A DNA stretch of 64,000 nucleotides from Candidatus Manganitrophus morganii. Its GTDB lineage: Bacteria > Nitrospirota > Nitrospiria > SBBL01 > Manganitrophaceae. This document shows, piece after piece, positions 1 through 64,000 of this stretch (positions are counted from its first letter, which is position 1; each line of letters opens with the position of its first letter). The notes beneath the pieces are model-generated. The model had not been told where the DNA came from, did not search any database, and saw only the letters and a list, made by a program, of their open reading frames with translations. The position numbers were made by a program, and so were the translations under genes. Location of the stretch: assembly GCA_021651055.1 (NCBI GenBank), contig JAJHOH010000001.1, positions 434,001 to 498,000 of the forward strand. The letters run 5' to 3'.

Positions 1-40
1 TGGTTGCCGAATCATCCACCACAAGCACTTTTTTCTTCAC
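1..40 (-). CDS. Response regulator receiver protein, N-terminus only (runs off the window edge)
   Basis: Only the first 13 codons are inside the window. A GTG start at 40 is preceded by a GGAGGAG ribosome site about 5 bases upstream, and the encoded start reads MKKKVLVVDDSAT, the classic first beta strand plus acidic pair of a CheY-like receiver domain. It begins 43 bases after the stop of the DUF4388 gene on the same strand, so the two are probably co-transcribed and the regulator may act with that protein. The output domain, if any, is outside the window. Confidence 0.75.
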   Translation of the reverse strand, partial: MKKKVLVVDDSAT

Positions 41-83
41 TTCTCCTCCAGACCCATCCCTTCCGATAAAAACCGACGCCCGA

Positions 84-1259
84 TCAGCCGGGTCCTTTTT
101 GTCTTGTTTCCTGTAATTTTCGCTCCAGCTTCGCCTTTCCAAAAGCAAAACCGGCCACACGGACAAACGCCTCCAAGCCCTCCGTCTCCGGAATCGGCGT
201 CTGGTGCGGAAGGTTATCTCCATAAAGAAGGGCGATGACCTCCGAACCGTTCAAGAGCGGGGTGAGGAAGACCTCTTTCGGCCATCCCCCTCCGATCTGG
301 TCGAGAAAATAGCGATGCCACTTCTCCTGCGCCAGGACCCCCTTATAACTACTCTTCTTTGCAATCACCTCTCGAAAAAGAGACGGCTCGTTCAGAGGAA
401 TCTGGACCTCCCGTATCTTCTCATCGGCCGATTCGTCCCTGACCTGAAGGCCGAATTGACCTAAGCCCAAGATGTCTTCGCTCCGGACAAGAAAAATGAT
501 GGCGCGGTTCATCACCTCGCTTGCGAACCGAAGGACAAGAAGGGTGATTTCGCTTCCGCTCGCCGGACCGGAAAGCTCTTCGATCATCGAGGTGAGTAAC
601 GCAAGATCTTTTCGGTATGTCGTTTTTTCCGGCGCATTCGCAGCGGCTCCTTGGCTGTCCTCAAGGGAAGGCAAGCCTCCTTCCGAAGTTCCTCCAGGGG
701 GAACGGTTGCTTCGGCGCCGGAAGCCTCGCTTTCCGGTGCCGGCGGAAGGGTATTTTGCTGCTCCGCCTGGTTGCGCTCATATTCATCCTGGCGCCGGCT
801 CGCCTCCATCATCAAGAAATCAAGGTTGAGGCCTTCCTCCAGCGTCAAGTCGTTCGCAACCGGATCTCCCAGTTCGAAATGAAACGATCCGCTCTCCCAA
901 TTGAGAAAATCGCGCACCACCTCCACAAGATGATTCCGAAGCTCCTCCTCGAGCACCCCCTTCGAGATCGCGCCGGTCTTTTCCAGAATGGCCCCCACCG
1001 GCAGCTTCATTCCCCCCGTTTTCTGGAGCCGCAGCGCTTTTTCAAGCTCCTCCGTCGTGACCAGCCCCTTCTTCACCAAGGTATAACCCAGCCGGCTGAC
1101 GCTGTCGGAACTCCCATAAATCAGCATGCCGCGATTAAAAACAAGACGCCCCGTTCCCTCTTTCCGGATGATCGTCAACACCCCGGATCGCTTGCTTAAG
1201 CTGATGATTTGAAAAATATCGGCCAGGCCGAGATCTTCCAGGCGCCCTTCGAGGCTCAT
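84..1259 (-). CDS. DUF4388 (PATAN-type) protein with C-terminal GAF-like region
   Basis: 391 residues. The first ~130 residues (MSLEGRLEDLGLADIFQIIS, then SGVLTI and GRLVFNRG) match the DUF4388 domain found in bacterial signalling proteins that work with receiver domains. Residues ~160-215 are Ala/Glu/Pro-rich and low complexity, a probable linker. The last ~170 residues (LLTSMIEELSG, then LLVLRFASEVMNRAIIFLV) resemble a degenerate GAF domain. It starts 10 bases after purS, with GAAGGAA/AGGTGA ahead of the ATG, and precedes a response regulator, which supports a signalling role. The ligand and output are unknown. Confidence 0.75.
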   Translation of the reverse strand: MSLEGRLEDLGLADIFQIISLSKRSGVLTIIRKEGTGRLVFNRGMLIYGSSDSVSRLGYTLVKKGLVTTEELEKALRLQKTGGMKLPVGAILEKTGAISKGVLEEELRNHLVEVVRDFLNWESGSFHFELGDPVANDLTLEEGLNLDFLMMEASRRQDEYERNQAEQQNTLPPAPESEASGAEATVPPGGTSEGGLPSLEDSQGAAANAPEKTTYRKDLALLTSMIEELSGPASGSEITLLVLRFASEVMNRAIIFLVRSEDILGLGQFGLQVRDESADEKIREVQIPLNEPSLFREVIAKKSSYKGVLAQEKWHRYFLDQIGGGWPKEVFLTPLLNGSEVIALLYGDNLPHQTPIPETEGLEAFVRVAGFAFGKAKLERKLQETRQKGPG

Positions 1260-1269
1260 GGTGAATCAC

Positions 1270-1518
1270 CTATTCCTTCGGATCGAGTTCGTACCGGTAT
1301 GTTTCGATCACCGTATTGGCGAGGAGCTTCTCGCACATCTCCTTGATGCTTTTCTCCACTTGATCGATCGGACCCGGAGCGAGAACCAGCTCCATATACT
1401 TTCCGACCCGCGCCTCTTTGACCCCCTTAAAGCCGAGCACGGAAAGGGCATGCTCGATCGCCTTTCCCTGCGGGTCGAGGATTCCGCTCTTCAACGTAAT
1501 ATAAATTTTGGCTCGCAT
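1270..1518 (-). CDS. purS: Phosphoribosylformylglycinamidine synthase subunit PurS
   Basis: 82 residues, the normal length for PurS, the small subunit that bridges PurQ and PurL in the FGAM synthase complex (fourth step of de novo purine synthesis). The N-terminus MRAKIYITLKSGILDPQGKA and the mid motif LGFKGVKEARVGKYMEL are characteristic. It follows purB by 48 bases on the same strand. The expected partners purQ and purL do not follow: the next gene is a DUF4388 signalling protein, so the complex must be completed from elsewhere in the genome. Confidence 0.92.
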   Translation of the reverse strand: MRAKIYITLKSGILDPQGKAIEHALSVLGFKGVKEARVGKYMELVLAPGPIDQVEKSIKEMCEKLLANTVIETYRYELDPKE

Positions 1519-1566
1519 CTTTTTTACCCACCCCGATGAACTGCGCCCTCCTCTTGATGAGGCGGC

Positions 1567-2865
1567 TTACGCTTCGTTGAACACCCGTTTGTAAATCGTT
1601 TCGATATGGCTGACGAATTGCCGCGGATCGAAGCAAGCCTCGATCTCCTTGACGCTCAACCGTTTCGAGAGGTCGGGGTGTGAAAGAATCGCCTTCTTAA
1701 ACGATCCCCCCTTGTTGAACACCGCCATCGCCGCCGATTGAACAATCTCGTACGCTTTCTCTCTCTTCATCCCTTTCTGGATTAATAATAGCAGAACCTT
1801 CTGAGAGTAGATCGTTCCACCCGTCAAATCGAGATTTCGGGTCATCCTCTCCGGGTAAACGAAAAGCCCTTTCATGATCTTCGTAAAACGCGCCAGCATG
1901 AAATCGAGCAGGATCGTGCTGTCAGGCAGAATAATCCGCTCCACCGACGAGTGGCTGATATCCCGCTCATGCCAAAGCGGCACATTCTCCAAAGCGGCAT
2001 GGGCGTGGGAGCGAATGACCCGCGCCAAGCCGCAGATGTTTTCGCAGCCGATCGGATTGCGCTTGTGCGGCATCGCCGAAGAGCCCTTCTGGCCCTTCTC
2101 AAACGGCTCCTCCGCTTCCAGCACTTCGGTCCGTTGGAGATGGCGGATCTCCGTTGCGAATTTATCGAGACTCGCGGCGATCAACGCCAGCGTCTGAAGA
2201 AACTGGGCGTGGCGGTCCCTCTGAACGATCTGGTTCGAGACCGGTTCCGGGTTCAGCCCGAGCTTTTCGCAGACGAAGGTTTCAACCGAAGGATGAAGAT
2301 GGGCGAACGTCCCCATCGCGCCTGAGATCTTTCCAAAGGAGACGATCTCTTTCGCCTGCTGCATCCGAAGGAGGTTTCGCTTCGTCTCCTCATACCAAAG
2401 GGCCATCTTCAGGCCGAAGGTGATCGGCTCGCCATGCACCCCATGGGAGCGGCCGATCATAATGGTCTCCTTGTGCTCTTCCGCCTTCTGCTTCAACACT
2501 TCCAGGAGGGCCTGAAGATCCTCGATCAAAATATCAGCCGCCTGGCGCATCTGGACCGCCAGGGCGGTGTCGAGCACATCGGAAGAGGTCATTCCCATAT
2601 GGAGATAACGCCCCTCCTCGCCGACCTTCTCCGTAATCGACGATAAGAAAGCGATCACATCATGCTTGACCGTTTTTTCCAATTCATCAATCCGGTCCGG
2701 ATCGATCTTTGACTTCGATCGAATCGTCTTCAGGGCCGATTTCGGCACCTCTCCCTGATCGACCATCGCCTCACACGCCAGAAGCTCGACCTTCAGCCAG
2801 GTTTCATATTTATTTTTTGATTCCCAAATCGCCGCCATCTGTGGCCGGCTGTAACGTTCAATCAT
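1567..2865 (-). CDS. purB: Adenylosuccinate lyase
   Basis: 432 residues, full length. It cleaves SAICAR to AICAR and adenylosuccinate to AMP. The fumarase/aspartase superfamily signature GSSAMPHKRNP is intact (residues ~265-275), as are MGMTSSDVLDTA and the catalytic-His region GRSHGVHGEP. The start overlaps the last 8 bases of the upstream M17-N gene, implying translational coupling, and purS follows 48 bases downstream. This is the bacterial/archaeal purB type rather than the longer E. coli type. Confidence 0.96.
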   Translation of the reverse strand: MIERYSRPQMAAIWESKNKYETWLKVELLACEAMVDQGEVPKSALKTIRSKSKIDPDRIDELEKTVKHDVIAFLSSITEKVGEEGRYLHMGMTSSDVLDTALAVQMRQAADILIEDLQALLEVLKQKAEEHKETIMIGRSHGVHGEPITFGLKMALWYEETKRNLLRMQQAKEIVSFGKISGAMGTFAHLHPSVETFVCEKLGLNPEPVSNQIVQRDRHAQFLQTLALIAASLDKFATEIRHLQRTEVLEAEEPFEKGQKGSSAMPHKRNPIGCENICGLARVIRSHAHAALENVPLWHERDISHSSVERIILPDSTILLDFMLARFTKIMKGLFVYPERMTRNLDLTGGTIYSQKVLLLLIQKGMKREKAYEIVQSAAMAVFNKGGSFKKAILSHPDLSKRLSVKEIEACFDPRQFVSHIETIYKRVFNEA

Positions 2866-3403
2866 TTTCAGATCTCGCTAATGAATAAGGCTGGCTCCAA
2901 ACATACGATCCGTTTTTTATCCGCTGTTGAAGGGCCCTTGCTTTTTCGCCGTCTTTGACGATAAAGGTCAAATCAAACGGCTCCAGTTTTTTTGTCTCCT
3001 CCATCCCCTTGAGGAAGGATTCCATCAAAAGGACCGGGTCGAGTGAACGCGAGGGAGGAGGGAGTAATTCCATCGCGCAATCGCGCGCCTGAAGCCCCAT
3101 CATCACCCCGGCGATTCGCTTGGCGATCCGGCCGAAATCGGCCGCCTCGTAAACGTTGCTGGGACCCAACCCGGCCAAAATGACCTTGGGAACCTGCATC
3201 TTCTGTTGGGTCGCTAGGAGGAGAATTTCGCCGAGTTTCCCGGTGACCTTCCCCTGCATTAAAAGGTTCGAGAAAATTCCGCCGTAGAGCCAATCGACCT
3301 CGCCGGCGAATCCTCGGAGAGGCCGGACATCTTCAAAGCAGGACACAACCAAAACTTCCGCATGCAGCTTCGTCAGCTTCCCAGAGAAGATCCCTACCCG
3401 CAC
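2858..3403 (-). CDS. Stand-alone peptidase M17 N-terminal-like domain protein
   Basis: 181 residues, GTG start with CTGGAG upstream. Motifs such as LVVSCFEDVRPL, GKVTGKLGEILLL and KVILAGLGP resemble the N-terminal macro-like domain of leucyl aminopeptidases (Peptidase_M17_N). The metal-binding catalytic C-terminal domain is absent, and the sequence ends where that domain would begin, so peptidase activity is not expected. It overlaps purB by 8 bases, suggesting coupled expression. The role is unknown; macro-like folds bind nucleotides or ADP-ribose derivatives, which could fit the purine context, but this is inference. Confidence 0.7.
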   Translation of the reverse strand: MRVGIFSGKLTKLHAEVLVVSCFEDVRPLRGFAGEVDWLYGGIFSNLLMQGKVTGKLGEILLLATQQKMQVPKVILAGLGPSNVYEAADFGRIAKRIAGVMMGLQARDCAMELLPPPSRSLDPVLLMESFLKGMEETKKLEPFDLTFIVKDGEKARALQQRIKNGSYVWSQPYSLARSEND

Positions 3404-3484
3404 TGTTCACTCCAGATGTCCCCGTCCGCCGGATGCGATCCGTTCAGGAGTTCGATACCGACTGGACAGAACCGACCGGAACGG

Positions 3485-3922
3485 TTACATGGCTCCGTGC
3501 TTCAGGTCGGTCAAACCGAATGACGCTTCATCCCGATGAATTCGGTCGAGAATACCGTTCACGAATGCTCCGGAATCCTCGCTTCCATACTTCTTTGCAA
3601 TTTCGATCGCCTCATTAATGGTGACCTTGGGCGGAATCTCTTTTAAATAGAGAAGCTCAAAGATTGCGAATCGCAGTATGTTTCGGTCGATTGCGGCCAT
3701 CCGGTCGCGCGACCAATGCTGGGTATATTTTTCAATGATCGGATCGATTTCGGAGAGGTGCTTTAAGACCCCGTTGACCAAGATTTCGGTGAAAGCTTTC
3801 ACCTGCGGAAGCGATTCGTTTTCGGTCCAGAAAGAAGGAGGAATCTCGATGCGATCCCCCGTAAAATCGATCTGAAAAAGCAATTGAAGGGCCAGCTCTC
3901 TGGCCTTTCGTCTAAAACCCAT
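3485..3922 (-). CDS. nusB: Transcription antitermination factor NusB
   Basis: 145 residues, typical NusB length. The start MGFRRKARELALQLLFQIDF carries the Arg-rich RNA-binding helix, and the end contains INEAIEIAKKYGSEDSGAFV, the conserved helix preceding the C-terminus. NusB with NusE binds boxA RNA in rRNA operons to promote antitermination. It lies 21 bases after ribH, the common rib-nusB arrangement, and is probably read from the ribBA promoter. Confidence 0.95.
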   Translation of the reverse strand: MGFRRKARELALQLLFQIDFTGDRIEIPPSFWTENESLPQVKAFTEILVNGVLKHLSEIDPIIEKYTQHWSRDRMAAIDRNILRFAIFELLYLKEIPPKVTINEAIEIAKKYGSEDSGAFVNGILDRIHRDEASFGLTDLKHGAM

Positions 3923-3943
3923 TTTTTTACACCCGGTGAAGGC

Positions 3944-4489
3944 TTACTTTAATGTTCGATATAAATGAGCCATTTCGATCGCGGCCATGGCCGCCTCGGC
4001 CCCTTTGTTGATCTCACTTCCCGATCGCGCGATCGCCTGCTCCACGGAGCCTGTCGTCAACACACCGAAAATAACCGGGAGTCCCAGCTCCAGAGAGAGT
4101 TGCCCGATGCCGCGGCTGACCTCGGTGGAGATGTAATGAAAGTGCGGGGTCTCCCCTTGAATCACGGCCCCCAAACAGATCAGGGCGTGAAATCGTCCGA
4201 GGAGGCCTAATTTCTTGGCTGCGCCGGGAATCTCAAACGCACCCGGCACCTTCACGACCTCGATATCTTCCGGACCGACCCCCTGTTCCCCCAGGACCCG
4301 AAGGGCCTCCCTGAGAAGCGGATCGGTGATCGTTTGGTTGAACCGGCTGACAATAATCCCGAAGCGGAACCCCGCCCCGCGGATCTCCCCCTTCCATTCC
4401 AAAACCTGAGACTGAAACGGCGGAAGGACTCTCTTTCCCCTCCCGCCTTCCGCCTTCCGCTTTCCAGCATTTTTCACCACATTAGACAT
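3944..4489 (-). CDS. ribH: 6,7-dimethyl-8-ribityllumazine synthase (riboflavin synthase beta chain)
   Basis: Condenses 5-amino-6-ribitylamino-uracil with 3,4-dihydroxybutanone phosphate, the penultimate riboflavin step, usually in a 60-mer capsid. Family motifs are clear: [40 protein letters not shown] with the catalytic His, and [12 protein letters not shown] choose the ATG at 4489, which overlaps the ribBA stop; an in-frame TTG at 4507 gives six more residues. Either way there is a basic, Lys/Arg/Gly-rich extension of about 30 residues not usual in the family. Confidence 0.94.
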
Positions 4490-5684
4490 TATCAAGCATA
4501 TGTCCAAGTTTATTCTTCTTGGTTCTCAGGTAATGGACATTCTTTTCATGCGGCGCAATTTCGAGGGAAACCCGTTCGACCACTTCCAAGCCGTAACCCT
4601 CGATTCCGACGATCTTGCGGGGGTTGTTGGTCATCAGTCGAATTTTGCGAAGCCCCAAGTCGACCAAGATCTGAGCGCCGATTCCGTAATCTCTGAGATC
4701 GGCTTTGAAGCCGAGCTCGAGATTCGCCTGGACAGTGTCTTTACCGCCGTCCTGCAACCGGTACGCTTTCAGCTTGTTGACCAAACCGATCCCCCGACCC
4801 TCTTGGTTGAGGTAGAGGAGAACGCCGGTTCCTTCCTTCTCGATCCGGCCCATCGCTGCGTGGAGTTGTTCGCCGCAGTCGCACCGCTTCGATCCGAAGA
4901 TATCTCCCGTGACGCAGCCGGAATGAACACGGACCAACATCGGCTGGCTCCCCTCGATCTCCCCTTTCACCAGGGCGATATGCACCTCATGATCGATTTC
5001 GTTCTGATAAACGACCGCATTAAAATCGCCATATTCGGTCGGAAGCCGGGCCTCGCTGACCCGATGCACCAGCGACTCCCGCTTCATTCGATATTCGATG
5101 AGATCTTTGATCGTCACCAGCTTCAAATCGTGCTGCTTGCCGAACTCGATCAGATCGGGAAGGCGGGCCATCGTCCCATCTTCATTCATGATTTCACAAA
5201 TGACCCCGGCCGGAATAAGACCTGCCAGCCGCGCCAAGTCGACCGAGCCCTCCGTCTGACCGGCCCGCTTCAGCACCCCTCCCTTCTGGGCGCGAATCGG
5301 GAAGATGTGGCCGGGACGAACAAGATCGCCGGGGCGGGTGTCGGGATGAATGGCGGTTAAAATCGTGACGGCGCGGTCTTTTGCAGAGATCCCTGTGCTG
5401 ACGTCCTTTCGAGCGTCGATCGAGATGGTAAAAGCGGTTCCGAAAGAAGAGGTGTTCTCTTGGGCCATCGGGGCGAGTTGAAGTTGCTCGGTCCGCTCCT
5501 CCGTCAAGGTCAGGCAGACCAAGCCCCGGCCGTACTTTGCCATAAAATTGATCACTTCGGGGGTGACTTTTTCGGCGGCGATGACGAGGTCCCCTTCGTT
5601 CTCCCGATCCTCATCGTCGCTGAGAATGATCATCTTCCCTTTTTTAATGTCGGCGATCGCCTCTTCGATGGTGTGAAACTTCAT
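4482..5684 (-). CDS. ribBA: Bifunctional 3,4-dihydroxybutanone-4-phosphate synthase / GTP cyclohydrolase II
   Basis: 400 residues. The N-terminal half (DHBP synthase) has [11 protein letters not shown] and GHIFPIRA; the C-terminal half (GTP cyclohydrolase II) has the zinc ligands in [21 protein letters not shown] and the GTP-binding NQEGRGIGL. It starts both branches of riboflavin synthesis. The reading frame is open up to 5762, but a near-consensus promoter occupies 5734-5762, so the start is placed at ATG 5684 (AAAGGG upstream, protein beginning [10 protein letters not shown]). The stop overlaps the ribH start. Confidence 0.96.
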
Positions 5685-5733
5685 AACCCTTTGTGCCTTT
5701 TGAGAAAAATTTAAATGGTGAGGATCGAATGTA

Positions 5734-5762
5734 AATATATAAGAAACCTGGGGTCTTGTCAA
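5734..5762 (-). promoter_or_regulatory. Sigma70-type promoter for ribBA-ribH-nusB
   Basis: Read on the minus strand: TTGACA (5762-5757), 17-base spacer, TATATT (5739-5734). This is 6/6 and 5/6 to consensus at ideal spacing. The predicted start near 5727 leaves a leader of about 43 bases before ribBA, too short for an FMN riboswitch; none was seen. Confidence 0.8.
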
Positions 5763-5810
5763 ACCATGCAGCGTATAAGATGCGGGATAACGAAGCCAAA
5801 AATGTATAAA

Positions 5811-5848
5811 AAAAAGGGGGCCTGTCCGTTGGGACAGGCCCCCTTTTT
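5811..5848. terminator. Perfect 17-bp hairpin terminator between glnA and ribBA
   Basis: Arms 5811-5827 and 5832-5848 are perfectly complementary with a GTTG loop, GC-rich in the middle (GGGGGCCTGTCC) with A5 on the left and T5 on the right. It is therefore a rho-independent terminator in either direction. It lies 16 bases beyond the glnA stop and insulates the rib operon from glnA. Confidence 0.92.
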
Positions 5849-5863
5849 AGGTGGAGCTTGATT

Positions 5864-7273
5864 TTAAAGATCGTAATAGAGGAAGAACTCATACGGATGA
5901 GGCCGCAGCCGCATCGGATCGATCTCTTTGCTCTTCTTATATTCCATCCAGGTCTGCAAGATGTCCTCGGTGAAGACATCCCCTTTGAGCAAGAAGGCAT
6001 GATCCGCCTCAAGCGCCGCCAAAGCCTCATCCAGGCTTCCCGGCATCTTGCGGACGTGGGCCGCCTCCTTCGCTTCCAACTCGTAGAGATTTTTGTCGAT
6101 CGCTTCTCCCGGATCGATCTTATTTTCGATCCCGTCGAGTCCCGCCATCAACATCGCGCTGAAGGCCAGATAGGGGTTGCAGGTCGGGTCGGGGAACCGG
6201 ACCTCGATCCGCTTCGCCTTGGGATTGTTCGAATACATCGGAATACGAATCGACGCGCTCCGGTTCCGGCTCGAATAAGCGAGGTTGACCGGGGCTTCAT
6301 AACCGGGGGTCAACCGCTTGTAGGAGTTCGTCGTCGGGTTGGTCAATGCCGCCAGGGCATGCGCATGCTTCAAGATGCCGCCGATGTAGTAAAGACACAT
6401 CTTGCTGATGCCGGCATATTCATCCCCCGCAAAAAGCGGCTTTCCCTTCTTCCAGATGCTCTGATGGGTATGCATTCCGGAGCCGTTGTCGCCGAACAGC
6501 GGCTTCGGCATGAAGGTGACGGTTTTGCCGTGGCGCTTCGCGACATTTTTCACGATATACTTGTAGAGCATGAGCTTGTCGGCCATTTTGGTCATCGAAT
6601 CGAATCGCATGTCGATCTCGGCCTGGCCGGCGGTCGCCACCTCATGATGCTGCTTTTCAACATGAATGCCGGCCTTTTCCATCTCCCGCACCATCTCGGC
6701 CCGGATATCTTCCTGGCTGTCGATCGGAGCGACGGGGAAATAGCCCTCTTTGTTTCGCGGCTTGTACCCGAGGTTGGCTCCCTCTTTTCCGGCGTTCCAG
6801 ATCCCCTCTTCCGACTCGATGAAATAATATCCGGAGTTCATGTTCTGATCGAACCGGATGTTGTCGAAGATGAAGAACTCGGCTTCCGGACCGAAAAAGG
6901 CGGTATCGCCGATCCCCGATCCCTTTAAATAAGCCTCGGCCTTTTGCGCGATGTAGCGCGGATCTCTCGGATAAGGCTCATTGCGGATCGGATCTTGGAT
7001 ATTGCAGACGACCGAGAGGGTCGGGATCTTGGTGAAGGGATCCATGATCGCGGTATTGGGATCGGGAACGGCAAGCATATCGCTGTCGTTGATCGCCTGC
7101 CAACCCCGGATGCTCGATCCGTCAAAACCGGAGCCCTCTTCAAATGTCTTTTCTGTAAACTCGATCATGGGGACAGCAAAATGCTGCCACATGCCGGGAA
7201 AATCGACGAATTTAAAGTCGACCATCTCCGCCTTGTTCTTCTTGGCAAACTCCATTACTTCCTTGGGTGTCAT
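5864..7273 (-). CDS. glnA: Glutamine synthetase, type I
   Basis: 469 residues, the standard length of the dodecameric bacterial enzyme that forms glutamine from glutamate, ammonia and ATP. Visible motifs: [10 protein letters not shown], the glutamate/ammonia-site [17 protein letters not shown] and the metal ligands in [10 protein letters not shown]. Near residue 400 [10 protein letters not shown] matches the adenylylation loop (NLY) of the GSI-beta class, so control by GlnE-type adenylylation is likely. AAAGGAG precedes the start. It is 43 bases after the glutamine-dependent nadE and probably co-transcribed with it. Confidence 0.97.
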
Positions 7274-7316
7274 GTCTTCTCCTTTCCCTCTTCTCCGATG
7301 ATTTGATGATCTTCTT

Positions 7317-9077
7317 TTATTTCTGATCGGGTTTTTTCTTTGCCTGATAAAAACTGCGATACCGATTAGTGATCGGCATCCGTCGGTCTTTGCCCAGGGC
7401 CCGCGGGGTCAGCTTAATCCCGGGAGGGGCCTGTCTTCTCTTAAACTCCGATAAATCGACCAAAGCGATCACCTTCGCAATGACCGCCGGATCGAATCCC
7501 ATCGCAACGATTTCATCGTAGGATTTATCCTCCTCGACATAGGCCTTTAAAATCGGATCGAGAACCTCGTAAGGAGGAAGGGAATCCTGATCGGTCTGAT
7601 TGGGGCGGAGCTCGGCGGTCGGAGGACGGGTGAAGGTCCGCTCCGGGATCACCGGTTTCCCTTTTTTATTTCTTTCCGTCGCCAACTCATACACAAGCGT
7701 TTTCCAGACATCCTTGATCACGCCGAAACCGCCGGCCATGTCGCCATACAACGTCGCATACCCCACGCTCAACTCGCTTTTATTCCCGGTCGTGAGGACC
7801 AGCCATCCGAACTTATTCGAGAGGGCCATCATCAGGTTTCCACGAACCCGCGACTGGAGGTTCTCTTCGGTGATGTCGGCGGGAAAATTTTTGAATTCGT
7901 GAGAGAGAAGCGAAAGATACGACTCGAAGGGCGATTCAATCGGGAGGGTGATCAAGCGGATTCCCAGGTTTCGCGCCAACATCTCGGCTTCCTCCTTGCT
8001 CTCCTGCGAGGTGTACCGGGAGGGCATAAACACGCCGATGACATTCTCTTTTCCGAGCGCATCGACGGCGATCGCCGCCGTCAGAGCCGAATCAATTCCT
8101 CCCGAAAGGCCGATCACCCCTTTTTTGAAACCGTTCTTATGAACATAATCGGCCAAGCCGAACGTCAGGGCGCTATACATCTCATCGAGACGCGAAAGAC
8201 GATCTTCCAGAGAAGGTAAAAGGGGCTTCAACTTCCCCTTCCGTTCCGTATGACCTAAGACAATCTTCTGAACCTCCGGGAAAACACGCTCCCGCTTCTC
8301 CGTCCTGCGCCGGGGATCGTGCAGCCTGGCACGGAAGACGGAGTCGACCGACAGATCGATCATCATGAGCGATTCTCTGAACTGCTTCGCCCTAGACAAA
8401 ACTTCCCCGCTTTCATTCACAACAAAGCTTCCCCCGTCGAAAACAAGCTCATCCTGCCCGCCGACCAGATTGACGTAGGCAATGATCGCCGCATTGTCCC
8501 GCGCGCGGGTCGCGATCATCTCTTCTCGGAAAAGTCCTTTCCCCGCATGATACGGGGAGGCATTGATGTTGATAATCACCTCGGCCCCCCCGCCCAATGC
8601 TTGCGCAAAGGTCGGCCCTTCCGGATACCAGATATCTTCACAGATATTCACCCCGAGGGTCATCCCATTCAAGGTGAAAACAGTCGCCTCTTTCCCCGCC
8701 TGGAAATAACGATTTTCATCGAAGACGCCATAGTTCGGGAGGTGGCATTTGTGGTAAACAAGCCGGACCGCCCCGTCGTGGATGACGGCGGCGGCGTTGT
8801 AGATATCTTCTTCCCGATCAACGAAGCCGACAATCGCGGTCAGCCCCTTGCATCGCTTCGCCACCTTCTGCAACGCCTGGAGATTTTCCTCGATAAACTG
8901 GGGTTTCAAGAGGAGATCCTCGGGGGGATAGCCGCAGATGGCCAGCTCCGGGAAAGCGATCAGATCGGCCCTCTTTTCTTTGGCCCGCTCGATCGCCTCC
9001 GAGATCTTTTGAACGTTTCCCGCAAGGTCCCCCACCGTACTGTTGATCTGGGCCAGCGCCAGCCGAAGGGTCCGCAT
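7317..9077 (-). CDS. nadE: Glutamine-dependent NAD+ synthetase
   Basis: 586 residues. The N-terminal nitrilase-type glutaminase domain carries the E-K-C triad in [20 protein letters not shown] and [11 protein letters not shown]; the C-terminal amidoligase has the P-loop [13 protein letters not shown]. It makes NAD from deamido-NAD, glutamine and ATP. The frame is open to 9215, but I start at ATG 9077 (protein [18 protein letters not shown]), which has GGAG five bases upstream and begins exactly at the domain start; the extra frame is an unrelated leader that carries hairpins. Confidence 0.96.
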
Positions 9078-9096
9078 CGATCTCCAAAATAAAACG

Positions 9097-9178
9097 CCTT
9101 GCAACCGTCGATTGCAAGGACGACATTGTCCTAAAAAAAATGGCGTCTTCTCCGCGTGGAGAAGACGCCATTGTCTTC
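9097..9178 (-). promoter_or_regulatory. Attenuator-like structured leader of nadE
   Basis: Read on the minus strand: a perfect 13-bp hairpin (arms 9170-9158 and 9153-9141, loop ACGC) is followed directly by T8 (9140-9133), a textbook terminator, yet no minus-strand gene lies upstream to be terminated. An alternative stem GAAGAC/GTCTTC (9178-9173 with 9166-9161) would sequester its 5' arm. A second hairpin, CCTTGCAA/TTGCAAGG (9119-9112 with 9104-9097), sits just before the nadE ribosome site. Together this looks like transcription attenuation; the ligand is unknown. Confidence 0.55.
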
Positions 9179-9205
9179 CAAATTTCCAAAAATGAATTGA
9201 GTAGG

Positions 9206-9234
9206 GTTTTATCATATCGCCAAAATCTTGTCAA
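9206..9234 (-). promoter_or_regulatory. Candidate promoter for nadE-glnA
   Basis: TTGACA (9234-9229), 17-base spacer, TAAAAC (9211-9206) on the minus strand: perfect -35, weak -10 (4/6). It would give a leader of about 120 bases containing the terminator-like hairpin. The remaining bases up to 9503 hold no gene that I can see. Confidence 0.5.
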
Positions 9235-9503
9235 GAAAAATCCCTTTCCCATCCTCTATCGTCATTCTCAAATACCGCCCCTTTCCCAACCCCGTTTTGG
9301 ACCGGCCGCGCCGATTCTCTTCCTCTTCGGAGAAGAGATCCGAAAGGGACTCCTCGAAACACAAGCCAAGACCTTTCCCCCTATATTGACTGACAGAAAA
9401 ACCTTATGTTACTTTTTATAAGATGCCAATTATTCCGAGGTTTATCTTCATAATCTGCCTACATCTCCCCCTCCCTTTTGTAAGTGGAAACATGGAGTCC
9501 TGA

Positions 9504-10568
9504 ATGAAGATTGCACAAATATCTCCTCTCTTTGAAAGTGTTCCGCCCAAGCTTTATGGGGGAACGGAACGGGTCGTTTCGGTATTGACCGAAGGACTGA
9601 TCAGAAACGGCCATGACGTAACCCTCTTTGCCAGCGGTGATTCGAAGACCAGTGCCCGTCTCGTCTCGGTTTGCCAGGCGGCGTTGCGATTAAGTAACGT
9701 TAAAGATCCTTACGCGGACCATATTCTTCAACTTTCGACGGTTTACGATCATGCCGAAGAATTTGATTTGATCCATTCCCATGCTGATTACTTTACCTTC
9801 CCTTTTGCCCAAAGGAGCGCCACGCCGACCGTGACGACGCTGCACGGCCGGCTCGATATGCCCGAACTTCAGGGAATCCACCGTTATTATAAGTCGCATC
9901 CGCTGATCTCCATCAGTCACAGTCAACGGACCCCTTTTCCCTTCGCCAATTGGGTCGACACCGTTTATCACGGCCTGCCGATGGAACAGTATCGCTTTTA
10001 CCCGGAACCGGGGAAGTATCTTGCTTTTCTCGGTAGGATCGCCCCGGAAAAAAGAGCCGATATCGCCATCGCCATCGCGCAGAAGACCGGCATCCCCCTG
10101 AAGATTGCCGCCAAGGTCGGCGATCAGGATCGCGACTATTTCGACGCGGTGATCCGGCCCCTGATCAAACCTCCTTTGATCGAATATCTCGGAGAGATCG
10201 GCGAGCGCGAGAAAAACGTTTTCCTCGGGGAGGCATTGGCGCTCCTCTTCCCGATCGACTGGCCGGAACCGTTCGGCCTCGTCATGATCGAATCGCTCGC
10301 CTGCGGAACGCCGGTGATCGCGCGGCCTTGGGGCTCGGTGAACGAAATTTTGGCCCATGGAACCACCGGTTTCATTCATTCCGAGATCGATGATTTAGTC
10401 CGTGCGGTCGAGCGGATTGGAGAGATCTCCCGAAAGGGATGCAGAGAATATTTCGAGAGTACTTTCTCGGCCGAAAGGATGGTCCGCCGTTACGAGAAGG
10501 TATATGAAGAGGTCATCGCCTTTTGGAACAAGCCGCTGTCGGCGGGCGAGTTGGCCGAAGCGGCCTGA
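9504..10568 (+). CDS. Glycosyltransferase family 4 (GT-B fold)
   Basis: 354 residues. The N-terminal MKIAQISPLFESVPPKLYGG plus GTERVVSVLTEGLIRNGHDV is the acceptor-side Rossmann domain of family 4 enzymes; the C-terminal half has YLAFLGRIAPEKRADIAI and the E-x7-E-like donor motif EPFGLVMIESLACGTPVIA (residues ~250-270). Cytoplasmic, no membrane segments. It starts 8 bases after GGAG and is followed 66 bases later by a glycogen-debranching enzyme, so a role in alpha-glucan or trehalose-type metabolism is plausible; the substrate cannot be told from sequence. Confidence 0.88.
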   Translation: MKIAQISPLFESVPPKLYGGTERVVSVLTEGLIRNGHDVTLFASGDSKTSARLVSVCQAALRLSNVKDPYADHILQLSTVYDHAEEFDLIHSHADYFTFPFAQRSATPTVTTLHGRLDMPELQGIHRYYKSHPLISISHSQRTPFPFANWVDTVYHGLPMEQYRFYPEPGKYLAFLGRIAPEKRADIAIAIAQKTGIPLKIAAKVGDQDRDYFDAVIRPLIKPPLIEYLGEIGEREKNVFLGEALALLFPIDWPEPFGLVMIESLACGTPVIARPWGSVNEILAHGTTGFIHSEIDDLVRAVERIGEISRKGCREYFESTFSAERMVRRYEKVYEEVIAFWNKPLSAGELAEAA

Positions 10569-10634
10569 CCTCCGAACGGACGCGCCGGATGAATCAAGGG
10601 ATCACACCATCGCACCCTCTTTCAAGGAGACAGC

Positions 10635-12803
10635 ATGAACGACGAGACCGCCCTCCGGGATGATTATTATATTTTAACCTCTCCGGTTGCGGCCGGAATC
10701 AGGAAGCTCAGCCTGAAACAGGACGAAGGGTTCATCGTCTGCGATAAATTCGGGAATTTCAGAAGCCGTTTTCAGGGCGAATTGGGGTTTTATTTCGAGG
10801 GAACACGATTTCTCAACCTGCTGGGACTTCGGATCAACGAGGAATTTCCCCTCTTCCTCTACTCGACGGTTTCTTCCGACGACAGCGAGATTCTCGTCGA
10901 TCTGACCAATCCCGACTACACGATCGACCGTCATCTCGTGATCCCCCGGAACACCGTCTTTATCCGCAAGCGGCTCCTTCTCTATCGGAATACCTTTTAT
11001 CAGACCCTTCAGTTCAAGAACTTCCACACCCATCAGATCGAATTGAAGATCTGCCTCCAATACGGCGCCGACTTTTTGGATGTTTTCGAGGTTCGCGGGA
11101 CCGAGCGGCCGAAACGGGGCGAGCTCTTCCCGCCGGAATATCAAAGGGGGGCGGTCTCATTCAAATATTCGGGTCTCGACGACATTCTCCGAAGTCTTCA
11201 CCTCAAGTTCGATCCTCTCCCGGAGGAGGCAAATGGGGAGGAAGCGACCTTTTTCATCCAGCTTCCGCCGCAAAAGGAGTGGGAGCTCCACCTCTCGGCG
11301 ACCGCGCTGACCGGAGAGCGTCGATGGAACAAACGATGGAACTTCCCGCAGGTGATCACGCGGGTCCGGAAAGGGATTATCAAGTGGGAGCAGGAGCGAA
11401 CGCGGATCGTCACGAGCAATGAATCATTCAACCAGCTGCTCAGCCGATCCCTCTCCGACATCCGGATGCTCGAGACGGAGACCCCCTATGGTCCCTATCC
11501 GTATGCCGGCATTCCCTGGTTCGTCGCCCCGTTCGGCCGGGACGGGATCATTACCTCGCTGGAGATCCTCCCCTTTCAGCCGCAGATCTCCCGCGGAACC
11601 CTGCAATACCTGGCCAAACTTCAGGGAAAAGAGCACAATCCTTTCCTCGATGAGGCGCCGGGGAAGATCATGCACGAATACCGGAAGGGAGAAATGGCCA
11701 ATCTCCGGGAGATCCCCTTCATCCCCTATTACGGAAGCGTCGATTCAACCCCGCTTTTTTTGATTCTGCTTCATCAGTACCTCTCTTGGACCGGCGACGT
11801 CGCGTTTGTCGAATCGCTCTGGCCGAATGCCCTGGCGGCGCTGGAATGGATTCGAAAATACGGCGATCTCGATCAAGACGGCTATATCGAGTACCACCGG
11901 GAGTCGCCGATCGGTCTCCAACAGCAAGGGTGGAAAGATTCGCACGATTCGGTCTTTCACGCCGATGGGAAATTCGCCGATTCACCCATTGCGCTGGTCG
12001 AAGTGCAAGGGTATCTTTACGCGGCGCTGGTCGGGCTCGGATCGATCGCCTCGCAGCTTGGGAAGATCAACCTGCAGATGGAGTTGATCAGCGAAGCCCA
12101 AGCATTGCGCGAGCGGTTCGATCGTGATTTTTGGAGCGACGAGAAGCAGTTCTATGCGCTGGCGTTGGACAAGGATAAGAAAAAGTGCGAGGTGGTGACC
12201 TCCAATCCGGGCCACTGCCTCTGGACCGGGCTCATCGACGACCGGAAGGCGAGGAAGATCGCAGACCGGCTCATCAGTCCCGACATGTTTTGCGGGTGGG
12301 GAATCCGGACCGTTGCGGAAGGGGAACCGAGATACAATCCGATGAGTTATCACAACGGCGGGGTCTGGCCGCACGATAACGCGATCATCCTGGCCGGATT
12401 CAAACGGTACGGTCTGAATGAACATCTTCGTCTGGTTGCGACCGGCCTCTTTGAATCGACCCTTTTTCTCGAAAACGGACGGCTGCCGGAGCTCTTCTGC
12501 GGCTTTGCAAGGACGATGGGTCACGGCCCGACCCCTTACCCGATCGCTTGCAGCCCTCAAGCCTGGTCGGCCGCATCGATCTTCTCCGTCCTCAGCTCTT
12601 TTTTAGGCCTGTCGGCCGACGCGCTCAATCAACGCCTCTACTTCACCGATCCGGTCCTTCCAAGCTGGCTCAAATGGGTGGAAATCACCAATCTTCAGGT
12701 CGGAAACGAGCGGGTCGACTTTATCGTCCGGGAGGGAAGAACCGGCGCCTTGATCGAGGTGACCAACAAGTCGCCGAAGGTTGAAGTTGTTACGAGGAGA
12801 TGA
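10635..12803 (+). CDS. Amylo-alpha-1,6-glucosidase (glycogen debranching family)
   Basis: 722 residues. The N-terminal ~250 residues (ending near KIKWEQERTRI) are the beta-sandwich GDE_N-type domain; the C-terminal (alpha/alpha)6 catalytic domain contains PWFVAPFGRDGIITSLEIL, GQQGWKDSHDS-like LQQQGWKDSHDS and YHNGGVWPHDNA, conserved in this family with the acidic catalytic residues. It hydrolyses alpha-1,6 branch points of glycogen-like polymers. An AAGGAG ribosome site precedes the ATG. It forms a two-gene unit with the glycosyltransferase and is convergent with rel/spoT. Confidence 0.92.
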   Translation: MNDETALRDDYYILTSPVAAGIRKLSLKQDEGFIVCDKFGNFRSRFQGELGFYFEGTRFLNLLGLRINEEFPLFLYSTVSSDDSEILVDLTNPDYTIDRHLVIPRNTVFIRKRLLLYRNTFYQTLQFKNFHTHQIELKICLQYGADFLDVFEVRGTERPKRGELFPPEYQRGAVSFKYSGLDDILRSLHLKFDPLPEEANGEEATFFIQLPPQKEWELHLSATALTGERRWNKRWNFPQVITRVRKGIIKWEQERTRIVTSNESFNQLLSRSLSDIRMLETETPYGPYPYAGIPWFVAPFGRDGIITSLEILPFQPQISRGTLQYLAKLQGKEHNPFLDEAPGKIMHEYRKGEMANLREIPFIPYYGSVDSTPLFLILLHQYLSWTGDVAFVESLWPNALAALEWIRKYGDLDQDGYIEYHRESPIGLQQQGWKDSHDSVFHADGKFADSPIALVEVQGYLYAALVGLGSIASQLGKINLQMELISEAQALRERFDRDFWSDEKQFYALALDKDKKKCEVVTSNPGHCLWTGLIDDRKARKIADRLISPDMFCGWGIRTVAEGEPRYNPMSYHNGGVWPHDNAIILAGFKRYGLNEHLRLVATGLFESTLFLENGRLPELFCGFARTMGHGPTPYPIACSPQAWSAASIFSVLSSFLGLSADALNQRLYFTDPVLPSWLKWVEITNLQVGNERVDFIVREGRTGALIEVTNKSPKVEVVTRR

Positions 12804-12806
12804 CGG

Positions 12807-12829
12807 CGTTAAACGAACAGCGTTTAACG
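12807..12829. terminator. 9-bp hairpin between convergent genes
   Basis: Perfect arms CGTTAAACG (12807-12815) and CGTTTAACG (12821-12829) around a 5-base loop, lying between the convergent stops of the debranching enzyme and rel/spoT (gap 29 bases). No long T tract, so termination is inferred from position and symmetry. Confidence 0.55.
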
Positions 12830-12832
12830 TTG

Positions 12833-15010
12833 TTACCCCTTTCTCACCCGCCGCGCCTGCAGCACCCCTTCGACCTTCTCGATGCTTTTTAAGACTTTTT
12901 CGAGATGCTTGGTGTCGGTGATGTCGATGACGAAATGGAGGGTCGCTTTCTTATCCTCGGTCGTGATGATTTCGGCCTGGCTGATGTTGGCGCCGGCCCC
13001 CGCGATCGAGGCGGAGACGGAGGCGAGAAGGCCGGGCCGGTCGAGGGTCAACACGGAGATATCGACCGGATGGGTCGCCGCGATCCGCTTGTCCCAATCA
13101 ACTTCGACCAGCCGGTCTTTGTCGTAATCGAGCTCGTCGATGTTCGGACAGTCGACGGTGTGGATCGAAAGGCCCCGTCCCCGCGTGATGAAGCCGATGA
13201 TCTGATCTCCCGGAACGGGATTGCAACATTTGGAAAGGTGGATCATGATATCATCTAAGCCGCTCACCTTCACCTCGCTTTTGGCGAGGCCGACCTTCTT
13301 GATGAACTTGTCCTTGAGCCCTTCCTTCATCCGCGGCTCCGGCAGGAGAGGCTTGATCACATGATGCGCCGAGACCTTCCCGTAGCCGATGGCGACGAAG
13401 AGCTCCTCGATCGTCCGAATGCCCTGCTCCTTGAGGCCCGTTAAGATTTGATCCGATTTGAGGACCTCCGACGGGCTGAGGTTCTCCTTTCGCAGCTCCC
13501 GTTCTAGAATCTTTTTGCCGATATCCAAGCTCCGGGCCCGCTCCTCTTCTTTAATGAGGTGTTTGATCTTTGCCTTCGCCTTGGAGGTCTTGACGATCTT
13601 CAGCCAATCTTTGCTTGGCACGTGCGTCGGCGAAGTGAGAATTTCGACCGCATCCCCACTCTTCAGCTGATACCGAAGCGGGACGATCTTTCCATTCACC
13701 TTCGCTCCGACGCAATGATTGCCGACCTCCGTGTGGATGGCATAGGCGAAATCGATCGGGGTCGCTCCCTTGACCAGCTCTTTCACATCTCCTTTCGGGC
13801 TGAAGATATAGACCACATCGGTGAAGAGATCGGTTTTCACCGAATCCATGAACTGCCGCGTATCGGAGAGCTCCTGCTGCCACTCGACGAGCTGCCGAAG
13901 CCAGGCGAAGGTCCGTTCATCCTTCGGATTGAGCGTCCCCCCCTCCTTGTAAGTCCAGTGCGAGGCGATCCCTTCCTCCGCAATCCGATGCATCTCTTCC
14001 GTCCGGATCTGGAATTCGACATGCCGCCCCTCCGGGCCGACGACGGTCGTATGGAGCGACTGATAGAGATTCGACTTCGGGATGGCGATGTAATCCTTAA
14101 ACCGCCCCGGCACCGGCCGCCAAAGGGAGTGGATGAGACCGAGAATGGCATAACAATTCATCTTGTTGTCGGTGATGATTCGAATCCCCATGAGGTCGTA
14201 GACCTCTTCAAAAGGGATCGCCCGCTTCTCCATCTTGTGATAAATTCCGAAGAGATGTTTGTACCGTCCGGTGACTTTGCAGGTGAAGCGGTTTTCCGCC
14301 AGCTCTTTCTGAACCGCCTCAACGACCGACTCCATATATTTTTCCCGCTCTTCACGGCCGGTCTTCACCTTTTTGACGAGCGAGAGATAAATATCGGGCT
14401 TCAAATATCGAAGACAGAGATCTTCCAACTCCGACTTGATCCAGCCGATCCCGAGCCGATTCGCCAGCGGAGCATAGATCTCAAGCGTCTCTTGAGCGAT
14501 CCGCTCCCGTTTTTCTTCGGCCAGCGCATCGAGGGTTCGCATATTGTGGAGGCGGTCGGCCAGTTTGATCAGGATGACCCGGATATCCTCCGCCATCGAG
14601 ACGATCATTTTCCTGAAATTCTCGGCCTGTTTTTCCTGAACGCTCCGGAACTCGATCTTTCCAATTTTCGTCACGCCGTCGACCATGGCGGCGATATCTT
14701 CCCCGAATTCCCGCGTCAGCTCTTCTTTTGTGTGAAACGTGTCCTCCACCACGTCGTGCAGCAACCCGGCGACGATGGAGGGAACGTCGAGCTTTAATTC
14801 GGTCAGAAGGTTGGCGACCTCAAGCGGATGCTGAAGGAACGGCTCCCCGGATTGGCGGAGCTGTCCCGCGTGCGCCTTCTCGGAAAAGGCATAGGCCTTT
14901 CTCAGAGGCGAGACGTCGGCCTGCGGCGCATAGGCGTGGATCTGCCTGACGATATCTTCCAGCGTCAGTTTCTTTGCCGGGCGTTCTTTAAAGATCAGTC
15001 GATTCAGCAT
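12833..15010 (-). CDS. Bifunctional (p)ppGpp synthetase/hydrolase (RSH family)
   Basis: 725 residues with the full Rel/SpoT layout: HD hydrolase (LLHDVVEDT, residues ~87-95), synthetase (GRFKDYIAIPKSNLYQSLHT and EFQIRTEEMH), TGS (VYIFSPKGDVKEL), helical/zinc-finger region with CCNPVPGD, and C-terminal ACT (VSVLTLDRPGLLASV-like). The synthetase motif is RFKD, the RxKD form of bifunctional enzymes rather than the ExDD form of synthetase-only RelA, and the HD motif is intact, so both making and degrading ppGpp is expected. It has its own promoter and a leader of about 210 bases. Confidence 0.94.
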   Translation of the reverse strand: MLNRLIFKERPAKKLTLEDIVRQIHAYAPQADVSPLRKAYAFSEKAHAGQLRQSGEPFLQHPLEVANLLTELKLDVPSIVAGLLHDVVEDTFHTKEELTREFGEDIAAMVDGVTKIGKIEFRSVQEKQAENFRKMIVSMAEDIRVILIKLADRLHNMRTLDALAEEKRERIAQETLEIYAPLANRLGIGWIKSELEDLCLRYLKPDIYLSLVKKVKTGREEREKYMESVVEAVQKELAENRFTCKVTGRYKHLFGIYHKMEKRAIPFEEVYDLMGIRIITDNKMNCYAILGLIHSLWRPVPGRFKDYIAIPKSNLYQSLHTTVVGPEGRHVEFQIRTEEMHRIAEEGIASHWTYKEGGTLNPKDERTFAWLRQLVEWQQELSDTRQFMDSVKTDLFTDVVYIFSPKGDVKELVKGATPIDFAYAIHTEVGNHCVGAKVNGKIVPLRYQLKSGDAVEILTSPTHVPSKDWLKIVKTSKAKAKIKHLIKEEERARSLDIGKKILERELRKENLSPSEVLKSDQILTGLKEQGIRTIEELFVAIGYGKVSAHHVIKPLLPEPRMKEGLKDKFIKKVGLAKSEVKVSGLDDIMIHLSKCCNPVPGDQIIGFITRGRGLSIHTVDCPNIDELDYDKDRLVEVDWDKRIAATHPVDISVLTLDRPGLLASVSASIAGAGANISQAEIITTEDKKATLHFVIDITDTKHLEKVLKSIEKVEGVLQARRVRKG

Positions 15011-15229
15011 CGCTCTTCCGGGCGCTCTTCAATCGCCCCCATCCTCCGAGTTCCTTTTAACCAAAAATCCGCGGCTCGTCCAGCCAGTTCCACATTGGCG
15101 AGATCGACGGCTCGGATTCTCCAGATAAAGATCCTCTGCCGCGACGGTGCGCCTTATATAAAATACCCTCATCGACATCACAACTCGGCTTTCAGTTGTT
15201 CTGCTTCCGTTCAGGTCCCACATGGCTTA

Positions 15230-15258
15230 ATCGTAGAATCATCGGAAGGGATTGTCAA
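15230..15258 (-). promoter_or_regulatory. Promoter for rel/spoT, with long untranslated leader (15011-15222)
   Basis: TTGACA (15258-15253), 17-base spacer, TACGAT (15235-15230) on the minus strand: 6/6 and 4/6 matches. The predicted start near 15223 leaves a ~210-base leader before the rel/spoT ATG with no convincing reading frame. I could not assign a known RNA family to it. Confidence 0.65.
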
Positions 15259-15287
15259 GCGAGGAAACACCCGAAGTAGGGGAAAAC

Positions 15288-16739
15288 TCAGACGAAATAC
15301 TTGGCCACATCGATTTTATATTTGCCGGCGTCGATCGCATTGACGATCTCATATTTGAAATGGCCGCTCTCGTTTTGCTCGCAAAGATCGATCAACTCTC
15401 CATGCGCCTCATTTCCCTCGGCATCCATGACCCGCTTTACCTTGGGGCGGTCCCCCCGTTCCGGGTTCGGATTGGAGGTGAAGACCACGCCGATCTCCTT
15501 GGTATTCAGCAGAACCAGCGTTCCGATCGGATAGACGCCGATCGCATTGACGAAGAGCTTCATCAAGATCGGGTCGAACGCCTTACCGCTTTTGCTCAAC
15601 ATGAACCGAAGCGCTTTATCGGGGGGAAAAGGAACCCGGTTGTAGACCCGGGAAGAGGTCAAGGCGTCGTAACAATCGACAATGCAGATGATCCGGCCGA
15701 GGAGGCTTAAGTTTCGCTTCTTTGCCAACTTGGGGTACCCGGAGAGATCGTAATTGAGATGATGCTCAAAGGCGCCGATCGTCACCCGGATCGCCATGTC
15801 GTTGACCCCCTTGAGGCGGACCAGCTCTTTGACCGAAAAAATCGGATGGCGGCGCATGACCTTCCACTCTTCTTCGGTGAAGTCGGTCGGCTTGTTCAAA
15901 ACATCGAGCGGAATGCCGAACTTGCCGAGATCGTGGAAAAGTCCCGCCATGCCGAGCTCGCAAAGGCGCTTCTTGCTGTAGCCGAGCCGCTGCCCGATCG
16001 CCAACGCCAGGATGCAGACATTGACCGAATGATTGTAGGTGTATTCGTCGTGGCTTCTCAGATTGGTCAACCCAAGGAGGGTCGAATCTTCCTGCATGAT
16101 CAGATCGACCATCGATTGAACGATCCGCTTGGCCCGCTTCAGGCTCACCGCCTGGCGGAGCTTCACACTCTCCATCACCTCGCCGACCGCCGTCACGGTA
16201 TTGAAATAGGTCTTCTTCGCCAGATCCTTTTCATTATCCTCGGTGGCCTGCGCAACCTCTTCCTTTTCTTTCTTCTCCTCCAAGAATAAAATCTGCGGAT
16301 TGGTTAGGCCGGCATTTTCCAGCTCCTTCTCCAGCCGCTCGAACGGTTCGGGGAGGCGCGGGTCGAGAGAAGCAAACAGAGAAGAGAACTTTCGAATCTC
16401 CTTCTCCCCGATCCCCCGCGAGAAGACGATGCTTCCGACCTTCCGCTTCTTCATCTCTTCATTCACCAGCATGAAGTTGGTGAAGATGTCAATGTCGAGC
16501 TTTAATTTCATGTCGCCGAGGAAGAGGGCTTCCCCCTCCAGGCTCAGCGCCACCTCGGGATCATCGATGAAGAGATCGCCCAGCGTTTTGCCGAAGTTCT
16601 CGGCCGGCGGCTGCAGCGCCACATTTCCCGCATCATGGATCTGGGAGGTCTTGATCAAGATGGCAAATTGATTGACCACCTGCTTTCCAAGCTGGGCCCT
16701 TTCTTCATCGTAGCTTCGCACGGCGGTATTCCGGCTCAT
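15288..16739 (-). CDS. HD-GYP domain protein (probable c-di-GMP phosphodiesterase)
   Basis: 483 residues. The C-terminal half carries HSVNVCILALAIGQRLG, the metal motif LFHDLGKFGIP, HP in MRRHPIFSVKELV, and a GYP motif in EHHLNYDLSGYP: all key residues of an HD-GYP domain that linearises cyclic di-GMP. The N-terminal ~200 residues have no domain that I recognise; a charged EEKKEKEEVAQ stretch lies near residue 170. The ATG at 16739 overlaps the stop of the HEAT-repeat gene (ATGA) and has GGGGA upstream, so the two are translationally coupled. Confidence 0.88.
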   Translation of the reverse strand: MSRNTAVRSYDEERAQLGKQVVNQFAILIKTSQIHDAGNVALQPPAENFGKTLGDLFIDDPEVALSLEGEALFLGDMKLKLDIDIFTNFMLVNEEMKKRKVGSIVFSRGIGEKEIRKFSSLFASLDPRLPEPFERLEKELENAGLTNPQILFLEEKKEKEEVAQATEDNEKDLAKKTYFNTVTAVGEVMESVKLRQAVSLKRAKRIVQSMVDLIMQEDSTLLGLTNLRSHDEYTYNHSVNVCILALAIGQRLGYSKKRLCELGMAGLFHDLGKFGIPLDVLNKPTDFTEEEWKVMRRHPIFSVKELVRLKGVNDMAIRVTIGAFEHHLNYDLSGYPKLAKKRNLSLLGRIICIVDCYDALTSSRVYNRVPFPPDKALRFMLSKSGKAFDPILMKLFVNAIGVYPIGTLVLLNTKEIGVVFTSNPNPERGDRPKVKRVMDAEGNEAHGELIDLCEQNESGHFKYEIVNAIDAGKYKIDVAKYFV

Positions 16740-18463
16740 GTTTTCCCCGTTCCCAACAGCTCCAGCGCCTTGGCGCACGCCTCGCTGATCTGCTTGCTCT
16801 TCGAGCCGCTTCCCTCTCGAAGCGCCTCCACGGCGGGAGGGCTCCCGATGCGCTGAAGCGCAAAGGCGGCGCAGAGCCCCATCTCCTCCGCCCGCGCGTT
16901 CTTAAACAAGCTCCACTTTACCTCCAGGAGCCGCCGCAGCCGGGGAACCACCTTGTCCCCCCCGATCTTTGCAATGGCATCGAAGATTTCCTTTTTTTCG
17001 TGCAACTCCTTCTCATCGAATTCTTTGGATGGAAGGAGGTTCATCAGCGGCTCCAGCCCTTCCTGCGCCTTTCGCTTGGCCAAGGCCCGGACGGCGAAGA
17101 GGCGGTTCGAAAGATCCGGGTCGGAGAGAACCTTGGCCAAAAGATCGTTGGTCTTCGGACTCTCGATCATATCGAGGGCATGGAGCACTTCCTTCCGAAT
17201 CTTGGGATCTTTGTGCTGCAGCAGGCGGGGAAAACTTTTAAGCGCCTTCGGATCGCCGATTTTCCCGACCACGTAGATCAAATTTCTCACCAGATACCAC
17301 CGGTCATCGTCCAATTTGGCAATGAGGAAGTCGATCTGACGCCCCCCCAGCTTGATCAGAATTTCACAAATGACCCGCCGCGCTTTCATTTTGTCGACCG
17401 CGCCGAGCAGTTCCACCAGAGAGGGAACGATCTGTTGATCAAAAAACATCATCAGAGAAGAAAATTCTTCCAGCCGGTCCGGCTCGCATTCGTTTAATAT
17501 ATTTTCCAACATCCCGATCCGTTTTGGATTTCCGGCCTGGACCTTCGCCTTCTGAATCTGATCGATCAAAGATTGCGGCAAGCCCATCGATGGATCGATC
17601 ATCTCCTGGAAAAACTCCAGAATCGCGCGCGCGTGGGGGAAATCCCCCTGAAGAAGAAGGCTCTCGAAGATATTATCGATGATGCCGAGGATTTCACCGA
17701 AGAGACCCGGATCCCGCTCGATCCGGAGGATGTCGAAGAGAATCCCTTCCAACTCCGCCACCATATCGAGCTCTTCTTCCCCACGGACCTCCGCCTTCAT
17801 CCTGCGGATTTCCTCATCGGTGAGCTTGAAGATATGGAGCGACGGGATTTCAACCCCCTTGGGGGCCTCCAGCGCCTGGGGCGCCGCCTCTTGATGGAAC
17901 ATTTCCCGAAGCTGATTCGGGTGGGCCGGAACGGTTTGCATCTCCTTGCACTCTTCCGCCCGGTAGTCTCCTTGGAGCTCGTCGACGACGATATATTTCA
18001 CGTGCACCAGATGTTTTTCCCAGAGGAGGGTGACGATGTCGTCGTCCACATTGTCTCCCTCCCCCCGATTCCCGATCACTTCAAGGAAGATGATCAGCTC
18101 TTCTTTCTCGATCCCGGGATGGAATGAGAGCTCCCTCAGTCCGTCGATGAAAAGCTTGAAGGCCAAGCTCTCCATCCGATTCGAATTCTCGTAAACCGGC
18201 TGGCCGGAGCAAAAGAGCTCGAACTGTTTGATCCGCAGCCGGAGGGGCCCGTGCTCGGTGAGGTGACGCTGGATTTTCTCCGCCAACTCGTTGATGAATT
18301 TTTGATGAATCGGATTGTTCGGAAGGTAGATCTGGAGGGTCTTGGTGGTCTTTGTCAGATACTGAACGATCTCTTTGGCCGATTTTACTTCTTCCTTGTC
18401 GTACTCTTCCCCTTCTTCAACGGGCTCCTGATCGGTCATCGGCGCTTCAGTTCTGTCATCCAT
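16736..18463 (-). CDS. HEAT-repeat protein of unknown function
   Basis: 575 residues, very acidic at the start (VEEGEEYDKEEV). Residues ~30-190 form an alpha/beta region with no assigned family (LQIYLPNNPIHQKFINELAE); residues ~330-570 are HEAT-like helical repeats, e.g. LVRNLIYVVGKIGDPKALKS, IRKEVLHALDMIESPKT and LFAVRALAKRKAQEGLEPL. No signal peptide or membrane segment. HEAT repeats are protein-protein scaffolds; coupling to the HD-GYP gene suggests it recruits or reads out that enzyme. GAGG precedes the ATG. Confidence 0.8.
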   Translation of the reverse strand: MDDRTEAPMTDQEPVEEGEEYDKEEVKSAKEIVQYLTKTTKTLQIYLPNNPIHQKFINELAEKIQRHLTEHGPLRLRIKQFELFCSGQPVYENSNRMESLAFKLFIDGLRELSFHPGIEKEELIIFLEVIGNRGEGDNVDDDIVTLLWEKHLVHVKYIVVDELQGDYRAEECKEMQTVPAHPNQLREMFHQEAAPQALEAPKGVEIPSLHIFKLTDEEIRRMKAEVRGEEELDMVAELEGILFDILRIERDPGLFGEILGIIDNIFESLLLQGDFPHARAILEFFQEMIDPSMGLPQSLIDQIQKAKVQAGNPKRIGMLENILNECEPDRLEEFSSLMMFFDQQIVPSLVELLGAVDKMKARRVICEILIKLGGRQIDFLIAKLDDDRWYLVRNLIYVVGKIGDPKALKSFPRLLQHKDPKIRKEVLHALDMIESPKTNDLLAKVLSDPDLSNRLFAVRALAKRKAQEGLEPLMNLLPSKEFDEKELHEKKEIFDAIAKIGGDKVVPRLRRLLEVKWSLFKNARAEEMGLCAAFALQRIGSPPAVEALREGSGSKSKQISEACAKALELLGTGKT

Positions 18464-18487
18464 GATTGATCCTCAAAAAGCATAAAA

Positions 18488-18516
18488 AGTATATATCACG
18501 ATCCCCATAAAGTCAA
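18488..18516 (-). promoter_or_regulatory. Promoter for the HEAT / HD-GYP operon
   Basis: TTGACT (18516-18511), 17-base spacer, TATACT (18493-18488) on the minus strand, 5/6 at both boxes. It drives genes starting at 18463 and lies back-to-back with the plus-strand promoter at 18521-18549, the two -35 boxes only four bases apart. Confidence 0.75.
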
Positions 18517-18520
18517 AAAC

Positions 18521-18549
18521 TTGACACCCAAAATCGATTTCAGTAAGAT
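18521..18549 (+). promoter_or_regulatory. Promoter for the ubiC-FGE-ubiA-ubiD cluster
   Basis: TTGACA (18521-18526), 17-base spacer, TAAGAT (18544-18549). The predicted start (~18556) is at most 3 bases before the ubiC ATG at 18559, and no ribosome site precedes that ATG, so the mRNA may be leaderless. Confidence 0.7.
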
Positions 18550-18558
18550 CGATCCTGC

Positions 18559-19119
18559 ATGGAAAATGAATGGCTTACAAAGGAGGCGTTTTGGGAAGGT
18601 TGTCGGCGGAATCCGATCGATCCCGTTCTCCGGCTGCTTCTCACGTCGGACGGAACACTCATTCGCCATCTGGAATCGCTCTTCCTGGCTTCGGTGAAAG
18701 TGGCCATTCAAGATCAACGGGAAATACTGATCGATGAGGAGCACGCTTCCCGAATCGGGATTCCTGCGGGAGAAAAAGGAATTCAACGAAAGGTCTGGCT
18801 GTCGGCGGGAGGGGGGAGGAAGGTCTTTGCGGTCTCCATCTTTCCCCTTTCCGGATTGAAACCCGATTTTCATCAGGAGGTTCTACTCGGTCAGAAACCG
18901 ATCGGTCGGATCATTGAGGCACAACAGCTTCCGACCCGCCGAGATCGGCTGGAGATCACCCGCCTCGCCCTCCCGCAGGTCGCCGAAGCGCTCGGACTGC
19001 AACCACGGGAGTTATTTTGGGCAAGACGTTACCGCTTAAACATTTCCGATCAGGTCTCGGGCGTCATTTTCGAGGCATTCTTACCCTCCCTTTTCTCTTC
19101 CTCCTCGTTTTCGCCCTAG
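18559..19119 (+). CDS. Chorismate lyase-like protein (UbiC/DUF98 family)
   Basis: 186 residues. The core DPVLRLLLTSDGTLIRHLES, RKVWLSAGGGRKVFAVSIFP and LLGQKPIGRIIE matches the DUF98/UbiC fold, whose members convert chorismate to 4-hydroxybenzoate plus pyruvate. Genomic context supports this: a UbiA prenyltransferase and a UbiD decarboxylase follow. The tail is Ser/Phe-rich and overlaps the next gene by 103 bases in another frame. Start context suggests a leaderless mRNA. A role in quinone head-group synthesis is likely, but the exact product is not proven. Confidence 0.75.
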   Translation: MENEWLTKEAFWEGCRRNPIDPVLRLLLTSDGTLIRHLESLFLASVKVAIQDQREILIDEEHASRIGIPAGEKGIQRKVWLSAGGGRKVFAVSIFPLSGLKPDFHQEVLLGQKPIGRIIEAQQLPTRRDRLEITRLALPQVAEALGLQPRELFWARRYRLNISDQVSGVIFEAFLPSLFSSSSFSP

Positions 19120-19913
19120 CCGGCTGCGGGGCCCGACTTCATCACGGGACCCGATTCGATCAGATCGATCAGATGGCATGGATCCCCGCCGGGGAATTCA
19201 TGATCGGATCGGATGAGGTGGATGAGACGAAGGAAGCGATTCAGCTCGGTTTCCCTCGCCCTTGGTTCGAGGATGAACATCCTCTCAGGAAGCGATCCCT
19301 CCCCGGCTTCTACATCGATCGGCACGAGACGACCCAGGAAGCGTATTTCAAATTTGTCACGGCGACGAACTACCCGCCCCCCGCCCATTGGCCCGACGGG
19401 CGGGTGGAGAAGGGAAAAGAGCGGCATCCGGTGACCCACGTCGATTGGTATGAAGCCAACGACTATTGCCGATGGGCCGGAAAGCGGCTCCCCACCGAAG
19501 AGGAATGGGAAAAAGCGGCGCGCGGCCCGAAGGGCCGCCGGTATCCCTGGGGAGATACCTTCGAGATCGACAGGGCCCATGTCTCGTCGGGATCGGGTCT
19601 GAACGAGACCACCCGACCCGTCGGCAGCTTCCCCGCCGGGAAGAGTCCTTATGGAGTCGATGATATGATCGGCAACGTCTGGGAATGGACCGACAGTTGG
19701 TATCTCCCCTATCCGGGAAGCGCGTTGCGGCATCCCGATTTCGGAATGAAGCACCGGGTCGTTCGAGGCCTTTCTTACTTAAGCTTGGGACATTATCCGG
19801 AGGGGGCTTACCGACGGGTGCTGGAGATCTATGCAAGGGCGTCGACCCGATCGTACGATCCCCCCGCGGAGCGATTGGACGACGTCGGATTTCGATGTGC
19901 GAAGTCGAAGTAG
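19017..19913 (+). CDS. SUMF1/FGE-fold lipoprotein without the catalytic cysteine pair
   Basis: 298 residues, TTG start with GGGAG upstream, overlapping ubiC by 103 bases. A hydrophobic stretch ends in the lipobox LAGC (residues ~33-36), so it is likely an exported lipoprotein. The FGE-type fold is shown by MAWIPAGEFMIGSDE, FYIDRHETTQEAYFKFV, KRLPTEEEWEKAARGPKGR and GNVWEWTDSWY. At the place where true FGE has RGGS followed by its two copper-binding Cys, this protein reads RGLSYLSLGH, so formylglycine generation is unlikely. Position inside a quinone-type cluster hints at a redox or binding role. Confidence 0.82.
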   Translation: MGKTLPLKHFRSGLGRHFRGILTLPFLFLLVFALAGCGARLHHGTRFDQIDQMAWIPAGEFMIGSDEVDETKEAIQLGFPRPWFEDEHPLRKRSLPGFYIDRHETTQEAYFKFVTATNYPPPAHWPDGRVEKGKERHPVTHVDWYEANDYCRWAGKRLPTEEEWEKAARGPKGRRYPWGDTFEIDRAHVSSGSGLNETTRPVGSFPAGKSPYGVDDMIGNVWEWTDSWYLPYPGSALRHPDFGMKHRVVRGLSYLSLGHYPEGAYRRVLEIYARASTRSYDPPAERLDDVGFRCAKSK

Positions 19914-19925
19914 GATAATCAACGA

Positions 19926-20798
19926 ATGAAGCAGCTCTGGCAGAAACGGCAAGAAGTCGCAAAACTGATCCGGCTCGACAAGCAATACGGCACCCTGCTG
20001 CTTCTCTTCCCCACCCTCTGGTCGCTTTTTGTCGCCTCGGAAGGAAGGCCCAGCTTGAAGCATCTTGCCGTTTTTGTCCTCGGCTCCTTTATGATGCGGA
20101 GCGCCGGCTGCGTGATGAACGATATGGCCGACCGGAAATTCGACGCCCGTGTCGAGCGGACGAAAGATCGCCCCCTGGCAAAAAATGCGTTGACGTTGAT
20201 GGAAGCGCTTGTCGTCCTTTTCTTCCTGCTCTTATCTTCTCTGTTTTTGGTCCTCCTTCTCAACCCGCTGACGTTCCTCCTCAGCTTTGCAGCCCTCTTC
20301 ACCGCCCTTTTCTATCCTTTCGCGAAGCGCTTCACCTATCTCCCGCAGATCATCCTCGGCGTCGCCTTCAGTTGGGGGGTCGTCATGGCCTGGACGGCGG
20401 TCCGAAACGAGCTCGCATGGACCCCGTTCTTAATCTTGCTCGCCAATCTCTTCTGGGCCACCGGCTACGACACCGTTTATGCCTTGATGGATCGGGACGA
20501 TGATCTTCGGATCGGCGTGAAATCGACCGCCGTCCTCTTCGGCGCGCAGAGCTGGATGGCGGTCAGTTTCTTTTATCTCCTTGTTATTTTCTTTTTGACC
20601 CTGGCCGGGAAACAGCTCGGGATGAATCTGATCTATTACCTCTCTCTGGCCGGCGCCGCCCTTTTGTTTTTCGGTCAGACAATCCAGCTTCGCAGATTGC
20701 CCGAGCGGCCGGCCCTTTTCGCCCTTTTCCGATCCCATGTTTGGGTGGGATTGATCATCTTGGTCGGGATTACATTGAACTATCATTTAAAGCGTTAA
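19926..20798 (+). CDS. ubiA: UbiA-family 4-hydroxybenzoate polyprenyltransferase
   Basis: 290 residues, integral membrane protein with about 8-9 hydrophobic segments (e.g. FVLGSFMMRSAGCVM, LLSSLFLVLLLNPL, MAVSFFYLLVIFFLTLAG). Both Asp-rich motifs of the superfamily are present: NDMADRKFD (residues ~74-82) and YALMDRDDD (~185-193), which hold Mg-diphosphate of the prenyl donor. It attaches an isoprenoid tail to an aromatic ring. Lying between the UbiC-like and UbiD genes, it most likely prenylates 4-hydroxybenzoate. Confidence 0.92.
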   Translation: MKQLWQKRQEVAKLIRLDKQYGTLLLLFPTLWSLFVASEGRPSLKHLAVFVLGSFMMRSAGCVMNDMADRKFDARVERTKDRPLAKNALTLMEALVVLFFLLLSSLFLVLLLNPLTFLLSFAALFTALFYPFAKRFTYLPQIILGVAFSWGVVMAWTAVRNELAWTPFLILLANLFWATGYDTVYALMDRDDDLRIGVKSTAVLFGAQSWMAVSFFYLLVIFFLTLAGKQLGMNLIYYLSLAGAALLFFGQTIQLRRLPERPALFALFRSHVWVGLIILVGITLNYHLKR

Positions 20799-20808
20799 CG
20801 GAGGAGAA

Positions 20809-22272
20809 ATGCCTTACACCGATCTGCGCGAATTTATGGAGATGCTCGAGAAGAAGGGACTGCTTATTCGGGTGAAAAAAGAGGTCGATCCCAAGCTGGA
20901 GATCACCGAGATCTACAATCGCCTCCTGGCCAAAAAAGGTCCCGCCGTTCTCTTCGAGCGGGTCAAGGGGCATTCGATCCCGGTACTGATCAACCTTTAC
21001 GGGACGATCGAGCGTGTGGCGCTGGGACTCGACACCGACGAAGCGGGGCTCCTTGAGATCGGCGAGTTCCTCGCCTTCCTGCAGCATCCGGAGCCGCCGA
21101 AAGGATTTATCGACGCGGTCAAACATCTCCCCTTCTACGGCCGGATTCTCCACCTCTCCCCGAAGAAGGTCGGCCGGGCCCCCTGTCAGGAAGTGGTTTT
21201 GGAGGGGGATCAAATCGATCTCGATCGGATCCCGATCCTCCACTGCTGGCCGGACGATGCTGCGCCGCAGATCACCTGGCCGTTGGTGATCACCAAGCCG
21301 CCGACCGGTGAAGAGGGGAAATACAACATCGGGATCTACCGGATGCAGAAGATCGACAAGAAGACGACGATCATGCGCTGGCTCCAACACCGCGGCGGCG
21401 CCAAACATTGGCGGCAGTGGATGGCGCAGGGGAAGACGATGCCGGTCGCCGTGGCCCTCGGCTGCGATCCGGCGATGACGATCGCCGCGGTGACGCCGGT
21501 CCCCGATCAGATCGGCGAGTTTCACTTCGCGGGGCTGCTCCGGAAAAAGCCGGTGGAGTTGGTCCGCTGCAAAACGGTCGATCTGGAGGTCCCGGCGACG
21601 AGCGAAATCGTGATCGAAGGGGAAATCCGCCCCGGCGAGATGGCCGACGAGGGGCCGCACGGCGACCACACCGGATTCTACAATTCGGTCGAGCCGTTCC
21701 CCATTTTCCATATCACCTGCATCACCCATCGGAGAGACCCGATTTATCTCACCACCACGACGGGACGGCCGCCGCGCGAAGACGCCGTCGTCGGCCTCGC
21801 ACTGAACAAAGTATTTCTTCCGCTTCTGCGCCAGAACTTTTCCGAAATCGTCGATTTCCACCTTCCGATGGAGGCCTGCTCCTACCGGATCGCCGTGATT
21901 TCAATGAAGAAGGAATACCCAGGGCATGCCAAGCGGGTGATGTTGGGTATTTGGGGCTTCCTAAAACAATTCCTTTATGTTAAATATATTATCGTCGTCG
22001 ATCATGATATCGACGTCCGGAACTGGGAAGATGTCATCTGGGCGATCTCGACCCAGGTCGACCCGGCCCGCGACACCTTCACGATCGAGAACACCCCGAT
22101 CGATTATCTCGACTTCGCGTCGCCCGAATCGGGGCTCGGCTCCAAGATGGGGATCGACGCCACCACCAAGATCCCCCCCGAGACCCATCGGGAATGGGGA
22201 ATACGGATCGAGATGGACCCCAACGTAGTCGATCGGATCGACCGGATCTGGAATGAACTAGGAATCGATTGA
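20809..22272 (+). CDS. ubiD: UbiD-family decarboxylase
   Basis: 487 residues, the normal length for prenylated-FMN-dependent (de)carboxylases. Motifs: VLFERVKGHSIPVLINLYGT, RMQKIDKKTTIMRW, ADEGPHGDHTGFYN with the cofactor/catalytic acidic residues, and YVKYIIVVDHDIDVRNWEDV. It follows ubiA after 10 bases with GGAG ahead of its ATG, as expected for decarboxylation of the prenylated 4-hydroxybenzoate. No ubiX flavin prenyltransferase is in the window. The stop overlaps the next start (ATGA). Confidence 0.93.
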   Translation: MPYTDLREFMEMLEKKGLLIRVKKEVDPKLEITEIYNRLLAKKGPAVLFERVKGHSIPVLINLYGTIERVALGLDTDEAGLLEIGEFLAFLQHPEPPKGFIDAVKHLPFYGRILHLSPKKVGRAPCQEVVLEGDQIDLDRIPILHCWPDDAAPQITWPLVITKPPTGEEGKYNIGIYRMQKIDKKTTIMRWLQHRGGAKHWRQWMAQGKTMPVAVALGCDPAMTIAAVTPVPDQIGEFHFAGLLRKKPVELVRCKTVDLEVPATSEIVIEGEIRPGEMADEGPHGDHTGFYNSVEPFPIFHITCITHRRDPIYLTTTTGRPPREDAVVGLALNKVFLPLLRQNFSEIVDFHLPMEACSYRIAVISMKKEYPGHAKRVMLGIWGFLKQFLYVKYIIVVDHDIDVRNWEDVIWAISTQVDPARDTFTIENTPIDYLDFASPESGLGSKMGIDATTKIPPETHREWGIRIEMDPNVVDRIDRIWNELGID

Positions 22273-23336
22273 TGCCATTCCGCACAATCATCCGTCACGC
22301 ATCCATCATCACCCTTTCTTTGGCGGGGGCGGTCTTTGTCTCTGTTTTTTTGGCGACGGAGGGCTCCTCGCTTCCGACGCGCCGCCTCCCGACCCCCGCC
22401 CGCCGCGCGACCCTCTCCGATCCAAGCTGTCTGCACTGCCACTCCGACCGGGCAACCTTGCAGACCGATACCTCCAAGCCAGAGTGCCAAGAATGCCACA
22501 GCGACCGCCCGTCCCTCCCCGAATATGAGATCACGCCGGTCCAGCAGACGAAGGAGGAAAAGATCATCGAGCAGAAGATGGTCCTCATCCCGGAAGGCGC
22601 CTTCGTCATGGGGAACAACGGGCGGCCGACGGCAGAAGGGGCGGGAGACGAAGACGAGCAGCCGGAGCATGAAGTCTTCGTGAAATCATTTTATATCGAT
22701 GTGTATGAAACGACCAACGCCCACTTTAAAAACTTCGTCGACGCCGGCGGCGCCGATCCGCCGCTCCTCTGGCGAAACGGCGCCTACCCTCCCGCCAAGG
22801 TGAACCATCCGGTCGTCTATGTCAGCTGGTACGATGCCGACGCCTACTGCCGATGGGCCGGCAAGCGTCTTCCGACCGAGCAGGAATGGGAAAAGGCCGC
22901 CCGCGGGACCGACGGACGCCACTTCCCTTGGGGAACCCCCTTCTCTTTCCAGAAGGCGAACACGCCGCAATACTGGCTGGCCAAAGGGATCGATGTCTCG
23001 AAGGGGAGCACCCTGCCGGTCGCCAGCTTCGAAGAGGGAAAGAGCCCCTACGGCCTCTACGACATGGCCGGCAACGTTTATGAATGGGTCGGCGATTGGT
23101 ATCTTCCCTACCCCGGTAATCCTTTTCCCAATATCCACTACGGAATGAAAAACAAAGTTTTAAGAGGGGGATCGTGGTATGATTGCCTCTCATACGGCTG
23201 CGGCCTCTCCGCCCCGTCGTACAACCGAAGCCGCTTCACCCCCGAGATCAAGAACAAAGGTTTCGGCTTCCGCTGCGCAAAAGACGCCGTTGGGGGAGTG
23301 AACGCCGGGGGTCAGGGAAAAGGGGCTAAGAGATAA
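22269..23336 (+). CDS. Exported cytochrome c-type / FGE-fold fusion protein
   Basis: 355 residues. A signal segment (ASIITLSLAGAVFVSVFLAT) is followed by two CxxCH haem c motifs, CLHCH and CQECH (residues ~56-77), then an FGE/SUMF1-fold domain: MVLIPEGAFVMGNN, FYIDVYETTNAHFKNFV, KRLPTEQEWEKAARGTDGR and GNVYEWVGDWYLPYPG. It has RGGSWYDCLSYGC, two Cys spaced C-x4-C as in true FGE but one residue later after GGS. The start overlaps the ubiD stop by four bases, tying it to the quinone-type genes. A periplasmic electron-transfer role is inferred; the fusion is not one that I know. Confidence 0.85.
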   Translation: MMPFRTIIRHASIITLSLAGAVFVSVFLATEGSSLPTRRLPTPARRATLSDPSCLHCHSDRATLQTDTSKPECQECHSDRPSLPEYEITPVQQTKEEKIIEQKMVLIPEGAFVMGNNGRPTAEGAGDEDEQPEHEVFVKSFYIDVYETTNAHFKNFVDAGGADPPLLWRNGAYPPAKVNHPVVYVSWYDADAYCRWAGKRLPTEQEWEKAARGTDGRHFPWGTPFSFQKANTPQYWLAKGIDVSKGSTLPVASFEEGKSPYGLYDMAGNVYEWVGDWYLPYPGNPFPNIHYGMKNKVLRGGSWYDCLSYGCGLSAPSYNRSRFTPEIKNKGFGFRCAKDAVGGVNAGGQGKGAKR

Positions 23337-23498
23337 TCGATCGATTTACCGTTCCCGAGTTCATCCGCTCTATTCAACCGTTCACCCGACGCGTAAATCT
23401 TTTCTGCCGCTTTTAACCAAATCGCGAAGAGCGTGCTGGGCGGGGGAAATCCCGCTCCAACAGTCGTTGTTGCTCGCTTTTATCAAGGAGGTTTTGTT

Positions 23499-24269
23499 TT
23501 GAAGTCGAAAATCACATCGATGATGATTCTCTCCATGCTCTTCATCGCCGGACTTTACCTCTGGAACGGAACAAACGACCCTGCGCCGGCCGGCATGGTC
23601 CTCATCCCCGCCGGCGAATTCATTATGGGAACGGATGAAACCGGCTACTCGGTCGATCCGGCCTCCATCCTCCCGAACAAACCGCTTCTCAAAGACGAGC
23701 GCCCCGCCCACGCCGTCTACCTGGAGACCTTTGCAATCGACCGGACCAAGGTCCGCAACCGCGACTATCAACGCTTCGCGATGATCTCCGGCCATCCGCT
23801 CCCTTTCGGCCTCAGAGAAGCCGACCCGGACCAACCGGTCACCGGCCTCACCTGGCAGGAGGCTGCCGACTACTGCGACTCGATGGGCAAACGTCTTCCG
23901 ACCGAAGAAGAGTGGGAAAAAGCGGCCCGGGGAACCGATGGGAGAATCTATCCGTGGGGAAATCAATTCGATCCGGAAATCGAAAAAGCGGTCCGGGCTT
24001 CCCTCCCCGCCAAACCGATCTTCTCCCCTTACGGCGCCGAAGCGATGGTCGGGTTCGGATGGGAGTGGACCGCCGACCTCTATCGTCCCTACCCCAACAA
24101 TCCCTATCGCGCCGATCCCTTCCGGAAAAATGTCCGCGCCATCCGCGGCGGGATCGGAGGCGATCAACCCGGCGCGCTTCGTCTCCTTACCCGAACGACA
24201 ACCCGCTTCTACGCCGATCCCGAAAAGCGAGATCCGCTGATCGGCTTTCGGTGCGCCAGATCACTCTAA
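23499..24269 (+). CDS. Exported SUMF1/FGE-fold protein, catalytic cysteines absent
   Basis: 256 residues from a TTG at 23499 preceded by AAGGAGG; the frame is open further upstream (23433) but without signals. The N-terminal hydrophobic segment MMILSMLFIAGLYLW should anchor or export it. FGE fold motifs: MVLIPAGEFIMGTDE, KRLPTEEEWEKAARGTDGR, YPWGNQFD and IGFRCARS. Where FGE has its Cys pair this protein reads RGGIGGDQPGA, so it is not a formylglycine generator. It lies 162 bases after the haem-FGE fusion and shares its closest motifs with the FGE-fold proteins around it. Confidence 0.82.
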   Translation: MKSKITSMMILSMLFIAGLYLWNGTNDPAPAGMVLIPAGEFIMGTDETGYSVDPASILPNKPLLKDERPAHAVYLETFAIDRTKVRNRDYQRFAMISGHPLPFGLREADPDQPVTGLTWQEAADYCDSMGKRLPTEEEWEKAARGTDGRIYPWGNQFDPEIEKAVRASLPAKPIFSPYGAEAMVGFGWEWTADLYRPYPNNPYRADPFRKNVRAIRGGIGGDQPGALRLLTRTTTRFYADPEKRDPLIGFRCARSL

Positions 24270-24466
24270 TCCGTCCGGCTGATTTGTAGCTTTTCATGAA
24301 ATTGCGTAAGATGTTTAGATCGACTTGAACTTTTCGTTCGATCGGACTACGCTCCTTCCGAACCACGCCTCCTCTCTGATCTGAGGAGGATCTGCGAAGA
24401 TCATGATGATCTCCTTGTTATCCCGATTGACCCTTTTTACTCACCTCTCTGTATGGAGAAAGCGTT

Positions 24467-25381
24467 ATGAAGTCGAAACATCGTTTGAGCGGGATCATTC
24501 TTTTGTTTTTCTTCTTCTGGACCGGGGGCTGCGTCACGAAAAGCCGCTACCTGGCGGAGGTGGCTCAACGGGAATCTTCCGCCGCACAGCTTCAGGAAGA
24601 GCAGCAGAAACGCGCCGCTCTGGAGAAATCGCTCGAAGAGGCGAGAGCGGCCGCGTCGAAACGGGAAAAGGATCTCGCGCTGCTGGAGCAGCAGCTCTCC
24701 CTCGCGAAGGAGACCGGAAACAAGACGGAGCAGGAATTAAGAGACCAGATGCTTCAGATGAAGGGAACCTTTGAAGAGACCGATCAGTCCCGGCAGGCGA
24801 TGATCGACCGGCTGGAGGAGGCGTTGAAGGTCACCGAAGAGGAGGCCGCCCGGCGCGAGAGAGAGCTCCGGGAATCGGAGAAGACCCATCAAGAGCTGAT
24901 CGGGGAGCTTCAAAAGGAGATCACCGACGGAAGCGTCAAAATCACGCAGCTGAAGGACCGGCTCTCCGTAGAGATCGTCGATAAAATTCTCTTCGCCTCC
25001 GGGAGCGATCAGGTGACCACCGAAGGAAAAGGGGTTCTCAAGAAGGTCAGCGACATCCTGAAGAACGTGAAGGAGAACAGCATCCGGATCGAGGGACATA
25101 CCGACAACGTCCCGATCGGCCCCAAGCTCGCGGGAAAATTCCCGAGCAACTGGGAACTCTCCGCCTCGCGCGCGACCCAGGTGGTCCGATATCTCTCCGA
25201 GCTCGGCATCTCTCCGGACAACTTGTCTGCCGTCGGGCTGGCCGAGTACCGGCCGGTCGCCCCGAACGACACCCCGGAGGGGAAACAGAGAAACCGACGA
25301 ATCGAGATCGTTCTCTACCCGAAAGACATCCAGGAGATCGTCTCTTCCGTCGAGCCCCCTCAAATGACCGATAACCGATAA
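24467..25381 (+). CDS. OmpA/MotB-type peptidoglycan-binding lipoprotein with coiled coil
   Basis: 304 residues. The start MKSKHRLSGIILLFFFFWTG ends in a GGC lipobox (Cys ~22). Residues ~30-165 are a long Glu/Lys/Gln-rich coiled coil. Residues ~170-290 are an OmpA C-terminal domain: ILFASGSDQVTTEG, IRIEGHTDNVPIG, NWELSASRATQVVRYLSE and RNRRIEIVL, including the conserved Asp and Arg that bind diaminopimelate. It probably links the outer membrane or a complex to the cell wall. GGAG precedes the ATG; a terminator follows. Confidence 0.88.
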   Translation: MKSKHRLSGIILLFFFFWTGGCVTKSRYLAEVAQRESSAAQLQEEQQKRAALEKSLEEARAAASKREKDLALLEQQLSLAKETGNKTEQELRDQMLQMKGTFEETDQSRQAMIDRLEEALKVTEEEAARRERELRESEKTHQELIGELQKEITDGSVKITQLKDRLSVEIVDKILFASGSDQVTTEGKGVLKKVSDILKNVKENSIRIEGHTDNVPIGPKLAGKFPSNWELSASRATQVVRYLSELGISPDNLSAVGLAEYRPVAPNDTPEGKQRNRRIEIVLYPKDIQEIVSSVEPPQMTDNR

Positions 25382-25395
25382 GCACCCGCGCAGCA

Positions 25396-25444
25396 AAGGG
25401 GCCGGTTCGCCGCTTCAAACCCCGGCGGACCGGGCCCTTCTTTT
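25396..25444 (+). terminator. Terminator after the OmpA-type gene
   Basis: Imperfect 17-bp stem (arms 25396-25412 and 25423-25439, two mismatches or wobbles) of high GC content followed by CTTTT, 15 bases after the stop codon. Confidence 0.75.
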
Positions 25445-25469
25445 CATGAAAATGACAGCGTCAAATCGA

Positions 25470-25499
25470 TTGACAACCCCCTCCCTCTTCCCCTAAAAT
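25470..25499 (+). promoter_or_regulatory. Promoter for mtnA (predicted leaderless)
   Basis: TTGACA (25470-25475), 18-base spacer, TAAAAT (25494-25499). The mtnA ATG at 25507 is 8 bases beyond the -10 box, coinciding with the expected transcription start; there is no ribosome site. Confidence 0.75.
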
Positions 25500-25506
25500 C
25501 GGCCCC

Positions 25507-26544
25507 ATGGTGAATGCGGTTGAATGGAAAAAAGGGGCGGTCCGCCTGCTCGATCAGACGAAGCTGCCGACCGAGGTGATCTTCGTCGACTGCGAGGATG
25601 TCGAGACCGTGGCGCGCGGGATCAAAGAGCTCTGGGTCCGCGGGGCGCCGGCCATCGGGATCACCGCCGCTTATGGGATCGCGCTCGCGGCGCAGAAAAT
25701 CTCCGCCCAATCCTTCGATGATTTCTACAAACAGCTTCTTCCGAGCTGCGATCTGCTCGCCGCCACCCGGCCGACCGCGGTCAATCTCTTCTGGGCCATC
25801 CAGCGGATGAAGGAAACGGCGCAGGCCCATCGAAGTGAATCGCCCGACGCGCTTAAAAAAATCCTGCTGGAAGAAGCCCACGCCATCCTGAAAGAAGATA
25901 TCGCGATGAACCGCGCCATCGGGAAATTCGGCGCGGCGCTGATCGAGGCGGGCGACGGCGTCCTAACCCATTGCAACGCGGGGGCCCTCGCCACAGGCGG
26001 ATACGGCACGGCGCTCGGCGTCATTCGCAGCGCCTGGGAGGCGAACAAGAAGATCGCCGTCTATGCCGACGAAACCCGGCCGGTCCTCCAGGGGGCGCGG
26101 CTGACCGCCTGGGAGCTGGTTCAGGACAGCATCCCGGTCACCGTCATCACCGACAACATGGCCGGCTTTTTCATGCGGCGGGGAAAGATCCAGCGCTGCG
26201 TCGTCGGCGCCGACCGGATCGCCTCCAACGGCGACACCGCCAACAAGATCGGCACCTACAGCGTCGCCGTTCTCGCCAAAGAGCACGGCATCCCCTTCTA
26301 CGTCGCCGCCCCCTACTCCACCATCGATTTCAGCATCGCCTCCGGAGATGAAATCCCGATCGAAGAGCGAAATCAGGCCGAGCTGACCCACATCGCCGGA
26401 AACCAGATCTGGGCCACCGGCGCCACCACCGCCAACCCCGCCTTCGACGTCACCCCCGCCAAATACATCACCGCCATCATCACCGACAAGGGGGTCTTCA
26501 AGCCGGAAGAGATCGTCAGACTAAAACCCTCCAAGCGCGGTTAA
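25507..26544 (+). CDS. mtnA: S-methyl-5-thioribose-1-phosphate isomerase
   Basis: 345 residues, full length, from the eIF2B-related aldose-ketose isomerase family; it converts methylthioribose-1-phosphate to methylthioribulose-1-phosphate in methionine salvage. Key motifs: [31 protein letters not shown] with the catalytic Cys, and [18 protein letters not shown] with the catalytic Asp. No other salvage gene is adjacent. Monocistronic by its own promoter; the start codon lies at the predicted transcript start. Confidence 0.95.
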
Positions 26545-26603
26545 GACGGGAATCGGTTTCGGTCGATCTGAGACGGGCGGAAGGTCCCTAACACTCATCG
26601 TAT

Positions 26604-27254
26604 ATGAAAAAATATTCCCTCGCCCAAATTTTCGTTTTATTCGGTTTGCTCTTTCTTACTCACGGTCTGCATGCGGAAGAGATGGTTCAGATTCCGGAGG
26701 GGCCTTTTCTAATGGGAGAGAAAAACGATACGAAACCGGCTTCCCCGAAAGAGGTGACCCTCGCCCCTTTTTTTATTGATCGGGTCGAAGTCGCAAATAA
26801 AGCGTTTCAGAAAGCGTTCCCTTCGCATGCCTTTCCTCCCGGCGCGGATCACCACCCCATCAGTCTTGTGACCTGGGAAGAAGCGAAGTCGTATTGCGAG
26901 CGGCTCGACAAGCGCCTTCCCACTGAAGAAGAATGGGAAAAGGCGGCCCGCGGCACCGACGGGAGAATCTATCCGTGGGGGAACAAAACGCTTCGAACGG
27001 CGGCCCATTCTTCCACCTCCGGAATGGTCAAAAGAAATGCCGGGTTTAACAAAAAGGACCTCTCCCCTTACGGCGCGTTGGAGATGGCCTCTTCCGTTTG
27101 GGAGTGGACCCTCGGAGACGAAGGGGGAAAGAAGATCGCCCGCGGCGGGGTCTGGAATCTTCACCTCGATTATGAGTATAGTACAACGTTCGATCGGATC
27201 TTGGTGGGACCCGATCAGCGGTTTATCTTCTTAGGATTCCGATGCGTGAAATAA
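26604..27254 (+). CDS. Small exported SUMF1/FGE-fold protein, catalytic cysteines absent
   Basis: 216 residues, the shortest of the four FGE-fold proteins here. A signal peptide (MKKYSLAQIFVLFGLLFLTH, then GLHA) is evident. Fold motifs: MVQIPEGPFLMGEK, FFIDRVEVANKAFQ, KRLPTEEEWEKAARGTDGR, YPWGN and LGFRCVK. The Cys-pair site reads RGGVWNLHLDYE. Its last 13 bases overlap the start of the Tat-exported sulfite-oxidase-fold gene, so the pair is translationally coupled and may be partners in the periplasm. No clear ribosome site precedes the ATG. Confidence 0.82.
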   Translation: MKKYSLAQIFVLFGLLFLTHGLHAEEMVQIPEGPFLMGEKNDTKPASPKEVTLAPFFIDRVEVANKAFQKAFPSHAFPPGADHHPISLVTWEEAKSYCERLDKRLPTEEEWEKAARGTDGRIYPWGNKTLRTAAHSSTSGMVKRNAGFNKKDLSPYGALEMASSVWEWTLGDEGGKKIARGGVWNLHLDYEYSTTFDRILVGPDQRFIFLGFRCVK

Positions 27255-27979
27255 ATCCGTTCGGCCGCAGGGACTTTTTGAAAAAAACGATCCTCGGGAC
27301 GGCCGGGTTCGTCCTCTCCCTGGTGAATCCGTGGCGCCGAGCCGAGGCCGGTTTCAGTTTTTGGACGAACTCGGAGTTTGTCGGAAAAACACGCGACGGG
27401 GAATACGAAACGTTCTACATCCAGTACTATAAATCGTTCAGACGGATCAAGGCGGATCAGTGGCGCCTGAAGATCGGCGGGCTCTGCGAGGCGCCTCAGG
27501 AGTTGACCCTCTCGGAGGTGAACACCATTCCGGGACGCGCTCAGGTGTCGCGGGTAAAGTGTGTCGAGTGTTGGTCGGCCAAGGCGGAGTGGGGCGGGTT
27601 TCATCTTTCGGAGTTGGAGAAGCGGGTCCGTCCCAAACCGGAGGCGGTCGGTATTCTTTTTCGGTGCGGGGATACTTACGTTGAATATCTCTCGCGCGAA
27701 GAGCTGCTTCATGAGCGCTCGCTTCTCGTTCACACGATGAACGGCCGGCCGCTCTCGGATGAACATGGTTTTCCGCTTCGCCTGATCATCCCATTCAAAT
27801 ACGGGTATAAAAGTGCTAAGGCGATCTTGGAGATGGAATATGTTTCCACTCCGCAAAAAGGAACCTGGACGCAGATCGGGCCGTATTCGGCGGACGGGAC
27901 CATTCTCCCCGGTTATGATCATCCGTTGGATCGGGGGAAGGTGAAGAGAAAAATTTTTGGGGGAGAGGTTTTTGATTAA
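27242..27979 (+). CDS. Tat-exported sulfite-oxidase-fold molybdoenzyme
   Basis: 245 residues. The N-terminus has a twin-arginine motif (GRRDFLKK) and a hydrophobic segment ending AEA, so export of a folded, cofactor-loaded protein is expected. The oxidoreductase molybdopterin-binding fold shows WRLKIGGLCEAPQELTL, SRVKCVECWSAKAEWGG with the candidate Mo-ligand Cys, and LRLIIPFKYGYKSAKAI. It resembles the MsrP/YedY and sulfite oxidase class. The substrate is unknown. It overlaps the FGE-fold gene upstream by 13 bases. Confidence 0.85.
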   Translation: MREINPFGRRDFLKKTILGTAGFVLSLVNPWRRAEAGFSFWTNSEFVGKTRDGEYETFYIQYYKSFRRIKADQWRLKIGGLCEAPQELTLSEVNTIPGRAQVSRVKCVECWSAKAEWGGFHLSELEKRVRPKPEAVGILFRCGDTYVEYLSREELLHERSLLVHTMNGRPLSDEHGFPLRLIIPFKYGYKSAKAILEMEYVSTPQKGTWTQIGPYSADGTILPGYDHPLDRGKVKRKIFGGEVFD

Positions 27980-27996
27980 AACTTTATAGGCTGGGA

Positions 27997-28069
27997 TGGG
28001 GCGCTGCCCCACCGCCATGGGGGGTTGCTTGCCCAACCCTCTCAATTCGTAACTCTTAATTCCTAATTG
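27997..28069. repeat. Palindromic spacer: two GC-rich hairpins plus an AT-rich repeat
   Basis: TGGGGC/GCCCCA (27997-28011) and GGGTTG/CAACCC (28022-28039) form small hairpins, followed by AATTCGTAACTCTTAATTCC (from 28044). The last part resembles the AT-rich palindrome at 63642-63706, pointing to a dispersed intergenic repeat. Confidence 0.45.
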
Positions 28070-28085
28070 AAATATAGAGGAGAGA

Positions 28086-29099
28086 ATGAATATTCGTGAT
28101 AATGTGCTCGATCTGATCGGCGGGACCCCGCTCATTCGGCTGAAGGGGCCGTCCGAAGCGACCGGCTGCAACATCTTAGGGAAAGCGGAGTTCCTCAACC
28201 CCGGCGGGTCGATCAAAGACCGGACCGCCCTCGGCATTATTCGCCACGCGGAAAAACAGGGCCTTTTGAAAAAAGGGGGAACGATCGTCGAGGGGACCGC
28301 GGGGAATACCGGGATCGGATTGGCGATGATCGGGCGGGTCCTGGGGTATCGCACCCTGATCGTCATCCCCGAAACACAAAGCTCCGAGAAGTTCGAGGCG
28401 CTGCGGCTCTTCGGGGCCGAGCTGAAGCTGGTTCCCGAGGCCCCCTATTCGACCCCGCGGCATTTCGTCCGGATCGCCGAGCGGCTGACACAGGAGATGA
28501 ACGAAACCTCGCCCGGCGCCGCCTTCTGGGCGAGACAATTCGACAATGTCGCCAACCGCGACTTCCACGCTGCGACGACCGGCGCGGAGATTTGGGAGCA
28601 GACCGGCGGAAAGATCGACGGATTCAACTGCGCCGTCGGGACCGGGGGAACCTTGGCGGGAGTCGGTATGGCGCTGAAGGCGCGGAATCCGAAGGTGGTC
28701 ATCGCCCTTTCCGATCCGATGGGAGCCGCGCTCTACAATTATTACAAGGATGGCGAGTTGAAGTCGGAGGGGGATTCGATTGCCGAGGGGGTCGGTCAGA
28801 GCCGCGTCACCGAAAACTTGGTCGGCGCGCCGATCGACGAGGCGTATCAAATTCCCGACGACGAAGCGCTCCCCTACATTTTTAATTTATTGCGGGACGA
28901 AGGGCTCTGCGTGGGGGGCTCTTCGGGGATCAATGTCGCCGGGGCGGTTCGGCTGGCGCGCCAGTTGGGGCCGGGGCATACCATCGTGACGATTCTCGCC
29001 GACAGCGGCCTGCGGTACCAACGGAGGCTCTTTAACCCGGCCTTCCTACGGGAACAGAAGTTACCGGTTCCGGAATGGCTGGAAGCGAGTTCTCATTAA
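28086..29099 (+). CDS. Cysteine synthase A-like PLP enzyme
   Basis: 337 residues of fold-type II. The PLP lysine is in NPGGSIKDRTALGII (residues ~39-53), the substrate loop in EGTAGNTGIGLAM and the phosphate-binding loop in GTGGTLAGVGMALK. It should make cysteine from O-acetyl- or O-phosphoserine and sulfide; the longer C-terminus after ILADSGLRYQRRLFN resembles the version common in proteobacterial CysK homologues. GGAG precedes the ATG. A degraded copy of its 3' part lies downstream at 29764-29898. Confidence 0.9.
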   Translation: MNIRDNVLDLIGGTPLIRLKGPSEATGCNILGKAEFLNPGGSIKDRTALGIIRHAEKQGLLKKGGTIVEGTAGNTGIGLAMIGRVLGYRTLIVIPETQSSEKFEALRLFGAELKLVPEAPYSTPRHFVRIAERLTQEMNETSPGAAFWARQFDNVANRDFHAATTGAEIWEQTGGKIDGFNCAVGTGGTLAGVGMALKARNPKVVIALSDPMGAALYNYYKDGELKSEGDSIAEGVGQSRVTENLVGAPIDEAYQIPDDEALPYIFNLLRDEGLCVGGSSGINVAGAVRLARQLGPGHTIVTILADSGLRYQRRLFNPAFLREQKLPVPEWLEASSH

Positions 29100-29196
29100 A
29101 GTGCATCCGGTTCAAGCAATGAACTTCGTCGTTTCTACGGCCTATTCAAGTTCATCACCTCATCGCATCGATTGACATGCAATACTTACTTTTACA

Positions 29197-29205
29197 TGCT
29201 AACAT
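29197..29205 (+). promoter_or_regulatory. Extended -10 promoter of the DUF4258 pair
   Basis: TGC-TAACAT at 29197-29205 is an extended -10 box; TTGACA occurs at 29172-29177 but 22 bases away. The ATG of the DUF4258 gene (29212) is 7 bases after the box, again implying a leaderless mRNA. Confidence 0.5.
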
Positions 29206-29211
29206 ATCTCT

Positions 29212-29538
29212 ATGAGCGAAACCTTTAACCATATTCTGAGTTTAGTGGAACGCAGAGAGGTGAAGATTTCTGATCACGGTTATGACGAATTGGCCACAGA
29301 TCAGATTTTTGTGAGAGATATTATCAAGGGAATCGCACAGGCCGTTGTGGTGGAAGATTATCCTGACTATTTAAAGGGTCCATGCGTATTGGTTTTACAA
29401 AAAGATCGAGATGATCAACCGGTTCATGTCGTTTGGGGAATTCCTAAAAACACCTCCTCCCCTGCGGTTCTTGTCACGGCCTATCGACCTGATCCTTCGC
29501 AATGGACAGATGACTTTCTACGGAGAAAAAAACAATGA
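29212..29538 (+). CDS. DUF4258 domain protein (candidate toxin)
   Basis: 108 residues. Motifs [38 protein letters not shown] and PVHVVWGI match DUF4258, a small RelE/BrnT-like fold often found in toxin-antitoxin-type pairs. It overlaps the next 71-residue frame by four bases. Lower GC than its neighbours and a flanking gene relic suggest acquisition. Toxin activity is inferred from gene order only. Confidence 0.7.
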
Positions 29539-29750
29539 AGAGAAGATCCCATACAAAACTGGTCCGAGAAGGCAAATACATTGCCGAGGTCGAGGTAGAA
29601 CTCATCGAGACGGATGAGGGTTGGTCGCCGTATTTGGCTCTCGAAGATGTCTACAAACTCGATGACGTTCGGGAAGCCTTACGCCGCGGCGATATTAAGG
29701 ATGCAACACGATTCGCCCGCATCTTCACTCTCACCCCCGTCGCCCCGTAA
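29535..29750 (+). CDS. Small acidic partner of the DUF4258 protein (candidate antitoxin)
   Basis: 71 residues, beginning [20 protein letters not shown] with a repeated beta-type pattern ([20 protein letters not shown]) and a helical middle ([19 protein letters not shown]). No named family recognised with certainty. The ATGA overlap with the DUF4258 gene indicates coupled translation, as in toxin-antitoxin modules. Confidence 0.6.
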
Positions 29751-29763
29751 GAATTACTTTTAT

Positions 29764-29898
29764 CGGCGCCCGATCGACGAGGCGTATCAGTTTTCGGACG
29801 AGGAGGCCCTCCCTACATTTTTAATTTGCTGCGGGACGAAGGACTCTGCGTGGAAGGCTCTTCGAGGATTAAGATCGCCGGAGAGGTTCGGTTGGAAT
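29764..29898 (+). pseudogene. Relic of a second cysteine synthase gene (3' portion)
   Basis: About 130 bases match 28829-28960 of the intact cysteine synthase gene at roughly 80-85% identity, e.g. both share CGATCGACGAGGCGTATCA and CTACATTTTTAATTT, but single-base deletions break the frame. It directly follows the DUF4258 pair. The rest of 29899-30192 shows no gene. Confidence 0.85.
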
Positions 29899-30192
29899 TA
29901 GAAAATAAATCTGTCCCCTTTAGCCCCCTTTACTTCGTTCAAACCCTCCACCGAAAACAGCCCCGCCGACAACGTGGTCCGAAGGCCTCTCGAAAATAAA
30001 TCCGCCTGATCTGACCTCCTGTTCTTATTCATTTAAAGGAATCTTAAGAATGTGCATCCTGACACAGAAAATAAAATCTCCCTCACTCAATCACACGAGG
30101 ATCATCACCCCGAAGTATTGCTCCAATCGTCTCAACCGCCTTAGAATATCTATAAATACTTCAAGATCTCATAGTGTGATAGGAGAAACCCA

Positions 30193-31026
30193 ATGAGAAC
30201 CGTGACACTTCCTTCAGGAGTACCGGTCCCCGTGCTCGGCCAGGGGACATGGGGAATGGGCGAGACGCTGGAACGGCGGCAGGAAGAAATCGCCGCGCTT
30301 CGCTTCGGCCTCGACCTCGGCCTGACCCTCATCGACACGGCGGAAATGTATGGCGAAGGGGGCGCCGAAGAGGTGGTGGGGGAAGCGATCGAAGGGCGCC
30401 GCGACGAGGTCTATCTGGTCAGCAAAGTTTATCCGTTTAATGCCAGCCGGTCTGGAACCGTCGCCGCCTGCGAGCGGAGCCTCAATCGCTTGCGGACCGA
30501 TCGTCTCGATCTCTACCTGCTTCATTGGAGAGGCGACTATCCCCTTTCGGAAACCGTCGAAGCCTTCGAAGCGCTGAAAGAGGCCGGGGCGATTCGGGAC
30601 TGGGGGGTCAGCAATTTCGATCTCCCCGATATGGAAGAGCTGGTGACCGTCCCGAACGGCGAAGAGGTTGCGACCGACCAGGTGCTTTATAATCTTTATC
30701 ACCGGGAGGTGGAGACCGCGCTCCTCCCTTGGTGTCTGAAGCGTCACATTCCGATCATGGCCTACTCCCCGATCGAGCAGGGGCGCATGCTCGACGATCC
30801 CCTCTTGAAGGAGATCGCCTCGCATCATGGAATCACCCCGGCCCAGGCGGCGCTCGCCTGGCTACTTCAAAAGCAGGAGGTGATCGTCATCGCGAAGGCG
30901 AGCAAGATCGAGCACGTTCGACAGAACCGCGAAGCGCTCGATGTCCATCTGACGATCCGAGACCTGGAAGCATTGGACCAGGCCTACCCCCCTCCCCGCA
31001 GGCCCACCCCATTGAAAGTTCATTGA
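30193..31026 (+). CDS. Aldo/keto reductase
   Basis: 277 residues, TIM-barrel family reducing aldehydes or ketones with NADPH. The catalytic tetrad is visible: Asp and Tyr in LIDTAEMYGEGGAEEV, Lys in LVSKVYPFN and His in DLYLLHWRGDYP; the coenzyme region is IAKASKIEHVRQN. Closest in style to the YeaE/DkgA-like bacterial group. AGGAG precedes the ATG. It appears to stand alone; the substrate is unknown. Confidence 0.92.
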   Translation: MRTVTLPSGVPVPVLGQGTWGMGETLERRQEEIAALRFGLDLGLTLIDTAEMYGEGGAEEVVGEAIEGRRDEVYLVSKVYPFNASRSGTVAACERSLNRLRTDRLDLYLLHWRGDYPLSETVEAFEALKEAGAIRDWGVSNFDLPDMEELVTVPNGEEVATDQVLYNLYHREVETALLPWCLKRHIPIMAYSPIEQGRMLDDPLLKEIASHHGITPAQAALAWLLQKQEVIVIAKASKIEHVRQNREALDVHLTIRDLEALDQAYPPPRRPTPLKVH

Positions 31027-31231
31027 GGGAACCCTCATTCCAACGACATGGATCTCTCCCTGCTCTTCATTCTTAATATCGGTTCCCATCATATTTGATC
31101 TTTTCATGAAATGTTTGACAACGGATCAAGTTTCGGCGTATACCTAAAAAACAGCCGCAAGAAAAGCCTTTAAGGCGTCTACCTGTTTGGCATCAAACGA
31201 ACCTGGGCGGATAAAAGCGGGAGAACGGCAG

Positions 31232-32146
31232 ATGAATCCACCCCTTCAAGGCAAAGTGGCGTTGGTCTCAGGGGCGACGCGCGGCGCAGGGCGCGGCATC
31301 GCGGTCGAGCTCGGCGCGGCGGGCGCCACGGTCTATTGCACCGGCCGCACCACACGGGCGCAGCGCTCCGAATACAACCGCCCCGAAACGATCGAAGAGA
31401 CGGCCGAGATGGTCCAGCAAGCCGGCGGCGGGGGGATCGCCCTGCAGGTCGATCATTTGGACCCGGCGCAAGTGCAAGCGCTGGTGGCGCGGATCGAGCG
31501 GGAGCAGGGGCGCCTCGATCTTCTGGTCAACGATGTCTGGGGGGCCGACTTCCTGGCCGAGTGGAACGTGCCGGTGTGGGAGCATTCTCTCGAAAAGGGC
31601 TTGCGCCTGCTGCGGCTCGCCATCGACACCCACATCATCACCAGTCACTTCGCCCTCCCCCTCTTGATCAAACATCCGGGCGGGCTGCTCGTCGAGATGA
31701 CCGACGGCACGGCCGAATACAACAATGCAAACTACCGTCTGTCGCTCTTCTACGATCTCGCCAAAACTTCGGTCATTCGAATGGCCTGGGCGCAGGCGAA
31801 AGAGCTTTCGCCCCATCAATGCACCGCCGTCGCCCTGACCCCCGGCTGGCTGCGCTCCGAGATGATGCTCGATATCTACGGTGTCACCGAAGCCAACTGG
31901 CGGGATGCCACCGCGAAGCAGCCCCACTTCGTGATCAGCGAAACGCCCCGTTACACCGGCCGCGCCGTGGCCCATCTCGCCGCCGATCCCAAGGTATCGC
32001 GCTGGAACGGCCAATCTCTTTCGAGCGGCCAGCTCGCGAAAGTATATGGCTTTACCGATCTCGACGGCTCCCAGCCCGATGCCTGGCGCTACCTTGTTGA
32101 GGTCCAGGATCCCGGCAAACCGGCCGACGCGACCGGGTACAGGTAA
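31232..32146 (+). CDS. Short-chain dehydrogenase/reductase
   Basis: 304 residues from the ATG at 31232 (GGGAG upstream); a TTG at 31187 would add 15 residues. The NAD(P) motif is VSGATRGAGRGIAVELG (a TGxxxGxG variant with Ser for Thr) and the catalytic YxxxK is FYDLAKTSV; the conserved Asn and Asp sit in VNDVWGADFL. Substrate unknown. It begins a run of three short accessory genes with a somewhat different style (Ala/Arg-rich). Confidence 0.88.
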   Translation: MNPPLQGKVALVSGATRGAGRGIAVELGAAGATVYCTGRTTRAQRSEYNRPETIEETAEMVQQAGGGGIALQVDHLDPAQVQALVARIEREQGRLDLLVNDVWGADFLAEWNVPVWEHSLEKGLRLLRLAIDTHIITSHFALPLLIKHPGGLLVEMTDGTAEYNNANYRLSLFYDLAKTSVIRMAWAQAKELSPHQCTAVALTPGWLRSEMMLDIYGVTEANWRDATAKQPHFVISETPRYTGRAVAHLAADPKVSRWNGQSLSSGQLAKVYGFTDLDGSQPDAWRYLVEVQDPGKPADATGYR

Positions 32147-32179
32147 CCGACCCACAAATCGCTGCAGAGGAGTTCTCCT

Positions 32180-32995
32180 ATGCCCGACGTTTACGCCACG
32201 ATTACCAAGGCCGATCCAGCGGTCCAGGAGCGTCTCGCCGATGTCATCGAGCTTCGCTTTGCCGATCCCCGCCAGCAGGCGATGTTACGGTCGTATCTCT
32301 CCGAAATCGAATTCCCCCCCGAGGCGCACGTCCTTGAAATCGGATGCGGCACCGGCGCGATAACGCGCACGCTCGCGCAGTGGCCGGCCGTCGCTCAAGC
32401 AACCGGCATCGATCCCTCGTCTGTCTTCATTGCGCGGGCGCGGGCACTCGCTCAGAACATTTCGAATGCCTCCTTTGAGGAAGGAGACGGCCGCTCCCTG
32501 CCCTTTGATGCAGCGGCTTTCGATCTGGTTGTTTTGCATACCACACTTTGTCATGTTCCGCAGCCGGAACGCGTCCTCGCGGAAGCCTGGCGTGTCCTGC
32601 GGCCGCGCGGCTGGATCGCGGTCTTCGATGGCGACTACGCCACTGCCACGGTCGCGACCGGAGACTTTGATCCGTTGCAGGTGTGTGTCGAAGCGTTCCG
32701 GCAGAATTTTGTGAACGATCCCTGGCTTGTGCGCCGTCTGCCGCAGTTCCTCAAAGCCGGGGGGTTCGAAGTCATGCCGATGCGCAGTCACGGTTATGTC
32801 GAAGCGCCGGAAAGTGGCTACATGCTGACCTGGATTGACCGGGGAGCCGACGTGCTTGTGCAGACCGGCCGCGTCGACAAGGCGCACGCGAAGGCGCTGA
32901 AAGCGGAAGCCCGGCGAAGAAGCGCGACGCAGACCTGGTTCGGGCAGATCGCTTTTGCCAGTATTCTGGGTCGAAAGCCCGCATCACCCCGGTAA
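32180..32995 (+). CDS. SAM-dependent methyltransferase (class I, UbiE-like)
   Basis: 271 residues. Motif I is VLEIGCGTGAITRTL (residues ~52-66), followed by ATGIDPSSVFIARARAL, and DGRSLPFDAAAFDLVVLHTT is the post-I/motif II region of Methyltransf_11/25. The acceptor is unknown. GAGGAG precedes the ATG. It is 33 bases after the SDR gene on the same strand and may be co-transcribed. Confidence 0.88.
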   Translation: MPDVYATITKADPAVQERLADVIELRFADPRQQAMLRSYLSEIEFPPEAHVLEIGCGTGAITRTLAQWPAVAQATGIDPSSVFIARARALAQNISNASFEEGDGRSLPFDAAAFDLVVLHTTLCHVPQPERVLAEAWRVLRPRGWIAVFDGDYATATVATGDFDPLQVCVEAFRQNFVNDPWLVRRLPQFLKAGGFEVMPMRSHGYVEAPESGYMLTWIDRGADVLVQTGRVDKAHAKALKAEARRRSATQTWFGQIAFASILGRKPASPR

Positions 32996-33050
32996 CACAG
33001 CCGTTCGACATCGCCGGACCAAGCGATGTCCGTTGTGGGAGATTTACCTG

Positions 33051-33524
33051 ATGGCCGCCGCCTCTACACGCATTCATCGTCACCTGAACGCTTCTCGCGC
33101 AGACGTCTATCGCGCCCTTCTCGACGCGCGAGCGGTCGCGACATGGATGGTGCCAGACGGCATGACCAGCCGCGTGCACACATTCGACGCGTGCGAAGGG
33201 GGCTTATTTAGAATTTCGCTCACATATGACGCGCCGACCGGGACCGGCAAGACGACCGCCCACACCGACACCTACCACGGCCGCTTCGTCAAACTGGTTC
33301 CCAATGAACAGGTCATTGAAGTGCTGGAGTTCGAGACGGATGACGCCGCGATGCGCGGCGAGATGACGGTTACCTTCACCCTCACCGACGCGGACGGCGG
33401 CGCCGATCTGCTCGCCGTCCATGACAACCTGCCGCCCGGCCTCTCGCCGGCCGACAATGAAATCGGCTGGCGGATGGCGCTCGACAAACTCGCGGCATTC
33501 GTCGAGGCGGACCGGAACAAGTAA
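33051..33524 (+). CDS. SRPBCC / AHSA1-like ligand-binding protein
   Basis: 157 residues starting at ATG 33051 with GGGAG upstream; the frame is open back to 32955 inside the previous gene but without signals. STRIHRHLNASRADVYRALLD, WMVPDGMTSRVHTFD and the end GWRMALDKLAAFVE are typical of the AHSA1 (activator of Hsp90 ATPase homologue 1-like) START-superfamily fold. Such proteins bind hydrophobic ligands; function unknown. Confidence 0.85.
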   Translation: MAAASTRIHRHLNASRADVYRALLDARAVATWMVPDGMTSRVHTFDACEGGLFRISLTYDAPTGTGKTTAHTDTYHGRFVKLVPNEQVIEVLEFETDDAAMRGEMTVTFTLTDADGGADLLAVHDNLPPGLSPADNEIGWRMALDKLAAFVEADRNK

Positions 33525-33578
33525 GGCCGATGATCAAGATGAAACAAGCGATCGGCCGAGACCCGCCTCTCTATGACT

Positions 33579-34409
33579 TCACAGTGACCGCCTCGTCAGA
33601 AAAAAATCTCTCGCCGCCCACGCCAGTATAATCGGCCGCCTTCGGATTGCACCCATACAGTAGGGAAGCCACGCGTGCCCATAAGGAATATAAATCCGGA
33701 CAGGAACCCCCATCGGCTCCGCAACCTCTTTCGCCCGCAGCGGCAAACCCCACAACTGCTCCAACCGGCAGGGAGTTCCCGACTTTTGAAGCCGCGCCAA
33801 CGCGGCCCGGGCCAACACCGGATCGTGTGTGGCGACCGCCACCTCGCTAGCCCGGCCGGCCAACCGATCGATCAGATCCAAAAAGCGCCCCTTCGGATCG
33901 ATCGCCTCTCTGATCGGATCGGGCCACTCCCCTTTCACCACCCGCACCGGGACCCTGAAAGCGATCGCCCGCTCGGCGTCGAAACAACTCCGACGCCATC
34001 GGGAAGGAAGGGTGCAACCGATGTTCGGATAAAACTGAACGGCCCTTTCAAGCAGCCGAAAAGTCGGCGTGGCGGTATGAAAATCTTGCGCATCAAAATG
34101 GATTCGGGCTCCCCGCTCGGCGGCCGGATCCATAAGCCGCTTCAATAATTCAAAGTCATATCGGAGCGAAGGGGCTTTGATCGAGAGATGGGCGTCCAAA
34201 TTTTCGCAGGCGATGGTCTGCAACGCCGTTTGATAATTTGAGAGAACCTCTTCCGGCGTATCCCCCGGCCCGTCCCAGGGGCAGAGGATACTCCCCCACC
34301 CGCGGGCGGATATCCGGCGGCAAAGACGGAGGGCATCGGTGAGATGCGGACCGGCGATGTAATTTTCGGCCAGACGCCGCACCATCCATTCTTTTATTTG
34401 GATCAACAA
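33579..34409 (-). CDS. Proline dehydrogenase-like flavoprotein
   Basis: 276 residues. RVVKGEWPDP, VAVATHDPVLARAAL and the C-terminal VRIYIPYGHAWLPY match the FAD-binding barrel of proline dehydrogenases (residues ~160-255), although the protein is shorter at the N-terminus than canonical PutA/ProDH, and proline use is not certain. The assigned start is a TTG at 34409; an ATG nine codons in is an alternative. It follows the CelD-like gene by 16 bases on the same strand. Confidence 0.72.
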   Translation of the reverse strand: MLIQIKEWMVRRLAENYIAGPHLTDALRLCRRISARGWGSILCPWDGPGDTPEEVLSNYQTALQTIACENLDAHLSIKAPSLRYDFELLKRLMDPAAERGARIHFDAQDFHTATPTFRLLERAVQFYPNIGCTLPSRWRRSCFDAERAIAFRVPVRVVKGEWPDPIREAIDPKGRFLDLIDRLAGRASEVAVATHDPVLARAALARLQKSGTPCRLEQLWGLPLRAKEVAEPMGVPVRIYIPYGHAWLPYCMGAIRRRPIILAWAARDFFLTRRSL

Positions 34410-34425
34410 TTCCGAGCCTGCCTTC

Positions 34426-35496
34426 TTATTTGAAGCGCCGCATGACCTTGCCGGCCGCTTGGTAAGAGAGATCGAGCCCCAGGCCGAACAAGCCTTTTAG
34501 GGAATAGGGGTAGAGCCGGGTCGAGACATAAGAGTGGGCCTGGTCGGTCCAGATCCGCAGCCAAGGTTCATCGATTCCCAAGAACTCATATCCTTCGAGC
34601 CCCTGCTCGAAGGCATAACGGATCATCTCATGCATCAGAAGCGCCCCGGGGGAACACCGGGCCCATACTTCATCATAGCCGGTCTTTAAGACCCAGAGCC
34701 GATCCGCATATTCAATCGCCAGCATAGAAGCGATCGCCTTTTCATCCATCCTGAAAAAACCAAGCCGAAGAAGTCCGAGGCGCGCCGCAGCCTGAGCGTA
34801 GAGATAAAAAAACCGTTTCAGCGGCTCGTTTAACCGCAGCGCCGTTCCATGTTGTCCTTTCCAGCCGGCCGTCTCCACAACAAGGAGCTCTTCAAGATAA
34901 CGATCGACGTTTTCGGCATCGGGAGAGACCATCTCAAACTGCACCTTTCCCTCGGCCTCCGCCCGCCTTTTCGCCCTCCGGAAACAGGCGCGGCGGGAAG
35001 AAGAAAGGGCCGACTCGAATTCGGACCATCCCCCTTTACAAGAGAGCCAGAGCGACGCCTCCGTTTCCTTGACCGTCGAATAGGCATGCCGCTCGCTGCG
35101 CTCGCGCAATCGGCGGATTTCTTCAGCGGAGGAGGAGACCCTTCGCAGGCGCAGCGGCCGCTTCAGAGCGACGATGCCGTCCACCAGTTCTTCCAGCGCG
35201 GCCGGGTCTTCATAAATAAACCCGCCCGGCTCAAACAAAAAAGAACAACCCAATAGTTCGAGCCGTTCGATTCCCTTCTGTCGAACAGAGACCAAGGGGG
35301 CCGCCGCGGTGGTCTTCCCTTTTGAACGGACGACGACGATGGAGAGTTGCTGCGGCGGGCAAAAGGCCTCGGCACAAGCGACAAACCACTCGTGACGAAG
35401 CAGCGGATTTCCAAACGGCTCTGCAATCTTGTTCCAAGACGTCGCAAGAATGCGGAGATCCTCTAGACGGTCGATGATTTCAACCACGATGCCCAT
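34426..35496 (-). CDS. CelD/BcsL-like GNAT-fold acyltransferase
   Basis: 356 residues. LATSWNKIAEPFGNPLLRHEW, SKGKTTAAAPLVSVRQKG, FRRAKRRAEAEGKVQFEMVS and GALLMHEMIRYAFEQGLEGY match the FemAB-like double GNAT domain (GNAT_acetyltr_6), often tied to polysaccharide or envelope modification. No signal peptide. It is paired with the proline-dehydrogenase-like gene. The 278 bases upstream (35497-35774) hold no recognisable gene. Confidence 0.8.
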   Translation of the reverse strand: MGIVVEIIDRLEDLRILATSWNKIAEPFGNPLLRHEWFVACAEAFCPPQQLSIVVVRSKGKTTAAAPLVSVRQKGIERLELLGCSFLFEPGGFIYEDPAALEELVDGIVALKRPLRLRRVSSSAEEIRRLRERSERHAYSTVKETEASLWLSCKGGWSEFESALSSSRRACFRRAKRRAEAEGKVQFEMVSPDAENVDRYLEELLVVETAGWKGQHGTALRLNEPLKRFFYLYAQAAARLGLLRLGFFRMDEKAIASMLAIEYADRLWVLKTGYDEVWARCSPGALLMHEMIRYAFEQGLEGYEFLGIDEPWLRIWTDQAHSYVSTRLYPYSLKGLFGLGLDLSYQAAGKVMRRFK

Positions 35497-35774
35497 CCAT
35501 CAGTAAATGTGATCGAGAGGTTCGCATCCTGGTAGAAACGTGAGATGGAAAACCCTCCTACGATCTTGTGTTAATTTATCGTAAAGAGATCTCCGGATAC
35601 TGTAATAGGTGATACATGATCGATAAAAAAATAAGATTCTTCGTTGAACGGATTTGAGAACGGACCCGAAAGAGAGGAGAGTTTAGGAATGTTCCTACAA
35701 AGGAGGGATGAAACGCACGATAAACGGGCCGATCACAGACGAAAAGAGGGATCGCTTCGGATGGCGCGAAGCCG

Positions 35775-36464
35775 TTACGCCGCCCGGCGCGCCTCATTCA
35801 CCAGCTGATGCGCCATCCGTGTCGGCTCCGGCAAACGATAGCGGAGTTGGGAGGAGAGGACGATCTCCACCGCCCGGTCGAGCGTCATCCGGTGACCGGG
35901 AGAGATAAAAACCGGCGACACCCCATCGCGCGTCCGGAGGACCGCGCCGATCGTTTCGCCGCGATCGATCAAGGGAGCCCCATCCCCTCGCAATGGCCCC
36001 GGCTCGCGATGGGTGCCGATCAGCCGCGTCTTGCCGCAGCCGATGGAGGGAAGATCGACGAGCAGACCGAGATGAGAGGCAATGCCGATCCGCCTCGGGT
36101 GGGCGATCCCCTGGCCGTCGGCCATCAAACAATCGGGGCGGATCTGCAGTTTCTCCCACGCTTTTAAAACGACAGGAATTTCTCGGAAGGAAAGCAGACC
36201 GGGGACATATGGAAAGTCGACCTCCAGCGAAGCGGTCGCGACCTCCAGGATCGGGAATCCCTTCGGCTGCGGATGTTGAAGATCGAGGACGACCACAGCG
36301 GCGAAGAGCCGATTCGACCCGAACGCGTTGGAAACGTCGACCCCGGCGATCGTTCGGATCACCGCCGGGGCCTGATCTAAGATAAGTTGTCTGCGGAGCC
36401 GGTTCTGGATCTCGATCGCTTCGAGGGGGGTCACATCCCATCGATGAAGATCGAGAAAGTTCAT
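35775..36464 (-). CDS. nfi: Deoxyinosine 3'-endonuclease (endonuclease V)
   Basis: 229 residues, full length. Active-site and fold motifs are present: [11 protein letters not shown] (catalytic Asp), [14 protein letters not shown] (the YxPGxLxFRE wedge motif) and [15 protein letters not shown] (second Asp). It nicks DNA next to deaminated adenine. Unusually it is the last gene of the carbon-fixation operon: its ATG overlaps the sucD stop (ATGA). Confidence 0.95.
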
Positions 36465-37453
36465 TTTTTTGCCTTGCCCTTCGGCTTGGATTTGGACTTC
36501 GCCTTGGCCTTCGGCACGCTCTTCAGCTTCGGCTTTGCTTTGGCCTTCTTCAGCGCCGCCGCAGGGCGCCGGGCGCCCCCTTTTTTCTTCAGCAGTTTCT
36601 CGATCGCCTCTCCGATCAGCGCCGGATTTTTCACGACCGTGACGCCGGCCGCTTCGAGGGCCGACATCTTGTCGTCCGCCGTCCCCTTGCCGCCGGCGAT
36701 GATGGCGCCCGCATGGCCCATTCGCCGTCCCGGAGGGGCGGTGATCCCGGCGATGAAAGCGACGACCGGCTTGGTCACGTTCCGCTTGATGTAATCGGCC
36801 GCCCGCTCTTCGGCGTCGCCGCCGATCTCTCCGATCATCACGATCGCCTCGGTCTGCCGGTCTTTCTCGAACATCCCGAGGACATCGACAAAGTGGGTTC
36901 CGTTCACCGGGTCGCCGCCGATGCCGACGCAGGTCGACTGTCCCAATCCCCGCTGCGTCAGCTGCCAGACCGCCTCATAAGTAAGGGTCCCGCTGCGTGA
37001 GACGACGCCGACATTTCCTTTTTTATGAATGAAGCCGGGCATGATCCCGATCTTCGCCTCTTCCGGCGTGATGACGCCGGGACAGTTCGGCCCGATCAGA
37101 CGGACCGGCTTGTCGGCGAGGAACCGCTTCACCTTCATCATGTCCAGCACCGGGATTCCCTCGGTAATGCAGATGATCAACGGAACGCCGGCCTGCGCCG
37201 ACTCCATGATGGCGTCGGCCGCGAACGGGGGGGGAACGAAGATCAGCGACACATCGGCACCGGTCTTCTCCACCGCCGCTTCGACCGTATCGAACACCGG
37301 AATCCCCTCGAAATCGGTCCCCCCCTTGCCCGGGGTGACCCCTGCGACCACCTTCGTTCCATAGGCTTTGCAGGCCGAGGCATGGAAGGAGCCCTCCTTC
37401 CCTGTGATCCCCTGCACCAAGATCCGCGAGTTCTTATTCACCAGAATGCTCAT
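36461..37453 (-). CDS. sucD: Succinyl-CoA ligase subunit alpha, with Lys-rich C-terminal tail
   Basis: 330 residues; the canonical enzyme ends near residue 290. CoA-binding Rossmann motif [27 protein letters not shown] and the phosphohistidine loop [16 protein letters not shown] are intact, so it should form or split succinyl-CoA with SucC. In the reductive TCA cycle it activates succinate. After EKLLKKKGG comes a tail of about 40 residues made almost only of Lys, Ala, Pro and Ser, resembling a histone H1 tail; its role is unknown. Confidence 0.95.
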
Positions 37454-37568
37454 CGAGTGCTCCTTAAGCGTATATGGAAAATATAAGGTTGAAAATTAAT
37501 CAGCAACGTTGTCCTCTTAAGGCGAAGTCGAAGCATCTGAGTTTCTTCGCTTCGCTTAGGATGACAGC

Positions 37569-38729
37569 TTATCTCACCTGCGACACAATTTTTTGTGCGC
37601 CGTCCCAAAGGGTGTCGGCCACAATCAGGTTCAGGCCCGACTCGGCCAGCATCTGCTTCGCCTCCTTCGCATTGGTCCCTTCAAGGCGGACGACGAGCGG
37701 AACGTTGATCGAAACCTCTTTCGCGGCCTCGATGATCCCCCCGGCGATCCGCTCGCAGCGGACGATCCCGCCGAAGATGTTGACGAAGACCCCTTTCACG
37801 TTCGGATCGGAGAGCAAAATCTGAAAGGCCTCTTTGACCGTCTCTTTCGAAGCACCCCCGCCGACATCGAGAAAGTTGGCCGGCTCGGCCCCGGCGAGCT
37901 TGATCACATCCATCGTCGCCATCGCCAATCCCGCGCCGTTGACCATGCAGCCGATCGTCCCATCGAGCTTCACGTAGTTGAGGCCATGCGCCGTCGCGCG
38001 GGTCTCAAGCGGGTCTTCCTCATCAAGGTCTCGGAACACCCGAATATCTTCATGGCGGAGGAGAGCGTTGTCGTCGAAGTTCACCTTTGCGTCAAGCGCC
38101 ATCAACTTGTTCTGCTTGGTGATGATCAGCGGGTTAATCTCGATCTGAGAGGCGTCCTTCTCGATGAAGAGCCGGTAGAGATTCCCCAGCATCACCACCC
38201 ATTGCCCGATGACCTCCTTCGGAAGGCCGAGCTTGAAGCCGACCGTGCGTCCCTGGTGGGCCTGGTATCCGATCACCGGATCGACCGAGAGCTTCACGAT
38301 CTTGTCGGGAGAGTGCGCCGCCACCTCTTCGATCTCCATCCCCCCTTCGGTGCTGGCGATCAGGACGATCGACGCGGTCCCCCGATCGGCCACCCAGCTC
38401 ACATAAAGCTCTTTCGCGATATCGACCCCTTCCTCGACGAGGAGCTTCTTCACCTCTTTTCCTTGCGGGCCGGTCTGAGGGGTAATGAGGATTTTCCCCA
38501 ACAGCTCCTGGGCGATCGAAGCGACGTCCGATTTATTCTTCGCCAGCTTGACGCCGCCCGCTTTTCCCCGTCCGCCGGCATGGATCTGCGCCTTCACCAC
38601 TGTGATCGGTGTCGCCAAGGTGTCGGCGGCGGCCTGCGCTTCCTGCGGATTAAATGCCACCTTGCCGTTTGGAACCGGGATCTGATATTTCGCAAAAAGG
38701 GCCTTCGCCTGATATTCATGAATGTTCAT
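37569..38729 (-). CDS. sucC: Succinyl-CoA ligase subunit beta
   Basis: 386 residues, full length. ATP-grasp N-terminus [39 protein letters not shown], nucleotide and metal residues in [20 protein letters not shown], and [19 protein letters not shown] plus [12 protein letters not shown] in the ligase domain. Partner of SucD, which follows 115 bases downstream. It belongs to the reductive TCA operon. Confidence 0.97.
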
Positions 38730-38748
38730 CGATTCGTCCTTTGTTTTT

Positions 38749-38809
38749 GTAGGGGCGATCCTTGTGATCGCCCTGTCCGGTCCGGGGCGAAGCTAAGATT
38801 CGCCCCTAT
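38749..38809. repeat. GTAGGGGCG-type palindromic repeat, copy 1
   Basis: Two hairpins, GGGCGATC/GATCGCCC and GGGGCGAA/TTCGCCCC, framed by GTAGGGGCG on the left and CGCCCCTAT on the right, between sucC and the fumarate reductase gene. Confidence 0.8.
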
Positions 38810-38834
38810 CATCGAAACCACGCCCACGTCCAAA

Positions 38835-40421
38835 TTAATTCTTCTTCACATAATCGGGAAACAACATCGGCGAGACTGTTTTCGACTCGACCCCCGCCTT
38901 CTTCTGCGCCTCGCGAAATTGATCGAGGTGCGCCAGGGTCAACTTTCCGAGCGCGATCTCCGTCGCCCGCTTCGACGCCGCGCGCCCGGCCCGCCGCCCG
39001 TAGACGATGATATCGAGAAGGGAGTTCCCCATCAACCGGTTGCGGCCGTGAATCCCACCGGAGGCTTCCCCCGCCACAAAGAGATTCCGGACGGTCGATT
39101 CGCCGTCGACGTTGATCTGAATTCCCCCGTTCTGATAATGCAACGTCGGGTAGACCAGGACCGGCTCTTTTTGGATATCGATCTGATAACGCGAGAACTG
39201 CCGGACCATGTTCGGGAAGCGATGGGCCAGGGTCCCCTCGGCGTTGACGATATCGACCATCGGCATGTCGAGCCAGACGCCGCGCCGGCCGGCCGATGTC
39301 TCCACCCCCCGCCCCTCCGCGCACTCCCGGATCACGGCGGAGGCGACGGCATCGCGCGTCTCCATCTCATTGATGAACCGCTCCCCCTTCACATTGACCA
39401 GCTGCGCCCCGACCGACCGGATCGCTTCGGTGACCAAGATCCCCGCCATCGGCTCGGGATAAACGGCGCCGGTCGGATGATACTGAAAGGTATCCTGAAG
39501 GGTCAGCTTCGCCCCGGCCCGGTAAGCGATCGGCAATCCGTCGGCGGTGGCGCCGTAATGATTGCTCGTCGGGAAACCTTGAATATGAAGGCGGCCGATC
39601 CCGCCGGTCGCCAGAATCACCGCCTTTGCTTGAACGACGATAAACTGGTTGTTGTCGAGGTTCTTCAGGACGGCGCCGGTGCAGGCCCCTTCCCCGTCGG
39701 TCAGAAGCTCGACGATGGGAGAGAACTCCAGCAGCTCGACCTGCTCGTTGAGGACACAGTCTTTCAGCACCCGCATCAACTCAAGACCGGTATAATCTTT
39801 ACAACGAAGCAGACGCGGCTTGCTGCTTCCGCCGCCCCCCCGGATGCTGAGATTGCCGTCCGCTTCTCGATCGAAGAGAACGCCGATGTCCATCAGCCAC
39901 TTCGCCACCTCCGGCCCTTCTTCGACGAGGGTCTTCAGGAGCGCCGGGTCGTTTTTCATATAGCCGCCACGGAGAGAGTCGAGGAAGTGGCGCACCGGGG
40001 AATCTTCCGCCGAGACCGCCACCTGCATTCCCCCTTCGGCCATCACCGTATTCGAATCGCCCAGCCGCAGCTTGGTCGCAAGGAGGACGTTTGCCCCCGC
40101 CGCCTTCGCCGTGAGCGCCGCCGTCGCCCCCGCGCCTCCCCCGCCGATGATCAGCAGGTCCACCTGATGCTGGGGTGAAAGGGAAACCGCTTCGGAAGCG
40201 ATCGGGCTTTTCCCTTCGAGGAGGTTGGCCAGCTCATGAACCGTCTGCTCCCCTTGGTTGGGGCCGATCTGAATCGTCCGGTATGCCTCTTTCTTATAAT
40301 CGGGATGAAACTTCCGGATCAGGGCGTCTTTGTCCTCCGGAGAGAGGAGCGCCCTCTCCTCTTTCATCCGCGCCGCCCGGCTCTCATTCACCCGTGTTTT
40401 CGAATCTTCCAAAATACTCAT
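38835..40421 (-). CDS. Fumarate reductase / succinate dehydrogenase-type flavoprotein
   Basis: 528 residues from ATG 40421 (GAAGGG upstream). FAD-binding LLIIGGGGAGATAALTAKAAG, active-site region SNHYGATADGLPIAYRAGAK, FQYHPTGAVYPEP and GRNRLMGNSLLDIIVYGRRAG are clear. The residue that binds FAD covalently in SdhA/FrdA (His before TVAA) is Asn here (GDSNTVMAEGG), so FAD is probably non-covalent, as in soluble fumarate reductases. Lies between the Fe-S genes and sucC; in a reductive TCA cycle it should reduce fumarate. No membrane-anchor gene is nearby. Confidence 0.92.
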   Translation of the reverse strand: MSILEDSKTRVNESRAARMKEERALLSPEDKDALIRKFHPDYKKEAYRTIQIGPNQGEQTVHELANLLEGKSPIASEAVSLSPQHQVDLLIIGGGGAGATAALTAKAAGANVLLATKLRLGDSNTVMAEGGMQVAVSAEDSPVRHFLDSLRGGYMKNDPALLKTLVEEGPEVAKWLMDIGVLFDREADGNLSIRGGGGSSKPRLLRCKDYTGLELMRVLKDCVLNEQVELLEFSPIVELLTDGEGACTGAVLKNLDNNQFIVVQAKAVILATGGIGRLHIQGFPTSNHYGATADGLPIAYRAGAKLTLQDTFQYHPTGAVYPEPMAGILVTEAIRSVGAQLVNVKGERFINEMETRDAVASAVIRECAEGRGVETSAGRRGVWLDMPMVDIVNAEGTLAHRFPNMVRQFSRYQIDIQKEPVLVYPTLHYQNGGIQINVDGESTVRNLFVAGEASGGIHGRNRLMGNSLLDIIVYGRRAGRAASKRATEIALGKLTLAHLDQFREAQKKAGVESKTVSPMLFPDYVKKN

Positions 40422-40454
40422 CGACCCTTCTTTCTCAATGTTCCGAACCCCTTC

Positions 40455-40523
40455 GTAGGGGCGCAATTGATTGCGCCCTTTCCCTCGCCTCAAATATCAG
40501 AGCGTGATGAATCACGCCCCTAC
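40455..40523. repeat. GTAGGGGCG-type palindromic repeat, copy 2
   Basis: Begins GTAGGGGCGCAATTGATTGC and ends GTGATGAATCACGCCCCTAC; two internal hairpins (GCAATTGATTGC and GTGATGAATCAC). The copy at 57840-57912 has the same two modules in inverted orientation. Confidence 0.85.
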
Positions 40524-40535
40524 AACGGCCGTTGG

Positions 40536-41216
40536 CTACATCACACGATCATGGGCCAATGCCGAAAGATCGCCGGAAAGGAGTTCTCTCCATTCGGCAT
40601 CATATTTCCCCGATCGAACCTCCTCGATCCGATGAAGCAGGCTGGTCGCCTCTTTCGGATAGAAGGCGCCGGTCAGCCGGCGGGCATACATCCCGACGCG
40701 GTGGGGCTTGATCTGCACTTCGCAGACCGCCGCGCAAAGGCCGCACATCACGCAAGTGGTGAACTTCTCCGCCACGGTGGCAAGCTCTCCGTTGATCGCC
40801 GCCCGCACCCCCCCCATGACGTCGATCTCCTGCGGACAAACCGACGTGCAGGCGCGGCAAGCGGTGCACCGGCGCGTTTCGGGATAATACTGAAAGAGGG
40901 TTTTCTGCGTCGGGGCTTCTTTCGGAAGAAGCGCGATCGCCTTTTTGGAGCTGTCGGAGGGGATGAAGGTGATCGCCATTCCTTCGCGAACCGCCGTCTG
41001 GCAGGCAAGCCCCGTTTTCGAGGCCGGTTGGTCGGGAAGGCGGTAGGTGATGGGACAGGCGCCGCAGACGCCGCCGAGACAGCCGACCCCGTGGATCGTC
41101 GGCCGGCCGAGATGCCACATCGCTTGGATGACGGTGATTCCTTCCGGGACGGGGTGTTCGGCGCCATCGACCTCGATGCGGATCAGAGAAGACTGAGAAT
41201 CGGAATGGGACATCAA
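40536..41216 (-). CDS. Fumarate reductase-type iron-sulfur protein, paralogue B
   Basis: 226 residues. N-terminal plant-type [2Fe-2S] domain with GCLGGVCGAC plus a later Cys (residues ~46-71); C-terminal bacterial ferredoxin domain with CTACRACTSVCP and CVMCGLCAAVC, two four-Cys sets suggesting two [4Fe-4S] clusters rather than the [3Fe-4S] of typical FrdB. It probably carries electrons to the flavoprotein encoded 114 bases downstream. It is a tandem paralogue of the gene upstream. Confidence 0.88.
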   Translation of the reverse strand: MMSHSDSQSSLIRIEVDGAEHPVPEGITVIQAMWHLGRPTIHGVGCLGGVCGACPITYRLPDQPASKTGLACQTAVREGMAITFIPSDSSKKAIALLPKEAPTQKTLFQYYPETRRCTACRACTSVCPQEIDVMGGVRAAINGELATVAEKFTTCVMCGLCAAVCEVQIKPHRVGMYARRLTGAFYPKEATSLLHRIEEVRSGKYDAEWRELLSGDLSALAHDRVM

Positions 41217-41247
41217 GCCGTTTCCTTTTTGTGCGGATGAGCGCAGA

Positions 41248-41931
41248 TCAGGCGATGGGGCAGGTTTTGAGCTCCTCTTCGGACATCTTCATCAGCGTCT
41301 CCCATTGCGTATTGTACTTTCCACAGTGAATCTCTTCGATTCGGCTGGAAAGCTGCGGCGGCCGTTCGTTGAAGAAGATTCCCTCCGCGCGGCGAACATA
41401 GAGGCCGACCTGATTGGAGGAGATCTCGGCGATGCAGACCGGGACGCAAAGGCTGCACATCACGCAGGAGAGGAAGAGATTGGAGGCTTCTTTGAAATCG
41501 CCGAACGCCGCTTTCCAGATGCCGGTTCGGACATCGATTCCCTGGGGACAGGCTTCGGTGCAGGCGTTGCAGTTTCGGCAGAGGGCGACTTCGGGAAAAT
41601 ATTTGAAGAGATCCTGTTTGGGATCGGTGATCTCTTCCATCCGGTAAATCGGCTTCTGAACCGGAAAGGAGGCGGAAAGAGAGAAGGACATCCCCTCCTC
41701 TACGATGAGCTGGCAGCCGAGCCCCTGCTTGAGCTCATAACTTCCTTTGGTCCGGTAGAGGGTCGAGCAGGCCCCGCAGACGCCGCCAAGACAGCCGATG
41801 CCGCGGGTAATCTGGTGGCCGGTATGCCACATCGCTTGGATCAGCGTGATCCCCTGGGGAACCTGATACTTCTTCCCCATGATCTCCACCGTCACCAGAT
41901 TCTTTTTTTCGGTCGTTTCCGCCGTCGGCAT
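41248..41931 (-). CDS. Fumarate reductase-type iron-sulfur protein, paralogue A
   Basis: 227 residues, same architecture as its neighbour: [2Fe-2S] ligands in GCLGGVCGAC, then CRNCNACTEACPQGIDV and CVMCSLCVPVC. The shared pattern GIGCLGGVCGAC and the conserved end (RIEEIHCGKYNTQWETLM versus RIEEVRSGKYDAEW) show a tandem duplication. Two such subunits beside one flavoprotein suggests either a heteromeric electron wire or two interchangeable donors. Confidence 0.88.
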   Translation of the reverse strand: MPTAETTEKKNLVTVEIMGKKYQVPQGITLIQAMWHTGHQITRGIGCLGGVCGACSTLYRTKGSYELKQGLGCQLIVEEGMSFSLSASFPVQKPIYRMEEITDPKQDLFKYFPEVALCRNCNACTEACPQGIDVRTGIWKAAFGDFKEASNLFLSCVMCSLCVPVCIAEISSNQVGLYVRRAEGIFFNERPPQLSSRIEEIHCGKYNTQWETLMKMSEEELKTCPIA

Positions 41932-41945
41932 TTTTGTCCAAAATC

Positions 41946-41973
41946 GTAGGGGCGATCCTTGTGATCGCCCCTA
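41946..41973. repeat. GTAGGGGCG-type palindromic repeat, copy 3 (single hairpin)
   Basis: A single hairpin starting GTAGGGGCGATCCTTG and ending GATCGCCCCTA, shared with the left module of copy 1; lies between the aconitase and Fe-S genes. Confidence 0.8.
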
Positions 41974-41987
41974 TTCTTCAATGAACG

Positions 41988-44240
41988 TTACGCGTTCAGC
42001 GCATTGAGCGCCGATCCCGCCTTGAACCAGTCGATCTGCTGCGCGGTCATGCTGTGATTCGCCTGGACCGTGATCTCTTTTCCGTCCGCCTTGTGGATCA
42101 CCACATCGACCGCTTTGCCCGGGGCCAACTCGGAAAGACCGACGACGCTCACCCGGTCGTTCTGCTCAAAGCTTTCCCAATCCTTCGGGTTCGCAAAAAT
42201 GAGCGGCAAAATCCCCTGCTTCTTAAGGTTTGTCTCATGGATCCGGGCGAAGCTCTTGGTGATCACCACCTTGATGCCGAGGAAACGGGGGGACATCGCG
42301 GCATGCTCGCGGGAGCTTCCCTCGCCGTAATTTTCATCGCCGATCACCACCGACCCGACCCCTTTGGACATATATCTTCGGGCCACCTGGGCCGGCGTAA
42401 GGTTCGACTCATTGGCAAGGACATCGTTCGCCTTCCCCGCTTCGGTCGTGAAGGCGTTGTTGGCGCCGAGGAACATGTTGTCGCTGATCTTATCGAGATG
42501 CCCCCGGAACTTGAGCCAGGGACCGGCCGGAGAGATATGGTCGGTCGTGCATTTTCCTTTGGCCTTGAGAAGAATCGGCAGCTTCGAGAAATCTTTTCCA
42601 TCCCATTTCGGGAAAGGCTTCAGAAGCTGGAGCCGCTCGCTGGTCGGCGGAACGTCGACGGTCAGGTTGTCGCCGTTTTCCGCCGGGGCGACAAATCCTT
42701 CTTCCCCTTTGGCAAAACCTTTCGCGGGAAGCTCTTCGCCTCGCGGCGGCTCGAATTGAACCTTCGTCCCATCGGCGGCGGTCAGCGTCCCCTTCACCGG
42801 ATCGAAGGTCATGTCGCCGGCAAAAGCCATCGCCGTCACGATCTCCGGGCTGCTGAGGAAAGAGAGGGTCTCGGCGATCCCGTCGTTGCGGCCGGGGAAA
42901 TTTCTATTGAAGGAGCTGATGATCGAGTTCGACTCTCCCTTCTTCACATCGTCCCGCTTCCACTGGCCGATGCACGGTCCGCAGGCGTTCGCGAGAACCG
43001 TCGCTCCCATCTCTTCGAAGGTCTGCATGAAGCCGTCCCGCTTCATCGTGTGGTAGATCCGCTCGGAGCCGGGGGTGACGAGGAACTGCGCTTTCGCCTT
43101 GAGCCCCGCTTTGAGTCCCTGCTTGGCGATGTGGGCCGACCGGCTGATGTCTTCGTAGGAAGAGTTGGTGCAGCTGCCGATCAACGCCGCTTTGAGCTGG
43201 ATCGGATACCCCTTCTCCTTCGCCTCGGCCGCCAATTTGGAAATGGGACGGGCGAGGTCGGGGGTGTGCGGGCCGACGACATGCGGCTCCAGCTCCGAGA
43301 GGTTGATCTCGACCACCTGGTCGTAGTATTTCTCCGGCGATTGGAAGACTTCCGGATCGGCGGTCAAGAGCTCCTTGTTCGCATCGGCAATCTTGGCCCA
43401 ATCCTCCCGTTCGGTCAGCTTCAGGTAGGCCGCCATCTTCTGGTCATAGGGGAAGATCGAGGTGGTGGCGCCGAGCTCGGCCCCCATGTTGGTGATCGTT
43501 CCTTTTCCGGTGGCGCTGATCGTCTCGGCGCCCGGTCCGAAGTACTCGACGATTTTGTTGGTTCCGCCCTTGGTCGTCAACAGGCCGCAGAGGTAGAGGA
43601 TGACATCTTTCGCCGAGGTCCAGCCGCTGAGGCTGCCGGTCAATTTCACGCCGATCAATTTCGGATGAAGCACCTCCCATGGAAGGCCGGCCATCACTTC
43701 ACCGGCATCGGCTCCGCCGACGCCGATCGCCATCGCGCCGAGTCCGCCACCGTTCGGCGTATGTGAATCGGTCCCGATGATCAGGGCGCCGGGGAAGGCG
43801 TAATTCTCAAGAACCACCTGATGAATGATCCCGGCCCCCGGCTTCCAAAAACCGATCCCGTATTTCTTCGCGGCCGAGGCGAGAAAGTTGTAGACCTCTT
43901 TGTTCTCGTTGATCGCCCGCTCGATGTCTTCTTTCGCCCCGCTCTGGGCGCGGATCAGATGATCGCAGTGGATGGTGCTCGGGACGGCGGCCTGCTTCTT
44001 CCCCGCCTGCATGAACTGCAACATCGCCATCTGGGCGGTCGCATCCTGCATCGCCACCCGGTCGGGCCGCAGCGCCAGCTGCGCCTTCCCTCGCTCCCAC
44101 TTCTGCGTTCCAAAATCGTCGACATGCGCGACCAGGATCTTTTCGGTCAGGGTGAGCGGGCGGCCGAACTTCTTACGCGCTTCTGCCAGACGCGCCGGCA
44201 TCGACTGATAGAGCTTCTTGATTAATTCAGTAGACATCAT
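41988..44240 (-). CDS. Aconitate hydratase
   Basis: 750 residues, of the mitochondrial-type aconitase branch (about 750-780 residues) rather than the ~900-residue AcnA. [4Fe-4S] ligands lie in LIGSCTNSSYEDI and NACGPCIGQWKR; substrate-site regions are ISAGTDSHTPNGGGLGAMAIG-like (IIGTDSHTPNGGGLG) and GEGSSREHAAMSPRFLG. It interconverts citrate and isocitrate; in this operon citrate is the product to be split by ATP-citrate lyase. GGAGG precedes the start. Confidence 0.95.
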   Translation of the reverse strand: MMSTELIKKLYQSMPARLAEARKKFGRPLTLTEKILVAHVDDFGTQKWERGKAQLALRPDRVAMQDATAQMAMLQFMQAGKKQAAVPSTIHCDHLIRAQSGAKEDIERAINENKEVYNFLASAAKKYGIGFWKPGAGIIHQVVLENYAFPGALIIGTDSHTPNGGGLGAMAIGVGGADAGEVMAGLPWEVLHPKLIGVKLTGSLSGWTSAKDVILYLCGLLTTKGGTNKIVEYFGPGAETISATGKGTITNMGAELGATTSIFPYDQKMAAYLKLTEREDWAKIADANKELLTADPEVFQSPEKYYDQVVEINLSELEPHVVGPHTPDLARPISKLAAEAKEKGYPIQLKAALIGSCTNSSYEDISRSAHIAKQGLKAGLKAKAQFLVTPGSERIYHTMKRDGFMQTFEEMGATVLANACGPCIGQWKRDDVKKGESNSIISSFNRNFPGRNDGIAETLSFLSSPEIVTAMAFAGDMTFDPVKGTLTAADGTKVQFEPPRGEELPAKGFAKGEEGFVAPAENGDNLTVDVPPTSERLQLLKPFPKWDGKDFSKLPILLKAKGKCTTDHISPAGPWLKFRGHLDKISDNMFLGANNAFTTEAGKANDVLANESNLTPAQVARRYMSKGVGSVVIGDENYGEGSSREHAAMSPRFLGIKVVITKSFARIHETNLKKQGILPLIFANPKDWESFEQNDRVSVVGLSELAPGKAVDVVIHKADGKEITVQANHSMTAQQIDWFKAGSALNALNA

Positions 44241-44328
44241 TGTCCTCCAACAACTTTTGAGCGGCCCCGACAGAGTGTCGCGCCTGCACTAAATAAAAGA
44301 GATCTTTCATCTTATCAAGCGGTGAAGA

Positions 44329-46197
44329 CTACTTCAACACCTCTTGCCGGACCTCGATTTTCTTGGTATTCGTTTCGAGGGGAGGGGCTTCCCTCCGTTT
44401 CGGAGAGGCGTAGTTGACCACGTAATTGAACATTCGAATCAGACGGCTTCCGTTGCGGGTTTGGTCGACCCAGTGACCGATCAGACCGATCGTCCGCGCC
44501 AGGATGAAGAACCCGTTGAGCGATTCCACCGGCCAGCCGAGATCGACCAGAACGGCGGCGATCGTTCCATCGACGTTCAAGATCAGGGTGTCCTTCTTTG
44601 CCGTGGTGATCTTCTCGACTGACAAGGCGAAATCAAGATGCGGCGTCGGAACCCCGGTCGACTTCACGAAGGAGACCAGCTCTTTCACCCGCTTGTCGGG
44701 ATTCTTGACGCTCTTGACCCGATGGCCGATCCCCGGCACCGGCCCGACGTTTTTCTTCATATGCTCCAGAAAATCTTCCGGAGAGAGCTTCTTCTCGACC
44801 GCATACTTGAACCATTTTCCTGCATCGGTGACGGCGCCCCCGAACCGGGGTCCGATCATGATCAGACCGGCCGCGACCGATTGCGCCATCTGAATCCCGG
44901 CACACGCGGCGATGATCGTGGTGAGCGCCCCCGAAACGCAGGGACCGTGGTCGGCCGAGAGCATGATGATCCGCTTGACGATCTCCGCTTCGACCGGGGT
45001 GATCAGCCGCTTGTCCCAGAGGAGCCCCATCACGTGCGGAATCTGATATCCCTTGTTGATCAGATCGGAAGCGGGATAGCCGTAATAGAGCGGCTCGTCT
45101 CCCCGGTCGTCGCTGATCGTCGATTTGATCAACGGCTCGACGAAGACATCGCCCGACTTGATCGCCTCTTCCACCGGCTTCGGAAGTTTCGGAAGCGCCG
45201 TGACGTCTCCGTCGACCGTCGGCCGCACTTCGCCCCGGGCCACGATCTCCTCATAAACCTGCTTGATCGTCGGGCCGAGTCCGCCGAAGGTCGCCGGCAC
45301 GATGGCGCCCGATTTCTTCAAGGCGTCCGCCTTGCTCCGGGCCGAGCCCTCGCCGTGCTGTCCCTCTTTCGCGCCGGCATGGCCGAACTTCATCCCCTTG
45401 GGGAGCTGCTCTTGGCAATACCCGGAAACGACCGCGATCAGTTTTATCCGCCGCTTCTTTTCCCCGAACCACTCCGCGGCGCGCTCTTCGAGATCTCCCC
45501 CCATCTCTCCGACAATGATCACCGCTTTGGTCTGAGGATCTTTTTCGAACATCTCAAGATAGGTGACGTAGTCGGAGCCGGGATACGCGTCGCCGCCGAT
45601 GCCGATCGCCGTCGTGATTCCGTCGGCGAACTGGCTGCAGATCCAGATGATCTCGTTGGAGAGACCGCCCGATTTGGTGATGACGCCGAACGATCCGGGC
45701 CGGTGGAGCTTCGAGAGAATCAAATTGTCGAACGCCCCGCCGATCACACCGAGACGGCACTCGCCGGCCGAGATGATCCCGATCGCCGACGGTCCGTTGA
45801 AAACCTTGCCGAGCTTTTTGGCTTCGAGGCTCAGCCGCTTGGAATCTTTCTCCGGCACCCCTTCCGTGATCATCGAGACCAGCTTGATCTTCGGATCGGC
45901 CAAGGCTTCCATCGCCGCTTTAAACGCGCGATCCGGTCCGACAAAAATCAAGGTCGTATTCAAGGCGGGAAAAGCGGCCGTGGCCTCCGCCATCGTTTTG
46001 AAAATAGGAATCGAAACCAACTCGCTTCCGAAGGGAACCTCCGCCGTTTTGCCGGCATCGGGCGGAAAAACAAAGGCAAGGACATGGAGCGGTTGACGGG
46101 TCAGGTGACAGAACTCGGCCATCCGGCGGGCGGCGTTGACCCCGGCCGGTCCGCCTTGAATCACAACGCGGGTCTCTTTGTTGGCGACGATACTCAT
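44329..46197 (-). CDS. aclA: ATP-citrate lyase alpha subunit
   Basis: 622 residues. The N-terminal SCS-alpha-like part has the CoA-binding TRVVIQGGPAGVNAARRMA and the phosphohistidine loop KFGHAGAKEGQHGEG (residue ~270); the C-terminal citryl-CoA lyase part is citrate-synthase-like with LSADHGPCVSGALTTII, GIGHRVKSVKNPD and TPHLDFALSVEK. With AclB it cleaves citrate to acetyl-CoA and oxaloacetate, the diagnostic reaction of the reductive TCA cycle. Its start overlaps the aclB stop. Confidence 0.96.
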   Translation of the reverse strand: MSIVANKETRVVIQGGPAGVNAARRMAEFCHLTRQPLHVLAFVFPPDAGKTAEVPFGSELVSIPIFKTMAEATAAFPALNTTLIFVGPDRAFKAAMEALADPKIKLVSMITEGVPEKDSKRLSLEAKKLGKVFNGPSAIGIISAGECRLGVIGGAFDNLILSKLHRPGSFGVITKSGGLSNEIIWICSQFADGITTAIGIGGDAYPGSDYVTYLEMFEKDPQTKAVIIVGEMGGDLEERAAEWFGEKKRRIKLIAVVSGYCQEQLPKGMKFGHAGAKEGQHGEGSARSKADALKKSGAIVPATFGGLGPTIKQVYEEIVARGEVRPTVDGDVTALPKLPKPVEEAIKSGDVFVEPLIKSTISDDRGDEPLYYGYPASDLINKGYQIPHVMGLLWDKRLITPVEAEIVKRIIMLSADHGPCVSGALTTIIAACAGIQMAQSVAAGLIMIGPRFGGAVTDAGKWFKYAVEKKLSPEDFLEHMKKNVGPVPGIGHRVKSVKNPDKRVKELVSFVKSTGVPTPHLDFALSVEKITTAKKDTLILNVDGTIAAVLVDLGWPVESLNGFFILARTIGLIGHWVDQTRNGSRLIRMFNYVVNYASPKRREAPPLETNTKKIEVRQEVLK

Positions 46198-47396
46198 TTT
46201 CCCACTCCTTTAATCGCGTAATCGATAATATCGGTTAAGGGTGTGTAGCGGTCATAGACGTGAATGTTGAAACCCTCCGCCTCAAGCGCCTTCATCGCCG
46301 CCAATCCTTCCTTCTCGAACGGCCCGCCGCGCCGAACCCAAATCTCAACCCCTTCCAGCTTCCCTTCGGCCTTCGCCTTTCGGAATCCGTTGATGATCCC
46401 CGCGAAGGTCTTCTTCACGTTGGTGAAGTTGGCGATCGCCCCGCCGACGATGATCCGCTTGATCCCCTTGAGGGAGCAGACCTTCTCGGTCAGCGCTTCG
46501 ACCGCCCAGTCGGGAGGATCTCCGGAGTACTCGGCATAATTTGCGATTTTGCCTCCCAAGGCCAGGACAGCATCGGAATAATAGACGGAAGCCCCGCCCC
46601 CCGCCGGCAAAAGCGCCGTATCGCCGCCGGGGATTTCGATGAACTTCACCGAACCCTTGATCCGGGAGTCGATCTCCATGATCGCCCGCTCGTCGTTGGT
46701 GTAGGGGCGGCCGAACTCGGAGGCGAAGGTGAAATTCCAATCGGGATGACGGAACCGGGCGTCGCCGTCGACCATCGTCACGGCATCGAGGGCAACCAGA
46801 TCCCCGTCTTCGCGGGTGACAAGCGGGTTGATCTCGATGTAGGTGCCGTCTTCCTGGTCGTAGCATTGATAAAGCTTGAGGGCAAAGTCGGCGACTTTTC
46901 CGGCGAGATCTCCCTTAAAGCCAGCCTCTTTGGCGAGGCTCGCCAATTGCTCCCGCGTTGGATCGGTTCCCAAAGGAATTGCGATCCGCTTGACCTTCTC
47001 CCAATTGGCTTCGACTTCGATTCCGCCGACACTTGCCAGGAGCAGCTCGGCCCCTTCCCGAACCGACTTGACGGCCAGGTAGAATTCTTCTTTATGCTGG
47101 ATCATTTCGGAAATGATGACCTGAGAAATCGTCATCCCATTGAGATTTTTCCCGAGCATCTCGCTGGAGGCCTTTCGCGCCGCATCCAGATCGAGACCGA
47201 CTTTCACGAGGCCCAGTTTCATTCGGGAGCCGATCGCCTCGTGCGCCTTGACGACCAATTTCGATTCCCGAAGCCAGGGATTGGCTTGAGAGAGCCGATC
47301 GAGTTGATCCGCCGCCGTGATGACGACGTAGTGGGGAACCGTCATCCCCCACTTTGAGAGAAGCCCCATTCCAGGACCTTCCAACACCTTTGCCAT
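46194..47396 (-). CDS. aclB: ATP-citrate lyase beta subunit
   Basis: 400 residues, the usual AclB length. ATP-grasp (SCS-beta-like) N-terminus KVLEGPGMGLLSKWGMTVP, KLVVKAHEAIGSRMKLGLVK, metal/nucleotide residues TYIEINPLVTREDGDLVALD and the ligase domain GGAIANFTNVKKTFAGII. First gene of the reductive TCA operon, with a strong promoter 119 bases upstream; four-base overlap with aclA. Confidence 0.96.
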   Translation of the reverse strand: MAKVLEGPGMGLLSKWGMTVPHYVVITAADQLDRLSQANPWLRESKLVVKAHEAIGSRMKLGLVKVGLDLDAARKASSEMLGKNLNGMTISQVIISEMIQHKEEFYLAVKSVREGAELLLASVGGIEVEANWEKVKRIAIPLGTDPTREQLASLAKEAGFKGDLAGKVADFALKLYQCYDQEDGTYIEINPLVTREDGDLVALDAVTMVDGDARFRHPDWNFTFASEFGRPYTNDERAIMEIDSRIKGSVKFIEIPGGDTALLPAGGGASVYYSDAVLALGGKIANYAEYSGDPPDWAVEALTEKVCSLKGIKRIIVGGAIANFTNVKKTFAGIINGFRKAKAEGKLEGVEIWVRRGGPFEKEGLAAMKALEAEGFNIHVYDRYTPLTDIIDYAIKGVGK

Positions 47397-47514
47397 GCAG
47401 CGTCCTCCGTCAATTTCCTTTAGATTTCGTTTACTTTACGACTGAGCCCCAAAGGGCATGACTCATTCTTTGAAGTGTTTCCGACAAAAAAAGAAGACCG
47501 AACCGTAATTAGAG

Positions 47515-47544
47515 AATATAGGGAGGTGACAGTCGGTTTGTCAA
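47515..47544 (-). promoter_or_regulatory. Strong promoter of the reductive TCA operon
   Basis: TTGACA (47544-47539), 18-base spacer, TATATT (47520-47515) on the minus strand: 6/6 and 5/6. It leaves a leader of about 110 bases before aclB. The rest of 47397-47869 shows no gene. Confidence 0.8.
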
Positions 47545-47869
47545 GAATTTTTTCCATGTATTTCGCTGGAATTCCCGCTTTGTAATCTCTTCGGCAGACT
47601 TGATCTGAAGGACATGTACCCGACCGAATGAGTCGATCCTCAAAAGTAACCCGATCAGGCGATTCAGGCTTAAAAAGCAACCGTCCGGATGAATGGGATT
47701 GATTGAGAGAGAATTGAGTGATTGGAAGGCTTATTCTTCATCAAGGAAACGGCAGCAACCGACGAGAGGCCCCCATTTCCTCTCGTGGGTCACTGATGCG
47801 AAGCGGAGCGAAACGCCATCTTATCTCCTCATCGAAAAGTGTAAAATTGGAACGAATATCAGGAAGCGG

Positions 47870-48205
47870 TCAGGCGGCTTTTCTTTCTTCTTCCTTGATC
47901 TCTTCAGGGGATTGGGAAACCGGCTGTTCTTCGGCCTGCGGCGGGGACTGCTGTTGGGCAAACCTGCGGCGGGCGGCCTGTCCCCCCTTTCGGCCGGCCT
48001 CTCTGGCCTCCTCAGGGGTAAACTCATGCGCCGTCCCCTTTTGATGGGCGGCCTGTCCTCCCTTTCGGCCGGCCTCTCTGGCCTCTTCAGGGGTGAACTC
48101 ATGCGCCGTTCCCTTCTCATGGGCCGCTTTTCCCCCCTTTCGGGCGATTTCCTTTTGTTTTTCCGTATCCATTGCGGCAAATCCGCGCGGGCTCTTTTCC
48201 GCCAT
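47870..48205 (-). CDS. KGG-repeat stress protein (GsiB / con-10-like)
   Basis: 111 residues, strongly charged and probably disordered. It has three KGG motifs (ARKGGKAAHEKG, GRKGGQAAHQKG, GRKGGQAARRR) and a perfect internal duplication of a 25-residue unit GTAHEFTPEEAREAGRKGGQ. The family comprises dehydration- and general-stress-induced hydrophilic proteins. GGAGGAG precedes the ATG. The C-terminal 30 residues are Glu/Pro/Gln-rich. Confidence 0.88.
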   Translation of the reverse strand: MAEKSPRGFAAMDTEKQKEIARKGGKAAHEKGTAHEFTPEEAREAGRKGGQAAHQKGTAHEFTPEEAREAGRKGGQAARRRFAQQQSPPQAEEQPVSQSPEEIKEEERKAA

Positions 48206-48545
48206 TTTACTCCTCCACTTTAAAAGTCGAATAACTGCCCCTTCTCTGGATAAATGTTCGCCCTGAGGTTTGGGCTGCTTGACTTATTTCGGCGCGAACA
48301 AGGCGTTTTTATATTGAATTACTTTTGATAATTCAACTGATAATTCAACTTTTATGCCAATCCCACACTCAAACTAAAGGGGGAGGACAACAAAGATCAG
48401 ACCCCTCTGACTCTATCCGTTCCGTTTTGACCCGTCAGTACCGGACAAAGGACCCTCTCCGTGCAGTTTTGTTACAGGTAATCTCATTTATACCCCTTAT
48501 TAACAACCTTCCCGGCCTTGCATCCCACCCGAGTCGCAGGTCCCC

Positions 48546-48674
48546 GGTAGTGACTCATTTTGAATTCCAAAGTCGTCATGCCCGCGAAAGCGGGCATCCA
48601 GAGGTTTTAAATCACTGGATTCCCTCCTGCGCGGGAATGACAATCCAGAAATTGATTCCAGACTGAGTCACTAC
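48546..48674. mobile_element. MITE of ~129 bp with 11-bp inverted ends and 10-bp target duplication
   Basis: Terminal inverted repeats GTAGTGACTCA (48547-48557) and TGAGTCACTAC (48664-48674) are perfect. The flanks carry the direct repeat GCAGGTCCCC (48536-48545 and 48675-48684), a target-site duplication. Inside are two inverted copies of a GTCAT(G/T)CCCGC hairpin (48575-48601 and 48627-48652). No coding capacity. The rest of 48206-48783 shows no gene. Confidence 0.88.
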
Positions 48675-48783
48675 GCAGGTCCCCCAAATTTCTTGACCTT
48701 GGGCCGTCTGTTTGATAGACTACGGAACGCTTCATCGCAAGTTTAGGAACAGGATCATCGGTTTATAAAAGGAGACAAAAGGA

Positions 48784-49371
48784 ATGGCGACCAACGGGAA
48801 ATCGATTTTAAGCGTAGAGGGAACGGTTCAAAAGAAGAGAGGGTGGAGTTATGAAGAGCTCTCCCGTCTTCCCAAGGAACATCAAGTTGAAGATGTCAGC
48901 CGGTTGGTCGCCGGGATGGAAGGGGCGGGCGTTCGTGTCAAAGCGGTCTTAAAGGAGTCGAATCCTCTCTCCAAGGCCGACCATGTGACGTTCCATTCGC
49001 TGGATGGAAAATTTGCCGCCAGTGTCCCTCTGCAAGAGGCGATTGAAAAAGGAATTCTGATCTACAAGCGGGACGGCGGCCCTCTCCCCGATTCGAAGGG
49101 GGGACCGATTCGGCTGATCGTCCCGCACGGGGACAACGCGTGCAGCAACGTGAAATCGGTGATCCGAATCGAATTGACCGTGGGGAAAGGGAAAGACACC
49201 ACCTGGGACCCCGACCACGACAATCCCGCCATCCACGGACACTCCCACGATCACGGGCATGACCACGGGCATGATCACGACCACGATCACGGGCATGACC
49301 ATGATCACCATGACCATGGGCATGATCATGGACACGATCATCATGACCACGATCATGGACACTCCCACTAA
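48784..49371 (+). CDS. Sulfite-oxidase-fold protein with His/Asp-rich metal-binding tail
   Basis: 195 residues. Residues ~5-135 follow the molybdopterin-binding oxidoreductase fold (WSYEELSRLPKEHQVEDVSR, GVRVKAVLKESNPLSKADHV, GGPIRLIVPHGDNACSNVKS), but the loop that carries the Mo-ligand Cys in the family lacks it; the only Cys is in DNAC. The last ~45 residues are nearly all His, Asp and Gly, typical of Ni/Zn/Mn-binding tails. No signal peptide. Possibly a metal-handling protein that reuses the fold. AAAGGAG lies upstream. Confidence 0.8.
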   Translation: MATNGKSILSVEGTVQKKRGWSYEELSRLPKEHQVEDVSRLVAGMEGAGVRVKAVLKESNPLSKADHVTFHSLDGKFAASVPLQEAIEKGILIYKRDGGPLPDSKGGPIRLIVPHGDNACSNVKSVIRIELTVGKGKDTTWDPDHDNPAIHGHSHDHGHDHGHDHDHDHGHDHDHHDHGHDHGHDHHDHDHGHSH

Positions 49372-49455
49372 AAGCGCTCCCGCAAATGGGCTTGAAAGAC
49401 ACCCTTATGATAAAAGGGATTCAAGTCCCTCTTACCGACTAAAAAGAGCATTCTT

Positions 49456-50505
49456 GTGACTGGTCTCCCCGAAAATCTCCGGCCGCTCGTCAGCATCGTT
49501 ATTCCGGCCTACAACGCCGCTCAGACGTTGCCGCAGACGCTCGACAGCGTTCTCGCGCAAACCTATTCCAACATCGAAGTTATTGTAGTGAACGACGGAT
49601 CGACCGACAAAACCGCCGAAGTCCTCCGTGCGTACGCGGACAAGGTGCGCGGCATCGACCAACCGAATGGAGGCCTGCCGAATGCCCGCAACAAGGGCTG
49701 CCGCGCCGCCCGCGGTGAGTTCATCGCTCTGATGGATGCGGACGACTTGTGTCGGCCGGAGCGCATCGCGGTGCAGGTGGCTGCCTTCCAGAACTGTCCC
49801 GAGGCGGTCCTCTGTTGCTCGGACTTCTCGGCGTTCAACGCCGAGGGTCCGGTCGCCAGTTCACACAGCGCGACCTACTATTCTATGATCGGAGAGGCCC
49901 CGGAGGGATTCAGTTCGCTCTATCCCGAGCGGCGGAAGATCGAGGTGGCGGCGGACGCATTCCCTGGGTCACAGCGGCCGGCCGCCGTCGAAGCCTATGT
50001 GGGAAGGGTCTATCGTGAGCTAGCGCAGGGCAATTTCGTCCACCCTCCCACGGTGATGTTCCGGCGCAGCCTGCTGGAAACGGCGGGGACATTCGACGAA
50101 ACGCTGCGCTACGATTGTGATTGGGAATGGATGGTGCGTATGGCTCGCACCGGCGCCTTTGTGTATGTGGACCGGCCGATGCTCGATTACCGCCTGTCGG
50201 AGACACAGATGTCTTCTTCTCCACGCCGCGCCATCGACACCCTGCGCGCCGCGACGAAGATCTGGGAGTCGGACGCCGATTTGATGTCTAAAAATCACGC
50301 CCGGATGCAAACGGGCCTGGGGCAGCTCTGTCTTGAAGCCGCTTATGCGTTGGCGGAAGAACAAAGAATAGATGCCGCAAAGATGCTGGCTAGAAGCGTT
50401 TGGACGTACGGCCTGGTCAAACCTGCGAGCGTTAAAACGGCGATTCGGATTCTAATGCCTCTCCCGCTTCTTGAACTCATCCGGCATTTGCGGTCAGGCT
50501 CTTGA
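49456..50505 (+). CDS. Glycosyltransferase family 2
   Basis: 349 residues, GTG start. GT-A fold: VSIVIPAYNAAQTLPQTLDS, EVIVVNDGSTDKTAEVL, NKGCRAARGEFIALMDADD (the DxD-type motif ends MDADD, residues ~92-96). The C-terminal part has DCDWEWMVRMA, the acceptor-side acidic motif. No membrane segments. Likely makes a surface polysaccharide; the sugar and acceptor are unknown. The ribosome site is weak. Confidence 0.88.
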   Translation: MTGLPENLRPLVSIVIPAYNAAQTLPQTLDSVLAQTYSNIEVIVVNDGSTDKTAEVLRAYADKVRGIDQPNGGLPNARNKGCRAARGEFIALMDADDLCRPERIAVQVAAFQNCPEAVLCCSDFSAFNAEGPVASSHSATYYSMIGEAPEGFSSLYPERRKIEVAADAFPGSQRPAAVEAYVGRVYRELAQGNFVHPPTVMFRRSLLETAGTFDETLRYDCDWEWMVRMARTGAFVYVDRPMLDYRLSETQMSSSPRRAIDTLRAATKIWESDADLMSKNHARMQTGLGQLCLEAAYALAEEQRIDAAKMLARSVWTYGLVKPASVKTAIRILMPLPLLELIRHLRSGS

Positions 50506-50541
50506 AGTACGTTTCGTTGCCGACCCGGAAACAGATTCTCC

Positions 50542-51438
50542 TTGAATTCGATTGATCCCCGCCTCGTCCCCTATCTCGTTTTCATCAACCTTCTCTGGGG
50601 GGGAAATGTCGTCTCCATCAAGCTGGGGGCGGGGGAGATCTCTCCCCTGACGATGGCGACCCTCCGCTTTCTCATCGGCGGAAGCGTCATTCTCCTCTAC
50701 GCCGGGTTCCGGAAAATCGGTCTTGGCCTCGCCCGGAAGGAAATTTTCCTCCACCTGATGAACGGCCTTCTCTTCGCCCTTCAGATCGCCCTCTTCTACT
50801 TGGGGACCTTCCGCACCTCGGCCTCTCACGCCTCGGTCTTGATCAACACCCATCTTTTTTTCGTCGCCGTCCTCGCCCATTTTTTTATCCTTCACGACCG
50901 CCTCAGCGTTCGGAAAATCTCCGGTCTGGCGCTCGCCTTTCTGGGAGCGGTCGTTCTCTTCAGGGACCGGCCCGAGCGAGCGATGGAGACGGTCTCGCTC
51001 CTTGGGAACAGCTTCGTTTTGATCAGCGCCTTTGTTCTTGCCGTCAAAATCGTTTATATCAAGCGATTGATCGAACGGATCGATCCGGTGAAGGTCGTCT
51101 TCTGGGAGATGGCGATCGGCGTTCCCCTCTTGGGTTTTATCGCATTCTTTTTTGGAGAGAGCCTTCCCGATCGTGCCTCAGCGCAGCTGATGGGGGCGAT
51201 GCTCTATCAAGGAATCGTCGTCGGCGCCTTCTGCTTCGTCGCTTCCACCGTCTTGTTGAAACGCTACGCGGCCAGCAGCATCGCTTCGTTCTCGGTCTTG
51301 GTCCCCTTTTTCGGCGTGACCCTGAGCCATCTTTTCCTCGGAGATCCGCTCACCCCCCATCTGACGATCGGCGGCGGAATGATCATTCTTGGAATCGGCA
51401 TCGTGAACATCCGATGGCCGTTGATCCCGCCTGAGTAG
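50542..51438 (+). CDS. EamA-type drug/metabolite transporter
   Basis: 298 residues, TTG start, ten hydrophobic segments arranged as two EamA halves. NLLWGGNVVSIKLGAGEISP at the first helix is typical of the family, and the second half ends LVPFFGVTLSHLFLGDPLTP followed by the last helix. Inner-membrane exporter or permease for small molecules; substrate unknown. It is convergent with the beta-propeller gene. Confidence 0.88.
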   Translation: MNSIDPRLVPYLVFINLLWGGNVVSIKLGAGEISPLTMATLRFLIGGSVILLYAGFRKIGLGLARKEIFLHLMNGLLFALQIALFYLGTFRTSASHASVLINTHLFFVAVLAHFFILHDRLSVRKISGLALAFLGAVVLFRDRPERAMETVSLLGNSFVLISAFVLAVKIVYIKRLIERIDPVKVVFWEMAIGVPLLGFIAFFFGESLPDRASAQLMGAMLYQGIVVGAFCFVASTVLLKRYAASSIASFSVLVPFFGVTLSHLFLGDPLTPHLTIGGGMIILGIGIVNIRWPLIPPE

Positions 51439-51516
51439 GAATCGGAGGGGCGATCCCCCCGCGGCGGCCCGCATTAACCGATTCAGAACAAGACAGGGGA
51501 GGCACAGGGGCCTGCC

Positions 51517-53145
51517 TTACGGCAGGTTCGGTCCGGTGGTCACTCGGACCGAGCGGGGCTGTCTTCCGGCGGCGACCTGGCCGAAGGGGGTCAGCAGGCC
51601 GGTGGTCTGATCGATCGAGAAAATCGAGAGGTTATTTGAATTAAGATTGGCGACGTAGACGAACCGGCCCGACCGGTCGATGGTGATCGACCGCGGGCCG
51701 GCGCCCCCCCGGATCGCGCCAAGCGGGCTGAGCGTCCCGCTTTCCGGATCGATCCGATAGATCGAGATGTCGTTCGTCGCGGAATTCGCCACATAGGCGA
51801 ATCGGCCGGAGGGATCGACGGCGATCGAGAAAGCCTGTCCCCCCGCGGGGACGACGCCGCTCCTCGTGAGCCGGCCGGTCGCCGGATCGACCCGAAACGA
51901 CCAGACATCGTCGCTGTCATAGTGCGAAACATAGACGAATGCCCCCGAGGGGTGAACCGCCACGGAAATCGGGGCGCGGCCCGCGCCGATCTCGCCGAGA
52001 CGGGTTAACAATCCCGACTCGGAATCGACCCGGTACATCGAGACATTATTCGTGCTGTAATTCGCCACATAGGCAAATCGACCGAGCGGGTCGATCGCGA
52101 CCGAAACCGAGCTGATTCCCGCATCGGCCGTCCCGAGCACCGTCAAAACGCCGGTTTCGGGATCGATCCGGTAAATCCAAACATCGTCCGCCGCGTTTTC
52201 ATTCGCCGAATAAGCGAATCGGCCCGACGGATCGAAGTTGATCGAATAGATCCCGGCGCCGGTCGGAGCGCTCCCCCGCGCGGTGAGATTCCCGGTCGCG
52301 GGATCGATCGCATAGATCGAAATATCGTTTGAGGCGAAATTGCCGGCATAAACGAACCGCCCCGTCGGATCGACGCCGATTGGATACGGATCGCGCCCGG
52401 CCGGAATGGAGCCGATCTGCGCCAGCGCGCCGTTCTCAGGATTGACGGAAAAGATCGAAACATCTCCGGAAGCGGAATTCGTGCTGTAGGCGAATCGCGG
52501 GGCCAAGGCTTCCACCGGGAAGACTTCGGCCGTCGCTTCGGCCCGCTTGGTCGGATCGGAGACGCTCGTTGCAACGACATGATAACGTCCCGGCGCGGTC
52601 GGAGCGGTGTAGTTTCCATCGGAATCGATCGACCCGCCGACCGTCCCCTCTTCGATCTCCCAGCTCACGGCGGTCCGGTCGCTTGCCGAAACGGTGGCGG
52701 CAAAGCGAAAGCGCCCCCCCGGCGGGAGGGTGACGGCCGCCGGCTCGATCGCCACCGAAATGATCGGCAGGGTGATCACCTCCACCTCGGCGATGGCGCG
52801 GACCGCCGGATCGTCCAGGCTCACCGCGACGATATGATAAACCCCGGGGAGCCCGGGAGCGGTGTAATTTCCATCGGGAGTGATCGACCCGCCGCTCTCC
52901 CCCTCTTGAACTTCCCACCGAACCGCCGGGTCGGTTCCATCGGTCCTTTCGGCCTTGAAGGTTTGCCGGGTCCCGGTGGTTACGACCGTCTCCCCCGGGG
53001 TCACCTGGATCGGAGCATTCTCGTCTCCACCGACCTGATCCCCCCCGATCGGCGCGACCCCGGTCCCCCCTCTGCTTCCCTCATCGCTGCAGGCGGTCAG
53101 CCCGCAAAGTACAACGGCAAAAAAGATAACAATCACCCTTTTCAT
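51517..53145 (-). CDS. Seven-bladed beta-propeller lipoprotein (lactonase/YVTN type) with Ig-like domains
   Basis: 542 residues. Signal peptide with lipobox LTAC (Cys ~19). Residues ~45-215 contain two homologous Ig-like (Big-type) modules, each with SITPDGNYTAPG or SIDSDGNYTAPT. Residues ~215-540 are seven repeats of about 45 residues of the form GRFAYVAN...ISIYRIDPESG, as in the 6-phosphogluconolactonase-like propeller. Exported, likely outer-membrane or surface attached; enzymatic activity not assured. Confidence 0.88.
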   Translation of the reverse strand: MKRVIVIFFAVVLCGLTACSDEGSRGGTGVAPIGGDQVGGDENAPIQVTPGETVVTTGTRQTFKAERTDGTDPAVRWEVQEGESGGSITPDGNYTAPGLPGVYHIVAVSLDDPAVRAIAEVEVITLPIISVAIEPAAVTLPPGGRFRFAATVSASDRTAVSWEIEEGTVGGSIDSDGNYTAPTAPGRYHVVATSVSDPTKRAEATAEVFPVEALAPRFAYSTNSASGDVSIFSVNPENGALAQIGSIPAGRDPYPIGVDPTGRFVYAGNFASNDISIYAIDPATGNLTARGSAPTGAGIYSINFDPSGRFAYSANENAADDVWIYRIDPETGVLTVLGTADAGISSVSVAIDPLGRFAYVANYSTNNVSMYRVDSESGLLTRLGEIGAGRAPISVAVHPSGAFVYVSHYDSDDVWSFRVDPATGRLTRSGVVPAGGQAFSIAVDPSGRFAYVANSATNDISIYRIDPESGTLSPLGAIRGGAGPRSITIDRSGRFVYVANLNSNNLSIFSIDQTTGLLTPFGQVAAGRQPRSVRVTTGPNLP

Positions 53146-53288
53146 ATCGGCCCTTTCTCCACTGGACGTAATGCGGATAACAGGTTCTCTGTAATTAAGA
53201 TTACCAACGGAGCGATTGTTTCCGCCATTGGTAAGCCGACTTACTTCAAGGGGGGAAAAGGCCTATATTCCGATAGGAAAGTGACATG

Positions 53289-53316
53289 CCCCCTCCGGAT
53301 GAACTTCCGGAGGGGG
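53289..53316. terminator. Perfect 11-bp GC-rich hairpin beyond a hypothetical gene
   Basis: CCCCCTCCGGA (53289-53299) and TCCGGAGGGGG (53306-53316) with a 6-base loop, 15 bases past the stop of the minus-strand gene. No T tract, so termination is inferred. Confidence 0.5.
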
Positions 53317-53331
53317 GATATTGGAAAGAGA

Positions 53332-53931
53332 TTAGTCCTGAAGGTGAGGTTCCTGCAGCGGCACGAGTTTCTCGACATCGGGGAGGTGCGCTTCTTCATC
53401 GAGGGCTTCGATTTCGTCCATCAGCGGAATGCTCCAGAGGACCAACGCAAGATGATCGGAAGGGGTCGGATGCCGGGGCGAGACGGTATGATAGGTCAGT
53501 TCGATATGGGTCTTCTCATCCTCCCAAACGATGGTTGGACCGGGACGCTGCTCCTTCGGTTTTCCGTAGGCGCCGGCCCACTTCGGGAGGAGCGCTTCCA
53601 GCTCGCCCGGATTGTTGGTGTCCCGGAACCGGACATGGATGATCGTCAGTCCGAACTTGGGATGAAATCCGAGGCTGACCGACCGGATGTCGGGCTCTCC
53701 CAGCGCCCCTCCTGAAACGGTCAACTCGCCGGGGGCCGGTCCTTGCACCGCCCAAGGTTCGTTGTCATGCGTATGTTTGGGGGGGGCCAACTGAACCTGA
53801 TAGGCCGACATGAACTCCGGCTGCGTCATCCCCCACGTCGCCTTGCCGAAACCGGGGGGCAGGGCCGCCTCGGCTTCCACGCCGACGGTCAAGAGAAAAA
53901 TCATCGTTATCAGCTGTATGCTCTTCTTCAT
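53332..53931 (-). CDS. Exported hypothetical protein
   Basis: 199 residues from ATG 53931 (ATGA overlap with the hydrolase stop); signal peptide MKKSIQLITMIFLLTVGVEA. The mature part begins LPPGFGKATWGMTQPEFMSA, a pattern seen in small secreted proteins whose family I cannot name, and contains alternating beta-strand segments (GLTIIHVRFRD, HIELTYHTV). Translationally coupled to a lipase-like gene, so possibly its partner; function unknown. Confidence 0.7.
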   Translation of the reverse strand: MKKSIQLITMIFLLTVGVEAEAALPPGFGKATWGMTQPEFMSAYQVQLAPPKHTHDNEPWAVQGPAPGELTVSGGALGEPDIRSVSLGFHPKFGLTIIHVRFRDTNNPGELEALLPKWAGAYGKPKEQRPGPTIVWEDEKTHIELTYHTVSPRHPTPSDHLALVLWSIPLMDEIEALDEEAHLPDVEKLVPLQEPHLQD

Positions 53932-54818
53932 CGCACCGTTTCCTTTAACCAACCAACGACGTCGGCAATCACCCGTTCCCGGCCGATCTCGTTGAAAACT
54001 TCATGATAAAACCCCTCATACCAGAGGATCTTTTTTTTCGCGGAGCCGATCCGCTCAAACAAGGCGCGCGCCCCCGACGGAAAGACGATCCGGTCCTGGC
54101 TTCCCTGCAAGAGGAGGGTCGGCAGGACGATCTTCCCGGCATCCTGATGGAGATGGTCGTTCATCTTTCCGAACTCGACATAAAAACGGGGGGTCCCGGC
54201 CCGCTGCACCAGCGGATCGTTCCGGAAGGCGACCCCAATCGCCGGATCATGGCTGAGCCAATCCGGAACGCTCGGGTAACGGACCGGACGCGACGGAAGA
54301 AGACGATTCAACAGGGCGCCGATAAAACGGAGACGAAACGGAAGCGCCGGAACATCATACGCCGGAGCCGATAAGACCAACCCGTCGGCCGCGTTCGGAT
54401 AATCGATGCAGAAGGCGGCCGAGACCGCGCCGCCAAAGCTATGTCCCAGGATCACCACTTTCCGATCGGGATGCGTTTCCCGGACAAAATCAAGAACGCG
54501 CTTCAGATCGTGGAGCATGTCGGTGTAGCGTTCCATGTGGGTCCGCGAGCCGTCCGACTCTCCGAATCCCCGCTGGTCGTAAGCATAAGAGGCAAACCCC
54601 TCTTTCGCCAGATCGAGCTGAAGGCGCCGATACCTCCCCCGGTGCTCGCTCAGGCCGTGGACGACGACGAGAACCATTTCGATCGGATCGGGAAGCACGG
54701 CGGAAAAAGAGAGGGCGGTCGCGTCGTGGAGGATCGTTCCCCCCTTGCAAACGATCCGACCGACGGAGTCGGTCTTATCCTCCGACGGGGCGGCCATAAA
54801 GGGTACCCGAAGAGACAT
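53928..54818 (-). CDS. Alpha/beta hydrolase, monoacylglycerol-lipase-like
   Basis: 296 residues. The oxyanion region VHGLSEHRGRYRRL, YDQRGFGESDG, the nucleophile elbow VILGHSFGGAVS (Ser), Asp in LLQGSQDRIVFP and His in EGFYHEVFNE make a complete triad of the Hydrolase_4/lysophospholipase group. Cytoplasmic. The start overlaps the miaB 3' end by 44 bases (or 23 from the second ATG). Substrate probably a glycerolipid ester. Confidence 0.88.
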   Translation of the reverse strand: MSLRVPFMAAPSEDKTDSVGRIVCKGGTILHDATALSFSAVLPDPIEMVLVVVHGLSEHRGRYRRLQLDLAKEGFASYAYDQRGFGESDGSRTHMERYTDMLHDLKRVLDFVRETHPDRKVVILGHSFGGAVSAAFCIDYPNAADGLVLSAPAYDVPALPFRLRFIGALLNRLLPSRPVRYPSVPDWLSHDPAIGVAFRNDPLVQRAGTPRFYVEFGKMNDHLHQDAGKIVLPTLLLQGSQDRIVFPSGARALFERIGSAKKKILWYEGFYHEVFNEIGRERVIADVVGWLKETVR

Positions 54819-56079
54819 TATCGATCTGCACGGAGACCATCGTCCCCGGTCCGAAGGGGGTTTTCGGAAAGACGACGGTGGTGTTCCCTTCCGTCTTCCC
54901 CATCTGATGGCCGGGCCGTTTTTCGGCCTCGCCGTCGATCAGGACGGTCAGGGTCCGGCCGATTTTCTCCCGGTTTTTCTCAAGCGAGATCGCCCGCTGC
55001 AAATCGATCAGACGGACGATCCGATCGGTCTTCACCTCGGACGGGACATCGTCGGGATATTTTCGCGACGCAATCGTTCCCTTCCGCTCCGAGTATTTGA
55101 AGATATAGGCGCTGTCGAATTGACAGTCCTTAAACAGGCCGACCGTCTCCTGAAAATCTTCTTCCGTCTCCGTGGGGAAGCCGACGATAATGTCGGTCGT
55201 CAGCGCAATCTCCGGGATCGTCCGGCGGATCTCCTCCACCAATCCGAGATACTCTTTCCGTGTATAGGTTCGGGCCATTAGGTCGAGGATCCGGTCGCTT
55301 CCTGCTTGGAGCGGAAGGTGGATATGTTTGCAGATGTGAGGGTGCGACCCGATCGCTTCCAACAGCGGCTTCGGGAAGTCTTTCGGATGGGGCGAGGTGA
55401 AACGGACCCGCTCGATTCCGGGAACGTCGGCCACTTTGAGAATGAGATCGGCGAATCGGCGCCCTTCATCTCGGTAGGAATTGACGTTCTGTCCGAGGAG
55501 GGTTACCTGGCGATACCCCTTCTCCGCGAGCGACGTGACCTCGCCCAAAATGTTCTCGATCGACCGGCTTCGCTCCCTTCCCCGCGTGTAAGGGACGACG
55601 CAGAAGGTGCAGAAGTTGTCGCAGCCCCGCATGATCGCCACCCAAGCGTTGACCCCTTCAACGCGGGTCGGCGCGATGTCGCCGTAGGTTTCGTATTCGG
55701 AGAGATACGCTTCGATCTCTTGTCGATCGGTCCCGATCACTTCGTCGATCAATCGAGGAAGCGCCCGGTAGCTGTCGGGTCCGACGACCAGACTGACCAC
55801 CGGATGATCGAAGAGCTCCTCTTTAAGGTTCTGCGCCATGCAGCCGAGGACGCCGACAATAAAGTGTTTCTTCTCCTTCTTTAGGGGACGGAGGATGTCG
55901 AGCCTCCCGTAGATTTTCCGGTGGGCGTTTTCGCGGATGGCGCAGGTGTTGATCAAAACCACCTCCGCTTCTTCGACCGCCGCCGTCATCTCATGGCCGT
56001 GCGGCGTCAGGATCGAGCGGATCAGCTCCGAGTCGTATTCGTTCATCTGACAGCCGTAGGTTTCGAGATACACTTTCAT
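54775..56079 (-). CDS. miaB: tRNA-2-methylthio-N6-dimethylallyladenosine synthase
   Basis: 434 residues. UPF0004 domain Cys residues in ETYGCQMNEYDSEL, INTCAIRENAH and GVLGCMAQN bind one cluster; the radical-SAM cluster is in GCDNFCTFCVVPYTRGRERS; the TRAM domain is C-terminal. It thiomethylates i6A37 of tRNAs reading UNN codons. The start overlaps the mtaB stop by four bases, so the two paralogous methylthiotransferases form a tandem. Confidence 0.95.
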   Translation of the reverse strand: MKVYLETYGCQMNEYDSELIRSILTPHGHEMTAAVEEAEVVLINTCAIRENAHRKIYGRLDILRPLKKEKKHFIVGVLGCMAQNLKEELFDHPVVSLVVGPDSYRALPRLIDEVIGTDRQEIEAYLSEYETYGDIAPTRVEGVNAWVAIMRGCDNFCTFCVVPYTRGRERSRSIENILGEVTSLAEKGYRQVTLLGQNVNSYRDEGRRFADLILKVADVPGIERVRFTSPHPKDFPKPLLEAIGSHPHICKHIHLPLQAGSDRILDLMARTYTRKEYLGLVEEIRRTIPEIALTTDIIVGFPTETEEDFQETVGLFKDCQFDSAYIFKYSERKGTIASRKYPDDVPSEVKTDRIVRLIDLQRAISLEKNREKIGRTLTVLIDGEAEKRPGHQMGKTEGNTTVVFPKTPFGPGTMVSVQIDNVSSGTLYGRPVGG

Positions 56080-57476
56080 CGGATTTCCTCAATCAGCTTC
56101 CCGATCGCCAGCCCATCGGCCGCTGCTTCGATCCGGACCGAGCCGAGCCGGCCGGAGAGATCCCGGTCGCTCTCCACCCCCACCCGGATGTAATTCGGGG
56201 TGAGACCGCAAAAGAGCCCCGCTTCATTGCGCGTCTCGAAGAGGACCTCGACGCTCCCGCCGATCGCGCCCGAGTAAAACGCCTTCCGCCGCTGCCGGGA
56301 GAGATCACACAACATCCGGGAGCGCTCCTTGATGACCTTCGACGGCACCGGCGCGAGATCCATTTTGGTCACCCGGGTCCCCTTCCGCTTCGAAAAAGGG
56401 AAGACATGGAGGTAGGAAAAAGGAAGCGAATCAATCAGAGCAAGGGTCTCGGCGAATTCCTTCTCCCCTTCCCCCGGAAATCCGACCATCACATCGGTCC
56501 CCAATCCCAGATTCGGAACCCGCGCCGTCGCCTCCCGAACGAAATCGATATACTCCCGCCGCGTATATCGCCGCCCCATCGCCGAGAGGACGGCGTCGCT
56601 CCCGCTCTGGAGCGGGAGATGAAGATAGGGACAGAGCTTCCCCCCCCGCGCCATTTGATCGAGAATCCGGTCGGAGACGGTCGTCGGCTCGATCGAAGAG
56701 ATCCGGATCCGATGAAGTCCGTCAATCGTCTCCAGCGCCTCGATCAGGTCGGCCAGGTCCTCCCCTTCCGATCGATATTCGCCGAGGTTCACCCCGGTGA
56801 GAACGATCTCCCGATGGCCGCGCGCCACCCAGATCGACGTCTCCAACAAAATATCGTCCTGCTTCCGGCTTCGCTCCCGTCCCCGCGTCGTCGGGATGAT
56901 GCAGAAGGAGCAGAAGAAATCGCAGCCGTCCTGGATCTTGATGTTTGGCCGGGTCGCCTTGTCGAAGGCGGCGTAGCTTTCGATCGTAAAATCGTTCCGG
57001 CCGATCTTCGAGGTATGGAAAACCATCGGCGTCGGCCGCTTCGCCGGCGGCCTCCCGTCGAGCAGCTCCTCGACCAGCTTCGGCAGATCCATCTTGAATT
57101 CGGTCCCGGCGATCAGATCGATCCCCGGCATCTTCCGGAGCGCGTCGGTCCCGACCTGGGCATAACAGCCGGTCACGGCGATGAAGGTCTTCGGGTTTTG
57201 CTTGAGGATCTTCCGGATCAGGTTGCGGCACTTCGCCTCGGCCTGCTCGGTCACCGAGCAGGTGTTGATCACGGCGAGATCGGCTTCGTTCTTTTCATCG
57301 ACGACCTGATAACCGGCCGAATAAAATCCGGCGCCGAGCGAAGCGCTCTCGGATTGATTTAATCGGCAGCCGAGCGTATGAAAAGAAATGGTCGGTTTAC
57401 CCGGCGAAAAGATTTGAAGGAGTCGATCTGTCGCGGAGGAGGTGTCATCGACCGCAGACCGGGTTTCGCTCCGCAT
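56076..57476 (-). CDS. mtaB: Threonylcarbamoyladenosine tRNA methylthiotransferase
   Basis: 466 residues from ATG 57476; the frame is open to 57746, but that extension overlaps the [2Fe-2S] gene and is not conserved-looking. Motifs: FHTLGCRLNQSES, INTCSVTEQAEAKC, VTGCYAQVG, and the radical-SAM cluster QDGCDFFCSFCIIPTTRGR. It adds a methylthio group to t6A37 of tRNA(Lys) and similar. The AAGGGGATAA upstream gives a plausible ribosome site. Confidence 0.93.
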   Translation of the reverse strand: MRSETRSAVDDTSSATDRLLQIFSPGKPTISFHTLGCRLNQSESASLGAGFYSAGYQVVDEKNEADLAVINTCSVTEQAEAKCRNLIRKILKQNPKTFIAVTGCYAQVGTDALRKMPGIDLIAGTEFKMDLPKLVEELLDGRPPAKRPTPMVFHTSKIGRNDFTIESYAAFDKATRPNIKIQDGCDFFCSFCIIPTTRGRERSRKQDDILLETSIWVARGHREIVLTGVNLGEYRSEGEDLADLIEALETIDGLHRIRISSIEPTTVSDRILDQMARGGKLCPYLHLPLQSGSDAVLSAMGRRYTRREYIDFVREATARVPNLGLGTDVMVGFPGEGEKEFAETLALIDSLPFSYLHVFPFSKRKGTRVTKMDLAPVPSKVIKERSRMLCDLSRQRRKAFYSGAIGGSVEVLFETRNEAGLFCGLTPNYIRVGVESDRDLSGRLGSVRIEAAADGLAIGKLIEEIR

Positions 57477-57481
57477 TCTCG

Positions 57482-57811
57482 TTATCCCCTTGCCCACGAT
57501 CGGGGCATCAGCAGTCGCTCGACGATCTCTCCCTTGAGGAGATGTTTTTCGATCACTTCCAAAGCGTCTTCCCGGTTTTTCACGGTGTACCAAACCCCTT
57601 CCGGGTAGATCACAACCGACGGTCCCATCGCGCAGGTATCGAGGCAGCCGGCCTGGTTGGCGCGGACAACTCCCTTCAATCCCCGGTTCGCGATCTCTTC
57701 CTTGAAGAACGACCGAAGATCGTCGGCCCCCTTCGTGGCGCAGCATCCCTTTGAATCACCCGCCGGACGCCGATTGGTGCAGATAAAAAGATGATACTTA
57801 TACTTTGACAT
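57482..57811 (-). CDS. Thioredoxin-like [2Fe-2S] ferredoxin
   Basis: 109 residues. KYHLFICTNRRPAGDSKGCC and QAGCLDTCAMGPSVVIYPEG give the four Cys of the thioredoxin-fold [2Fe-2S] family (C-x(10-12)-C and C-x3-C). It ends 5 bases ahead of mtaB, so it may feed electrons to the radical-SAM methylthiotransferases; that link is inference. Confidence 0.9.
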   Translation of the reverse strand: MSKYKYHLFICTNRRPAGDSKGCCATKGADDLRSFFKEEIANRGLKGVVRANQAGCLDTCAMGPSVVIYPEGVWYTVKNREDALEVIEKHLLKGEIVERLLMPRSWARG

Positions 57812-57839
57812 TATCCCCTTTGTCCCTCTTTTCTATTCT

Positions 57840-57912
57840 GTAGGGGCGTGATTCATCACGCCCTGATCTATTTTAAACAGAAAACACAGGGCGCAATGAA
57901 TTGCGCCCCTAC
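57840..57912. repeat. GTAGGGGCG-type palindromic repeat, copy 4
   Basis: Begins GTAGGGGCGTGATTCATCAC and ends GCAATGAATTGCGCCCCTAC; it is copy 2 in inverted orientation, both modules included. Its last bases supply the TAG stop codon of the minus-strand gene that ends at 57909. Confidence 0.88.
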
Positions 57913-58322
57913 GATTTCTCCTCCAGAAACCTTCGGAGTTCGTCCTTCAGCTCCGGAATCTGCGGGAGGTTGTTTCGAATCGCCCCCATGATGTTCTCCA
58001 GGCGCGCCATCCGTTGTGTCTCTTTGTCGGAGGCGATGTACTGATCGAGCGTCTCATAGGCGTTGCCATGATGGGATTCCAGAAACGGTCTTGCGGCGAG
58101 AAGGGCGGCGATCAAATCGGCCGGCTCGACATCGGGGGGAGAGGCCACCACAAACGTTCCATCGGAAAAGATGACGACCGCGTTCGACGGCCCCGCCGCA
58201 ACCACTTTCTCGATTTTCTTCCCGTCGGCCGAACTCCAGTCGATCAGCCGTCCCGGAAAAGTTTTGGCGAAGGCGACCTTTTCGGCGTTGATCTTCCATT
58301 TTTTCTCGACGTATCGCTCGAT
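57909..58322 (-). CDS. Orphan reading frame following rhodanese in the same frame, no standard start codon
   Basis: The frame begins just after the rhodanese TAG and stays open to 57909. The first codons are GCG ATC GAG CGA TAC; the first ATG/GTG/TTG is a GTG only at 58205, which would cut into a fold-like stretch (KINAEKVAFAKTFPGRLIDW). With an ATC start at 58322 (AGAGG seven bases upstream) it would encode 137 residues starting MERYVEKKW, with VVIFSDGTFVVASPPD in the middle and a helical end. Alternatives: readthrough of the amber codon, or a sequence error. Family unknown. Confidence 0.6.
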   Translation of the reverse strand: MERYVEKKWKINAEKVAFAKTFPGRLIDWSSADGKKIEKVVAAGPSNAVVIFSDGTFVVASPPDVEPADLIAALLAARPFLESHHGNAYETLDQYIASDKETQRMARLENIMGAIRNNLPQIPELKDELRRFLEEKS

Positions 58323-58325
58323 CGC

Positions 58326-58685
58326 CTACCTCTCCACCGGAAGGCCGAGCCGCCGCCACGCCTCGAAGCCCCCCTCCATCGAGGAGACGTTTTCATAGCC
58401 CATCTTCTTTAAGACCTGCGCCGCGACGGCGCTCCGTCCGCCCGCCGCGCAGTAGAGGATGACCGGCTGCGTCGCATCTTTAAAATGCCGCTCCATCTCC
58501 ATTTCCAAGATCCCGCGGGGGATGTTCCGGCTCTTCGGGACCCGTCCGGCCTGGAATTCGTCCCCCTCCCGGACATCGATCAGTGTGAATGCTTCTCCCC
58601 GCTCGATCTTCTCCTGGACATCTTTTACCTGGAGAAGCGGCACCTCCCGCTTCGCTTCCGCCACCAGATCCCGCCACATCTTCAT
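58326..58685 (-). CDS. Rhodanese-like sulfurtransferase
   Basis: 119 residues, single-domain. LIDVREGDEFQAGRVPKSRN is the CDC25-like entry motif and LYCAAGGRSAVAA carries the catalytic Cys in the CxxGxR loop. It transfers sulfane sulfur or acts in sulfur relay. The TAG stop is followed without a frame change by another open frame. Confidence 0.93.
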   Translation of the reverse strand: MKMWRDLVAEAKREVPLLQVKDVQEKIERGEAFTLIDVREGDEFQAGRVPKSRNIPRGILEMEMERHFKDATQPVILYCAAGGRSAVAAQVLKKMGYENVSSMEGGFEAWRRLGLPVER

Positions 58686-58776
58686 TCTTGTCTTTCCTCC
58701 CTATCGCGATGAACCGAACGTTCAGACTAATCTATTTTGGCCCCTTTTTCAACCCGCGGGGATTAGGTGTCATGAA

Positions 58777-59790
58777 TCATTTTTGCGCCGGCGCTTCGAC
58801 CGTTTCACCCAGAAGACGCCCCAGGGCCGGCCGGCCGAAGAGGTTAAATCCCCGGGCCGCTTCAGGCGGGTGGCCCGCTACGCAGACGATCGGCTTCGAC
58901 CCCGCCGCCCCCAGCACGAGCGGCTTTCCGGAACGCATCGGGACCCCCTTCACCACCGCGCCGGGCGCTCCCGCCGCATTGACGAGATCGACGGTGAAAT
59001 CTCTCCCCCCGATCGCCGTCCCCCCGGAGATCACCACCATCTCGGCCTCCGCAAGGGCTTCCTTGAGCCGCTTTACGAAGAGATCGAAATCGTCTTTAAT
59101 GATCCCTTTGAAAAGGGGGGTCCCCCCCGCCTCTTCAACCAGTGCCGAGAGGCCGAACGAATTGCAGTCCCAAATCGCGCCGGCCCGAAACGGCTCGGTC
59201 GGCGGAATCACTTCGTTACCCGACGAGAAAATCGCCACGCGCGGCCGCTTCGCCACGCTCACTTCCAGAATCCCTTGGCCGGCGAGAAGAAAAATGTCGG
59301 CCGGCGTGATCCGGCGCCCCTTTGCAAAGAGAAGACTCCCCTTCTTCCGGTCACACCCTTGCGTCTCGATATTTTCATTCTGCGCAAGCGGCCGGGTCAG
59401 CCGGATCCGGTCCCCCTCCTGAGTCACGTCCCACTGTTTGACGACGGCGAAGTCGCCGGCGGGGATGTAGCTGCCGGTCGTCACCCGCATCGCCTTTCCG
59501 GGCCCTAACCCCTTTGCCTCTCCGGCGCCGACCGGAATCTCCCCGACGACGTTAAACGTCACGGGCCGCTCAGCAGAGGCAGCGGCCGCCTCCGACGCAA
59601 CCAGAACATATCCCTCCATGATCGAGCGGGAATAGGGGGGATCGTCGACCCCCGCCGTGACATCGGCCGCGAGGATACGCCCGCGCGCCGATGAAAGGGG
59701 GACCTTCTCCGCCCCCGAGACCCCTTGCGGGACCACCGCCAGAAAGCTCTCCAAGGCCGTTTGAACCGGATCGTCTTTTTGACTCATCAT
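58777..59790 (-). CDS. Molybdopterin molybdotransferase MoeA-like
   Basis: 337 residues, shorter than the usual ~400. N-terminal PLSSARGRILAADVTAGVDD and YSRSIMEGYVLVA, a beta domain, and the MoCF domain with SSGNEVIPPTEP, VISGGTAIGGRDF and AGSKPIVCVAGHP. The C-terminal MoeA domain IV appears missing or cut short. It should insert molybdate into adenylylated molybdopterin. Other Mo-cofactor genes lie at 61472 and 62900. Confidence 0.88.
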   Translation of the reverse strand: MMSQKDDPVQTALESFLAVVPQGVSGAEKVPLSSARGRILAADVTAGVDDPPYSRSIMEGYVLVASEAAAASAERPVTFNVVGEIPVGAGEAKGLGPGKAMRVTTGSYIPAGDFAVVKQWDVTQEGDRIRLTRPLAQNENIETQGCDRKKGSLLFAKGRRITPADIFLLAGQGILEVSVAKRPRVAIFSSGNEVIPPTEPFRAGAIWDCNSFGLSALVEEAGGTPLFKGIIKDDFDLFVKRLKEALAEAEMVVISGGTAIGGRDFTVDLVNAAGAPGAVVKGVPMRSGKPLVLGAAGSKPIVCVAGHPPEAARGFNLFGRPALGRLLGETVEAPAQK

Positions 59791-59822
59791 GACTCCTTAC
59801 ATCCCTTGTTGTGATTCCTGTA

Positions 59823-60041
59823 TCAGGAAGAGAAATGCCACACCAGCCCCCCGAGCCCCCAAAGCAAGGCGATGAGGCCGTAGAAAAAGGCCCAGTACCG
59901 TTTCCCTCGGGCCGACGGAAGGAAATGGACCTCCGTGGAAAACCGCATGATCCATTTGAAGAATGAAAACTGATTCTCAAAATGATAGCTGATGAAGAAA
60001 AGAAAGGCGATCCCGATCATCACCAACGACGACAATAACAT
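59823..60041 (-). CDS. Small two-helix membrane protein
   Basis: 72 residues from ATG 60041, preceded by GGGAGGG. Two hydrophobic segments (LLSSLVMIGIAFLFFISY and AFFYGLIALLWGLGGLVWHF) flank a basic loop with KWIMRFSTEVHF. No family recognised. Lies between moeA and a porin-like gene. Confidence 0.65.
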   Translation of the reverse strand: MLLSSLVMIGIAFLFFISYHFENQFSFFKWIMRFSTEVHFLPSARGKRYWAFFYGLIALLWGLGGLVWHFSS

Positions 60042-60111
60042 CGGACCCTCCCGGCCGGTTGGAACCCTCATTCATATCACGAAGCTCCCCGCTGGTTCAA
60101 GTCTAGCCCGG

Positions 60112-60151
60112 CCTTTGTGGGGGCAGGCACGGGGGCCTGCCCCCACAAAGG
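60112..60151. repeat. Perfect 17-bp inverted repeat beyond the porin-like gene
   Basis: CCTTTGTGGGGGCAGGC (60112-60128) and its exact complement (60135-60151) around a 6-base loop. It is 7 bases past the porin stop on the minus strand but has no T tract, so it may be a terminator or a dispersed palindrome. Confidence 0.7.
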
Positions 60152-60158
60152 GACTCCT

Positions 60159-61238
60159 TTAGAATCTGTACACACTCTCAAATGTCATGGTGAAAAGGTC
60201 TTCATCGACACCGCCGGTTGTATCCTCCTCGATGTTGGTCCATATCCCCTCCAGGCGGAACTCGAGGTGATTGACCGGCTCGATGGAACCGCTCACCGTC
60301 CACTCGGAGATATCGACCGCCTCCGCCGGAAAGACGCCGATCCTCGGCGTCGCCAGGAAATACGCTCCGGCAAAATCGGAATCCTCGTCCGCGTTCACCT
60401 GTTCGTACCGGACCGTCAGGCCGTGCCGGAACGGTTCCTTGTGGGTATGATTCGCCGTGATCCCGAAGGCCTGGTTGCTTTCATCCATCGTATATTCAAA
60501 GCCGAGAAACGTCATCGGGACCGCCCAGCTTTTGGCGACGAAGTTATAAACGGTTCCATCCCCGTCATTTTCATCTTCCGTTCCATAGACCGCTCCCACG
60601 CGAAAGTCCACCCAGTCGCGGAGTTCGAAGCCAGCATCAAAACCGTAACTCCACTCCTCCGGCGCGTCATGCCACTCGTTTCCTTTAAAAGCCCCCAGGG
60701 AGAACGGCCCGGCCTCTCCGGCAACGCGGTACCCTGCAAAATTAACCGGTATCAACTCCGCCTGCAATGTCCGGCTGGTGGTGAGGCGCTCCGGCGCATC
60801 CTGAGGTTGAAGCCCCAGCGGCAGGTTCCAAACCCCTCCGGTCAGCTTCAAGCCGAATTCGGCTCCGAAAAGCGGGGTCCAGTCGAACCGGGCCTGTTCG
60901 ATCCCGATCCCCTCCCCGTTGTTTTGGACCACCCCCTGCGCTTCCTCTCCGGTGGCGGGGATATTGAGATCGATCCGCCCGCTCAGCTCGGGCCAATTCT
61001 TCTCGACATCGAGCTCGGCGGTAATGTCGGTTCGATTCTTCAGAAGGTTGTCGCCGACCAACGGTTCGGCCCGCTCATTCTCAAAATTGTACCGATAACT
61101 CGCAAAACCGCCGATGAGCAGCGGATCCTCGGCCTGCGCCGACGGAACGCCGCTCACAAACGCCATACTGCCGGCCAAGAACAAGAAGAACGACGCTTTC
61201 GTCTTCGAACGGAACCGATCGAGTTGAAATGCGCTCAT
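60159..61238 (-). CDS. Porin-like outer-membrane beta-barrel protein
   Basis: 359 residues from ATG 61238 (AAGGAG upstream); the frame is open to 61454 without signals. Signal peptide ends SAQA near residue 36. The mature part alternates beta strands with short turns (FASYRYNFEN, GRIDLNIPA, EFGLKLTGGVW, DFRVGAVYG) and ends in YRF, the terminal aromatic recognised by the BAM machinery. Substrate unknown. Confidence 0.8.
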   Translation of the reverse strand: MSAFQLDRFRSKTKASFFLFLAGSMAFVSGVPSAQAEDPLLIGGFASYRYNFENERAEPLVGDNLLKNRTDITAELDVEKNWPELSGRIDLNIPATGEEAQGVVQNNGEGIGIEQARFDWTPLFGAEFGLKLTGGVWNLPLGLQPQDAPERLTTSRTLQAELIPVNFAGYRVAGEAGPFSLGAFKGNEWHDAPEEWSYGFDAGFELRDWVDFRVGAVYGTEDENDGDGTVYNFVAKSWAVPMTFLGFEYTMDESNQAFGITANHTHKEPFRHGLTVRYEQVNADEDSDFAGAYFLATPRIGVFPAEAVDISEWTVSGSIEPVNHLEFRLEGIWTNIEEDTTGGVDEDLFTMTFESVYRF

Positions 61239-61471
61239 GATGAACTCCTTTCTCTTTTTTAGATGGCGTGAGATTCGCCCCGTAGAGAGCGAAAGGGGAA
61301 ATAAATGTGCGAGCGGGATCATACCAAAGAAGGAATAAAAAGTCATCCCGAAACCGAGAACAAGAGGGAACGGAAGCGGGCCACCCTCCCTGGCTTGGCG
61401 AGCGGGATAAAACATTTGTATTTTGAATAAATTTTGGTTTATAGTAATACGCAATGATCCAAGGAGGAAGG

Positions 61472-61951
61472 ATGGCGCTGACGGTCGGGATTTTATCGAT
61501 TAAAGAACGAGGGATCGTGCCGGGCGAGGACCGGGTCACCAATGAGCTTTCGAAGATGATCACGGAAGCCGGCGGGGAGATCGTCGTGAAAGAGGTGATT
61601 ACCAGCGAGGAAGAAAAGGTCCGGGACAAGCTGATCGAATGGAGCGACCGGATCATGCCCGACGTCATCCTCACCGCCGGCGGCTCCGGCCTCGGCAAAC
61701 AAGACCGGACCCCCGACGCCACCCGCGCCGCGATGGACCGGGAAGTGCCGGGGATCGCCGAGATCATGCGGACCGAAGTTTTTCAGAAAAAGACGAAGAA
61801 GGCGATCATCTCCCGGGCCACGGCCGCCATTCGAAAAGACACCTTGATCATCAACCTCCCCGGCAGCGCCGGCCCCGCTCGGGAAAACCTGGAGGTCATT
61901 CTCGGGACCCTCCAACACCTGGTGGACATGGTCCATCCGAGAAGACCATAA
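61472..61951 (+). CDS. Molybdenum cofactor biosynthesis protein, MogA/MoaB family
   Basis: 159 residues from ATG 61472 with a strong AAGGAGGAAGG; an ATG at 61454 is in frame but lacks a site. TVGILSIKERGIVPGED, ILTAGGSGLGKQDRTPDAT and LPGSAGPARENLEVIL are the MoCF domain motifs of enzymes that adenylylate molybdopterin before Mo insertion. It follows an outward-facing porin gene and precedes a molybdoenzyme-like gene. Confidence 0.92.
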   Translation: MALTVGILSIKERGIVPGEDRVTNELSKMITEAGGEIVVKEVITSEEEKVRDKLIEWSDRIMPDVILTAGGSGLGKQDRTPDATRAAMDREVPGIAEIMRTEVFQKKTKKAIISRATAAIRKDTLIINLPGSAGPARENLEVILGTLQHLVDMVHPRRP

Positions 61952-61973
61952 AAATAAAATAGAGGTCTTAAAA

Positions 61974-62171
61974 ATGGGAAGCCCCCTCTTTTTGGCGACT
62001 GTTTTCACCCTCGTTGCCATCTGGGCCGTTCTTCTCGCCATTCCGGCCCTTCGCCGTCCCCCTCCCGGATTCGAGCCCCGGCTTTGCCTTTCCTGCAGCA
62101 AGACCAGCAAATATGATGCGACACAATGTGAACATTGCGGCGCCCCGATCGAACCCCGAAAAGATGTTTGA
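61974..62171 (+). CDS. Small membrane-anchored zinc-ribbon protein
   Basis: 65 residues: one hydrophobic helix (LFLATVFTLVAIWAVLLAIP) followed by a zinc ribbon CLSCSKTSKYDATQCEHCG. Function unknown; such proteins are common as small regulatory or assembly factors. It sits 22 bases after the mogA-like gene. Confidence 0.65.
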   Translation: MGSPLFLATVFTLVAIWAVLLAIPALRRPPPGFEPRLCLSCSKTSKYDATQCEHCGAPIEPRKDV

Positions 62172-62221
62172 TCCGTTCCGGGGCGCGATGGTACAATCCG
62201 AACTGCAAGGAGGAATTTACT

Positions 62222-62866
62222 TTGGAGCCGGATGATCGGCTGATTGCCAAGAAAGAAGGGTGGGCCCGGAACGGACGGGGCCTGACGGGAGAGATCCAAA
62301 AGGACGAACGACCGCGCCTTCCTCCCGGACAGAAGCTCAACAAGGGCTTTCCCGTGTTGGATCTCGGCATCCTTCCCGAGGTCGATATCGATGATTGGGC
62401 GCTATCGATCAAAGGGGAGATCGAAAACCCGCTCGTCTGGAATTGGGACCGGTTCAGCGCGTTGGCGACCGACCGGATCGTCACCGACTTCCATTGCGTC
62501 ACGACCTGGAGCATCTTCGATGCGCATTGGGAGGGGCTCTTCTTCAGGAAGCTGATTGAACAGGTCCGGCCCGCCCCGGAAGCGAAATTCGTTTACTTCA
62601 CCTCCTACGACGGCTACACCACCAACCTCCCCCTCTCGGTCTGCGCCGACGACGATGTCCTGCTCGCCCACGCGTGGAACGGCCAGCCCCTTTCGAGGGA
62701 ACATGGGGGCCCGGTCCGGATGATCGTCCCCAAGCGATATGCCTGGAAGAGCGCCAAGTGGATCAAAGAGATCCACTTCATGAAAAACGACCGGCTCGGC
62801 TTTTGGGAAATGCGCGGCTATTCCAACACCGCCGACCCCTGGACGGAAGACCGCTACGCGCAATAG
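62222..62866 (+). CDS. Cytoplasmic sulfite-oxidase-fold molybdoenzyme
   Basis: 214 residues from TTG 62222, which has AAGGAGG upstream; the frame extends to 62135 over the previous gene. DWALSIKGEIENPLVWNWDR, TDFHCVTTWSIFDAHWEG with the expected Mo-ligand Cys, and GGPVRMIVPKRYAWKSAKWI define the family (YuiH/sulfite oxidase-like oxidoreductases). No signal peptide. Its neighbours are Mo-cofactor genes, which supports a working cofactor. Substrate unknown. Confidence 0.88.
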   Translation: MEPDDRLIAKKEGWARNGRGLTGEIQKDERPRLPPGQKLNKGFPVLDLGILPEVDIDDWALSIKGEIENPLVWNWDRFSALATDRIVTDFHCVTTWSIFDAHWEGLFFRKLIEQVRPAPEAKFVYFTSYDGYTTNLPLSVCADDDVLLAHAWNGQPLSREHGGPVRMIVPKRYAWKSAKWIKEIHFMKNDRLGFWEMRGYSNTADPWTEDRYAQ

Positions 62867-62899
62867 TCAGAGAGAGCAGGAACAGAGGTCACCGGCATC

Positions 62900-63637
62900 A
62901 TGGCGCAGCAAAGTAAAAACGCCGCAATCATCATCATCGGCAATGAAATCCTCTCCGGAAAAGTTCAAGACGCGAACTCCCCTTACCTCACCGGCGAGCT
63001 GCGGGCCTTGGGGGTCGACGTCCAGCGGATCTCGGTGATCCCCGATGAAATCGATACCATCGGCGAAGAGGTCGCCGCTTGCCGGAAGAGATACCATCTT
63101 GTTTTCACCAGCGGCGGGGTCGGGCCGACCCATGATGATGTGACGATGGAAGGGATTGCCCGAGGGGTCGGAAGGCCGCTGACCCATCATCCCATCCTCG
63201 ATCAGCTCCTCAGGACCGTTTACGGGGGAGATTTAAATCCGGCGCAACTGAAGCTGGCCGATGTGCCGGAGGGGCTCGAGCTTCTCCACGCGGAGGGGCT
63301 TCGGGTTCCGGTGCTTCGCTTCGAGAATATTTATATCTTTCCGGGAATCCCCTCTTTATTGGTCCGGAAATTCGAAGCGATCAAGGAGCGATTCAGAGAA
63401 ACGCCTTTCCATCTCCGAAAAATTTTCCTCACCGGAGACGAAGCGCTCGTCGCCGAAGATCTCAACAAAGTCCTCCGCCTCTTCCCCCGCCTTCTCCTCG
63501 GATCGTACCCGATCCTCCATCATCCCGAATACAAAGTGATCCTCACCCTGGAATCGAAAGACAAAGGGTATCTTGAAGGGGCGACGCAGTCGCTTCTGTC
63601 GTTCTTGCCGAAGGATGTGGTGCTGAGGCTGGAGTAA
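62900..63637 (+). CDS. CinA-type / MoCF-domain protein
   Basis: 245 residues. AIIIIGNEILSGKVQDANSP, VFTSGGVGPTHDDVTMEGIA and IYIFPGIPSLLVRKFEA mark the N-terminal domain of competence/damage-inducible protein CinA, without the C-terminal nicotinamide-nucleotide amidase domain. Such stand-alone versions have pyrophosphatase-like activities. Lies 33 bases after the molybdoenzyme gene. Confidence 0.88.
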   Translation: MAQQSKNAAIIIIGNEILSGKVQDANSPYLTGELRALGVDVQRISVIPDEIDTIGEEVAACRKRYHLVFTSGGVGPTHDDVTMEGIARGVGRPLTHHPILDQLLRTVYGGDLNPAQLKLADVPEGLELLHAEGLRVPVLRFENIYIFPGIPSLLVRKFEAIKERFRETPFHLRKIFLTGDEALVAEDLNKVLRLFPRLLLGSYPILHHPEYKVILTLESKDKGYLEGATQSLLSFLPKDVVLRLE

Positions 63638-63641
63638 GTTC

Positions 63642-63706
63642 AATTAGGAATTACGAATGTGGAATGAGGAATGCGGTTTTTAATTCCTCATTCTCAATTC
63701 CTAATT
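63642..63706. repeat. Nested AT-rich palindrome between convergent genes
   Basis: AATTAGGAATT (63642-63652) pairs with AATTCCTAATT (63696-63706) and GAATGAGGAAT (63662-63672) with ATTCCTCATTC (63683-63693). It can form a long cruciform and could terminate both flanking genes. Related to the repeat near 28044-28069. Confidence 0.75.
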
Positions 63707-63711
63707 TTGTT

Positions 63712-64000
63712 TCATCGCGCTCTCTCGATCAGCTCGATTTCATATTTATCGGGCGCCTCGATGAAAGCGAAGCGACTCCCGCTGGAAGAGACGGTGGGAC
63801 CGTCGGTGATCGGAACTCCCTTTGACTTGAGGTAGACGAGCATCGCATCGAGGTGGTTGACCTCGAAGGCGAGATGGACCAAATCTTCCTGAACCTGCAC
63901 CGGGCCGCTCGGCTTGTATTCGCAAAGCTCGATCTCCTCCTGTCCCCCCGGCACGGAGAGGAAGGCGAGCTTGGAGCCTCGGGGGGAGTCGTGACGCTCG
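63712..64000 (-). CDS. Glyoxalase/VOC-superfamily protein, 3' part only
   Basis: The C-terminal ~95 residues are inside the window; the reading frame is still open at position 64000, so the start lies outside. SKLAFLSVPGGQEEIELCEY, DLVHLAFEVNHLDAMLVYL and GSRFAFIEAPDKYEIELIER are typical of the lactoylglutathione lyase / methylmalonyl-CoA epimerase fold with metal-ligand Glu and His. Exact substrate not determinable. Confidence 0.88.
   Translation of the reverse strand, partial: ERHDSPRGSKLAFLSVPGGQEEIELCEYKPSGPVQVQEDLVHLAFEVNHLDAMLVYLKSKGVPITDGPTVSSSGSRFAFIEAPDKYEIELIERAR

Follow-up and report, generated by a model that had tools for sequence, protein, structure and literature searches.

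To our knowledge, start codons other than ATG, GTG, and TTG are seldom recognized outside infC. The AUC codon, which is used by infC (dsg) of Myxococcus, is in E. coli only about 1% as active as AUG, or less. Published accounts report AUC as an annotated prokaryotic start of varying incidence (PMC9845219), discrimination by IF3 against noncanonical start codons, and, for mutant initiator tRNAs, re-initiation at codons other than AUG (both PMC2268962). In a B. subtilis study, an rny-lacZ fusion with an engineered AUC start was expressed at a much lower level (PMC10303841); AUC is therefore expected to be a weak start. A literature search, in which subscription papers were mostly not covered, returned no paper on a natural bacterial gene that starts with AUC. 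Regarding adjacent genes, one study found that 13 of the 14 overlapping gene pairs it tested were strictly coupled (PMC6728339), and another describes post-termination ribosomes that search for a Shine-Dalgarno (SD) sequence around the stop codon (PMC5972666).

The junction analyzed here lies in a 64,000-nucleotide stretch of the Candidatus Manganitrophus morganii genome (contig JAJHOH010000001.1, positions 434,001 to 498,000), referred to as the window. Its minus strand carries an open reading frame for a rhodanese-like single-domain protein of 119 amino acids (58326 to 58685; Pfam PF00581, E value of 1.1e-21, domain score of 77.5 bits against a cut-off of 22.2) that ends with TAG at 58328 to 58326. 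Past this stop, the frame stays open for 138 codons (58325 to 57912) until a terminal TAG at 57911 to 57909, and its first ordinary start codon is a GTG at codon 41 after the rhodanese TAG (58205 to 58203, minus strand), which leaves a 98-amino-acid reading frame and drops 39 residues. These data bear out the original prediction on three counts: a rhodanese gene and a downstream frame are split by an in-frame amber codon, 138 open codons follow it, and an ordinary start occurs only well inside. The junction codons, read on the minus strand, are GTG GAG AGG TAG GCG ATC GAG CGA TAC GTC GAG, which also confirms the AGAGG that had been noted upstream of ATC. Specifically, an SD-like GGAGAGG (58329 to 58335, minus strand) lies within the last rhodanese codons, directly before TAG, and 3 nucleotides separate TAG from ATC (58320 to 58322, minus strand), so that two co-directed genes would adjoin with the SD-like stretch inside the upstream one. 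From comparison of sequences, we consider it likely that the locus encodes two separate proteins, the second of which would start at the AUC 3 nucleotides past the rhodanese TAG, guided by GGAGAGG. The proposed coding sequence (57909 to 58322, minus strand; stop TAG at 57911 to 57909) would specify a Nitrospiria family protein of 137 amino acids, as judged from its homologues and from dN/dS.

Homologues of the downstream protein were present in 221 of 269 genomes of the class Nitrospiria. Within the genus, Candidatus Manganitrophus, five genomes hold the gene (G000, G002, G003, G004, and G005), and no match was found in the sixth, which is 72% complete. G000, the window's assembly (4.29 Mb, single contig), served as the reference genome for the junction, frame, and tRNA analyses. 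All five genomes that hold the gene share the order MoeA-like gene, rhodanese gene, downstream gene, ferredoxin-like gene, and two radical-SAM/UPF0004 genes. In the window, the MoeA-like molybdopterin protein is encoded upstream of the rhodanese gene at 58777 to 59790 on the minus strand (Pfam PF03453 and PF00994), and the next gene downstream, at 57482 to 57811 on the minus strand, encodes a [2Fe-2S] ferredoxin-like protein (phmmer to 1f37, E value of 2.3e-22; no Pfam match at 0.001). Of the 94 loci outside the genus, 77 also had a match to the [2Fe-2S] ferredoxin-like gene in the fetched stretch, an association that hints at an iron-sulfur or redox role for the downstream protein. The protein itself scored below cut-off in Pfam (best 13.2 bits against 25) and NCBIfam (best 12.3 bits against 440), had no PDB sequence match at an E value of 1, and, as a structural model of mean pLDDT 57.8 built with three close sequences, had no fold match at an E value of 0.001 or better. 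Between the downstream gene and the ferredoxin gene (57840 to 57912), the window contains inverted copies of a GTAGGGGCG...CGCCCCTAC element, and the TAG stop of the downstream gene sits in the edge of this element. On visual inspection, the edge is similar in G004 and G002 but the interior differs, and the element is absent from G003 and G005.

Start codons of the family were counted at 99 loci, one per genome, out of the 221 matching genomes (94 outside the genus and 5 inside); a partial match (L028), a second, broken copy (L029), and duplicate loci of the same genomes were left out. The broken copy (G016:C5:58532-58648) contains an internal TAA. Outside the genus, an ATG, GTG, or TTG was found 16 to 23 codons before the conserved FPG motif at 92 of 94 loci, and at 16 to 33 codons at all 94; the nearest start was an ATG at exactly 19 codons in 70 of the 94. 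None of the five genus loci has an ordinary start at 16 to 23 codons, and four of the five have none anywhere between the upstream stop and FPG. At these four, the proposed ATC is positioned 21 codons before FPG, within the start zone of the relatives, and among the 99 loci an ATC at the start of this family was seen only in this genus. The original prediction had named a clear independent ATG in relatives at this position as a refutation: such starts are found outside the genus and not within it, and the ordinary start in non-genus relatives confirms where the start belongs.

Purifying selection acts on the downstream frame: dN/dS, counted from the VEKK motif onward, ranged from 0.096 to 0.164 among four genus genomes, and in the two shifted frames dN exceeded dS (G000 versus G002 and G003). 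Downstream-gene dS between G003, the most distant of the four, and the others was 0.88 to 1.27. The rhodanese gene had a dS of 0.05 between G000 and G002, next to 0.31 for the adjacent downstream gene; this low rhodanese value beside the higher one suggests recombination or local constraint.

All five genus genomes have the rhodanese TAG, and in four the downstream gene is in the same frame; ATC is kept in all four of these. G000, G002, and G004 are identical from GGAGAGG to beyond ATC. In G003, the junction reads GTG GAG AAA TAG ACC ATC GAA CGG TAT, so that TAG and ATC are kept and the SD-like stretch is GGAGAAA. The codons flanking TAG differ in residue between G000 and G003, with Arg/Lys before and Ala/Thr (GCG/ACC) after, while the three differences across ATC-GAG-CGA-TAC are all synonymous, an outcome with a chance probability of roughly 1% on the assumption that one site in four is synonymous (96 of 399). 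This pattern, which comprises only a handful of changes, is the one that a start at ATC predicts. Other assemblies have the same TAG and ATC, including those of the two window matches, Candidatus Manganitrophus GAC4 (CP114561.1, 96% identical) and a Manganitrophaceae bin (SCUR01000266.1, 85% identical). The fifth genome, G005, whose protein is 66% identical, has a 17-nucleotide spacer from TAG to VEKK in place of 15, which puts the rhodanese and downstream genes in different frames. ATC is lost in G005 and hence is not universal in the genus; relative to FPG, an in-frame ATG lies 34 codons upstream, within the end of the rhodanese gene, and an ACG lies 19 codons upstream. The G005 gene would start either at the ATG inside the rhodanese gene or at another rare codon.

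To evaluate the SD-like stretch, a generic anti-SD was assumed, because neither of the 16S rRNA 3'-end patterns searched is in the G000 assembly. Duplex energies were −8.2 kcal/mol for G000, G002, and G004, −6.4 for G003, and −3.0 for G005. Among 3000 sampled in-frame positions, 262 (about 9%) reached −8.2 and 575 (19%) reached −6.4; before in-frame ATC codons, the corresponding counts were 200 and 478 of 2244. Since such strength is common by chance, the SD-like stretch is permissive of initiation and not proof of it. In raw folding energy, the 69-nucleotide junction of G000 reaches −22.2 kcal/mol, in a structure whose hairpin loop holds most of GGAGAGG, and that of G003 takes a different fold at −14.2 kcal/mol.

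Programmed amber read-through, in which some ribosomes would decode TAG and yield a fusion of rhodanese and family protein, accounts for a TAG and a frame shared by four genomes, for a downstream part without an ordinary start, and for conserved residues after ATC, a codon that would likewise be kept as a plain isoleucine codon in the read-through product. We nevertheless judge it unlikely. The different frames of the two genes in G005 mean that a fusion is not a design shared by the genus, and no fused version was found among the 94 loci outside it, all of which have ordinary starts of their own; no rhodanese match occurred in the flanks fetched for these loci (about 300 bases on each side for 60, at least 1.5 kb for most others). 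An anticodon CTA was absent among the 44 tRNAs found in G000. This set is incomplete, as it also lacks tRNA-Ile(GAT) and tRNA-Ala(TGC); an rRNA operon seems to be missing from the G000 assembly, and given the absence of the 16S 3'-end patterns some tRNAs may be missing too. The pyrrolysine synthetase model PylS reached 20.7 bits in G000 against a cut-off of 178.15; in control genomes, the same search gave matches in 13 of 14 and exceeded the cut-off in 1. TAG is an ordinary stop in G000, where it terminates 27 of the 151 genes of one 200-kb stretch and 22 of the 88 genes of a second stretch. Conservation of TAG was also considered as a sign of read-through and was rejected, as 15 of the 27 TAG-ending G000 genes also end with TAG in G005. 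Thus, the option of amber read-through that had been put forward originally is not supported by the G005 frame, the rhodanese-free flanks, the tRNAs found, or the ordinary use of TAG; spontaneous read-through of the rhodanese TAG may still occur at a low level. The other option, a sequence error or recent nonsense mutation in a one-piece gene, has in its favor that such events usually show up as a stop within an open frame. It is extremely improbable here, since TAG is common to five genomes, four of them in the same frame and other assemblies among them, with CP114561.1 and SCUR01000266.1 sharing both TAG and ATC, and since a one-piece version is absent among the loci examined.

Two further alternatives keep separate proteins and move the start of the second. 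Initiation at the internal GTG (58205), with the stretch before it untranslated, would give a 98-amino-acid reading frame, and a gene finder limited to ATG, GTG, and TTG must choose this GTG or a later start. Comparison of the preceding 35 codons between G000 and G002 is in line with such a start, with 4 synonymous and 5 nonsynonymous differences (dS 0.21, dN 0.063). The comparison with G003, however, gave 13.5 synonymous and 5.5 nonsynonymous differences (dS 1.25, dN 0.070), and that with G004 gave 4 synonymous and 0 nonsynonymous. The G003 and G004 comparisons support a protein that extends upstream of every normal start codon, which the G002 comparison alone would not. Moreover, the N-terminal regions encoded at the other loci examined align with this preceding segment and have their start codons in front of it, and a GTG start is therefore very improbable. 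Initiation at a different nonstandard codon nearby, either the GTC of the VEKK motif or a second ATC 10 codons on, is quite improbable as well. The second ATC is likewise kept in four genomes, and the exact codon is placed by comparison of sequences; against this, the spacing of the SD-like stretch suits the first ATC (5 to 9 nucleotides, by eye), a start at the second ATC would lose EKKW, whose equivalent follows the usual start of the relatives, and all differences between G000 and G003 in the codons from the first ATC to VEKK are synonymous. Of the options named in the original prediction, it is the ATC start with AGAGG upstream that finds support: four genomes retain TAG, ATC, and an SD-like stretch, and infC of these genomes also has ATC.

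The nearest precedent within these genomes is infC. In six of six genus genomes, it has ATC behind GGAGG and is without ATG, GTG, or TTG in the 19 codons before LR(I/V)N (or to a nearer stop). Among the 30 best-scoring Nitrospiria loci of 40 matching genomes (L204 to L233; from G000:C1:1322478 on in the reference), the start position is occupied by ATC in 27 and by ATG in 3, and the ATC is mostly preceded, by eye, by a purine-rich SD-like stretch. Exceptions among the 27 are L232, with an ATC further up, and L229, with a GTG 18 codons up. From these alignments, we infer that ATC is the infC start and, given its presence in 27 of 30 loci, that AUC very probably works as a start codon in this lineage.

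A survey for other rare starts compared 151 gene pairs between G000 and G005 and identified 7 with protein similarity that extends at least 20 codons beyond the first normal start. Another conserved frame overlapped 6 of these, two of them only to a small extent (49 of 165 and 18 of 138 nucleotides), and the downstream gene was the only one of the 7 not overlapped. Among 88 pairs around infC from the same two genomes, 7 cases were again obtained, with infC as positive control. Two were overlapped by at least 70 nucleotides, one of them by spurious-looking frames; two were overlapped by only 7 nucleotides, one with an evident ATG start (MAPD versus MVPD) and the other noncoding in appearance by eye; one has a TTG behind an SD; and one encodes a lipoprotein. 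Neither overlap nor an alternative start thus accounts for the downstream gene among the 151 pairs or for infC, the lipoprotein, and the doubtful frame among the 88. The lipoprotein-like gene (G000:C1:1314044-1314487, plus strand, in L238) is without ATG, GTG, or TTG before its signal peptide and has an in-frame ATT behind AGGAGGAGG as well as an in-frame CTG; it could represent a further rare start or an error.

Overall, we conclude that the AUC itself is probably a genuine start of the downstream gene and that initiation there is probably coupled to the end of rhodanese translation at TAG. Ribosomes would terminate rhodanese synthesis at TAG, and the next gene would start 3 nucleotides on at AUC, decoded by initiator tRNA as formyl-methionine, with the GGAGAGG that overlaps the rhodanese end guiding initiation at this codon. 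Ribosomes would reach AUC mainly by termination-reinitiation from the rhodanese gene. In view of IF3 discrimination and the low expression of the AUC mutant, those that leave the rhodanese gene are proposed to restart at AUC at a modest rate. Together, the AUC start and the coupling may keep the downstream protein low and tied to rhodanese. Loss of the usual start and location behind the rhodanese gene coincide in all five genus genomes; because both may trace to a single event, this association amounts to a correlation of one. Relatives keep ATG, GTG, or TTG, and the rhodanese-linked genus has lost the usual start, so that the locus can serve to test whether a gene tolerates a weak start codon when it is coupled to an upstream stop. 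A more far-reaching and rather doubtful proposal is that the downstream gene joins infC as a second AUC-start gene whose output follows the flow of ribosomes from the rhodanese gene and the level of IF3. If true, this would link a sulfur-transfer operon to the condition of the initiation machinery, since IF3 discriminates against such starts. For annotation, a gene finder restricted to ATG, GTG, and TTG is likely to yield the downstream protein without its conserved N terminus.

In comparison with known systems, the locus resembles amber suppression and pyrrolysine systems in that a conserved coding stretch follows an in-frame TAG; it differs from them in that no CTA tRNA was found among those of G000, PylS is below cut-off, TAG is an ordinary stop, and the frame differs in G005. 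With infC it shares a probable rare start codon that stands behind an SD-like stretch and is maintained over a lineage and, within the genus, the same codon, ATC. Unlike infC, the downstream gene encodes no translation factor by homology and lies behind a rhodanese gene, whereas the rare start of E. coli infC reportedly serves the feedback control of IF3 itself. As in termination-reinitiation pairs, stop and start are only 3 nucleotides apart, the SD lies in the upstream gene, and the genes are co-directed; the pairs described in those studies overlap and have ordinary starts, whereas here the restart codon would be ATC. The case is unusual but of a known sort.
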